38,767 bases of DNA, taken from assembly GCA_016867815.1 (NCBI GenBank), contig VGIR01000020.1, positions 1-38,767 on the forward strand. The letters run 5' to 3'. A program made the translations under genes and the position numbers. Shown here one piece after another: positions 1 through 38,767 of this stretch. The stretch is from a candidate division WOR-3 bacterium. Lineage in GTDB: Bacteria > Hydrothermota > Tepidihabitantia > Tepidihabitantales > Tepidihabitantaceae. Below the pieces are notes generated by a model that saw only the letters and a list, made by a program, of their open reading frames with translations, did not search any database and was not told the origin of the DNA. Every line of letters begins with the position of its first letter. The stretch's first letter is position 1.

Positions 1-69
1 GCGCCAGGGATTGACCAGCGCATACTCCTGCTCCCGGCGCTCGACCTTGACGCGCTGGTTGATCGTCAG
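1..69 (-). CDS. possible coding fragment running off the left edge
   Basis: Read on the minus strand, these bases give an open frame (L-T-I-N-Q-R-V-K-V-E-R, then a further 12 residues ending N-P-W-R). About 21 of its 23 codons end in G or C, which matches real genes in this window, while the plus-strand frame over the same bases does not show that bias. No ATG, GTG or TTG lies between the fragment and the in-frame TGA upstream of it, so it may be a remnant or have an unusual start. The family is not recognised. Confidence 0.25.
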   Translation of the reverse strand, partial: MTINQRVKVERREQEYALVNPWR

Positions 70-183
70 GTAACATCAATCGTAGCAGCAATGCGCAAAG
101 GGGGTCACGATGTGCCCGGGCCGGCCCACTCCGGGCGCAATGCAGACCGGTCCTGTTTCGTCGGTGCGCCATTCGGGCGTTTC

Positions 184-211
184 TTGACTCGTCCTGATTG
201 TTGCCTAGCTT
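184..211 (+). promoter_or_regulatory. sigma-70-type promoter for the FG-GAP protein
   Basis: A -35 box TTGACT (184-189), a 16-nt spacer and a -10 box TAGCTT (206-211) fit the consensus seen repeatedly in this window. Transcription would start near 218, a few nt before the ATG at 226. This argues against the longer frame that opens at 91. Confidence 0.6.
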
Positions 212-225
212 CTCAGCAGCAAACC

Positions 226-2925
226 ATGGGAGGCAACTTGTCGGCAACGATTTTCATCCTGACTGCGCTCCTGTCCGCCGGCCCCCAGCCGGAACTCGGC
301 ACGTTCCTGGCCCGACGCGACTATGAGTCGGCGGTCCGATACTACACCACCCGCCTTGCCGGCCAGCCGGACGATGTCGCAACCGTGTGCAACCTGGCCC
401 GGGTTTACGACCACTGGCACAAGTTCGACTCCAGCCTTGCCTGGTGGAACCGTGTGCTCGATCAGGCCCCGGACCACGACTCTGCGATTGCCGGCCGCTG
501 GTATGTCATGTACCGGCGCGACGAGAAAGACTCGCTCAAGCTCCCCGAGACCAAGAAGCTCATCGCTACCGAGGCCTCGGCGTTTCTTGCTGAGACCACC
601 GTACGGTCTCTCACGCTGGCCTGGGACGGGCTCAGCATCTCGGATACGGTGCTGGCTCCCAGGGTCGGCTGGCTCCTGATGGAGCAGTTCCCATTCGCCC
701 CCCGCGCCTACGAGATCACCGGCAGCGCCTTCTACGACTCGCTGGCCCCGGTCTGGACCAACGATACGCTCAAGGTGCCGCTCATCAAACGTTTCCTCGC
801 TCGGCTGCCCCGCACCGAGTGGCGCCAGACCTTCTACATGTTCCTCCTGAGCTCGCGCTTTGGACTCAAGGACACTGCCGGCCTGCGCGCCGATGGGGCC
901 GAGATGGTCGAGGACGACCCGACCGACCCATTCCGCTACCGCTACGCCGCCGCGCTGTTCAACCGGCTCAAGTTCGACCCAAAGACTGCCGAAGCCTATG
1001 CGCGCAAGGCCATCGACTGGGAGCCGCGAACCAAGAAGTCGCCCAACAAACCGCAGGAGCAATGGGACATCGAATACCCGGCTTTGCGTGGTTCGGCCCT
1101 GCTCGTTCTTGCCGAGGCGCTGAAGCTGCAAGGCAAACTCGCCCCGGCCGAGAGCTCGGTTACAGTCGCGAAGGACGAGTTCCGCTGGGACCCACAGCAG
1201 GAGGCAACGCCCGCTCCGTTCTACTGCCTGCTTGGTGACATCAAGGCAGCCCGGGGCGAAACGGCAGCAGCCTGCGCAGCCCATTTGAAGGCGATGGAAG
1301 CTGGTGACTCGCGCAACTACTGGGCTCCGCGTGCCGACTCCATGCTCAAGCGGCTCCGGCCGCTGGCTGACCAGGCCGAGCCTGAATTCAGCCGAGCGCG
1401 ACTCGCGTACGAAGTTCCGGTCTTCACAGACATGACCGACACGTTCGGGCTCAAGGACCGACGTGAAGGTCGTATTGCCTGGGGCGACTACAACAATGAC
1501 GGCTTCCAGGATCTGCTATTGAGCGGCTCTGTCCTGTTCCGCAACGACTCGGGCCGAGGCTTCACCAACGCCACCGACTCGGTCGGCCTCACCGATGCCA
1601 AGGGCCGGGGCGGGCTCTTTGCCGACATCAACAACGATGGCTGGCTCGATCTGTACGTCTCCGCCGGAGAGGGAGGAGCCCGGTTCTACAAGAACGACTC
1701 GGGCAAATTCGTGTACCTATCCGACCGCGCGGGTGGACCGGACAACAAGTACCCGACCGAGGGCGCAGGCTTTGCCGACTTCGACAACGACGGCTGGGTT
1801 GATCTCTACTGCGCCAACTACGAGAACTGGGAGAAACATGAGTATTACCCTGACCAGCTCTTCCAGAACCAGCACGGCTACTTCGCCGACGTCACCAACT
1901 CCTCCCTCCTCCCTACTCCCTACTCTCTCCTCTCTCCTCAGGCCGGCCGGGGCGTGAACTGGGGCGACTTCAACAACGACGGCTATCAGGACTGCTACGT
2001 CTCCAATTACCGGCTCTGTGAGAACCTCCTCTGGGTCAACAATCACGACTCGACCTTCACCAATCTTGCAGGCCAGCTCGGCGTTGCCGGTGACGAGGTC
2101 AACGGCGCCTATGGCCACACCATCGGCTCGGAATGGGGCGACTACGACAATGATGGTGACCTAGACCTCTTCTGCGGGAACCTCGCCCACCCGCGCTACA
2201 TCGAATTCTCCAACCGTTCAATGCTGTATGAGAACAGTCTCGGACCCTCCCCGGCCAGTCCTACGTCCCTGGTCGCTGGTCACTCCTCCCTCCTCTCTCC
2301 TCCCTTCCGCGACGTCCGCGCTGCATCCGGCATCCGCTACGAAGAAACCCATTCTGACCCGGCCTGGGCCGACGTCGACAACGACGGCGACCTCGACCTC
2401 TACATCACTTCCATCTACGAAGGCCGCCGCTCGTTCCTGTACGCGAACCAACGCATCCCGAGTCCGACTTGCGCCTTCCCGCGACTCATGCCCACCGCCC
2501 CTCGCCCCTTCTCCGATGTGACCTGGTTCTCCGGTACCCGCGTCTTCAACGGTTGGGGTTGCGCGTTCGCTGACTTTGACAACGACGGCGACCAGGACCT
2601 TGTGGTCGGTTCGGGCTCCGGGGTCCGGCTCTTCCGCAACGACACGAGGTTCGGCAACAATTGGCTGAAAGTCCGCGTCATAGGCAGGAGATTCAACCGG
2701 GCCGGAATCGGCGCGCGGGTGACGGTCACCCAGGGCAAGAACCGCCAGATCCGCGAGGTCGAAGGCGGCAAAGGCACTACCAGCCAGAACTCGCTCATCC
2801 AGCACTTCGGCCTGGGCCAATTTGACACGCCGGTGACGGTTGAGGTAAGATTCGGTCCGCACAGCCGGAAGGTAGTCAAAGGTGTGAAGCCCAACCAGTT
2901 GCTCACCGTGACCGAGCCAGACTGA
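226..2925 (+). CDS. exported TPR / FG-GAP (VCBS) repeat protein with ASPIC/UnbV C-terminal domain (CRTAC1-like)
   Basis: This is a predicted exported 899-residue protein. It starts at ATG 226 with a hydrophobic signal segment (ATIFILTALLSAG); the frame is open further upstream, but the promoter and signal peptide favour this start. The first ~400 residues are helical and TPR-like. The second half has at least seven Ca2+-binding loops of the D-x-(N/D)-N-D-G type (for example DYNNDGFQD, DFDNDGWVD, DVDNDGDLD), as in FG-GAP/VCBS beta-propellers. The last ~85 residues match the ASPIC/UnbV domain (NNWLKVRVIG, then G-x-G-A-R-V, then a closing LLTVTE). Known relatives are extracellular or cell-surface binding proteins; the ligand here is unknown. 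Three low-complexity Ser/Pro/Leu stretches sit in frame in propeller loops (about 1899-1940, 2241-2310, 2455-2515), encoded by pyrimidine-rich DNA unlike the rest of the gene. Confidence 0.85.
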   Translation: MGGNLSATIFILTALLSAGPQPELGTFLARRDYESAVRYYTTRLAGQPDDVATVCNLARVYDHWHKFDSSLAWWNRVLDQAPDHDSAIAGRWYVMYRRDEKDSLKLPETKKLIATEASAFLAETTVRSLTLAWDGLSISDTVLAPRVGWLLMEQFPFAPRAYEITGSAFYDSLAPVWTNDTLKVPLIKRFLARLPRTEWRQTFYMFLLSSRFGLKDTAGLRADGAEMVEDDPTDPFRYRYAAALFNRLKFDPKTAEAYARKAIDWEPRTKKSPNKPQEQWDIEYPALRGSALLVLAEALKLQGKLAPAESSVTVAKDEFRWDPQQEATPAPFYCLLGDIKAARGETAAACAAHLKAMEAGDSRNYWAPRADSMLKRLRPLADQAEPEFSRARLAYEVPVFTDMTDTFGLKDRREGRIAWGDYNNDGFQDLLLSGSVLFRNDSGRGFTNATDSVGLTDAKGRGGLFADINNDGWLDLYVSAGEGGARFYKNDSGKFVYLSDRAGGPDNKYPTEGAGFADFDNDGWVDLYCANYENWEKHEYYPDQLFQNQHGYFADVTNSSLLPTPYSLLSPQAGRGVNWGDFNNDGYQDCYVSNYRLCENLLWVNNHDSTFTNLAGQLGVAGDEVNGAYGHTIGSEWGDYDNDGDLDLFCGNLAHPRYIEFSNRSMLYENSLGPSPASPTSLVAGHSSLLSPPFRDVRAASGIRYEETHSDPAWADVDNDGDLDLYITSIYEGRRSFLYANQRIPSPTCAFPRLMPTAPRPFSDVTWFSGTRVFNGWGCAFADFDNDGDQDLVVGSGSGVRLFRNDTRFGNNWLKVRVIGRRFNRAGIGARVTVTQGKNRQIREVEGGKGTTSQNSLIQHFGLGQFDTPVTVEVRFGPHSRKVVKGVKPNQLLTVTEPD
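1899..1940 (+). repeat. pyrimidine-rich in-frame insertion in the FG-GAP gene
   Basis: A nearly pure C/T run with repeated CTCCCTACT and CTCTCCT units encodes a Ser-Leu-Leu-Pro-rich linker directly after a D-V-T strand and before the next Ca2+ loop. Similar C/T-rich stretches occur at about 2281-2308 and in the intergenic DNA at about 10441-10485. It looks like one of the dispersed low-complexity elements of this genome lying inside a gene without breaking the frame. Confidence 0.5.
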
Positions 2926-3000
2926 TGGAACAAACTGGAAACGCAGTCTGTATATGGTGTGCCGACCGATACAAGTTCGTTGCCTGAAAGGAGAAGCCTG

Positions 3001-3615
3001 ATGAGAAACGCAGCATTGGCCGTCGCAGTCGCCCTGCTGTCGGCAGGATGTGCCCGAGTCTACGTACAGCCCGCGATCGACCTCAGGCCGCACGAAGTCA
3101 TCGGCATCATCGAGTTCAAGACCGATGCTGGAGGCGACATGGGTGAATTCGTCACCCGGAAGTTCATCCAATCGGTCACCGAGGATCAGCCCGACATCAG
3201 GCTTGTCGAACTGGGTACCGAGAAGGAAGTACTCGAAGAAGTGGGTCTGAACCACCTCGGCCCGGACGCCTTCAAGGCCATCGGTGAAAAGCACGACCTC
3301 AACACTCTCTTCACCGGCAACCTCGATGTTACTGAGGCCACCCCGAGCTGCTTCTTCACGCCGGGATTTGCGAGTATCGAGGCCAAGGTCAACGCCCGAC
3401 TCACGGCCCGGCTGGTCGAGGCCGGAACCGGTGGTACGGTCTGGAGCAACTCGGCCCGGGACGAGCGCACCGTTGCCGGAGTCACGAAGTTCGGGCACGG
3501 ACTCTCGTTCCAGGCTGAGGACCCGGAAGAGGCATACGGTGACATGGCGCGCCACCTCTGCCGACGGATAACGCACGACTTCCGCGGCCACTACGAAAGC
3601 CGTGGCTGCCGCTAG
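3001..3615 (+). CDS. putative outer-membrane lipoprotein
   Basis: ATG 3001 is preceded by AAAGGAG (2987-2993). The 204-residue product has a signal peptide ending in a lipobox (L-L-S-A-G-C, Cys about residue 17), so lipidation and periplasmic or outer-membrane location are likely. The mature part has an alpha/beta pattern (IGIIEFKTDAGG, VTRKFIQSV, a tail ending DMARHLCRRITHDF) reminiscent of CsgG/LpoB-type lipoproteins that oligomerise or scaffold at the envelope. That similarity is only by pattern and the function is unassigned. It lies 75 nt after the FG-GAP gene and may be co-transcribed with it. Confidence 0.7.
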   Translation: MRNAALAVAVALLSAGCARVYVQPAIDLRPHEVIGIIEFKTDAGGDMGEFVTRKFIQSVTEDQPDIRLVELGTEKEVLEEVGLNHLGPDAFKAIGEKHDLNTLFTGNLDVTEATPSCFFTPGFASIEAKVNARLTARLVEAGTGGTVWSNSARDERTVAGVTKFGHGLSFQAEDPEEAYGDMARHLCRRITHDFRGHYESRGCR

Positions 3616-3638
3616 ATCTCTAGACCTGCCTAGACGGA

Positions 3639-3679
3639 ACAAAATCGCGGGCGGGGTCCGGCAGCAACCCCCCGCCCGC
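3639..3679 (-). terminator. Rho-independent terminator of the orphan gene 3696-4070
   Basis: A 10-bp GC stem (3647-3656 paired with 3670-3679) is followed on the minus strand by GATTTTGTT. The same hairpin, without the T-run, follows the paralogous gene at 38486-38518. Confidence 0.65.
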
Positions 3680-3695
3680 ATCGCAGACCGAGCCA

Positions 3696-4070
3696 TCACG
3701 GAGCAATCGGCGCTCCGACGTTGAAGACGTCGGTGCGGATGGCCTGCAGCACGGCCGCAGTGTAGCCGCGTGCAGTCCACTTGGTGACCAGTATCGCGAC
3801 CGCCTGGGCCAGCGATTCACCGGAGATGTCCCTACGCGTCAGCGCCCAGATCTCGCGGCCGAACGACAGGTAGCCGGGATAGTCGGTCGTCGGTACTCCG
3901 GCCCCGTCGAGGACCTGTTTGACCTGTAGCTCCATCGACGCGATCATCGGGTAGACCGCGGTCACGTTCGCAAGCATTGTCGGCCGCATCTTGTCGAGGT
4001 TCGTCTTGATGAGGGTGGTGTCGTACTTGGCGTCCCACTTGGCGATACGCCTCACCGGATCGATAGGCAT
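3696..4070 (-). CDS. orphan protein, family with a second copy at 38535
   Basis: This 124-residue protein is of no family I recognise. The ATG at 4070 follows a strong AGGAGG at a good distance; an in-frame GTG at 4079 overlaps that ribosome site and is rejected. The sequence looks all-helical, with no signal peptide. Its last ~76 residues are closely similar to the partial gene at 38535-38767: shared Q-V-K-Q-V, D-G-A-G-V, F-G-R-E, W-A-L-T-R, K-x-D-I-S-G-E or R-x-D-I-S-G-E, and the near-identical tail AVLQAIRTDVFNV. The high DNA identity continues past the stop codon into the terminator, so the two copies arose by a duplication that included 3' DNA. Confidence 0.7.
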   Translation of the reverse strand: MPIDPVRRIAKWDAKYDTTLIKTNLDKMRPTMLANVTAVYPMIASMELQVKQVLDGAGVPTTDYPGYLSFGREIWALTRRDISGESLAQAVAILVTKWTARGYTAAVLQAIRTDVFNVGAPIAP

Positions 4071-4313
4071 GGTTGTCACCTCCTTTCCGCGGTTTGATTA
4101 CGCTCGCCGCAAGGCCGGACCGGGATGAGCTGCCGCTCCCGGCCCGGCCTGCCCGGTCGGCTCGAACGCGGTGGAGGAACCTCGGCTACAAGGTCGCTCG
4201 TCCCCGCCCGCACCGACCAGGCGACTTCCGAATTGTCAAAGAGCAACTCGCATCTTCACTATATGTATTCCCGCTCGCGGCAGGTCCGCACAGCCCGCCG
4301 TGCTGGAACCCCT
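4071..4313. other. gene-poor gap upstream of the orphan gene
   Basis: No convincing gene is seen. The stretch holds the ribosome site of the minus-strand orphan gene, a minus-strand TTGACA (4239-4234) without a good -10 partner, and one copy of a 37-nt dispersed repeat (4256-4292). Confidence 0.5.
4256..4292 (-). repeat. 37-nt repeat, copy 1 (possible regulatory element)
   Basis: It matches 6619-6655 at 34 of 37 positions. Both copies lie upstream of minus-strand orphan genes, and on that strand both contain CATATAGTGA, which could act as a -10 region. No consensus -35 box is found at the usual distance. Confidence 0.6.
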
Positions 4314-4673
4314 TCATTGCTCAATTCCCTCCCCCGCATCCGTCCGTTCGTCATTCTGACTTCGACATTCTGACTTCCCCTGGCAGTCCGGCTTTCCTCC
4401 GTGTATCCGCCAGTGCCGTTCCCACGACCGCCTCACCCCGAGCAGGTCCCAGAGGCTCGTGCCCGGGGATTTCCGCTTGAAATCCTGCATCAGCCCGTAG
4501 CACCAGACGTCTCCCTCGCACATCTCGCGCAGGCGTTCCTTCGACCCGTCCTTGAGCCGGGCCAGGTATTCCTCGATGACCGGCTGCTCGCCTTTCACCA
4601 GCCGGTCGGAGAACTCGCCGTAAAGGTCGAGTTCCTCGCCCGTGTACTCTCCGAAGTCCTCTTCCGTCTCCAT
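4314..4673 (-). CDS. small acidic protein coupled to the sigma factor
   Basis: The product has about 119 residues. Its ATG (4673) lies 1 nt after the TGA of the upstream sigma gene, with GGAGG inside the sigma coding end, so the two are translationally coupled. The N-terminus is acidic (METEEDFGEYTGEELDLYGE). It is followed by a helical segment (V-x-x-G-E-Q-P-V-I-E-E-Y-L-A-R-L) resembling the short region at the start of some planctomycete regulators paired with ECF sigma factors. No transmembrane segment is present. It could be a cytoplasmic partner or anti-sigma factor; this is inferred from position only. The last ~30 residues come from repeat-like DNA and may not be ancestral. Confidence 0.6.
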   Translation of the reverse strand: METEEDFGEYTGEELDLYGEFSDRLVKGEQPVIEEYLARLKDGSKERLREMCEGDVWCYGLMQDFKRKSPGTSLWDLLGVRRSWERHWRIHGGKPDCQGKSECRSQNDERTDAGEGIEQ

Positions 4674-4674
4674 G

Positions 4675-5229
4675 TCACCTCCAGGGGTCAAGGCCGAGCT
4701 CCCGCGCCCGCCTCCTCGCCGCCCGCATCGCCCGCTGCGTGTCGACCCGCGCCTGCTCCTCGCTGATGCCGTAGGAAAGCGCCACCTGCGCGTACTGCCA
4801 CCCCGCCAGCACGTGGAGCACGAGGAGCATCTGAAAGTACCGGGTCAGGCCCTCCAGCACGCGCCAAAGGACCTCGTGCCAGACCTCCTGCTCGTGTCGC
4901 TCCTCCGGGCTCAATGGCTCTGTACACATGCAGCAGCGCTCGCGCGCCTCGCTGCGCTGTACGCGCGCCCGCTTCCGCCACACGTGCCGGCACAGCCTGG
5001 TTGTGATTCCTGAAAGCCAGGAGAACAACTTTCCCCGGCTCGGGTCATACTTGTTCAGACGGCGGAGCCCGACAAGCAGGGCGTCGTCCGCTGTCTCTTC
5101 GGCATCCTGCGGGTCGTGAAGCAGCTTCCGAGCCAGCCCGAACAGCCCGGGCCGGTTCCGCTTCACGTACTCCGGGATCAACTCATCTTCCCCGCGCAGG
5201 ATGCGGTCCACGAGTTCCTTATCATCCAT
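4675..5229 (-). CDS. ECF-like RNA polymerase sigma factor
   Basis: The 184-residue protein starts at ATG 5229 behind AGGAGG. Region 2 is visible as D-x-Q-D-A-E-E-T-A-D-D-A followed by L-F-S-W-L-S-G-I-T-T-R-L, and a basic linker (HVWRKRARV) follows. Region 4 is the helix-turn-helix around AQVALSYGISEEQARVDTQR near residues 145-170. The usual region-4 core is recognisable but divergent. It would direct RNA polymerase to a small regulon, perhaps including the neighbouring orphan genes. The next gene downstream is coupled to its stop codon and may regulate it. A small CCGTGC/GCACGG hairpin lies just upstream (about 5242-5258). Confidence 0.8.
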   Translation of the reverse strand: MDDKELVDRILRGEDELIPEYVKRNRPGLFGLARKLLHDPQDAEETADDALLVGLRRLNKYDPSRGKLFSWLSGITTRLCRHVWRKRARVQRSEARERCCMCTEPLSPEERHEQEVWHEVLWRVLEGLTRYFQMLLVLHVLAGWQYAQVALSYGISEEQARVDTQRAMRAARRRARELGLDPWR

Positions 5230-5543
5230 ATGCGCCTCCTGCCGTGCCTCATGCACGGACAGGACCTTAGCAGACCATTCCAACGATCCGGTGCGAGTCC
5301 CGCCAGTCCGAATCCCGTAGCCCGAGGCCACAGAATCCGTGTCCATCCGTGTTTATCCGTGGTTCACTCATTCCGTCCACCCGCACCATCTAATCATACT
5401 CCTTGCGACCCGGATGCGTCAACCGTTCTGACGCCAAGCTCGAAACCCGAAACTCGAATGACGACTCAAGTCCGAAGTCCGATTGCCCGACCCGGCATTG
5501 CCCGGCATTCGGGCCTCATTCGGAATTCGGCATTCGAGCTTCG
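5230..5543. other. repeat-rich intergenic region
   Basis: No gene is seen. The region holds a 33-nt dispersed repeat (5333-5365) and a stretch (about 5440-5545) of short echoing phrases such as CGAAACCCGAAACTCGAA, AGTCCGAAGTCCGA and CCCGGCATTGCCCGGCATT. These are imperfect direct repeats typical of dispersed, non-coding elements. Confidence 0.6.
5333..5365 (+). repeat. 33-nt dispersed repeat, copy 1
   Basis: It is 31 of 33 identical to 6148-6180. The unit contains three echoes of (G/C)(C/T)GTGT or CCGTG separated by ATC, ending CCGTGGTTC. Copy 2 lies inside a predicted coding sequence. Confidence 0.8.
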
Positions 5544-5957
5544 TCATTTGCCGTCAGCGGCTTCCACAGGGTTTACGTTGAGCACGTTACGGCATATGCT
5601 CAGGAGCACCGAGTGCTCGCACCCGCGCGACACCCAGCGGCTGATGGCGATCCAGACGAGCAGGCGCGCGTCATGCTCCAGGTTCATCCGCAGCAGCTTC
5701 GCCACGTGCCGGGCAAAACCGTAGTAGGTCACGAACCGACATGACTGCACTCCCGCGCTGCACAGCACCTGGCGCACCTGGGCTAGGAGCGCCGCTTCCT
5801 GCTCCATCGCCGCGCCGAACCGCTCGAACTGGTCGCGCACCTTGCCGTCCACCCGGCGCGGCACCTCGCCGTGAATCAGCGCCCGCTCATACTTCCGGCA
5901 GCCCTTGATGACTGACCGCTGCATGCTCTCCGGCAACTGCTTCAGCACCTTACTCAC
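5544..5957 (-). CDS. orphan helical protein, second gene of a coupled pair
   Basis: This 137-residue protein is of no family I recognise. GTG 5957 overlaps the TGA of the upstream gene by 4 nt (GTGA) and has GGGAGGT at a good distance, so translation is coupled. The sequence is rich in charged helices (VIKGCRKYERALIHGE, RDQFERFGAAMEQEAAL) with a hydrophobic middle (LLVWIAISRWV) and four cysteines. No signal peptide is seen. Two unknown genes coupled together near a sigma factor suggest a small accessory module. Confidence 0.65.
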   Translation of the reverse strand: MSKVLKQLPESMQRSVIKGCRKYERALIHGEVPRRVDGKVRDQFERFGAAMEQEAALLAQVRQVLCSAGVQSCRFVTYYGFARHVAKLLRMNLEHDARLLVWIAISRWVSRGCEHSVLLSICRNVLNVNPVEAADGK

Positions 5958-6574
5958 GGCCCACCTCCCCCGCTCGTCGGCCCCGGCGGAAGGGTTCCAG
6001 GGGTCGAGGGTTCCAGGGCTCTGGCTGGAGAATCTGTGTAATCTGCGTCATCTGCGGATGTCCGCGTCCGGGTCCCAGGGTCCGCGGATTCCAGGGTTCC
6101 AGTGCCCGGCTCCCCTTCGTGCTCTTCGTGTTTTCGTGGCTCAACCGGAATCTGTGTCCATCCGTGTTCATCCGTGGTTCCATGTTCCGGGTTTCGGGTT
6201 TCGGGTTTCAGCCGGTCATACAGCTCCGTTGCCAGCACCACCACCGAGTTCGGCTCCAGCCCGAACCCCAGCCACTTCTTGAGCGTGTTCTCCATGCAGT
6301 ACGCCAGGTCCGGCCCGGACCGCGTCCGCATCAACCGGCAGAGCTCAGCCAGAAACCACCGGTACTGGTTGAGCCGGGCAACCGGCAACCCGGTCTCCTC
6401 GATCAACGGATTGATGACGCTCCGCGCCTTCGCCTCGGCCGCATCCGGCGGAAGTCCATACACCGCCACCGGGCTCGGGCTTGCCCTCACCCGGGCCAAC
6501 AAGTCCCGGGCTGCCTTGCTAAGTCCTACTTTTCTGTGACTTAGCGCCGTTTCCGACTTCTTATCCGACTTCAT
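5954..6574 (-). CDS. orphan protein with a repeat-derived C-terminal tail
   Basis: ATG 6574 is preceded by AAAGGAG. The 206-residue product has two parts. Residues 1 to about 122 look like a genuine folded domain (helical, basic N-terminus MKSDKKSETALSHRK, then PLIEETGLPVARLNQYRWFL and related helices). Residues from about 123 to the end (TRNPEHGTTDEHGWTQIP onward) are encoded by dispersed repeats on the opposite strand, including the 33-nt repeat (6148-6180), a triple GGGTTTC tandem (6189-6209) and Pro/Gly-rich filler. The ancestral gene probably ended near 6200 and was extended by repeat DNA, yet the stop still overlaps the next gene's start. Confidence 0.65.
   Translation of the reverse strand: MKSDKKSETALSHRKVGLSKAARDLLARVRASPSPVAVYGLPPDAAEAKARSVINPLIEETGLPVARLNQYRWFLAELCRLMRTRSGPDLAYCMENTLKKWLGFGLEPNSVVVLATELYDRLKPETRNPEHGTTDEHGWTQIPVEPRKHEEHEGEPGTGTLESADPGTRTRTSADDADYTDSPARALEPSTPGTLPPGPTSGGGGP
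6148..6180 (+). repeat. 33-nt dispersed repeat, copy 2 (inside a coding sequence)
   Basis: This is the partner of 5333-5365 with two mismatches. On the minus strand it encodes part of the tail of the 5954-6574 gene (around T-D-E-H-G-W-T-Q-I). It is preceded by a related phrase, TTCGTGCTCTTCGTGTTTTC (about 6117-6136), similar in style to 31100-31130. Confidence 0.8.
6189..6209 (+). repeat. three perfect tandem GGGTTTC units
   Basis: Three exact copies of a 7-nt unit lie back to back, inside the 3' part of the 5954-6574 gene. The length is not a multiple of three per unit, so copy-number change would shift the frame of that gene's tail. Confidence 0.8.
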
Positions 6575-6618
6575 ACCGACTCCTTTCAGGGTTCATTCGG
6601 CCCTGCATATGTGCTCTC

Positions 6619-6655
6619 TCACTATATGTATTCCCGTTCGCGGCACCTCCGCACA
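6619..6655 (-). repeat. 37-nt repeat, copy 2 (possible promoter region of 6574 gene)
   Basis: It is the partner of 4256-4292 and sits 45-81 nt upstream of the ATG at 6574. On the minus strand TATAGT could be a -10 box, which would give a leader of about 40 nt carrying the AAAGGAG site. No clear -35 box is seen, so a different sigma factor (possibly the one encoded next door) is conceivable. Confidence 0.5.
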
Positions 6656-6718
6656 CGATTTCCTCGAGAATCCATCTACCCCATGCACCCACCCCGTGGC
6701 CTGGTAAGCCCTATCGCA

Positions 6719-6994
6719 GCCCCTTTCCGACTGCGTTTCGAGATTCCTTTCCGAGTTCGTTTCGACTTCCCTTTCAAAACCCCTTCCGAGTTCCCTTTCG
6801 CGGCTCGTTTCGCGACCCCTTTCGACCTGCGTTTGTCGATTCCTTTCGCGGCCCCTTGCTCGATTCCTTGCGCAGTCCCAAGCGAGACCCCAAGGGCGGC
6901 GCCTTGCGGATTCCCTTGCTCAGTTCCTCCCGACCTGCGTCTCGCCTTCCCTTTGGACTTGCGTTTCGACTTCCCTCTCGAACTGCCTTCCGCA
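6719..6994. repeat. degenerate 12-bp tandem repeat, 23 units
   Basis: Twenty-three consecutive 12-nt units with no spacing errors follow a loose consensus TTC-CCT-TTC-GAC. On the plus strand every unit reads hydrophobic-(Pro/Arg)-(Phe/Cys)-x. On the minus strand one frame reads a basic R-K-G-x tetrapeptide repeat, broken by a single TGA at 6776-6774. Neither frame has a convincing start signal, although both give open frames (6611-7090 plus; 6998-6774 minus). The strict multiple-of-three periodicity suggests a current or former coding repeat, but I do not call a gene. Confidence 0.75.
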
Positions 6995-7086
6995 GCACAA
7001 ACGTCGCTGAGTTTGAAGACGAGTCCGACCCAGATTCCGTCGCCAGCTTCGCCGCTTACTTCGTCGTCAGGTCTGTCGCAGTCACG

Positions 7087-7114
7087 TTGACATTCGTCTG
7101 AGGAGAGGTATCCT
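7087..7114 (+). promoter_or_regulatory. promoter of the PIN-toxin gene, leaderless
   Basis: TTGACA (7087-7092), 16 nt, TATCCT (7109-7114). The GTG start is 6 nt after the -10 box, so the transcript should begin at or next to the start codon. Confidence 0.75.
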
Positions 7115-7120
7115 TTCGAC

Positions 7121-7603
7121 GTGAAACAGCGACCGCTGCTCTACATCGAGACTTCGGTCTTCGGGTTCTACTTCGACCCGAAGCCGTTCAACACTCTGCG
7201 GAGGCAGGCGGCTGCGACGCTGTTCACGCAGATCGAAGCCGGGATCTTCAGAGCGGTGACATCGCCTCTAACCACCAAAGAACTGAGCCGGTCGGCCGAA
7301 CCGCTGCGGTCGGAGCTGTTGGACCTGGTCGAACGCGTCGAAGAGCTTACGCTCGACGAAGATGAGGTAGAACGGTTGGCAGGAGCCTACCTGGCTGATG
7401 GCGTGGTGCCGGCCGACTTTGCCGACGACGCCAGGCACGCGGCCTATGCAACGATTGCCGGGGCCGATGTGCTGGTATCCATGAACCTCCGGCATCTGGC
7501 GAACGAGTGGGCCGAGCGCAGGCTGAACTCCGTGAACCTGCGCGAAGGATACGTGCTTATCGGAGTCCGAACGCCCGAAGAGGTGTTACGCTATGACGAA
7601 TGA
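7121..7603 (+). CDS. PIN-domain protein, probable toxin of a type II TA pair
   Basis: The 160-residue protein begins at GTG 7121. The N-terminal strand YIETSVFGFYFD is a PIN-type start in which the first acidic residue is Glu. Later acidic positions follow in FADDARHAAYATIAGADVLV, and the closing S-M-N-L-R-H-L-A-N motif is typical of this PIN subfamily. PIN proteins are Mg2+-dependent RNases, and as VapC-like toxins they cut tRNA or rRNA. The gene overlaps the next small gene by 11 nt, the usual arrangement of a TA pair, here with the toxin first. The leaderless promoter is described separately. The target RNA cannot be predicted. Confidence 0.8.
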   Translation: MKQRPLLYIETSVFGFYFDPKPFNTLRRQAAATLFTQIEAGIFRAVTSPLTTKELSRSAEPLRSELLDLVERVEELTLDEDEVERLAGAYLADGVVPADFADDARHAAYATIAGADVLVSMNLRHLANEWAERRLNSVNLREGYVLIGVRTPEEVLRYDE

Positions 7604-7787
7604 AGACGTCGATTTCCTGGAGTGGCTGCACGACCAGCGCCGGGCGGCGGAGGCCGACCGGAAGCGGCGCGGCCTGTCCGGCGCAGACTACCTGCGCGAA
7701 TGTGCACGGGAGGCGGCGAAGGTAAGAGATGAGATGGAAACGCGCCGTCAAGTGACGGTCAGCGACAAGCCGCAGTCAGACAACTGA
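7593..7787 (+). CDS. small antitoxin-like partner of the PIN protein
   Basis: This 64-residue charged helical protein (ATG 7593) starts inside the PIN gene. The pattern F-L-E-W-L-H-D-Q-R-R-A-A-E-A-D-R, then L-S-G-A-D-Y-L-R-E-C, resembles the small proteins often encoded directly after PIN genes of this type. Its role as antitoxin is inferred from overlap, size and charge. I see no DNA-binding domain. Confidence 0.65.
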   Translation: MTNEDVDFLEWLHDQRRAAEADRKRRGLSGADYLRECAREAAKVRDEMETRRQVTVSDKPQSDN

Positions 7788-7822
7788 CATGACACACCCC
7801 GGCATTGACGGAAGCTGGTAAC

Positions 7823-8680
7823 ATGGAAAGTGTCCCGGCTCTGTCCCCAGGCTGGATGGTACCAGAACGCTACCTGCTTTACCTCGATATCCTTGGGTTC
7901 GCCGAGATGGCACAGTCACCACGGCGTGTGCTGGATCTATACCAGATCATAGATGGCCTGAACGTCCATCGTCATCCCGACTTCCGGGCGCTGGTCTTCT
8001 CGGACACCTTGATCGTCTATAACGCTGTTGAACTCCAAGGTGGGCATGACAAGCAGGTCTGCGTCATGTACCTGGCTGAATTTGCACAAGACCTGCTGCG
8101 TCGTCTCATCGGCCGTGATTATTACTTCCGAGCAATCCTAACGAAAGGCGGTTTCCTTCATCATCGATTCGACAACCTAGACGCGTTCTTTGGTCAGGCA
8201 CTGATCGACTCGTATCGAAACGAAAAGGACCTGACCGGCTGCGGCCTCTTCTTGGACGAGCGACTCCTTGCGGAGAACCGGATATTCCCTACCCGCCGCC
8301 ACTGCGAACGCTTCCACTACGTGTTCCTGACGCCGTCTATCCAGTACTTGAGCGATTATGGTGACTCAGGATTTCCCTTTTCTGGCGAACCCCTCGATTC
8401 AACGGACATGACGCTTCAGGTTTACGCAGAACTGACCTTCCTCGCCGACGTCTACCGCAAATCAATGGAGCATCCTACTCCGAACGTCAGAGCCAAGTTC
8501 CAGGCAACCTGGAGCTTCTACCAGCTCCAGTTCCCCTTAGTCTGCAATGTACTGCGCGAGTCGGGGTTTGATTTCAACTCAGTGGCAGATGCCGACTGGA
8601 GGGCGGCCAAGTCCCACTTCGACAACGAGCTAGAGTCGGACTACTACCGGTTTCACGCCACACGTCCCGGAGACCATTGA
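7823..8680 (+). CDS. possible class III nucleotidyl-cyclase-fold protein
   Basis: About 285 residues from ATG 7823; a TTG at 7805 in the same frame is an alternative, and neither has a strong ribosome site. The early segment LLYLDILGFAEM resembles the first metal-binding strand of class III adenylyl/guanylyl cyclases. VFSDTLIVYNAV and YFRAILTKGGFLHH could correspond to the second acidic strand and the following conserved strand. The match is by pattern only; substrate-specifying residues cannot be read, so the protein may be inactive or sense a nucleotide. Codon use is less GC-biased than in the neighbours. With the TA pair next to it, it fits an accessory or defence-type location. Confidence 0.5.
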   Translation: MESVPALSPGWMVPERYLLYLDILGFAEMAQSPRRVLDLYQIIDGLNVHRHPDFRALVFSDTLIVYNAVELQGGHDKQVCVMYLAEFAQDLLRRLIGRDYYFRAILTKGGFLHHRFDNLDAFFGQALIDSYRNEKDLTGCGLFLDERLLAENRIFPTRRHCERFHYVFLTPSIQYLSDYGDSGFPFSGEPLDSTDMTLQVYAELTFLADVYRKSMEHPTPNVRAKFQATWSFYQLQFPLVCNVLRESGFDFNSVADADWRAAKSHFDNELESDYYRFHATRPGDH

Positions 8681-8804
8681 CTGGGACTATCGGGGACGGC
8701 AACTGTTTTGGGGACTCTGCCAAACTGGAGACAGCGATGTGGAGAAACGGCGGCCACGGTCGAATCCCTGCCGGCCCTACGCGCCGGCGTCTCCCGCCCT
8801 GCAT

Positions 8805-8832
8805 TTGACATGAAGGCCTTGTCCGCTACCAT
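8805..8832 (+). promoter_or_regulatory. promoter upstream of the 8936 gene
   Basis: TTGACA (8805-8810), 16 nt, TACCAT (8827-8832), then GTCCGCG and an ATG. The spacing and downstream bases closely match the promoter at 10486-10513. Confidence 0.65.
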
Positions 8833-8839
8833 GTCCGCG

Positions 8840-8872
8840 ATGAGATCAGTACACTCGGCCTTGACGCCGTAG
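8840..8872 (+). other. 10-codon leaderless short ORF
   Basis: An ATG 7 nt after the -10 box opens M-R-S-V-H-S-A-L-T-P and stops at TAG (8870-8872). It may be a leader peptide controlling the gene at 8936, or a remnant of a gene whose 5' end was displaced. There is no further evidence for either. Confidence 0.3.
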
Positions 8873-8935
8873 GAATGGAGCAGGATGCCCGCGATACCCA
8901 CGCGGAGAGAACACATGACCGAAGGAGGTTGGACC

Positions 8936-10201
8936 ATGTTCGCGACTGGCTTGATGCTCGCGATGCAGCTCGCGGCGGCCATACCGTCCGTAACGGTTAT
9001 GGAAGCCACGATAGTCGTTGAGCCGGAGAGCACGATGAGGAGGGTCTTCAGATTCGCCCCAGGGGACGAAATACTGGTTACGGTTGAGGCGCTGAAGCAG
9101 GAAATGGCAGAGAGCGAGAGAGGCGACAATGCCGTGGGAAATGCCGTTGTGGCCGGGCTATCCGTGCTGCTGCCTCCAAAGGTCGGGTCCGCATCGCTGG
9201 GACCTATTGATGCTGACCCAATGGCACAGGCCGGTGACCAACAACTAGTCGAACTGCAATGCGCTACGGCGATAGGCGGACCTCACTGGATCGCCATCTC
9301 GGGAAGGCACGAGGGATGCCGCAGCACGTATCGCGTTACCGTCAAGCGGAGGCCCGCGACGCAGTCGCTCCGCAGCTTCGACACGAGGGTAACCCCATCT
9401 CGCATCGACACGGTCATCGACCCAATCCTCGACGGAAAACAAGTCTACGTCGCTGAAGGTACCATGCAGTACATCCCGTTTGAGATACCGGGAGATGCAG
9501 ACCGCATCGTAGTCGTCGCGGCCAACGAGGAAAGCTACAATGCTCTCACCTCTGGATTCGCTTCCGGACTGGCTAGTATCGCACTGAGTGCTGCCCTCGA
9601 AAAGCCGACCCCAGTAGACCTCTCTTCAATACGGTTGGGCAAGGATTTCGGCTACAGCGTTGAAGCGTACTCTGGAGCCCTCAAACAATGGGTGCCCGTG
9701 GCGACATGGGCACGCATCCACTGCGACAAAACGCTAATCAAGCCCAGCGAGAGGCAGTACAGACTCTGTAGGATCCAGCTTGATAACAGCTACAGCACAT
9801 TCACAGCCAAAACGGTGAAGCTCAGCGCATACTCGCTCAAACTAAAACCCGTGTATGGCCACGAGGAACCTCCGGCTAGCCCGGTCGCAGACGCGAGTGC
9901 AGACGAGCGGCAATCCCGGGCCGGGGATGCGGGAAGCAGCAAATACCGTGTCGTGGTGTACGCAAACGGCGGCGAGATGGGCCAGAAGGTGCTGGACGCG
10001 CTCAAGGTAGCTGGGTTCGCCAAGGACGAGAGCTGTGTAATCCACGGCGCGAGCGGGAATGCCTACATCAAGTACGGCGCGGCCACCGAAGCTGACGTTA
10101 GGACAATGCGCAAACTAGTCAGCGGGCTGTATGCCGGCAAGATCGAGGAGCTCGACGAATTCAACGCGGACGACTACGACGTCTTCATCAATCTGCCGTA
10201 G
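8936..10201 (+). CDS. exported protein with a LytR_C-like C-terminal domain
   Basis: ATG 8936 has AAGGAGG 7 nt upstream (8922-8928), which decides this start over ATGs further 5'. The 421-residue product has a signal peptide (MFATGLMLAMQLAAAIPS). The middle part is beta-rich without a family I recognise, and a Ser/Ala/Asp linker (residues about 310-330) leads to the last domain. That domain (YRVVVYANGGEMGQKVLDAL, then G-F-A, then NAYIKYGA) resembles the LytR_C/SPOR-like fold found on envelope proteins. An envelope role is inferred; the function is unknown. Confidence 0.6.
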   Translation: MFATGLMLAMQLAAAIPSVTVMEATIVVEPESTMRRVFRFAPGDEILVTVEALKQEMAESERGDNAVGNAVVAGLSVLLPPKVGSASLGPIDADPMAQAGDQQLVELQCATAIGGPHWIAISGRHEGCRSTYRVTVKRRPATQSLRSFDTRVTPSRIDTVIDPILDGKQVYVAEGTMQYIPFEIPGDADRIVVVAANEESYNALTSGFASGLASIALSAALEKPTPVDLSSIRLGKDFGYSVEAYSGALKQWVPVATWARIHCDKTLIKPSERQYRLCRIQLDNSYSTFTAKTVKLSAYSLKLKPVYGHEEPPASPVADASADERQSRAGDAGSSKYRVVVYANGGEMGQKVLDALKVAGFAKDESCVIHGASGNAYIKYGAATEADVRTMRKLVSGLYAGKIEELDEFNADDYDVFINLP

Positions 10202-10235
10202 GGCGGCGATGGGGGGATAACTCCGCGGGGATTTC

Positions 10236-10313
10236 GGGGACACTTCACTAAATAGAATCCGAAGCGCGTCAAGATGCTGTCGGTCCAAGGACAGCACCCC
10301 ATCTCGGGAAGCT
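10236..10313 (+). repeat. REP-like dispersed repeat, copy A
   Basis: It shares GGGGACAC, GAAGCGCGTCAAGATGC and CACCCCAT(C/T)TCGGGAAGCT with 10905-10972. Copy A carries a perfect 7-bp inverted repeat (TGCTGTC / GACAGCA, 10275-10296) that copy B has lost. Such hairpin repeats are often spread by RAYT/IS200-type transposases, though none is encoded here. Confidence 0.65.
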
Positions 10314-10319
10314 CCCAGG

Positions 10320-10485
10320 AGGCATTGCAGATTGCCGATTGTAGATTGCAGATTGGCGCGGGCGCAACCCACCGGCCCCAGGCCGCAAGCCTCCAGCTAG
10401 CGCAAGCACAAGCTCAAGCCCGCTGACCGCCTCCGGCCACTCTATCCCTTGATGCCTCGATCACTCGATCCCTCTCTCCTTCCAT
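10320..10485. other. intergenic short-phrase repeats
   Basis: The gap 10202-10520 has no gene. After the REP-like unit come GCAGATTGCCGATTGTAGATTGCAGATTG-type echoes of an 8-nt AGATTG(C/T) phrase (10327-10354), a GC-rich echo of CGCAAGC (10383-10410), and a C/T-rich run with (C/A)TCGAT(C/T) repeats before the promoter. Confidence 0.5.
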
Positions 10486-10513
10486 TTGACACCCCCGCCC
10501 GCGAGTCTATCAT
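10486..10513 (+). promoter_or_regulatory. promoter of the 10521 lipoprotein gene, leaderless
   Basis: TTGACA (10486-10491), 16 nt, TATCAT (10508-10513). The ATG is 7 nt after the -10 box and lacks a ribosome site. Confidence 0.75.
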
Positions 10514-10520
10514 ATCCGCA

Positions 10521-11006
10521 ATGAAGGGATTTCTGGTCTGTCTGCCGCTCGCTCTGGTCCTGGGCTGCAGCCTTCACTTTAGCCGCGGCGAGTTCAGGTA
10601 TCCGCCGACTGCCGGACCGGCTGAGCTCCGAATGTCGATAGTGTCGCGAGAACAGCACGCAAGAGCAGGCGAGCCGTTCTTCGTGACCGTCTCCGTTGTG
10701 AACACCACGGACTCGGTCTGTACGGCGGCTGTCGGCAACTGGGAATACGAGGGACCCGCAACGTTTGTCCTGATCGGACAGGCGGGTGACACATGGGATT
10801 ATCGACCGAACATCATCGCGGGGCTCAGGGTGTTGCTGGGCCCCAGTTTCTTCGGCATAGAGCCGCACGACAGCCTCTACCGGCACTATGTCAGGGCAGG
10901 AAAAGGGGACACGATACTTAATTGCCTCAGAAGCGCGTCAAGATGCGGACAGGCACCCCATTTCGGGAAGCTTCGGGACAACGCGCTGCCAGAGGCAGCG
11001 AGTTAG
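10521..11006 (+). CDS. lipoprotein, 3' end replaced by a dispersed repeat
   Basis: ATG 10521 opens a signal peptide with a lipobox (LALVLGCS, Cys near residue 14). The next ~110 residues look like an immunoglobulin-like beta domain (AELRMSIVSREQHARAGE, PFFVTVSVVNTTDSV). From about residue 129 (GDTILNCLRSASRCG) to the stop, the sequence is dispersed repeat copy B (10905-10972) plus filler. The gene was therefore probably longer and lost its 3' part when the repeat arrived. It may be non-functional; I call it a CDS because the frame, promoter and signal peptide are intact. Confidence 0.6.
   Translation: MKGFLVCLPLALVLGCSLHFSRGEFRYPPTAGPAELRMSIVSREQHARAGEPFFVTVSVVNTTDSVCTAAVGNWEYEGPATFVLIGQAGDTWDYRPNIIAGLRVLLGPSFFGIEPHDSLYRHYVRAGKGDTILNCLRSASRCGQAPHFGKLRDNALPEAAS
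10905..10972 (+). repeat. REP-like dispersed repeat, copy B (inside the lipoprotein gene)
   Basis: It is the partner of 10236-10313 with about 9 nt missing across the hairpin loop and one arm. It supplies the C-terminal codons of the lipoprotein gene. Confidence 0.65.
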
Positions 11007-11081
11007 CAGTAAGGAAGGTAGCAGGTAGCAGTCCCGGAACGACGGCCGCCGGCTGACAGCCCGCGGCCTGCAACGGAGCGA

Positions 11082-12146
11082 CTAGCGGGCGTGCGCCGAC
11101 CGCTGGGGCTCGTGGTACTTGCTTAGGCGCTGGCTGCAGGCGGACAGCGAACGGCGAAAGCCTTTGTCGGTGAGGTCGCCAAGGAGACCTTGCGCAGCCT
11201 GGGTGAGCGGCGCGTTACTACGGTTCGCCCGATGGCCTCGCAGCCATCTGCCCCACGATTCGCAGATCCGCTTCTCTTCTTCGGACCAGCGACGCTGGTG
11301 GCGCAGGGTGTGCAAGCCGAGCTTCGCGGCCACGCGGAGGAGTTCCGCGTACGTGCGCGCCGGGGTCCGGCCGTAGTCCGGGCTCGCGCCGCCGGTTGCG
11401 CTTCGGGCGCGCCGGGCGTACTCGGCCTCAAGTTCCTTGTGGCAGGCTTCGCCCGCAGCGTGCCATGCCCCGGTATCGTCGGTCGTGACGCCCCGCGCGT
11501 AGCGCTCGATCAGTTCGCGCTCGAACGGTTCGCTGAAGCCGTGGTAGCGGGGCAGACCCATCTGCCTGAGAATCGGTTTCACCCGACCCCGGATCGCCTG
11601 CAGGCTGTGTCTGCGGCCGAGCGCACGGCTGCATTCTTCTGCCATCTGGGTCACGGTCCAGGGCCGGCCGCAGTGGAGCATCCGGACGTGCCGGTCGAGC
11701 ACCTTGAGTTCCGCTTTGGTCCACTCCTGGTCGTCTGCCGGCACGCCCATGGCCCGAATCGCCCTGGCCATGTGCCAGCATGTACCTTCGAGCGTGCGCT
11801 TGCCTCCAAGTTCGTCCGTGAGCTTCGGCAGGCACGCGCGGGCGGCGTCGCGCATCGTCGGGAAACGGCCGGCGAGAAACTCCCGCGCGTAGCGCTTTAC
11901 CGTCCGCAGCTCAGCCGGGGTCCAGAAGCTGAGGGCGTAGCCGAGCCCGAGAGTTCGGCACTGCGCTCCCAGGCGGGCGCGGACGGAGATGAGGGACCGG
12001 CGGGGATGCGAGGGGTTGAGTTCGCGGAGGGCTTCGAGTTCGCTGAGGCAGTCCGGCGCCGCCTCACCGGCGCTGCGGTACTTACCTTCGGCAAGGCTTC
12101 GGGCAAACCGGCTGACCACCTCAAGCTCTGGCTGAGTCCAGTTCAT
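11082..12146 (-). CDS. protein with five tandem Myb/SANT-like repeats
   Basis: ATG 12146 follows CGGGAG at a suitable distance. The open frame extends to 12425, but that part is of poor coding quality and contains a -10 box. The 354-residue protein consists of five ~65-residue repeats starting near residues 3, 75, 142, 204 and 287. Each begins with a Trp (Phe in repeat 4)-(T/S)-x2-3-E motif (NWTQPELE, FWTPAELR, EWTKAELK, FSEPFERE, RWSEEEKR), continues with a basic aromatic helix (R-Y-A-R type), then A-x-x-C and R-(T/S)-L. This resembles the Trp-spaced helices of Myb/SANT DNA-binding domains, though longer. The product is basic and has no signal peptide, so nucleic-acid binding is the likeliest role. 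The target is unknown. Confidence 0.65.
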   Translation of the reverse strand: MNWTQPELEVVSRFARSLAEGKYRSAGEAAPDCLSELEALRELNPSHPRRSLISVRARLGAQCRTLGLGYALSFWTPAELRTVKRYAREFLAGRFPTMRDAARACLPKLTDELGGKRTLEGTCWHMARAIRAMGVPADDQEWTKAELKVLDRHVRMLHCGRPWTVTQMAEECSRALGRRHSLQAIRGRVKPILRQMGLPRYHGFSEPFERELIERYARGVTTDDTGAWHAAGEACHKELEAEYARRARSATGGASPDYGRTPARTYAELLRVAAKLGLHTLRHQRRWSEEEKRICESWGRWLRGHRANRSNAPLTQAAQGLLGDLTDKGFRRSLSACSQRLSKYHEPQRSAHAR

Positions 12147-12221
12147 CACTACTCCCGCTCGCGCTACGGGCTTCGCCGGCGGCTGGTCTCCTCGGACATC
12201 AGGCGTACCTGACACGGGGAG

Positions 12222-12227
12222 ATTATA
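12222..12227 (-). promoter_or_regulatory. candidate -10 box for the Myb-like gene
   Basis: A perfect TATAAT lies on the minus strand 75 nt upstream of the ATG at 12146. No good -35 box is seen 16-18 nt away, so confidence is limited. Confidence 0.35.
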
Positions 12228-12624
12228 CGCGAAGTCTGCGCTCGCGCCAGAGGCGAGACCGAGACCCGCTACAGACCCGACCCCGGGGCGCCCATAGGCC
12301 GCTGACCGCTGTCGGCTTCCAGACACTCCCTGCCCCCGATTCCCAACCCCTGGCCCTTCTGCTTGGTCCAAGTTCGTCCGCAGATCATGAAACCATCCAT
12401 GCTCGATTCGTCTAAGTATCGTCATAGGCTACTGCAACTGGCTGTTCGTCTGGTATCGATTCCGGGCGTGCGACTTCTGTTCGGACCCTGAGCGGTTCGA
12501 GCAGCACGGCTCAGCACTTCTTCATCCTGTCCGGAGCCACGCTCAGCCAGCCCTCACCGGCCCTGTCGATCAGTCCGCCGGTCTACGCGGCGCTAGAAAC
12601 GGCGAACCGCAAGTCGTGGGGACT
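12228..12624. other. intergenic region without a supported gene
   Basis: Open frames exist on both strands but none has a start signal, promoter or recognisable product. A short plus-strand stretch near 12450-12510 (F-R-A-C-D-F-C-S-D-P) looks protein-like and could be a decayed fragment. Confidence 0.4.
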
Positions 12625-12644
12625 GCAGCCGCGGTCGCGGCTGC
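12625..12644 (-). terminator. GC hairpin after the 54-residue gene
   Basis: A 9-bp inverted repeat (12625-12633 with 12636-12644) touches the stop codon of the minus-strand small gene. No T-run follows, so termination is only possible, not certain. Confidence 0.4.
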
Positions 12645-12808
12645 TACTCTACTACATCCTCAGGCTTCTGTTTCTGCTTGCACTCCTCACACTTTTCACC
12701 CCAGGTTGGCTCGCCCCGATGGATCTCGTAGTCGAAGGTCGGCCACTTGGAGCAACCGTGCGCCCAGTGCCAGACATGCGTGTCTTTCTTCAATCGATAC
12801 TCAATCAC
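12644..12808 (-). CDS. 54-residue Cys/His small protein, probably metal-binding
   Basis: GTG 12808 has GGGAGGT a few nt upstream and a promoter at 12862-12835. The product reads M-I-E-Y-R-L-K-K-D-T, then HVWHWAHGCSKWP, then E-I-H-R-G-E-P-T-x-G and a final CEECKQK. The spaced H-x-x-H...C...C-x-x-C residues suggest a small zinc-ribbon-like fold. I recall similar tiny proteins (D-T-x-x-W-H, N/C-S-x-W-P, P-T-x-G-E-x-C-x-x-C) in varied bacteria, of unknown role. It is shorter than usual gene-calling cut-offs and easy to miss. Confidence 0.75.
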   Translation of the reverse strand: MIEYRLKKDTHVWHWAHGCSKWPTFDYEIHRGEPTWGEKCEECKQKQKPEDVVE

Positions 12809-12834
12809 GTCTACCTCCCGCTTGGCTTCGTTCT

Positions 12835-12862
12835 AATCTAACTTGAGGCGTATCGATGTCAA
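12835..12862 (-). promoter_or_regulatory. promoter of the 54-residue protein gene
   Basis: On the minus strand TTGACA (12862-12857), 16 nt, TAGATT (12840-12835). It predicts a leader of about 20 nt containing the ribosome site. Confidence 0.75.
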
Positions 12863-12926
12863 GTCGGGAGGCAGCAGAGGCAAGCAGCAGGTGGGAGACA
12901 AGAACCAGGAAGGCGAGAGCGACGGG

Positions 12927-13634
12927 CTAGCGGAAGCGCGGCCAGAAGGCTGGTACCGACTCGGTGTAGGTCTTGAACTCGGACTTGAGCAGGTCGCTCA
13001 GGCGCGCGTCTTCGCTTCTTGTCTGCGTGAGCAGCAGCGGCAGGCCGACCGCAGCGGCGAGTACCAGTCCGCCCCAGGACCGGAAGACCAGTGCTGCCCC
13101 GACAAGCTGGATGAAGGTGGCGAAGTAGCGCGGATGACGAACGAACCTCTGGAACCTGAGTGCGACGAACCGCTTCTCCGGCAGGAGCAGCGTCTCTTCT
13201 TTGCTTCCCCGGGCAGGGGGTCTTACCTGTGCGATTCCGAGCAGGGCGAAGAGCGTGCCGAGCCGCAGATAGGTTCCGAGGCCAAACACGGCGAGGCCAA
13301 GCAACCCGGTGACCACTGCGGGAACAGGAATCTGTGTCCAATGCCACCAGATGAAATCCCCGGCGAGGTAGGCAAAGAATGGGTAGACGAAGAAGGCAAA
13401 GACGCCTCGCCATAGAGCCGAGTGCTCGACCACTCCGGACTGAAAGAAGGGCGAGCCGAAGTAGTACTCGATCGACAGCCAGAGGACGAAGAGGTAGGCG
13501 AACAACGTCGGCAGAGCCATGCGGTCGGGTATCGCATCCCGGAGGAAGTTGGTGAAGAAGAAGAGAAAATAGAGGGTCACAAGCGCCGTCCAGAGGAAAC
13601 GGCCCGGTTTGAATCTCTTGACGAAGCTGCTCAT
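12927..13634 (-). CDS. isoprenylcysteine methyltransferase-like membrane protein
   Basis: The 235-residue integral membrane protein has about five hydrophobic segments (for example TALVTLYFLFFFTNFL and VVTGLLGLAVFGLGTYL). The C-terminal part has the phospholipid/isoprenylcysteine methyltransferase signature: R-H-P-R-Y near residue 186, followed by a hydrophobic helix and an E-x-Y-T-E-S-V-P-like end. Bacterial members methylate unknown membrane substrates using S-adenosylmethionine. The ATG at 13634 overlaps the stop of the upstream gene (ATGA), so the two are coupled. Confidence 0.75.
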   Translation of the reverse strand: MSSFVKRFKPGRFLWTALVTLYFLFFFTNFLRDAIPDRMALPTLFAYLFVLWLSIEYYFGSPFFQSGVVEHSALWRGVFAFFVYPFFAYLAGDFIWWHWTQIPVPAVVTGLLGLAVFGLGTYLRLGTLFALLGIAQVRPPARGSKEETLLLPEKRFVALRFQRFVRHPRYFATFIQLVGAALVFRSWGGLVLAAAVGLPLLLTQTRSEDARLSDLLKSEFKTYTESVPAFWPRFR

Positions 13635-14821
13635 TTGCCTTGGCGTGATTCTAGGATGTCCCGGCAGATTGTCCAGAACGGCCGGGCAGAGAGTTCAAAA
13701 CCCGGTTTGGCCAGGTCGGGGTGACGCTGCAGATACTCGACAGTAGTCGCGATGCGGCTGGATTGGCCGCGGGGCAGCCTGGAGCGTGAGAGCCCGGACC
13801 GGAGTACGAGTTCCTGCGGCCAGACGGACAGGGCATCGTTTGGAACGGTGAGGATCGCCAATCGACCCGCGTCTCGCAGCAGGGCAACGAGAGCGCCCAC
13901 ATTATCAGGTGCTCTGAAGTCGCTGATGAAGAGCGAATCACAGAGGAACCCGTCGGCCAGCTTCGCGGCCAGCACGCCTTGTATCAACGCACCGGTCAGG
14001 CGCTCCGGGTCCCAGGGCACGGCTGGCGGCACGATGATGCCAGCGGCGAGAGAGTCGGTCCCAGCCATGACGGAATCGAGGACTCGAGCGACTGAGGAGT
14101 CGGGCTTGAGTTCGCCGATGCTCACGGTCGTTCGGGTCAGGCGGCCGGCGTCCGGGCTGATATCGTAGCAGTTGATGCGGGTAGTGTCGCGCGACGGGTT
14201 CACCTCAAACCCGTTTGACCCACTCGTGTTGACCGTGAAGTCCGCTCTCCACATCAACCCGCTGGAGTGAGGTTCCGCCATGATCCCCACCAGGTCAGCT
14301 CGCTGCCGCATCAGTGCCACTGCCTTGCCAACCGCCAGGTCCGGTGTAGCGTACCTGACCCCGGAAATGTGCTTCAGGACGGTGCCCGAGTCCATGGCGA
14401 TGCCGGCGACAGCCAGAATCGACGGGCCGCTCTTTCTGACCATGAACGGATGGCCGATGGTCTGGCCGGACTCGTCCAGCAGGCTCGCAGACAAGGAGTA
14501 GTACCGGCCCTTCGCGACAATCTCGGTCAGCCGCGGCAAACCGAACGATAGCCACTCCGGAGTCAGAACTACCGCGTCAACGCCGGCGCGACTGAGGATG
14601 GACACCTGAGCGGCCCCATCGCTGACGGCCTGCAGTACGTTGTCGGCAAATGGATCACCGGTCACGAGCCAGAGCGTCGGGCTGACTGCCTGACGTGCCC
14701 TTACCGCTGCGGCATAGACCGGGAACCGGTCGAGCCGCGCGTCGGTCACGAACATCCGCACCGGCCGCTCGGCCGCGAGCGTAGCCCTTCTGGCACACTG
14801 CAGGGAACCAATAGCCAGCAA
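13631..14821 (-). CDS. degenerate UshA-like (5'-nucleotidase family) exported protein
   Basis: About 396 residues. The order of motifs follows the metallophosphoesterase/5'-nucleotidase family: a first strand MFVTDARLDRFPVY, L-W-L-V-T-G-D-P-F for the GD motif, then VDAVVLTPEW where GNHE is expected, and later ADLVGIMAEPHSSG. A 5'-nucleotidase C-terminal-like half follows. Several metal ligands (Asn-His of GNHE, the second His) are replaced, so catalysis is doubtful. The start is unclear: TTG 14821 is the only usual start, but the frame stays open upstream and there encodes the better signal peptide (S-L-L-A-A-C-S-L-L-L-A-I-G). A rarer start such as CTG, or a sequence error, is possible. It lies downstream of gyrA. 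Confidence 0.6.
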   Translation of the reverse strand: MLAIGSLQCARRATLAAERPVRMFVTDARLDRFPVYAAAVRARQAVSPTLWLVTGDPFADNVLQAVSDGAAQVSILSRAGVDAVVLTPEWLSFGLPRLTEIVAKGRYYSLSASLLDESGQTIGHPFMVRKSGPSILAVAGIAMDSGTVLKHISGVRYATPDLAVGKAVALMRQRADLVGIMAEPHSSGLMWRADFTVNTSGSNGFEVNPSRDTTRINCYDISPDAGRLTRTTVSIGELKPDSSVARVLDSVMAGTDSLAAGIIVPPAVPWDPERLTGALIQGVLAAKLADGFLCDSLFISDFRAPDNVGALVALLRDAGRLAILTVPNDALSVWPQELVLRSGLSRSRLPRGQSSRIATTVEYLQRHPDLAKPGFELSARPFWTICRDILESRQGK

Positions 14822-14929
14822 CAGGCTGCATGCGGCCAGCAGCGACCGGGCGCTGCACCGCGCCCGCTCAGCGGCGTACGGCTTGCTAACGTCCTTGGTG
14901 CTTGGCGAGGGACGTATGTCCGTAGGAGG

Positions 14930-17377
14930 CTACTGCTTCTCAGCCGGGGGCTGAGATTCCTCTTCGATGAGCGCGACGTCAACGACCGCGTCGCCCTTGT
15001 CGACTGCCATCACTCTGACTCCGGTGGTGGAGCGGCCGCATTTGCGGATCTCCGAGCAGTTGACCCGAATGACGATGCCTTGCTTTGAGGTGAGGATGAC
15101 CTCGGACGACTCGCTGCAGGACTTTGCCGCGGCGAGTCGGCCGGACTTATCGACTGGTTTGGCCGCGATGATGCCGGAGCCGCCTCGGCTCTGGACACGG
15201 AACTCCTCGAAGACGGTCCGCTTGCCGAAGCCGCTCTCGAACACGGTCAGGAGTGACTGGTTCTCACGGACGATTACGGCACCAATGACCGAATCACCCT
15301 TGCCTAGTCGGATGCCGCGCACGCCGGCCGCCGTGCGGCCCATGTCGCGCGAGTCCTTCTCGTGGAACCGGATGGACTGCCCGTCGCGGGTAACAAGCAG
15401 GATGTCGTCCGAGCCCGAGGTAAGCAGTGTTGCGACCAGCGAGTCGCCCTTCTCGATGCCCATGGCGATAATGCCCTTGCGTCGCGGGTTGGCGAACTGG
15501 TCGAGGGTGACCCGTTTGATCTTGCCCTGCCGGGTGACGAAGAAGACGAACTGCCTGGCTGCGAAGTCGCGCACCGCAAGGTAGGAGGTTGTCGCCTCAT
15601 CCTTCTCCATCTCAACCAGGTTGGCGATTGAGCGCCCTTTGGCAGCATGCGAACCCTCGGGTATCTCGTAGACCTTCTGCCAATAGCAGCGCCCCTTGTC
15701 GGTGAAGAACAGCATGTAGTCGTGGGTTGAGGCGATGAACAGCCCTTCGACAAAGTCCTCTTCCTGCACGGAAACTCCGGTCCGTCCCTGACCACCTCTC
15801 CCCTGGCGGCGGTAGACCGAGACCGGCATCCGCTTGATGTAGCCGCGGTGCGTCACCGTGACGGCCATGTCCTCTTCCTTGATGAGGTCCTCGATCGAGA
15901 ACTCCTCGGCCTCGCCGCGGACGATCTTGGTGCGACGCTCGTCCGCGTAGCGCCGCTTCACTTCCAGAAGCTCGCTGCGGATTTCGCCCATCATGGCGTT
16001 GCGCGAATCAAGCAGGTTCTTGAGCCGGCTGATCTCCTTGATGAGGTCCTTGTACTCGGCGTCGATCTTCTCCCGCTCCAGTCCGGTGAGTCGGGCCAGG
16101 CGCATCTCCAGGATGGCATCGGCCTGGCGTTCGGACAGCTTGAACTTCGCCATCAAGCCCTGGCGCGCAGTATCGGTGTCCTTTGACTTCTTTATCAACT
16201 CGATGACTGCGTCGATGTTCTTCAGGGCAATCTTCAGACCCTCAAGGATGTGGGCGCGGTCCTCCGCCCGCTTCAGTTCGAACCGGGTCCGCCGCGTCAC
16301 GGTTTCGAACCGAAACTTGAGGAACTCCTCAAGCAGCGCCTTCAGTCCCAGCGTGCGGGGCTGGCCGTTCACCAGCACCAGCAGGATGATGCCGAATGAC
16401 GACTGCAACTCGGTGTGTTTGTAGAGCTGGTTAAGCACGACTTCCTTCACCGCGTCGCGTTTCAGGTCGAGCACAATCCGCATGCCGTCGCGGTCCGATT
16501 CGTCCCTGAGGTCGGCAATCCCCTGAACCTTCTTCTCTCGCACCAACTGGGCGATGCGCTCGATGAGGGTCGTCTTGTTGACCTGATAGGGAATCTCGCT
16601 GACGATCAGCCGGTCCTTGCCGGCCTTGACCTCTTCGAAAGTCACCGTGCCTCTGAGCATGATGCTGCCGCGACCGGTCTCGTACGCCTGCCTGATGCCT
16701 TCGACTCCGACTATGGTCGCGCCGGTCGGGAAATCCGGCCCGCGCACCTTCTTCATCAGTTCCTTGCTCTCGATCCTCGGGTCGTCGACCAAGAGCACCA
16801 GGGCGTCAATCAGCTCGCCGAGGTTGTGGGGCGGGATGTTCGTCGCCATGCCGACAGCGATGCCGGCCGCGCCGTTGGCGAGCAGGTTGGGAAACGCCGC
16901 CGGCAGAACGGTGGGCTCCTTGAGCCGCTCGTCGAAGTTGGGCTGGAAATCAACCGTGTCCTTGTCCAGGTCGCTCAGCAACTCGGTGGCAAGCGGCGAC
17001 AACCGGGCCTCCGTGTAGCGGTACGCGGCAGCCGCGTCACCGTCTATTGAGCCGAAGTTTCCCTGTCCGTGGACCAACGGATAGCGGAGCGAGAAGTCCT
17101 GCGCCATCCGCACCATCGCGTCGTAAACCGCGCTGTCACCGTGGGGATGGTACTTACCCAGCACGTCGCCAACCACCGTGGCCGATTTGCGCGTCGCCCG
17201 GGTCGGGATCAACCCCATCTCATTCATAGTGAAGAGGATACGCCGCTGGACCGGCTTCAGGCCGTCCCGGACGTCGGGCAGGGCGCGCGCCACGATGACC
17301 GACATGGCGTAGTCGAGGAACGACTTCCGGACCTCATCCTCGATGTAGACTGGTACTACGGAATCTTCGTGGGACAC
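14930..17377 (-). CDS. gyrA: DNA gyrase subunit A
   Basis: This 815-residue type IIA topoisomerase subunit, with GyrB, introduces negative supercoils. The catalytic Tyr is residue 121 in A-Y-R-Y-T-E. The quinolone-pocket segment [17 protein letters not shown] keeps Ser82 and Asp86 (equivalents of E. coli Ser83 and Asp87), the usual susceptible-type residues. The C-terminal domain has six repeated blades and a GyrA-box-like G-R-G-G-Q-G near residue 530, which favours GyrA over ParC. GTG 17377 is 8 nt after a -10 box and has no ribosome site, so the mRNA is predicted to be leaderless. gyrB is not nearby; two unrelated membrane/exported genes follow. Confidence 0.97.
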
Positions 17378-17385
17378 GCGCGGTA

Positions 17386-17414
17386 AATATAGCCGTATGA
17401 CATTCGCAAGTCAA
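17386..17414 (-). promoter_or_regulatory. gyrA promoter, leaderless
   Basis: On the minus strand TTGACT (17414-17409), 17 nt, TATATT (17391-17386), then 8 nt to the GTG start. Confidence 0.75.
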
Positions 17415-17448
17415 ACGTTACGAGGGAGAACGGGTGTTCCGCCGCGAG

Positions 17449-17476
17449 TTGACAGTAACGGTGAAATGGCTATGAT
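17449..17476 (+). promoter_or_regulatory. promoter of the TPR protein gene
   Basis: TTGACA (17449-17454), 16 nt, TATGAT (17471-17476). The expected leader of about 30 nt carries AAGGAGG before ATG 17513. Confidence 0.8.
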
Positions 17477-17512
17477 TTCGCTGACTCTGCAGCAGGTCTA
17501 AGGAGGACCACA

Positions 17513-19153
17513 ATGCGAAGTTTCCGCAACTCAAGTCTGGCGATTATCCTGTTGACGGCGGCGTCGTGTGTGCCACTTGTCGCCCAGCAGATACCGCTTG
17601 ACGCCCTTATGCGCGGTGGTCGAATACACTATGACGGCCAACGCTACGAACGCGCCAAGGAGCAGTTCACAAAGGCGCTGACTCAGTACGGAGCGACGGC
17701 TGACAACGTCGCGCTTGGCCAGATTGAGTTCTGGCTCGGTCTCTGTGAGGAGCAGTTGCGGAACCACGCCTCCGCCGCCGACCACTTCGTGACCGCGTTG
17801 GAAAAGGACACAACGCTTGTCACCAAGATCCGCACGGACGAACCCTGGCAGTACCTGTCCTGGACCGCACTCATCAGTGCGACCCGCGAGAGCTACAACG
17901 CCGAGGAGAACGATGCCGCGCTCAGGTACGCGCTGGTGGCCCTCAAGGTGGATCCCTCCAAGTCCCAGACCTATGCTCTCGTCGCGAACATCTACTCGGC
18001 GCTGGAGCGCTACGATGACATGCGCGCAACCGCCGACGACCTGCTGAAGCTGGATGCCGGCGCTCCTGAGGCACTGAGTCTGCTCGGGCTCTACTTTCTG
18101 CAGAAGCCGGACAGCCTCTGGCTGACAAAAGAGGCCAGGGCCGTACGTTGGGATTCGGCCGGATTCTTCTACGACGAAGCCATCGCACAATACGAGAAGC
18201 GCTTCGCCGCCGCCAAGGCAGACCTGTCCAAACAACTGAAGCTGACCGACTCGGTCCGCGTCGACCAGGTCGTCTCGAAACTGGTGCAGAAGAGCCGACT
18301 ACTCGACCAGTCCGAACTGAAGCGCTATGTCGAGACAGACCTCGACGCGGCCAAGCAACTGGCCGAAATCGCCCAGACCGCAGGTCGACTCTTCTATGCC
18401 GCCAACAATCTGAACGTGGCCAGCTCGCGGGCCGGGACGGCTATGCTGCGTGCGGCAACCGAGACGCGAGCGGACACATCGGAGCGGTTCCGAGCAAAGG
18501 CCGAGGCTCTTTTCGGAAGCGCGGTCGAGTACGATTCCTCAGATTTTGCCTCGCTCTTCAACCTCGGCATAACCCAGTACCAGGGGAAGAAGGACAGCCT
18601 GGCTGAGCGGTCGCTGCAGACCGTGATCGACGGTGCAGTCGTGCCGGTGGGTATGTTGCCGCCGCCGTGGCTCGACTCGCTGCTCGCGCTGGTGACGCCG
18701 GAAGCAGCCGAAGCCGGCAACGTCCAGGTAACCGGCACGCTGGTCGAGAAGGTCGACTCGATTCTCGCTGCCAAGGGGAGGAAGAGTGTCGGCTTTGGCT
18801 GGCTCTACTTCCCTGACCTTAGGTCCCGCAAGCTCACCGGCCCGGCGGCAGTTGCCGACACTCTCGGTATGTTCCTGAGCCTCCAAACGCCGCAGCTTAT
18901 CGAGCAGGCGTACCTGTGGCTCGGGTCGAGTCAGACCGGTCTCGCCACCACCCTTGCGGACGGCGGCAAGAAGGATGCAGCCAAGGCAGGTTACCTGCGG
19001 GCGATTGGCAACCTACTGATCGCTACCAAGATCGATCCCAACAACTCGGACGCGTTCCAGAATCTTGGCATATGCTACCGGGAGACCGACCAGAAGGACA
19101 AAGCACTGAGGGCCTTCGAGGCAGCGGACAAGCTGAGAAAGCAGGGCCGCTAA
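17513..19153 (+). CDS. exported tetratricopeptide-repeat protein
   Basis: ATG 17513 is preceded by AAGGAGG. The 546-residue product has a signal peptide (SSLAIILLTAASCVPLVAQ); the Cys in T-A-A-S-C could be a lipobox, but cleavage after V-A-Q is also possible. At least six TPR-like units follow (GRIHYDGQRYERAKEQFTKA, KSQTYALVANIYSALERYDD, and near the end SDAFQNLGICYRETDQKDKA). TPR proteins are scaffolds; partners cannot be predicted. It ends 19 nt before the binding-protein gene, so the two are probably one operon and may work together at the envelope. Confidence 0.8.
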   Translation: MRSFRNSSLAIILLTAASCVPLVAQQIPLDALMRGGRIHYDGQRYERAKEQFTKALTQYGATADNVALGQIEFWLGLCEEQLRNHASAADHFVTALEKDTTLVTKIRTDEPWQYLSWTALISATRESYNAEENDAALRYALVALKVDPSKSQTYALVANIYSALERYDDMRATADDLLKLDAGAPEALSLLGLYFLQKPDSLWLTKEARAVRWDSAGFFYDEAIAQYEKRFAAAKADLSKQLKLTDSVRVDQVVSKLVQKSRLLDQSELKRYVETDLDAAKQLAEIAQTAGRLFYAANNLNVASSRAGTAMLRAATETRADTSERFRAKAEALFGSAVEYDSSDFASLFNLGITQYQGKKDSLAERSLQTVIDGAVVPVGMLPPPWLDSLLALVTPEAAEAGNVQVTGTLVEKVDSILAAKGRKSVGFGWLYFPDLRSRKLTGPAAVADTLGMFLSLQTPQLIEQAYLWLGSSQTGLATTLADGGKKDAAKAGYLRAIGNLLIATKIDPNNSDAFQNLGICYRETDQKDKALRAFEAADKLRKQGR

Positions 19154-19172
19154 CCGCAAGGAAGAAAAAAGC

Positions 19173-20138
19173 ATGACCAAACTTCTCAACATCCTGATTG
19201 TGTTGCTGGCCGCCGTCCTGGTCTATGTCATTCTCTACCCGCAGATTCAGCAGAATCGACCGATTGAAGTCAGATTCGCCTGTGACAGCACGGTAACCTC
19301 CCTGCCGATACTGGTCGGCATCGATGAAAGCCTGTTCGTCAAGAACCGCATCAAACCGACCCTCGTCTTCTACTCTGACCCGGACCAGGCACTCGCCGAC
19401 CTTTTTGCCGGCAAGGTTGACGTCGGTATCTTCACGTGGAGCGCGGTTTTCAAGCGCATCGCGACCAAGAACGAGACTCTCAAGGTCTTCATGAGCGAGG
19501 ATTTCCGGCAGTCCCTGCCGGTGGATGCCATAGTCGCGCCGCTCAAATCACACGTGAAGACCGCGTCAGACATCCGAGGAAAACGGTTCATCTACCCACC
19601 CCAGGTACGTGACTACATACCGGTAATGCTCACCAATCTGGGAATCAACTCCGAGGAAGTCAAATTGGCGGAGGTTCCGTTTTCCTCCCTGTTACAAAAG
19701 TTGGAGGCCGGAAACTGCGATGCTGCCTGGGTGATCGAACCCCAGCTCTGCCCGCTGGATACGACGCAGTATCGGATTATCCAGTACAGCGCACTCCCGC
19801 GCTTCGTGGCTCAGCCGTTCCCCGGGGCGGCCATGGGGTTTGCCCCCAGGTTTCCGCAGACCTACCGACAAGGTCCGAAGCGGCTGAAGATCGCAACCGA
19901 CGCAGCCATGGCCATCGTGGAGAACAAGTCCGATGTGGCCAAGCAGGTCCTGGGCAAGTACTTTCCATACTGCACCAAGTCCTGTGGTTTCTGCCGTCTT
20001 CCCGAACTTCAGCGCAGCACGGAGATAAACAAGCCTGCCGTCGCCGCCCTGGCCAGCCGGCTGAGGCTGACCGGCGTAGTGACGAGCGACATCAACACGC
20101 AGGGCATATTCCCGGACCCGCAGATATTTACGCGCTAG
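19173..20138 (+). CDS. membrane-anchored NitT/TauT-type substrate-binding protein
   Basis: ATG 19173 follows AAGGAAG. The 321-residue product has an N-terminal membrane anchor or signal (LLNILIVLLAAVLVYVIL) and a type-2 periplasmic-binding fold like SsuA/NMT1: TVTSLPILVGIDESLFVKN, D-P-D-Q-A-L-A-D-L-F-A-G-K-V-D-V-G-I and E-A-G-N-C-D-A-A-W-V-I-E-P. Such proteins deliver small organic or anionic ligands to ABC permeases, but no permease or ATPase gene is adjacent. Near residue 270 it has an unusual Cys cluster (Y-C-T-K-S-C-G-F-C), which could bind a metal or cofactor. Confidence 0.75.
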   Translation: MTKLLNILIVLLAAVLVYVILYPQIQQNRPIEVRFACDSTVTSLPILVGIDESLFVKNRIKPTLVFYSDPDQALADLFAGKVDVGIFTWSAVFKRIATKNETLKVFMSEDFRQSLPVDAIVAPLKSHVKTASDIRGKRFIYPPQVRDYIPVMLTNLGINSEEVKLAEVPFSSLLQKLEAGNCDAAWVIEPQLCPLDTTQYRIIQYSALPRFVAQPFPGAAMGFAPRFPQTYRQGPKRLKIATDAAMAIVENKSDVAKQVLGKYFPYCTKSCGFCRLPELQRSTEINKPAVAALASRLRLTGVVTSDINTQGIFPDPQIFTR

Positions 20139-20146
20139 AAGACTTG

Positions 20147-20425
<279 letters not shown>

Positions 20426-20513
20426 CTTCTGGATTGCCGGAAGATGCTGACAGAAGGCCGATTCCTCCTCCGGGTTCCGGGCGTCTGCGCTGCCCGTATC
20501 GCGGTGACACATC

Positions 20514-21989
20514 GTGGCAGGTGAAGTTCTCACGCTCAAGTATCGGCCGCAGCGATTGGCCGAGCTCCTGGTTCAGGACCACGTTCGCGACACACTCAGT
20601 AGGGCAATCGAGAAGAACCGGTTGGCCAATGCCTACCTGTTCTGCGGTCCGCGCGGAGTCGGCAAGACCACGACCGCCCGCATCCTCGCCAAGAGTCTCA
20701 ACTGTCAGAAAGGCCCGACCGTCTCGCCCTGCGGAGAGTGCTCGGCGTGCGTAGCCATAACCGGCGGCCGCAGCCTTGACGTTATCGAGATCGACGGCGC
20801 CTCGAACCGTAAGATCGACGACGTACGGGAACTGAGAGAGAACATAAAGTACCTGCCGACTTCCGGACGCTACAAGATCTACATCATCGACGAAGTTCAC
20901 ATGCTCACGACCGAATCCTTCAACGCCCTGCTCAAGACCCTGGAGGAACCCCCGGCCCACGCCAAGTTCATCTTCGCCACCACCGCCGCCCAGGACGTCC
21001 CCGCGACGATTGTCTCTCGGTGCCAGCGCTTTGATTTCCGTCGCGCCACGCCGTCAGAAATCAGGAACAGGCTGGCCTGGCTTGCGGAACGAGAGGGAAT
21101 CAAGGCCTCTGACGCGGCGTTGATGGCGATCGCCCGGCGTGCCGACGGCGCCATCCGGGACGGAGAGGGTATCCTTGACCAGTTGGCGTCTTTCCAGCCG
21201 GAGGGAATCGAGGTCAAGGACGTGGAGGAGTTGCTGGGCCTGGTACCCTCCGAGGTCTTTTTCGACTATGCGGATCTCCTGCTGGCCGGCAATGAACCGG
21301 GGCTGATGGGCTTTGTCGCGCGGCTCTTCGATTCCGGGTACGACCATCTCGAATTCTACTCAGGAGTGGTTCAGCACTTCCGCGACCTGCTGGCGCTGGA
21401 AATCAGCGGTCGTGAGTGCGGGCTAAGCCTGCTCCCCGATGAGATCGAGCGCATGCTCTCTCAGGGCAGGCGATTCGGCTGCGGTAGACTGCTGAGAATT
21501 CTCCACGCTGTTGCCGCCTACGAGGCCCAGGCCGCGTCCACGCAGTTTCCTCGGGTGCTGATAGAAGTCATGTCGCTGGAACTGGCGTCAGAACCGGCCG
21601 GCCTGCACGGACAGGAAGCACCCCGGAGCGCGCCCCCGGCGATCACTGCTGCCACGGTCGCCCGCGATCAACCCAGGACGCTGAAAGGCCTCTGGGCTGA
21701 GTTGCGCCTGCACACCAAGGCTCACCAGTCGATGCTGGCCGGCTTCCTGGAACTGGCCACGCCGGTCTCTCTCTCCGATGCTGCGCTAACCATCTCGCTG
21801 TCCGCGAAGCACAAGGTGGCGGCCGAGACTCTCCAGGCTGACCTGCGGCGAATCGAGGCCATCCTGGCCGAGGTCGCAGGCCGTCCGCTGAAGCTGGTCG
21901 TGGAGGTGTCGAGAAAGCCGTCAGCCGATCCGACCCGCGAGCGAGTCAGCAGGATTCTGGGCGAGGTGGAGGAAAGGGAGCAACATTGA
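20514..21989 (+). CDS. dnaX: DNA polymerase III subunit gamma/tau
   Basis: The 491-residue clamp-loader ATPase opens at GTG 20514. It has Walker A GPRGVGKTTTAR (residues 45-56), the DnaX zinc Cys set (Cys64, 73, 76, 79), Walker B IIDEVHML (125-131) and the TLEEPP and SRCQRFDF signatures. Sensor 1 is A-T-T-A-A-Q rather than the usual A-T-T-E. The lid segment reads R-A-D-G-A-I-R-D-G-E-G-I-L-D-Q. The short, Pro/Ala-rich tau-like tail ends with a polymerase-binding-like domain (LWAELRLHTKAHQSMLAGFL). Its stop overlaps the start of recR (TTGA). Confidence 0.96.
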   Translation: MAGEVLTLKYRPQRLAELLVQDHVRDTLSRAIEKNRLANAYLFCGPRGVGKTTTARILAKSLNCQKGPTVSPCGECSACVAITGGRSLDVIEIDGASNRKIDDVRELRENIKYLPTSGRYKIYIIDEVHMLTTESFNALLKTLEEPPAHAKFIFATTAAQDVPATIVSRCQRFDFRRATPSEIRNRLAWLAEREGIKASDAALMAIARRADGAIRDGEGILDQLASFQPEGIEVKDVEELLGLVPSEVFFDYADLLLAGNEPGLMGFVARLFDSGYDHLEFYSGVVQHFRDLLALEISGRECGLSLLPDEIERMLSQGRRFGCGRLLRILHAVAAYEAQAASTQFPRVLIEVMSLELASEPAGLHGQEAPRSAPPAITAATVARDQPRTLKGLWAELRLHTKAHQSMLAGFLELATPVSLSDAALTISLSAKHKVAAETLQADLRRIEAILAEVAGRPLKLVVEVSRKPSADPTRERVSRILGEVEEREQH

Positions 21990-22570
21990 AACGTTCCCTT
22001 GAGCAACTCGTCTCTTCGCTGGTCAAGTTGCCAGGAGTCGGCAGAAAGACGGCGCAGCGCATCGCCTTCTACCTGCTGAAACAGCCCGATGTCGCCCGCG
22101 AGATGGCGGGGTCGATCATCGAGGCCAGCTCCAAGCTTCGGCCATGCCCGATCTGCTTCAGTCTCACCGAGGAGCAGCAGTGCGATGTCTGCTCGGACCC
22201 GACCCGAGACCACTCCCTGGTCTGCGTGGTTGAGGAACCGGCTGATGTCCTCACACTGGAGCAGTCGGGTCAGCACCACGGGGCCTATCACGTGCTCGGC
22301 GGCATACTTTCGCCGATCGACAATGTCGGACCGGACGACCTGCACGTGGGAGAGCTTGTCTCCCGGGTGGCTTCCGGTGTACGCGAGGTGATCATAGCCA
22401 CCAACCCCACAATCGAGGGTGAGGCGACCGCGATCTATGTCGCCGAACACCTGAAATCGACCGGCGTGCGAGTCACGCGGATCGCCCGGGGCCTGCCGGT
22501 CGGATCCGACCTCGACCTTGCCGATACCGAGACCATACTGCGGGCGCTTGAGGGCCGGCGTGAGCTGTAG
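21986..22570 (+). CDS. recR: recombination mediator RecR
   Basis: The 194-residue protein starts at TTG 21986, overlapping the dnaX stop. It has the helix-hairpin-helix KLPGVGRKTAQRIAFYLL, a C4 zinc finger (CPIC ... CDVC, Cys54/57/66/69) and a Toprim domain with VVEEPADV and IATNPTIEGEATA. RecR with RecO loads RecA at gaps in RecFOR repair. dnaX-recR linkage is classical, though the ybaB/ebfC gene often found between them is absent here. Confidence 0.96.
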   Translation: MKRSLEQLVSSLVKLPGVGRKTAQRIAFYLLKQPDVAREMAGSIIEASSKLRPCPICFSLTEEQQCDVCSDPTRDHSLVCVVEEPADVLTLEQSGQHHGAYHVLGGILSPIDNVGPDDLHVGELVSRVASGVREVIIATNPTIEGEATAIYVAEHLKSTGVRVTRIARGLPVGSDLDLADTETILRALEGRREL

Positions 22571-22630
22571 ACGGCTTGACCGTCTGGCCCGAGAACCCGG
22601 AGTTGAAGAGGCTCTCTACTGGAGGAACCA

Positions 22631-22957
22631 ATGAACCTGACACTGACCGGACGCCACCTGGATATCACTCCCTACCTGAAGGCGCATGTGGACGAAAAGA
22701 TGAAGAAGCTGGACCACTTCAATAGCCACATCATCAAAGCCGAGATTGTCCTCACCAAAGAGGGCGCCAAGGACGTCGCTGAAGGCAAAGTACACATGAG
22801 CCACACCGTGCTCGCCGCCAAGGGCCAGGGCAAGGACATGTACATCGCGGTCAACGACGTCATCGACAAGCTGGTCGCCCAGTTGCTTCGGCAGCAGGGC
22901 AAGTTCCACGATCGCAGGCGCTCCAATCACACCCCGCCTTCTTCTGATGGAATCTGA
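22631..22957 (+). CDS. hpf: ribosome hibernation promoting factor, short form
   Basis: ATG 22631 follows GGAGG. The 108-residue protein begins LTLTGRHLDITPYLKAHVDE, the family start, and ends with the helix DMYIAVNDVIDKLVAQL. It has no long C-terminal dimerisation domain, so it is the short HPF/YfiA type. It binds the 30S decoding region in stationary phase. Its 3' end overlaps hprK by 11 nt. Confidence 0.92.
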   Translation: MNLTLTGRHLDITPYLKAHVDEKMKKLDHFNSHIIKAEIVLTKEGAKDVAEGKVHMSHTVLAAKGQGKDMYIAVNDVIDKLVAQLLRQQGKFHDRRRSNHTPPSSDGI

Positions 22958-23939
22958 GACTCGGCCCATGAACGTCGCCGATCTCCTCGCTGAGAAACGG
23001 GAGGAGTGGAGTCTTGAAGTCGCTTCCGGCGGGCAGGGACTTGCCGCCAACGCCGTCGCCACCGGTGACATCAACCGACCGGGCATGGCGCTGGCCGGAT
23101 ACACGAAAGTCTTCCTGCGCGAACGCATCCAGATCGTCGGCAGCACCGAGTTGTCCTATCTCGCCACCATGACCCCGGAGTTGCAGCATGAGGCGGTGCA
23201 TCGACTCTTCTCATTGCGCCCCCCCTGCGTCATCGTGACCAAGGGACTTAGTCTGCCGGAGGTCTGGAAGACCGAGGCGGACGAATTCAATGTACCGGTC
23301 ATGACCACGCCGATGGATACGACCCCGTTTATCCACGCCCTGTCTGCCTTCATAGACTACCGGCTGGCGCCCAAGGATTTCGTCAACGGAGAACTGGTGG
23401 ACGTGTTCGGCGTCGGACTTCTGATCACCGGCGACTCGGGAATCGGCAAGTCTGAATGTGCCCTCGACCTGGTCGATCGCGGACACCGACTGATTGCCGA
23501 CGACCTCGTCAAAGTCCTTCGTCGCGGCACCGGCATCGTCATGGGCTATTCTGCGGCCCGAACGTCGGAACTGGCCCACCACATAGAGATCAGGGGCGTT
23601 GGCATCGTGGACGTCTACAGCCTGTACGGGGTACGTGCTATCCGGATTCAGAAACGCATCGAGGTCGAGGTGAAGCTAGTCCACTGGAAGCCCGGCATGG
23701 ACTACGAGCGAACGGGCATCGAGGAGAAACTGACCGATATCCTGGGCGTCCGCATCCCGCGGGTGACCATTCCTGTCATACCGGGCAAGAACCTGGCGCT
23801 GGTTCTCGAGGTTATCGCCAAGAACCACATCCTGAAGGTCTTTGGCTACGAACCTGCCAAGGTCTTCGATGACGCGCTCACCTCAGTGATGAGCAAGTCC
23901 CCGAAGATCGACCCGTTCATCGCCGACGACCCGGAGTAA
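22947..23939 (+). CDS. hprK: HPr kinase/phosphorylase
   Basis: The 330-residue protein starts at ATG 22947 inside hpf; ATG 22968 is an alternative. It has the HprK N-terminal domain, Walker A GDSGIGKSE (residues 162-170), the R-G-H-R-L-I-A-D-D motif (178-186) with the catalytic Asp, and the signature EIRGVGIVDV (214-223). At the position where most HprK proteins have V-H-G before the P-loop, this one has V-N-G (residues 146-148), losing a conserved His. HprK phosphorylates HPr on Ser, linking carbon status to regulation. No ptsH is in the window. Confidence 0.93.
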   Translation: MESETRPMNVADLLAEKREEWSLEVASGGQGLAANAVATGDINRPGMALAGYTKVFLRERIQIVGSTELSYLATMTPELQHEAVHRLFSLRPPCVIVTKGLSLPEVWKTEADEFNVPVMTTPMDTTPFIHALSAFIDYRLAPKDFVNGELVDVFGVGLLITGDSGIGKSECALDLVDRGHRLIADDLVKVLRRGTGIVMGYSAARTSELAHHIEIRGVGIVDVYSLYGVRAIRIQKRIEVEVKLVHWKPGMDYERTGIEEKLTDILGVRIPRVTIPVIPGKNLALVLEVIAKNHILKVFGYEPAKVFDDALTSVMSKSPKIDPFIADDPE

Positions 23940-23951
23940 GGTAGGCCGGCT

Positions 23952-24335
23952 GTGGTCAGTGCGATCATCACCGGCCAGGGCGACCTGCCGCGAGCCCTGT
24001 TGGAGGCAGCGCGTGCCATCGTGCCCGATACCGAGGGCGTCCGCACACTCTCCAATCTCGAATGCCCGATCGGGGAATTGTGCGGAAGGCTTGACCAGGC
24101 GATAGAAAGCCTGCCCGAAGGCGACGTCGTGGTTTTCGCCGACATGCTCGGCTCGAGCTGTGCCAACGCCGGGACTGAAGTCAAGCGCAGCCACCCTCAC
24201 GTCGCCGTACTCACCGGCACCAACCTGGCCATGCTGGTCCGGTTTCTCTATCACCGACGCAAGAAGCCGTTCAACGAACTGGTTCCGTTTCTGGTAGAGA
24301 CCGGTAGGACCTCGGTCCAGGCAGTCGAGCTCTAG
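23952..24335 (+). CDS. PTS EIIA, mannose-family-like, lacking the phosphoacceptor His
   Basis: The 127-residue protein (GTG 23952) aligns along its whole length with the IIA domain of ManX: VSAIITGQGDLPRALLEA at the N-terminus, V-V-F-A-D-M-L-G-S-S in the middle, TGTNLAMLVRFL and VETGRTSVQAVEL at the end. In ManX the N-terminal motif is G-T-H-G with His10 phosphorylated; here it is T-G-Q-G, so Gln replaces the acceptor. It is unlikely to carry phosphate and may be a regulatory partner of the HprK encoded 12 nt upstream. Its TAG overlaps the stop of the convergent purL. Confidence 0.8.
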   Translation: MVSAIITGQGDLPRALLEAARAIVPDTEGVRTLSNLECPIGELCGRLDQAIESLPEGDVVVFADMLGSSCANAGTEVKRSHPHVAVLTGTNLAMLVRFLYHRRKKPFNELVPFLVETGRTSVQAVEL

Positions 24336-27202
24336 AGCCGGCGGGTCAGGGCACTGCGCCACACACTCTCAGCCTCGCTCAGACTCAGTCGTACGGCAAC
24401 GTCTCCCCGCAACCCATCAATGATGAGCTCCGGGGCTTCCTGAGTTCGCCCCAGCGCCCGGCAAGGGACTCTGAGACCGGCAGCCAGGTCCTCAAAAGCT
24501 CCCCGCTCACGGGGTGATACCTCGCACAGAAACCGGCTGTTCGACTCGCTGAAGAGCAGGAAGTCGTCGCGCTTGAAACGCTGACTCCCGGGAACCTTGC
24601 GCAGCGCTATCCGCGCGCCGACTGCCGACGAGAAGCACATTTCAGCCAGCGCTATTCCGAGGCCACCGTCCGAGAGATCATGGCAGGCAGTCACGATGCC
24701 CTGGCGAATGGCACTGCCAATCACGACCAAAGTCCGGCGCCCCCGAGATGCGTCGACCTTCGGGACCTCGCGTCCCAGGCCTTGGTGACGACGGAAGTAC
24801 TCGCTGCCCCCCAGTTCCTCAAGAGTCTCTCCCAGGATGTAGATGAGTGAACCTCCACCCTTGAGGTAAGGCGTGGTGGTGCGCGAAGCGTCCGGGATGA
24901 CGCCGACGGCGGAGATGAGCAGCGTCGGCGGAATCGGGAGCGACTCGCCGGACTCGGACTTGAATTCGTTGTAGAGCGAGTCTTTGCCGGATATGAAGGG
25001 GACGCGGTACTTCCGTCCGATGTCGTAACAGGCCTCAGCCGCTCTGACCAGACCGGCAAGCTGGTCCGGGCGATCGGGACTGCCCCAGCAGAAGTTATCG
25101 AGCAGGGCGATCCGCTCGATATCGGCTCCGGCCGCGACGCAGTTGCGCAGGGCCTCGTCGATGGCCGACGCCGCCATCCAGTACGGATCAATCAGGCCGA
25201 ACCGGGGGCACAGTCCGCACGCCACCACGCACCCGCGCGGGGAGCCTCGTACCGGCATCACCACGCAGGCATCGCTCGGGCCGTTGTTGTTCCGTCCGGA
25301 AAACGGCTTGAGCCCGGAAGTCCCCTGCACCTCGTGGTCGTACTGCCTGACGACCCACTCCTTGCTCGCGATGTTCGGGGCCTGCAGCAGCCTGAGTATC
25401 TCCCCGGTCAGGTCGAGCCCTATCGGCACCGAAGGGTCGGCGGTCTCCGGGCGCTGCCAATGTGCCTTCTTGGACGTGCCCCGCCAGCCTCGATGCAGGA
25501 ATCCCATGTCGACATCCGCCACTTGGTGCCGCCGGAACTTGAGCACGAGCCGACGCTTGCCGGTCACCCTGCCGATCACCGTGGCCTCGACGTCATTCGC
25601 GGCAGCCAGTTCGAGCAACTCCTTGACCTTGTCCGGATCGGAGAAAACAACCATACGCTCCTGGGCTTCGGAAATCCAGATCTCGGCCGGTGACAACCCG
25701 GCATACTTCAGCGGCACGCGATCAAGCCACACCTCGCAACCCTCCTGGCTGGCGAGCTCGCCGATTGCAGAAGAAAGCCCTCCACCCCCGCAATCAGTAA
25801 CGGTGCTGAACAACCCCCGGTCCCGGGCAGCGAGAATCAGGTCCGTCACCTTCTTCTCCTCAATCGGGTTGCCAATCTGCACCGCGCCGCCGGATATCTC
25901 CTCGGACTTCTGGTGCAGCTCGAGTGAAGCGAATGTCACGCCGTGGATTCCGTCCCGCCCGGTTCTGCCGCCGAGGAGGACGATTTGCTGGCCGGGTCGA
26001 ACGTGCTTCTCGATCTTGTCCTTCGGAATCAGGCCCAACGTCCCGCAGAATACGAGCGGGTTACCGAGAAAGCCCGGATCGAAGTACACGGCTCCGTTGG
26101 CAGTCGGAATACCCATCCGGTTGCCGTAGTCACGTACGCCGGCAACGACACCCTTCATCACGCGGCGCGGATGCAGCACGCCCCGCGGCACATCCTCGGA
26201 TCGGGTGTCGACCGGCGCAAAGCAGAATACGTCGGTGTTCAGGATCGGCTTGGCACCGAGTCCGGTGCCGAGGCAGTCACGAATGACTCCGCCGATGCCC
26301 GTCGCCGCACCTCCGTACGGCTCAAGTGCCGACGGATGGTTGTGCGTTTCAACCTTGAAGCTGACGCCGTACCGTTCATCGAACTCGATCACGCCGGAGT
26401 TGTCATGGAACACCGAAAGACACCATGGCAGGTTCAACTCCTGGGTCAGCCTGAACACCGTTGACTTGAGCAGGTTCTTCACCTTCCGGCCGTCGATGTC
26501 GATCACGCCTTTGAACGTCTTGTGCTGACAGTGCTCGGACCAGGTCTGGGCAAACGTCTCCAGTTCGACGTCGGTCGGGTCGCGGCCAAGACCCTCGAAG
26601 TACTTCTGCAGAGCCCGCATCTCGGCCCGGTTCAGAGCCAGGAGCCCGCGCCTGGAAAGCTCCACCAACTCCGGCGCGCTGAGCCCGCGCAGCTTCACTA
26701 CGCCCTTGCGGAAACGGTATGGCCTGGTATGGACGAAGACCTGCTCGCCGGGTTTGGCCGTGTGCTGGATTACCGGGTTGACCAGCAACCCTTTGACTAC
26801 CAGCCTTCGTGTCGAGTCGTCATTGCGTCGGCCCCGGCCGCCGCCGAATTCGAACTCATACGCACGGCCGCTGCGGATCTCAACGTGCTCAAAACCGAGG
26901 TCGGACAGCGACCGGGCGATGCTCTCCACGCTCGGGTCCATCACTCCCGGATTGTACAGGACCTCTGTGCCGGTGGACCCGACAGCCGCCGGCAGGACGC
27001 GGAAGCTTTCACAAACCGGGTCACAGAGCACCTCGGCGGCAATCCGTTCGGCTTCCGCCCTGCCAATATCACCCTCAAGGTAGTGCAGGCGCGTAATCCG
27101 GACATCGGCGGATTCGCCGCCCGCTATGTCCCGGATGTCGGACTCGAGCGCCTTGGCTTCGGGATCGGTTGTCGTCTTGGTAGTCTCTATACGCCAGAGC
27201 AC
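24332..27202 (-). CDS. purL: phosphoribosylformylglycinamidine synthase with fused PurS-like N-terminus
   Basis: The ATP-dependent amidotransferase of step 4 of purine synthesis converts FGAR to FGAM. At about 956 residues it is longer than small PurL (about 740) and shorter than the full-length enzyme (about 1,300). The N-terminal ~200 residues are PurS-like (WRIETTKTTTDPEAKALES, later GVMDPSVESIARSLSDLGF). The PurL linker TFAQTWSEHCQHKTFKG and the first AIRS domain (VETHNHPSALEPYGGAATG) follow, then the second AIRS half (SGKDSLYNEF, HDLSDGGLGIALAEM). There is no glutaminase domain, so a separate PurQ is expected. GTG 27202 lies 5 nt after a -10 box; the longer frame (GTG 27244) would place the promoter inside the gene and is rejected. 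Confidence 0.92.
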   Translation of the reverse strand: MLWRIETTKTTTDPEAKALESDIRDIAGGESADVRITRLHYLEGDIGRAEAERIAAEVLCDPVCESFRVLPAAVGSTGTEVLYNPGVMDPSVESIARSLSDLGFEHVEIRSGRAYEFEFGGGRGRRNDDSTRRLVVKGLLVNPVIQHTAKPGEQVFVHTRPYRFRKGVVKLRGLSAPELVELSRRGLLALNRAEMRALQKYFEGLGRDPTDVELETFAQTWSEHCQHKTFKGVIDIDGRKVKNLLKSTVFRLTQELNLPWCLSVFHDNSGVIEFDERYGVSFKVETHNHPSALEPYGGAATGIGGVIRDCLGTGLGAKPILNTDVFCFAPVDTRSEDVPRGVLHPRRVMKGVVAGVRDYGNRMGIPTANGAVYFDPGFLGNPLVFCGTLGLIPKDKIEKHVRPGQQIVLLGGRTGRDGIHGVTFASLELHQKSEEISGGAVQIGNPIEEKKVTDLILAARDRGLFSTVTDCGGGGLSSAIGELASQEGCEVWLDRVPLKYAGLSPAEIWISEAQERMVVFSDPDKVKELLELAAANDVEATVIGRVTGKRRLVLKFRRHQVADVDMGFLHRGWRGTSKKAHWQRPETADPSVPIGLDLTGEILRLLQAPNIASKEWVVRQYDHEVQGTSGLKPFSGRNNNGPSDACVVMPVRGSPRGCVVACGLCPRFGLIDPYWMAASAIDEALRNCVAAGADIERIALLDNFCWGSPDRPDQLAGLVRAAEACYDIGRKYRVPFISGKDSLYNEFKSESGESLPIPPTLLISAVGVIPDASRTTTPYLKGGGSLIYILGETLEELGGSEYFRRHQGLGREVPKVDASRGRRTLVVIGSAIRQGIVTACHDLSDGGLGIALAEMCFSSAVGARIALRKVPGSQRFKRDDFLLFSESNSRFLCEVSPRERGAFEDLAAGLRVPCRALGRTQEAPELIIDGLRGDVAVRLSLSEAESVWRSALTRRL

Positions 27203-27207
27203 AGGCC

Positions 27208-27235
27208 AAGATAAGCGAAACTCACTTTGAGTCAA
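27208..27235 (-). promoter_or_regulatory. purL promoter, leaderless
   Basis: On the minus strand TTGACT (27235-27230), 16 nt, TATCTT (27213-27208), then 5 nt to GTG. It lies directly after the terminator of the upstream gene. Confidence 0.7.
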
Positions 27236-27257
27236 GAAAGGCACGCTGGAGCGTGCC
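27234..27257 (-). terminator. terminator of the 27287-27799 gene
   Basis: A perfect 8-bp inverted repeat (GGCACGCT, 2 nt, AGCGTGCC; 27240-27257) is followed on the minus strand by TTTCTT. It separates the one-TM protein gene from the purL promoter, with the T-run touching the -35 box. Confidence 0.7.
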
Positions 27258-27286
27258 CGATGGAGAGACTAAGCTTGTCCGTTCCG

Positions 27287-27799
27287 CTATTCGCTGATCA
27301 GTTTCTCCAGTTCCTTGTCTAGCGAATCCTCACTGACCCGTCCGGCTCCCAGGCTGGAACGCGTGAAGGCGTTCACCTTCGCCCTCGTACTCACATACTC
27401 AGACCTGAAGCTGTCCGCCGCTGTCTTCCGGTTCTCTCGCTTGATGGAGTCCAGCGCGGCCAGGTCAACCTGCAGGACGGCGATAGCGCTGTCGCACTCG
27501 CGGCTCAGTGAATCCTGCAAAGGCGTGAAGTTATGCCGGAGCCGCTCCCGAGTCAGGCGACAGCGGGCCGCCAGGTTGAGGGTCTTCTTCCGATAGGAGG
27601 CGCGGAAGACTACAAGCGCGGTATCGGGAGGAGCAGTTCGCAGAGATGGAGGAAGCGGCTCGGGTTTGACGCCGCGGAAGCTCCTGACGACCACGAACAG
27701 CGCTACGGCCAGCGCCACCACGGCCAGGACCACTCCGACCGAGGTCGGCGTGCTACCCGTGCGCCGCCGCCCGGAATCCGGAGTCCGCTGTTCACTCAC
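27287..27799 (-). CDS. single-pass membrane protein of unknown function
   Basis: The 170-residue protein (GTG 27799) has a basic Ser/Thr-rich cytoplasmic start, one transmembrane helix near residues 21-39 (VGVVLAVVALAVALFVVV) and a charged periplasmic helical region likely to form a coiled coil (LRHNFTPLQDSLSRECDS, then VDLAALDSIKRENRKTAADS). I do not recognise the family. It is monocistronic, with its own terminator. Confidence 0.6.
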   Translation of the reverse strand: MSEQRTPDSGRRRTGSTPTSVGVVLAVVALAVALFVVVRSFRGVKPEPLPPSLRTAPPDTALVVFRASYRKKTLNLAARCRLTRERLRHNFTPLQDSLSRECDSAIAVLQVDLAALDSIKRENRKTAADSFRSEYVSTRAKVNAFTRSSLGAGRVSEDSLDKELEKLISE

Positions 27800-27855
27800 G
27801 ACCCGTTACACCTCGCTGCCGGAAGACATCTGCACCCGCAAACGCATCATTATCC

Positions 27856-27885
27856 TTGACTATGGCCATGGTTCTGCTTTAATAC
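27856..27885 (+). promoter_or_regulatory. promoter of the initiator tRNA
   Basis: TTGACT (27856-27861), then TAATAC at 27880-27885 (18-nt spacer) or TTTAAT at 27878-27883 (16-nt spacer). Either places the start a few nt before the tRNA. Confidence 0.65.
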
Positions 27886-27895
27886 GTGTGCTGAT

Positions 27896-27969
27896 TGCGG
27901 GGTGGAGCAGCCCGGAAGCTCGTGAGGCTCATAACCTCAAGGTCGCTGGTTCAAATCCAGCCCCCGCTA
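27896..27969 (+). tRNA. initiator tRNA-fMet (anticodon CAT)
   Basis: The cloverleaf folds fully: acceptor GCGGGG/CCCCGC, D-arm GAGC/GCTC, anticodon stem TGAGG/CCTCA around CTCATAA, T-arm GCTGG/CCAGC. Position 1 and position 72 are both T and do not pair, the hallmark of initiator tRNA; the A11-T24 pair is present. The anticodon stem has A-G-G rather than the usual G-G-G run. CCA is not encoded (CTC follows the discriminator A). Confidence 0.93.
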
Positions 27970-28075
27970 CTCCCCAACCTATCCCGTGCCCGCGCCGCCT
28001 GCCTTGGTGTGGCGCTTCGCGCGCATGACGGTGGCGCAGCGATGTCATCAGCACTGCTGGTTTCTCCTACTCCCG

Positions 28076-30970
28076 CTACTTCGCTCCCAGCACTTCTCTG
28101 TATTTCGTCAGGACGAACCAGTCCTTCTCTTCCAGCCTCCGCGCCGCGAGACTGATACGCAGGGAGTCATCAAGTACCGTGCCGCACGCCGCCACCGCCT
28201 GTATCCGTACGAAGTTGTCTGGGTTGGAGACATGGGAAGCGAATGTGGAACGGCAGCGGACCCGCAGGTCCTTGTCCGCTTGCGTGGTATCGAGCTTGGC
28301 AACCAGGGCACCGGCAGTCCTGAGCGCGTGCCCCAGCGCCACCGGTTTGAGGCCGGGCATGCCGGCCAGCAGCGGCTCGAGACTGGGCCGGCCCATGGCA
28401 ACCAAAGCCGCCTCCGCCGCGGACCGGACCGTGAAGTACCGGTCCGCCAGCGTCCGAATCAGTTCGGGAACGGCAACCGGGTTCTTCAGCTTGCCGCACG
28501 CTTCGCTGGTGACAATCCGCGAGATCTCCATCTTGTCCTTCAGCAGGTATAGTACCCGCGGCACCACCAGCGAGTCACCGATGTCGCCGAGAGAGTAGAC
28601 GCCCCGGCGCGGGCTGATCCGCTTCGCCTTGAGCGCGACGTAGACCGACTCCACCGCGTCGAACGCGCTCCGGCCCAGCTTGCCGAGGAAGTAGGCGCCG
28701 TTGTTCCGAGCCAGATACCGGTCATCCCGGAGCGCCTTGAACAAGTAGGGCTTCGCGGAATCAGGCCAGGCCTTGACAAGTACCTCTATCGCCTCGGATT
28801 CCAGCCCGTCCTTCGTGTCCATCTTCTTCTCGGCGACGTAGGCGAGCGCCTTCGGCCCGAGCTTGACCAGCTCCTTGCGCGCCCGCTCCACCTTCTTGAT
28901 GACGTTCCCGACCCGCCACATCGAAGCGGTTTTGAACACGCTCTCGACCGGCGCGATATCTGTCGTGTCGATGCTCGCGAGCGAGGTGTCCACGTCCGGC
29001 TCGAAGTTCTCGACCGACGCCGGCCGGTCGAAGTCCAGGCCCGATCCGTAAGTACCCTTGGTCCAGAAGGCGCGTTCGGTCGCCACGTTCCGCTGGCTGT
29101 ACTTGTCCGTACCCGCCAGGTCAGCAAAGATGCCCATGCCTCCGAATCCACGCGCGAAGTTGCTCGACCCCTGGCCCAGCAACGAGTCCTGGGTCACGTA
29201 GCAGTCGTTGCCGTCCTCGTCAATCAGGAACGCGGCCGAGTTGGTCAGGCCGATGCCCTGACCGCCGGAGCAGCAGTAGTAGTCGTCGCCTTTCCGGTCA
29301 ACCAGCGCGCCGACCGACAGGTCGTGACCCTGGCCCTGAGCCGGACCCAGGCGCGTGATGTAGGTATCGCAGCCTTCCTCGTCAACGAGAACGCCGACCG
29401 ACAGATGGATACCCGCGCCCTGCGTATACTGCGCCGCAGTGTAGTGGTCATAGCCTGACCCATCCCAGATCATGCCCAGGGAGTACCAGTAGCTGGTAGC
29501 CTGGCAGAAGACCTCGCCATCATAGAAGTCATTCCCGCTGCGGTCGCACAGAAAGGCCACACCGCCGCCCGCATCCGGCCTGCGCCCGATGGCAAACCCG
29601 TGCGAGAACGAACGGTACTCGTGCGGCAGCAACGGCACGTGCAGGTACTTGCCGCCGGCCCGGTACACGTCGTTACCTTCGAAGTCGGCTAGTGTCCCGG
29701 CCGCCCAGGTCGAGGCAAATCCCTGGCCGTAGCACCAGCAACGATAGCTGTCGTTGCCGCTATTGTCCGCGAGCAGAGCGTTCCCGAAGTCGCTCGCGCC
29801 CTGGGCGAAGAAACCGGCGTCGTACAGGTCAGTGCCGGCCAGGTCCCACAGGAGACCGGTGCCGAAGATGGACGCGCCCTGCGAATAGTGTTTAGCGCGG
29901 TATACGTCATCGCCCTGACAGTCGATGAGCACGCCCGCGCCGAACAAAGCTGCGCCCTGGCTGAACAGCCGGTCCGACCAGTAGTAGTCGTTGCCCGCCA
30001 TGTCGAGCACCGTGCTGAACGGCTTGGACAGCATCCCGACCGCGCCACCCGCCCGGTTCATGTACCGGTCGTTCCCTCCCAGATCAATGATGATGCAGCA
30101 GTCATCGCGGTACACGTTGTCACCACGGTTGCCTACAATCACGGTCCCCCACTCCGACTCGGCTCGGAATGCGACACCACCATCAACGCCCGGTGCGGTC
30201 CGGGCCTCAGCCTCGTTCGCCATCGGCCACGGGCTGGACGCGACGAGCCTCCGCGCCTCAGCCGCGGCCATGGTCACGGCCAGCCCGGACATGGCCAACG
30301 CGTGCCGGTCGAGCTTGCGCACGTACACGCACAAGGTCTCGAGCTTGAACTGACGGCTAGTGTCATACTCCCTGCCGAATTCGCGGTGAAGCTTGCCGCT
30401 GAACGACTTCTCAAGCGAGTCGTCCTCGTCCTTCCAGAAGTCGGCGGCCTCGCCCAGCAGCCCGTCCAGTTCGTAGGGCGAGAGCTTCGCTACGGCCTGT
30501 TTCAGGTACTTGTCTCCGACCCGATAGCTGCCCAGCAGGAGATTGATGGGCCGGGCGAGCGCGCCGAGCGCTTCGGTGCCGGGCAACTGCTTCTTCGCTT
30601 CGGCCTCGACCTCGCGCCAGAGCTTTGCCGAGTCACCGGGAGTGATCCCGCAGTCCAGCACCCGCCACTGGTCGAGCATCTTCCCAGCCGGCAGCGACTC
30701 AAGCAGGATGGTGCGGGTCGCCGTGGACTCGGTGTATGCTACCACGTCCAGCGGATGATCGAGCAGCCGGTCTACCACCTTCAGTCTGAAGAAGCTGTCA
30801 ACCGCCCACTGCTTGAAGAAACCCAGCTCCTCCACCTGCATGCCATTCGCATCCATCCCGAGCTTGATGGCGGACATGCTCAGCGAATCGATACCCTTGA
30901 CCGCGGGCAGCGAATCCGCGGCCACAACCGCGGCCAGGGCCAGTGACAGAACCACGAGCAGCTTACGCAT
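28076..30970 (-). CDS. exported protein with 12 'GNDxY' repeats and C-terminal HEAT repeats
   Basis: ATG 30970 follows AAGGAGA; the longer frame from 31060 lacks signals. The 964-residue product has a signal peptide (LLVVLSLALAAVVAA). Residues ~20-280 are helical. Between ~290 and ~640 lie twelve units of ~25-40 residues with the core D-x-x-G-(N/D/T)-D-x-Y, usually followed by (A/S)QG(A/F) and G-x-L/G-V-L strands (DMAGNDYYWSD, DCQGDDVYRAKHYSQGAS). This acidic, turn-rich pattern recalls Ca2+-binding beta-roll or solenoid repeats, though it is not the RTX consensus. The last ~250 residues are HEAT-like (ARNNGAYFLGKLG, VRSAAEAALVAMG). A cell-surface binding role is inferred. Confidence 0.75.
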   Translation of the reverse strand: MRKLLVVLSLALAAVVAADSLPAVKGIDSLSMSAIKLGMDANGMQVEELGFFKQWAVDSFFRLKVVDRLLDHPLDVVAYTESTATRTILLESLPAGKMLDQWRVLDCGITPGDSAKLWREVEAEAKKQLPGTEALGALARPINLLLGSYRVGDKYLKQAVAKLSPYELDGLLGEAADFWKDEDDSLEKSFSGKLHREFGREYDTSRQFKLETLCVYVRKLDRHALAMSGLAVTMAAAEARRLVASSPWPMANEAEARTAPGVDGGVAFRAESEWGTVIVGNRGDNVYRDDCCIIIDLGGNDRYMNRAGGAVGMLSKPFSTVLDMAGNDYYWSDRLFSQGAALFGAGVLIDCQGDDVYRAKHYSQGASIFGTGLLWDLAGTDLYDAGFFAQGASDFGNALLADNSGNDSYRCWCYGQGFASTWAAGTLADFEGNDVYRAGGKYLHVPLLPHEYRSFSHGFAIGRRPDAGGGVAFLCDRSGNDFYDGEVFCQATSYWYSLGMIWDGSGYDHYTAAQYTQGAGIHLSVGVLVDEEGCDTYITRLGPAQGQGHDLSVGALVDRKGDDYYCCSGGQGIGLTNSAAFLIDEDGNDCYVTQDSLLGQGSSNFARGFGGMGIFADLAGTDKYSQRNVATERAFWTKGTYGSGLDFDRPASVENFEPDVDTSLASIDTTDIAPVESVFKTASMWRVGNVIKKVERARKELVKLGPKALAYVAEKKMDTKDGLESEAIEVLVKAWPDSAKPYLFKALRDDRYLARNNGAYFLGKLGRSAFDAVESVYVALKAKRISPRRGVYSLGDIGDSLVVPRVLYLLKDKMEISRIVTSEACGKLKNPVAVPELIRTLADRYFTVRSAAEAALVAMGRPSLEPLLAGMPGLKPVALGHALRTAGALVAKLDTTQADKDLRVRCRSTFASHVSNPDNFVRIQAVAACGTVLDDSLRISLAARRLEEKDWFVLTKYREVLGAK

Positions 30971-30995
30971 CTTTGTTCTCCTTAGTAGGCAGGTG

Positions 30996-31023
30996 AATCT
31001 ATACCTGCTTCCGCGAATGTCAA
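30996..31023 (-). promoter_or_regulatory. promoter of the GNDxY-repeat gene
   Basis: On the minus strand TTGACA (31023-31018), 16 nt, TAGATT (31001-30996). The leader of about 18 nt contains AAGGAGA. Confidence 0.8.
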
Positions 31024-31049
31024 ACTCCCCAGACATGTGTTCGAGTGGC

Positions 31050-31180
31050 CCAGTGCTCAAGTGCTCCAGTGTCTGACTTTAGACCCATTCGGATCCTGGG
31101 GCTCTCTTGGTGTCTTTGTGTCTTGGTGGTGAAGTCCGGTTCCTTGCTCCCGTGATCTGCATTCTGGTTTCTGACTTCTG
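31050..31180. repeat. dispersed phrase-type repeats
   Basis: No gene is seen. Echoing phrases include CAGTGCTCAAGTGCTCCAGTG, TTGGTGTCTTTGTGTCTTGG and TCTGGTTTCTGACTTCTGA. They are similar in style to those at 6117-6180 and 4349-4380. Confidence 0.5.
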
Positions 31181-31194
31181 AGCTATCCGGTTCC

Positions 31195-31749
31195 TCACCT
31201 TGGTACCAGCCATTCCAGCGGATCGACCGACTTGCCGCCGACCCGGAACTCGAAGTGCAGCGTGTCTTCGGACATGGCAATGACGCCGCCCTTGGCCACC
31301 TTGCCGCCGACCTTCACCTTCACCTCGCTCAGCCTGGAATAGATGCTGTGGACCCGATTCCCGTGGTCGAGGATGACCATGCGGCCATAGCCCATGAAGA
31401 TATCGGCGAAACTGACCGTACCCGAGTCAACGGCAACGACAGGACCTCCGTTCCTTGTGGAGATGTCGATCCCGGTGTTCTTGGTAACGGTCCCGTACTT
31501 CGGGTCGACAACCGTGCCGAACCGTGTAACTACCTGCCCCTGTGCCGGCCAGGGCAGAACCCCTCTCCTCTTGTCCACAACCGTCTTCAGACCGGGTTTG
31601 ACTGCAACCGGCCTCGGCTGCGGTCTACCCCGGGCGTAGCGCGGGTTGCCGGTGTAGAACGCTCCACAACCTGCGACTATGAACATGGCGGTGGCAGTCA
31701 GAGCGAGAAGGCGTCGTGTCGCCGGCTCGCGCCGCACGCGGATACGCAC
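31195..31749 (-). CDS. EnvC-like LytM-domain lipoprotein, catalytic ligands missing
   Basis: The 184-residue product (GTG 31749) has a lipobox (F-I-V-A-G-C, Cys28) and a LytM/M23 domain: P-A-Q-G-Q-V-V-T-R-F-G (68-78), NTGIDIS (91-97), the F-M-G-Y-G-R-M-V-I-L-D-H-G block and LHFEFRVGG (164-172). Active M23 enzymes have H-x-G-x-D and H-x-H; here the first His is Asn91 and the first His of HxH is Thr163. Like EnvC it should bind and activate a murein amidase rather than cut peptidoglycan itself. ftsEX is not adjacent. It is predicted leaderless. Confidence 0.8.
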   Translation of the reverse strand: MRIRVRREPATRRLLALTATAMFIVAGCGAFYTGNPRYARGRPQPRPVAVKPGLKTVVDKRRGVLPWPAQGQVVTRFGTVVDPKYGTVTKNTGIDISTRNGGPVVAVDSGTVSFADIFMGYGRMVILDHGNRVHSIYSRLSEVKVKVGGKVAKGGVIAMSEDTLHFEFRVGGKSVDPLEWLVPR

Positions 31750-31755
31750 CCACAG

Positions 31756-31784
31756 TTTCTATCCGATAACTGCGCCCAAGTCAA
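31756..31784 (-). promoter_or_regulatory. promoter of the EnvC-like gene, leaderless
   Basis: On the minus strand TTGACT (31784-31779), 17 nt, TAGAAA (31761-31756), then 6 nt to the GTG start. Confidence 0.65.
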
Positions 31785-31966
31785 CGCCGACTCAGACCCG
31801 AACCCCGGGCATCCGGCCGGTACTGCGCAGCGTGAGATGGTGAGCAGCCCGAACCAGGAACGCAGATCCACTGCAGACCATGCTTGAAGATCGTAACGAC
31901 ATTGGCGGGTCGGCCATAGGAACTGTGGCTTCAAGCCACCGGCAAGCAGGAGTAAGTGGAGATTCA

Positions 31967-31995
31967 TTGACACCAGCCGTCACATCAAGGATAAT
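31967..31995 (+). promoter_or_regulatory. promoter of the 32040 gene
   Basis: TTGACA (31967-31972), 17 nt, GATAAT (31990-31995). The leader contains GGAGG (32028-32032), which is well spaced for GTG 32040 but too close for ATG 32034. Upstream, 31785-31966 holds no supported gene, only a small GTGGCT/AGCCAC hairpin near 31925-31939. Confidence 0.65.
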
Positions 31996-32039
31996 GTCTT
32001 GTCTAGTCCGCCGGTCCGACTAAATCTGGAGGTATGTTC

Positions 32040-32933
32040 GTGCGAAAGATACTCCTGGTATCTGCTTTCTTCCTTATGCTCGCCTCGACAGGAGTGGCCT
32101 ATGAGCTGCTGGCGAACGGCGATTTTGAACAGACAATCGATGTCGGCTGGGTCCAAGCGATCAAGAGCGAGGCCGGAACGTATCTCTTCGAGCGCGCGGA
32201 CACATTCGGGCAGCCGACTTCGGGCTTCGCCGCCAAGGTCCACAAAGAGCTCGCCCGCTACGCGTCACTGCGACAGACGGTCGACGTACCCACTGCCGAT
32301 CTGACGCTGAATTTCGATGCCCGGCTCAAGATCGGCGGCGGTTCGTCGACCTGCTGGCCGGTAGCCTCTGTTTGGATCAGGTACGCCGACGCGTCCGGGC
32401 TCGAACTCGGCAACACGCGCATATGCCTGAGCAGCGTGTACTCGACCTGGACAAACAGCGACACGGTCCACCTGATCGAGATAGCCGACACCACCGGTGC
32501 CTGGCACAGCTACACGCTCAACCTGAAGGATGAATTGACCACCAACCTGACGGGCATAAACCCGGACAGCGTGGCCAAGGCTACGATCGACCTGTACGCA
32601 TACGACAACGGCACCTGAAGCGGCGGCTGGGCGGAAGTTTCCGCCGACAATGTATCGCTCTCCCCGACCGCTATCGAAGAGGGTCGCACTTCGCCCAACC
32701 TGAACTCAGAGGTTGTCGCGAGACCGAACCCGTTCACGACCGCCACGACGATACGCTGCGCCGCACCGCTGTCGCTCCGAGACGACCTGCGTCTCTATGA
32801 CGCGGCCGGCAGTCTCGTACGCACGCTACCGGCAGGAGGTTCCCGCGTCCTCAGCGGCTACGGCCTCAAGCCGGGCGTATACGTCCTCCGCGCCGGAGAA
32901 CAGAGCACGCGCATGGTAAGGGCCGCCGACTAG
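32040..32933 (+). pseudogene. exported sorting-domain protein interrupted by in-frame TGA
   Basis: The frame starts at GTG 32040 (or ATG 32034) with a signal peptide (ILLVSAFFLMLASTGVAY) and a carbohydrate-binding-like beta-sandwich of ~180 residues. TGA at 32616-32618 ends it after Y-D-N-G-T. In the same frame it continues without another stop to TAG 32931: S-G-G-W-A-E-V-S-A-D-N-V-S-L completes the beta-sandwich, followed by a typical Por/T9SS-style C-terminal domain (VARPNPFTTATTIRC, LRLYDAAGSLVRTL, LKPGVYVLRAG). So one 298-codon gene is split by one codon. A GGA-to-TGA change would explain it; sequencing error or stop read-through are alternatives. Confidence 0.8.
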
Positions 32934-32950
32934 AGTCCTACTTCCTCGCT

Positions 32951-32982
32951 GCGCGGGCTCCCTCGGGAGCCCGCGCCCTTTC
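32951..32982 (+). terminator. terminator after the 32040 gene
   Basis: A strong GC stem (GCGCGGGCTCC with GGAGCCCGCGC, within 32951-32976) is followed by CCCTTTC. It separates this gene from the promoter of the beta-helix gene. Confidence 0.7.
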
Positions 32983-32992
32983 GCTGCCGGGT

Positions 32993-33020
32993 TTGCACCG
33001 GCGGCGACCCGAGCTATCAT
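32993..33020 (+). promoter_or_regulatory. promoter of the beta-helix gene, leaderless
   Basis: TTGCAC (32993-32998), 16 nt, TATCAT (33015-33020), then 6 nt to ATG 33027. No ribosome site is present. Confidence 0.6.
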
Positions 33021-33026
33021 CTGATA

Positions 33027-35201
33027 ATGTCACACTTGGTAGTCGGGGGCCGCGCGGCCCGTTCCGCTGGTTGCGCGATGATTGTCTGCGCGCTTCTAGC
33101 GGCTGTGGCGTCTTCTCAACCCATGAGCGGTATCTACCCGATCGGGTCCGGCGGGCCGGGAGTAGACAGCTTCGCGACGGTGCAGGCCGCGGCCAACGCG
33201 CTGAACGCACGTGGCCTGGGTGGCAATGTCGAGTTCCCGATAGCCCAGTTCGTCTATTCCGGGCCGGTCGCGCTCAGAAGCGTCGCTGGCAGCCGCAACT
33301 ACACTACCAGGTTCCTGCCCAAATCAACCGGTGCGACTATCGACGCGGGCGGCGCGCGCTACGCATTCTCGGTTGAGAGCACGCACAACGTCACGGTTCA
33401 GAACCTACGGTTTCAAGGCGTGCGCGACACCGGCAGCGCCTGCATCCGGTTTGCCGATTCGGACTCGGGACTGGTCTGGACCTGCCGGATGGTTTCCGAT
33501 TCCGCCGCGACCGGCCTGCGGGTGGACCGGGCCTTGAACTTCCGCCTCGACTCCTCACGCGTGCAGGGAGCGATGCGCGCGTCGGGAAGCCGGGGCATCG
33601 ACTTCCGGGATTGCCGGTTCACCTGGGTCTACAGGTGCTCGATACTAGGCACGCTGAACACCGGTATCTCGATTGTCGGCGGCAACGACAACGTGACGAT
33701 GATGACCGGCATCAAGACGGCAAGTGATACCGGGTACCGGGTCGTCAACTCGCCGCGGATGGCGGTGGATAACCTCGCCGTCCACGGACGTACCGACTAC
33801 GGACTGCACATTCTCAACACTCCACTGGTGTGCATTGACAGCACGTTGATCTACGGTACGAACAAGCAGGCCGTCTACATCGAGTCCTGTGATTCTCTCA
33901 ACTCGACGGCCCTCATGATGGCCGGGACGGCCGAACGTGGGGCGCGAGTCATCCGGTCCAGAGGCTGTAATTTCATGCGCCTGACAATCCAGAGCGGGCC
34001 AGTTCGCGGCCTCGAACTCGACCACTCGCCCAACTGCCTCGTGGACAGCTTGCAGGTCGTGAACGTGGACAGCGATACCGCCATCGGCGTCCTGCTCGAC
34101 TCTGCGCCCGGCAGCGTGTTCCGCTGGGCGATGATCTACGGCAGCTACGGCACGGCGGTCTCGGCCAGTCAATCCTCAGGAAGCCGCTTCGTCCACGCGC
34201 GGGTGCACGGCGCTGCCGCAGATGCGGCTATCTCCTTCCTCCAGAGCAGCGGCGTGCGCGTGAGCCCCTGTTCGCTCATCTGCGATGCCCCGGTTTCGGT
34301 AGCACTGGGCGACAGCTGCAACGACGATACCCTTACGCGGATGACAGTATTGGGGACAACCGAGAAAGGCATCGTTGCGGCCGACTGCCGGGGTCTGGTG
34401 GTAGCCAACAACTGCCTGCGCGGTTGGACCCGCAGCGGCATTGAACTGGTTCACGCCCAGTCGCCGCGGATCTACTACAATACAATTGTCGGACCGGAGA
34501 GTGCGGGCTACGCAGGCGTCTACTTCTTCGCGGCAGAGGGAACGGGAGCCGAAGCTAAAGACAACATTGTCTGGAACCGGGGTCTCGGCTCTTCGGCCTG
34601 CTTCCGAGTCGACGGCCCATTCCCGTTCGCCCCCGGCGCCAGCGACTACAACGACCTGTACGCTTCAGGCGGCGGCAGCGTCGCCCGCGTGAACGACACG
34701 GTCTTTGCCGGGCTTGCCCAGTGGCGTGCGCATCCGGCTGCGCCTGACCCGCACAGCCTCTCACGCGACCCGCTATTCGTGCCCGGCGACAACTACCATC
34801 TTGCCGCCGCATCGCCCTGCCGCGACTCGGGAATCCCCATTGCCGGGTTCCTCTACGACCTCGAGCTCGACCAGCGCGACGCGCTCTCGCCCGACATCGG
34901 CGCGGACGAGTACACGCCCGGCGCGGTCAGTGAGGCGCAGCCCGCGGGCCGTCTCCCCCGCTTCGAGCTGCACGGCACTCCTGCCAGTCGAGGCTGTGCA
35001 ACCCTGGTAGTGGGCCCCGGCATTTCCGGCCGTCTCGACGTAACGGTCATAGGTGTTGACGGACGTACCGTTCTCAAGCTCGGGATTCCCAACCCGGCCC
35101 CGCAAGAGAGGATTGACCTCAAAGGCCTTCCAACCGGGGTCTATCTTGTCAGAGTCGGCCCGGGCCGGGCCGCCGCTTTCAAGTTGGTGGTTCAGAGGTA
35201 A
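33027..35201 (+). CDS. exported right-handed parallel beta-helix protein with C-terminal sorting-type domain
   Basis: The 724-residue product has a signal peptide (GCAMIVCALLAAVASSQ). The body shows the short-strand periodicity of pectate-lyase-type parallel beta-helices, with repeated G-(I/L)-x-(I/L/V) and N/D-rich turns (RFQGVRDTG, DYGLHILNTP, SGIELVHAQSPRIYYNTIVG). A D-P-L-F-V ... YHLAAASPCRDSG segment and D-I-G-A-D-E-Y end the helix, the usual closing motif. The last ~80 residues (LDVTVIGVDGRTVLKL, LKGLPTGVYLVRVG) are a Por/T9SS-type sorting or Ig-like tail. No catalytic residues are identifiable. It may bind or cut polysaccharide at the surface. Confidence 0.8.
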   Translation: MSHLVVGGRAARSAGCAMIVCALLAAVASSQPMSGIYPIGSGGPGVDSFATVQAAANALNARGLGGNVEFPIAQFVYSGPVALRSVAGSRNYTTRFLPKSTGATIDAGGARYAFSVESTHNVTVQNLRFQGVRDTGSACIRFADSDSGLVWTCRMVSDSAATGLRVDRALNFRLDSSRVQGAMRASGSRGIDFRDCRFTWVYRCSILGTLNTGISIVGGNDNVTMMTGIKTASDTGYRVVNSPRMAVDNLAVHGRTDYGLHILNTPLVCIDSTLIYGTNKQAVYIESCDSLNSTALMMAGTAERGARVIRSRGCNFMRLTIQSGPVRGLELDHSPNCLVDSLQVVNVDSDTAIGVLLDSAPGSVFRWAMIYGSYGTAVSASQSSGSRFVHARVHGAAADAAISFLQSSGVRVSPCSLICDAPVSVALGDSCNDDTLTRMTVLGTTEKGIVAADCRGLVVANNCLRGWTRSGIELVHAQSPRIYYNTIVGPESAGYAGVYFFAAEGTGAEAKDNIVWNRGLGSSACFRVDGPFPFAPGASDYNDLYASGGGSVARVNDTVFAGLAQWRAHPAAPDPHSLSRDPLFVPGDNYHLAAASPCRDSGIPIAGFLYDLELDQRDALSPDIGADEYTPGAVSEAQPAGRLPRFELHGTPASRGCATLVVGPGISGRLDVTVIGVDGRTVLKLGIPNPAPQERIDLKGLPTGVYLVRVGPGRAAAFKLVVQR

Positions 35202-35371
35202 GCGGACACAGCCTGTCCGCGCTGTCGGGTTCGTTCCACGCCGCTACCCGATAGCCACACGACGACCGTTGTCAGGCAGCATCCAATCCGCCGGATGGTA
35301 GAGGAGTCCGGGAAAGTGACTCCTGTTCCTCGGCCCACTCCCCGGCATCGCCATCTTCCTCCCAAGCCGAT

Positions 35372-35400
35372 TTGACACGATGAACCCGTCGGTCTAGACT
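35372..35400 (+). promoter_or_regulatory. promoter of the TPR/coiled-coil gene
   Basis: TTGACA (35372-35377), 17 nt, TAGACT (35395-35400), followed 6 nt later by an ATG that opens a 42-codon frame rather than the main gene. The rest of the gap 35202-35371 shows nothing notable. Confidence 0.7.
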
Positions 35401-35406
35401 GTCGGC

Positions 35407-35535
35407 ATGCCGTCAGGCCTCCGCCCGGCTCCGCCAAGCGGGAAAGGAAACGCCGACCGGGTCCACGGACACTTCGTCTTTGACCGCCGGCGTGGGCGCG
35501 TCATCCCGCCGTCAGAACATGAACACAACGCGTAG
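35407..35535 (+). other. 42-codon leaderless upstream ORF overlapping the next gene
   Basis: ATG 35407 lies 6 nt after the -10 box, the spacing of the leaderless genes here. The frame (MPSGLRPAPPSGKGN at its start) stops at TAG 35533-35535, 17 nt past the ATG of the main gene and in another frame. It could be a leader coupled to the main gene by re-initiation, or the true N-terminus separated by a frameshift. Confidence 0.4.
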
Positions 35536-37210
35536 CCTGCCGTCTGCTGCCGAGTGGCCGGAACAGATCCGTGCCGGCGTCCGTGCCGAGCGGGTCGAGA
35601 TGGAGATCTCCGAGTTGTCCCGGCAGACGATAGCCGGTCCGGATGCAGCCAGCCGACCGGACGCCGATGGAACCCGATCTGCAGGTGACCGTCTTATCCT
35701 TGACGGAAGGCAACTGGCTGCGGCGCTGGAACGGGGAACCCGGGAACCGCAGCACCCGTTCCACGACCTGGGAGCCGAGTTCGCCTATCCCCTGGCCCCG
35801 CTGCTCAATGAACTGCGGGTCCAGGGAGGCCTGATGCAGCTGCTGGGCGATATCCTGAATGCCCCCGACGAACGACAGGGTCCGCAGCCGGACGCCCTGC
35901 TCCACCCGCGCTGGGCCGAGGCGCGCGAACTCTACGCCGAGGGCTGTGCCAAAGCCGCTGAGCTGCTCTTCCCGGAGGCGCTGGAGTGGCTGCGCAAAGC
36001 CGAGGACCGCTACCCCACCGACTTCTCAGTCCAGTTCGAAATCGGCTGGGTCTACCTCTACGGAGTGTCGCGCGACGACAGCGTGTTCGACCCGGTGGAG
36101 GCTGAGTCGCACCTGCGCCGCGCCGTTCGCTACGGCCAGGGCGCGGTCCGGCGCCGTCCGGAAATGGCTGCGCCGGCAGCCGAGGCGATGCTGCACCTCT
36201 CCATTGCCTGCCATCTGCTGGGGAGGACCGAAGAGGCGCTGGGGCTGAGCGTCGATGCGTGCAAGGTAAGCCCGAAACTCTCGCAGGCCTACTACCACCG
36301 GGCCAAGTACGCGTCACTGCTCGGCCGGACCGATGAGGCGGTGACCGCGACCGGCGGGGCGCTGGCCCTTGACCGGCGCTTCGCGCTGACCCTGGACTCG
36401 GACCTCGACCTGGCCCCGGTAGCTGTTGCCATGCGTCAGATGCTGGATGAACTGAAGGCCGAGGCCCGGCGGCGGGCGGAACGGGCCGTCATCCCCGGCT
36501 CGGAACTGGAAGGCATGAAGGCCGAGGCAGCCGCGCTCAAGACCCGGCTGGCCGGACTGGAGACGCGACTGCGCAACGTCGAAGCGCGGGCTGCAAGCTA
36601 TCCGGCCGACTACGCCGAGATGCCGGGCGTCACGACCGATGTCAGGCGTTCGTTTGACGAAGAAGACCGGAACGCGCGCCGCGCGCTGGAGAGGCTCGGC
36701 CGGGTGGTGTCCCGCGCCGAGGCCTCGCTGGCCGAGGCCGAGACCATGTTCTCCCGCTGCCGAAGCCTGGCGGCCGATGACACGCTCTTCGCCCTGCAGG
36801 ATGTGCTGCTGCTGGCGGGCGACGCGACGACGCCGCTGCGTCGGGCCACGGCCAACCTCGCCGATGCGGTCCAGTATACGCGGGCCGGCGATGAACACAT
36901 TCCGCGCCTCGAGGGCCAGATGGGCGCCCTCGCAGCTGAGGCCGAAAAGAACCGCGCTGCCCGGCGCAACTGGGGCCTGAGGGACTTCGCTTCCCGGTTC
37001 GCCTGGCGGCTTCCCGGGTTCCTGATTGCCGGCGCCGTGGCCGGCGCCCTAATTCGGACCGGCCTCTTCTTCGCTTCCGGCCAGTTCAAGACCCTCGGGC
37101 TAGACGGAGTATTCTCTGCCGCGCCGGCAGCTGCCGGGCTGGGTGCGGCCGCGGGTGCGGTCGCGGCGGCATTCCGGGCGGTCCGCAGGTTCGGCCCGGC
37201 AAAGAAGTAG
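35519..37210 (+). CDS. TPR / coiled-coil protein with C-terminal membrane segments
   Basis: The 563-residue product starts at ATG 35519; the frame is open from TTG 35480, and neither has a strong ribosome site. Residues ~130-310 contain TPR-like units (ARELYAEGCAKAAELLFPEA, SQAYYHRAKYASLLGRTDEA). Residues ~320-490 are a long charged coiled coil (LEGMKAEAAALKTRLAGLET). Two hydrophobic Ala/Gly-rich helices near the end (GFLIAGAVAGALI; APAAAGLGAAAGAVAAAF) suggest membrane anchoring with the bulk in the cytoplasm. It precedes a secretion/pilus ATPase by 81 nt and might belong to that machine, which is inference from position. Confidence 0.65.
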   Translation: MNTTRSLPSAAEWPEQIRAGVRAERVEMEISELSRQTIAGPDAASRPDADGTRSAGDRLILDGRQLAAALERGTREPQHPFHDLGAEFAYPLAPLLNELRVQGGLMQLLGDILNAPDERQGPQPDALLHPRWAEARELYAEGCAKAAELLFPEALEWLRKAEDRYPTDFSVQFEIGWVYLYGVSRDDSVFDPVEAESHLRRAVRYGQGAVRRRPEMAAPAAEAMLHLSIACHLLGRTEEALGLSVDACKVSPKLSQAYYHRAKYASLLGRTDEAVTATGGALALDRRFALTLDSDLDLAPVAVAMRQMLDELKAEARRRAERAVIPGSELEGMKAEAAALKTRLAGLETRLRNVEARAASYPADYAEMPGVTTDVRRSFDEEDRNARRALERLGRVVSRAEASLAEAETMFSRCRSLAADDTLFALQDVLLLAGDATTPLRRATANLADAVQYTRAGDEHIPRLEGQMGALAAEAEKNRAARRNWGLRDFASRFAWRLPGFLIAGAVAGALIRTGLFFASGQFKTLGLDGVFSAAPAAAGLGAAAGAVAAAFRAVRRFGPAKK

Positions 37211-37291
37211 CGAACCACCGTGACGCCAGTGCGCCCGACCGGCACGTCACCCACGGAGTCTGCCAAGCTTCATAACTAACCGGAGTAGAGA

Positions 37292-38458
37292 ATGGCCGAA
37301 GACCAATCCGCGGTAAGGTTCGTCAACGACCTGCTGGCGCGGGCCGTGGCCGAGAACGCGTCGGACGTCCACATTGAACCGCAGGAAAACCAGGTGCGGG
37401 TGCGGATAAGAGTGGACGGCATGCTCAGAGATACGGATCGCCCGCCCCTGGCGATGGGCCCGGCGATCACCGCTCACATCAAAGTGCTGGGCGACCTCGA
37501 CATCTCCGAGAAGCGAATGGCGCAGGACGGAAGGTTCGACCTGCGCGTAGCCGCCCGCACCATCGACGTGCGTCTCTCCACCTTCCCGACCATCTACGGC
37601 GAATCGGTGGTGCTGCGGCTTCTGGACCGGGCGCAGAAACCGCTCTCTCTCACCGAGTTGGGCATGGGCGCGGGCATGGCTACCGAGTTCGAGAAACTCT
37701 TCCGCCAGCCGCACGGAATCCTGCTCGTGACCGGGCCGACCGGTTCGGGAAAGACCACGACCCTGAACACGGTTCTGCATGACATCCGCTGCGAAGAGAA
37801 GAACATCGTCACCATCGAAGACCCGGTCGAGTACCGGCTGGGCGGGATCCGCCAGTGCCAGGTGAACCGCAAAGCCGGGATTACCTTCTCCGAAGGGCTC
37901 CGCTCCCTCCTCCGCCAGGACCCGGACATCATCATGGTGGGAGAGATCCGCGACTCCGAGACGGCTGAGATCGCCTTCCAGGCGGCGCTCACCGGCCATC
38001 TCGTCCTCTCCACCCTGCACACCAACGACGCGGCCGGCGCCCTGACCCGCCTGGTGGACATGAAAGTCGAACCCTTCCTCATCTCCTCGAGCGTGCTCGG
38101 CGTGCTGGCCCAGCGGCTGGTGCGCCGGGTCTGCAAGCGGTGCGCGGAGTCGTACGTGCCGCCCGAACCGATCCTCCGCCGCCTCGGCGCTCAGTCGGGC
38201 GCCAAGTTTAAACGCGGCGTCGGCTGCCCGGAGTGCAACGACCTCGGCTACCGCGGCCGCATCGGCATCTACGAACTCCTGCCGTTGGATTCGACGATTC
38301 GCCGGATGGTGATGGAGAACAAATCGGCCGACGACATCAAACAGCTTGCGGTCAAGATGGGCCTGGTACCCTTGCGGGAAGACGCGGCGGCCAAGGCTCG
38401 CGCCGGGCTGACCACAGCCGAAGAAGTCATCCGCGTCACTCAGGACGCGCCGGTCTAG
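37292..38458 (+). CDS. GspE/PilB-family secretion or pilus-assembly ATPase, N-terminally short
   Basis: The 388-residue protein has the full catalytic core: Walker A GPTGSGKTT (148-156), Asp box TIEDPVEYR, Walker B DPDIIMVGEIRD, His box LTGHLVLSTLHTNDA and the C-x-x-C pair (CKRC ... CPEC) of the zinc-binding subdomain, which PilT lacks. It lacks the N1 domain of typical GspE/PilB (usually over 500 residues), beginning directly with the N2-like part (RFVNDLLARAVAENASDVHIEP). ATG 37292 follows GGAG. It should power type II secretion or type IV pilus assembly; no other components are in the window. Confidence 0.9.
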   Translation: MAEDQSAVRFVNDLLARAVAENASDVHIEPQENQVRVRIRVDGMLRDTDRPPLAMGPAITAHIKVLGDLDISEKRMAQDGRFDLRVAARTIDVRLSTFPTIYGESVVLRLLDRAQKPLSLTELGMGAGMATEFEKLFRQPHGILLVTGPTGSGKTTTLNTVLHDIRCEEKNIVTIEDPVEYRLGGIRQCQVNRKAGITFSEGLRSLLRQDPDIIMVGEIRDSETAEIAFQAALTGHLVLSTLHTNDAAGALTRLVDMKVEPFLISSSVLGVLAQRLVRRVCKRCAESYVPPEPILRRLGAQSGAKFKRGVGCPECNDLGYRGRIGIYELLPLDSTIRRMVMENKSADDIKQLAVKMGLVPLREDAAAKARAGLTTAEEVIRVTQDAPV

Positions 38459-38485
38459 GTCGGCAAGACACCCCTGTAGATAGTC

Positions 38486-38518
38486 GCGGGCGGGGTCCGG
38501 CAGCGGAACCCCGCCCGC
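38486..38518. terminator. GC hairpin between the ATPase gene and the orphan paralogue
   Basis: The stem GCGGGCGGGG/CCCCGCCCGC (38486-38495 with 38509-38518) has a nested TCCG/CGGA loop stem. It is the same element as at 3647-3679. There is no T-run on either side, but it lies between two converging genes and could serve both. Confidence 0.5.
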
Positions 38519-38534
38519 ATAGCAGACCGAGCCG

Positions 38535-38767
38535 TTACGGTGCAACCGGCGCTACCACGTTGAAGACGTCGGTGCGGATGGCCTGCAACACGGCCTCGGT
38601 CAGGCCGCGCGCCTTCCACTTCGCCACCTGCACCGCCGCTTCCTTCGACATCGTTTCGCCGGAGATGTCCTTGCGCGTCAGCGCCCACATCTCCCGGCCG
38701 AAGCAGAGGTAGAACGGCAGCTGGATGACCGAGACGCCGGCGCCGTCGCAGACCTGCTTGACCTGCA
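38535..38767 (-). CDS. orphan protein, second family member, 5' end beyond the window
   Basis: This is the C-terminal ~76 residues plus TAA (38537-38535) of a paralogue of the 3696-4070 gene: Q-V-K-Q-V-C-D-G-A-G-V, C-F-G-R-E-M-W-A-L-T-R-K-D-I-S-G-E, then AVLQAIRTDVFNVVAPVAP. It has no start codon inside the window, so start-based gene finding misses it. The two copies differ mostly in the middle, so the ends are likely under constraint. Confidence 0.75.
   Translation of the reverse strand, partial: QVKQVCDGAGVSVIQLPFYLCFGREMWALTRKDISGETMSKEAAVQVAKWKARGLTEAVLQAIRTDVFNVVAPVAP

Follow-up and report, generated by a model that had tools for sequence, protein, structure and literature searches.

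A gene for five tandem Myb/homeodomain-like helix-turn-helix units in a candidate division WOR-3 bacterium, best described as a member of a new lineage-restricted family

The gene and its five units

The window analyzed here is a stretch of 38,767 nucleotides from a candidate division WOR-3 bacterium (contig VGIR01000020.1). An open frame on its minus strand extends from 12425 to 11082 and contains, at 12146, an ATG that gives a protein of 354 amino acids. This start was favoured because the closest relative found, a protein with 71% identity from a candidate division WOR-3 metagenome-assembled genome, aligns from residue 2. The gene and its flanking genes are as follows.

11082..12146, minus strand: gene for a five-unit tandem helix-turn-helix-like protein (354 aa; start placed at the ATG at 12146 and not at the other in-frame ATG, at 12425)
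12927-13634, minus strand: predicted ICMT/PEMT-type methyltransferase gene (weak Pfam match), followed by an unmatched gene and gyrA
10449-11006, plus strand: small unmatched gene flanking the array gene on the other side

The changes between the window gene and its ortholog were distributed over the codon positions as 61/62/129, and dN/dS was 0.18/0.72 to 0.17/1.06 depending on the method, a ratio of about 0.16-0.26 by three methods. The window gene is thus under purifying selection, with dN/dS of about 0.2. Since the minus-strand protein is conserved at this level, the minus strand was taken as the coding strand and a plus-strand gene in the antisense frame of 340 amino acids was rejected; this long antisense frame is a by-product of the high GC content. 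The protein is basic, with a pI of 10.1 and a net charge of about +23. No catalytic domain was recognised in it.

The protein consists of five degenerate units of about 60-70 amino acids each. In the list below, the i-E values are those of a profile built from 218 units of other proteins, from which the window gene and its ortholog were left out.

11946..12140, minus strand: unit 1, residues 3-67, i-E 1e-19; modelled helices 5-19, 26-43 and 52-65
11745..11924, minus strand: unit 2, residues 75-134, i-E 3.5e-20; predicted third helix RTLEGTCWHMARAIRAMG
11556..11723, minus strand: unit 3, residues 142-197, i-E 4e-15; the shortest, with the most Myb-like spacing of helices 2 and 3
11316..11531, minus strand: unit 4, residues 206-277, i-E 5e-11; long insert between helices 2 and 3, Trp missing at the start
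11109..11288, minus strand: unit 5, residues 287-346, i-E 9e-14; C-terminal unit type, low model confidence

All five matches were in register (i-E 5e-11 to 3e-20) and the whole protein scored 202 bits, while the best of 2,000 shuffled window proteins reached 7 bits, so that the five repeat units of the original prediction were recovered in full. The 18 residues of the predicted third helix of unit 2 are identical in the window gene and the ortholog. The motifs by which the units had been recognised were mostly right, as W/F-[TS]-x-x-E does open the units, with one extra residue in unit 4, but A-x-x-C is absent from unit 5, which has AAQGL there, and unit 3 carries H-S in place of R-[TS]. Units 3, 4 and 5 each do without one or other of these elements and were all still recognised by the profile. 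At the family level the unit profile reads W[ST]xxE...RY/FxRxLxxGRY...AAxxC..EL...R[TS]xxAVxxRLxxRARxLG. Its consensus has a Trp opening helix 1 (column 1, Trp in 94%), Y, F, W or H in column 12, core positions with [AV] and L, R-[TS] before helix 3, L or I in column 58, and LG after helix 3. Of the three regularly spaced aromatic (Trp) core residues of Myb, no equivalent Trp was found in helices 2 and 3 of the unit consensus.

Predicted fold and comparison with known families

The full-length protein was modelled with AlphaFold2 from an alignment of two sequences, the window protein and its ortholog. Three helices were obtained in each unit, with a mean pLDDT of 69 and a pTM of 0.34, and confidence fell off in unit 5. 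A model of one unit, made from ten units, had a mean pLDDT of 84 and helices at 6-20, 27-37 and 44-58. When this model was compared with the PDB using Foldseek, the list consisted mostly of homeodomains and Myb domains (Exd, Prrx, RAD, ZZZ3) with TM scores of 0.5-0.64, these two classes making up about half of the 50 listed matches. The best E-value was 0.83 and no match was statistically significant, so the assignment to a Myb/homeodomain fold rests on the consistency of this list; the full-length model gave uninformative results in Foldseek. The predicted structures thus have the three-helix bundle with a helix-turn-helix known from Myb/SANT domains, and neither repeats without three-helix units nor a strong match to a different repeat family appeared. 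The three-helix fold is therefore supported by prediction, and the Myb/SANT-like fold proposed from the sequence was probably right.

Searches of Pfam, NCBIfam, PHROGs, PADLOC and PDB sequences returned no usable family for the window protein. None of the PADLOC-DB defence models matched it, and Pfam, NCBIfam and PHROGs gave no match to homing-endonuclease-associated repeats (HNH_repeat) or to another curated repeat family. Profile matches to BMC shell proteins and a match to PRDM9 were judged spurious. No Myb match at all was obtained for the window protein, and its relatives gave matches below the Pfam gathering score, the best to Myb_DNA-bind_6 with an E-value of 0.0022. Because the sequence resemblance to Myb is weak, "Myb/SANT-like" is used here as a description of the fold and not of proven descent. 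Literature searches found no description of such a family. The description that suits the protein best is that of Myb/homeodomain-like helix-turn-helix units in a tandem array, belonging to a new lineage-restricted family.

Several known systems resemble it in part. Myb/SANT domains (Pfam PF00249 and PF13921, for example R2R3-MYB) likewise form tandem three-helix units, with Trp opening helix 1, R-[ST] starting helix 3 and a basic third helix; the present family differs from them in keeping only the first Trp, in its long helix 1 and the variable insert between helices 2 and 3, and in being bacterial, with five units here and up to seven in relatives. RsfA and GcrA are bacterial Myb/HTH-type regulators with a single such unit. 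They share a W[TS]xxE...AVxxR...LGL-like pattern, but differ in unit number, and no NCBIfam or Pfam match was obtained here. Homeodomain fold proteins (Exd/Pbx, Prrx and Antp in the PDB) have the same three-helix topology, with TM scores of 0.55-0.64, but are single domains with no sequence similarity to the window family, and their E-values were not significant. Restriction-modification systems can include controller (C) proteins, which are short HTH dimers with a single domain. At the family level they are comparable as small HTH genes adjoining restriction genes, but the arrays consist of several fused units and in most cases follow the enzyme gene on its downstream side, and the window copy has no such link.

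The weakness of the matches to known HTH families could also be explained by a helical repeat scaffold for protein partners which merely resembles HTH units, and eukaryotic SANT domains often bind proteins. However, the third helices are basic, the pI is above 10, and the unit model comes closest in structure to homeodomains and Myb domains that bind DNA, which makes a protein scaffold very improbable.

The family, its third helices and a proposed role

A profile search of 147 genomes of the WOR-3 phylum gave 48 open frames with about 228 units, 1-7 units per frame, some of these frames being cut by contig ends or broken. They lie in eight of the 147 genomes, six of one genus and two others of the same family, and number 15, 15, 9, 3, 2, 2, 1 and 1 per genome, the single frame of the window's genome included; one further doubtful match had internal stops. 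No relative was found in phages, plasmids or viral contigs. As far as searched, the family is confined to one WOR-3 lineage; the sensitive unit-profile search covered the WOR-3 phylum, and the wider contig search used exact peptides of the window protein and could miss distant relatives in other phyla.

For every unit the nearest relative lay outside its own protein, and recent growth of the arrays by internal duplication was rejected on this ground. In 44 of 48 cases the nearest relative of a C-terminal unit was another C-terminal unit. These two observations indicate that the arrays were inherited whole.

Helix 3 is the most basic helix, with +2.8 per unit. Its exposed positions (columns 51, 52, 55, 56, 59 and 60), which we take to correspond to the base-contact positions of c-Myb, showed an identity between paralogs of 0.09, the lowest of all surface, compared with 0.14 for the surface of helix 2, 0.19 for that of helix 1 and 0.45 for the core; exposed positions vary in any protein, and these were also somewhat less conserved in close ortholog pairs (0.55 versus 0.64 for other surface in pairs with at least 60% identity). 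The divergent helix-3 surface would fit, rather than prove, a reading of different sites by different paralogs.

The five divergent three-helix units may jointly read one long DNA site through their basic third helices; if each unit contacts 3-5 bp, the site would be about 15-25 bp long. Since no catalytic domain was recognised, the array is proposed to work through occupancy of its site, and its most likely role is that of a regulator of transcription or a site-specific DNA binder. DNA binding, sequence specificity and a regulatory role are all three what we infer from these data, and a sequence-specific DNA-binding array with a probably regulatory role is the reading that we consider somewhat likely for the window protein. 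The high basic charge found family-wide (median pI about 11.3) and the many positive tandem units would also suit a general nucleoid protein that coats long nucleic acid, DNA or RNA, with no sequence specificity. Large paralog sets with divergent third helices, the patchy presence of the family and the single copy here suit a housekeeping coat poorly, and we regard such a protein as quite improbable.

Restriction-modification loci and signs of mobility

No neighbour family was common to all family loci. Type IIG or Type ISP enzymes or Type II methyltransferases were found directly upstream of, or close to, some of the family genes.

L043, L066: Type ISP/IIG gene directly before the array gene, same strand
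L049, L053, L068: Type IIG gene or its last codons directly before the array gene, same strand
L061: Type II methyltransferase directly before the array gene, same strand
L034, L038, L044, L063: array gene 1-4 kb downstream of a restriction-modification gene

Type IIG proteins of these genomes end in a 70-residue peptide that also occurs as isolated relics, and this peptide served as a marker of Type IIG 3' ends. Of 38 family loci, 15 had the peptide or relic within 2.5 kb, where chance predicts 1.07 (P 8e-13), and in all 15 it was on the strand of the array gene; 7 of the 38 had an N6-methylase gene within 4 kb, where chance predicts 0.97 (P 7e-5). These counts are approximate, as the Poisson tests treat the loci as independent and several contigs stop a short way from the genes. 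The search for homologues and their neighbourhoods, which the original prediction had proposed, thus led to a family linked at the family level to restriction-modification loci. In contrast, the window copy has no restriction gene, Type IIG relic or flanking repeat at its locus. The block of gyrA, the unmatched gene and the ICMT-type gene beside it is kept in five congeners (in one, G005, the contig ends inside the block), and none of the five has a family member at the orthologous site; the ortholog lies on another contig of its genome, with different neighbours.

The linkage raised the question of whether the array is a dedicated restriction-modification partner, which would bind at or near the restriction genes and control their expression in the manner of a C protein, or guide or restrain the enzyme. 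Several members begin 45-210 bp downstream of a Type IIG/ISP gene or its 3' end on the same strand, and two related Type ISP systems of different genera (L043 and L066) each have a member as the next gene. However, in many loci the array gene is open where the restriction gene survives only as relics, a restriction neighbour is lacking at the window gene, at its ortholog and at roughly half of the loci, and the same restriction 3' ends border other cargo. Such a partnership is therefore doubtful. Type IIG 3' ends were also found in arrays of genes with no family member, bordering a Mrr-like nuclease, DNA methylases, a PD-Lambda-4-like gene and others, and the loci are read as defence islands with array genes as common cargo.

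As a separate observation, isolated copies of the final ~70 codons of Type IIG genes were seen on the same strand, often about 1 kb apart, and these copies border genes for a Mrr-like nuclease, DNA methylases, FGE-sulfatase, TPR and PD-Lambda-4-like proteins.

L034 4384-6432; L133 3713-7011; L134 6186-8400; L135 5450-6604: isolated Type IIG 3'-end copies
L136 1512-5162; L137 1926-5059; L144 4308-4502; L145 4465-4653: isolated Type IIG 3'-end copies

The pattern suggests that cassettes are exchanged at the 3' ends of restriction genes in this WOR-3 lineage.

Repeats were also found around the array genes themselves. In L049 and L066 the array gene sits between two copies of the 3' end of the restriction gene, in L067 it has on both sides 77-bp copies (96%) of the start of a Fic-type gene (HPFGDGNGRVGR motif), and at L040, the locus of the ortholog, the flanking repeats are 64 bp long. 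When direct repeats of 45 bp or more were counted, 9 of 42 family genes had them on both sides, as did 8 of 189 other genes from these loci (Fisher P 8e-4); with dispersed repeats removed the numbers became 4 of 42 and 5 of 189 (P 0.06), which is not significant. The contrast with random anchors (9 of 42 against 1 of 700) was judged inflated, as random anchors often cut genes, and it became smaller when neighbouring genes served as the control. The flanking copies, and a gene position that differs between close relatives, might be explained by a single-gene mobile cassette, whose insertion beside restriction and other defence genes is aided by the array protein, or by a partner that acts on this protein, and duplicates 45-160 bp of the neighbour. 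Yet there is no transposase, integrase or nuclease domain, the excess of repeats is not significant under the same-locus control once dispersed repeats are removed, the window copy has no such repeats, and homologous recombination between pre-existing repeats would leave the same pattern. Such a cassette is unlikely, and the data are only suggestive of mobility of the array gene as a unit. The favoured reading joins the proposed sequence-specific binding to a view of the family genes as frequent accessory cargo of restriction-modification and other defence-type loci, apparently gained, lost and relocated one gene at a time.

Tandem Myb-like arrays form the core of many eukaryotic regulators, and we know of hardly any in bacteria. 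A broader and quite speculative picture would be a large bacterial family of modular HTH arrays whose recognition helices have diversified, in which every array reads a long DNA address of its own and travels as a single-gene cassette into restriction and defence loci, a bacterial counterpart in design of the expanded Myb or zinc-finger arrays. The arrays might also provide a new scaffold for DNA binding. As its frames carry 1-7 units each and its paralogs number in the dozens, the family offers a test case for whether bacteria evolved modular long-site DNA recognition on a Myb-like fold, and for whether such proteins control, or travel with, restriction and other defence genes.

Some minor features were seen alongside. 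In L067 (4594-4670 and 6073-6149) the array gene is preceded by a 77-bp copy of the first part of the intact Fic-type gene, and this copy makes a short, truncated frame whose end lies just ahead of the ATG of the array gene. A dispersed GC-rich hairpin repeat (CCCTCCCCCTTGAGGGGGAGGGAAGGGTGAGGGTGA) lies at 3190-3310 of L040 and on many contigs of three genomes (G000, G002 and G003), with many copies per genome. In the window, a direct repeat at 10236-10277 and 10905-10946 (GGGGACAC...GAAGCGCGTCAAGATGC, 81%) surrounds the gene at 10449-11006 and resembles intergenic repeats of the REP type. Farther away, 7121-7787 holds a likely toxin-antitoxin pair, judged by eye, of a PIN-like protein and then a small overlapping gene, and at 6611-7090 on the plus strand there is an odd frame of P-F-x-x-R-F-like repeats (RFATPFDLRLSIPFAAP...), which may be non-coding repetitive DNA.
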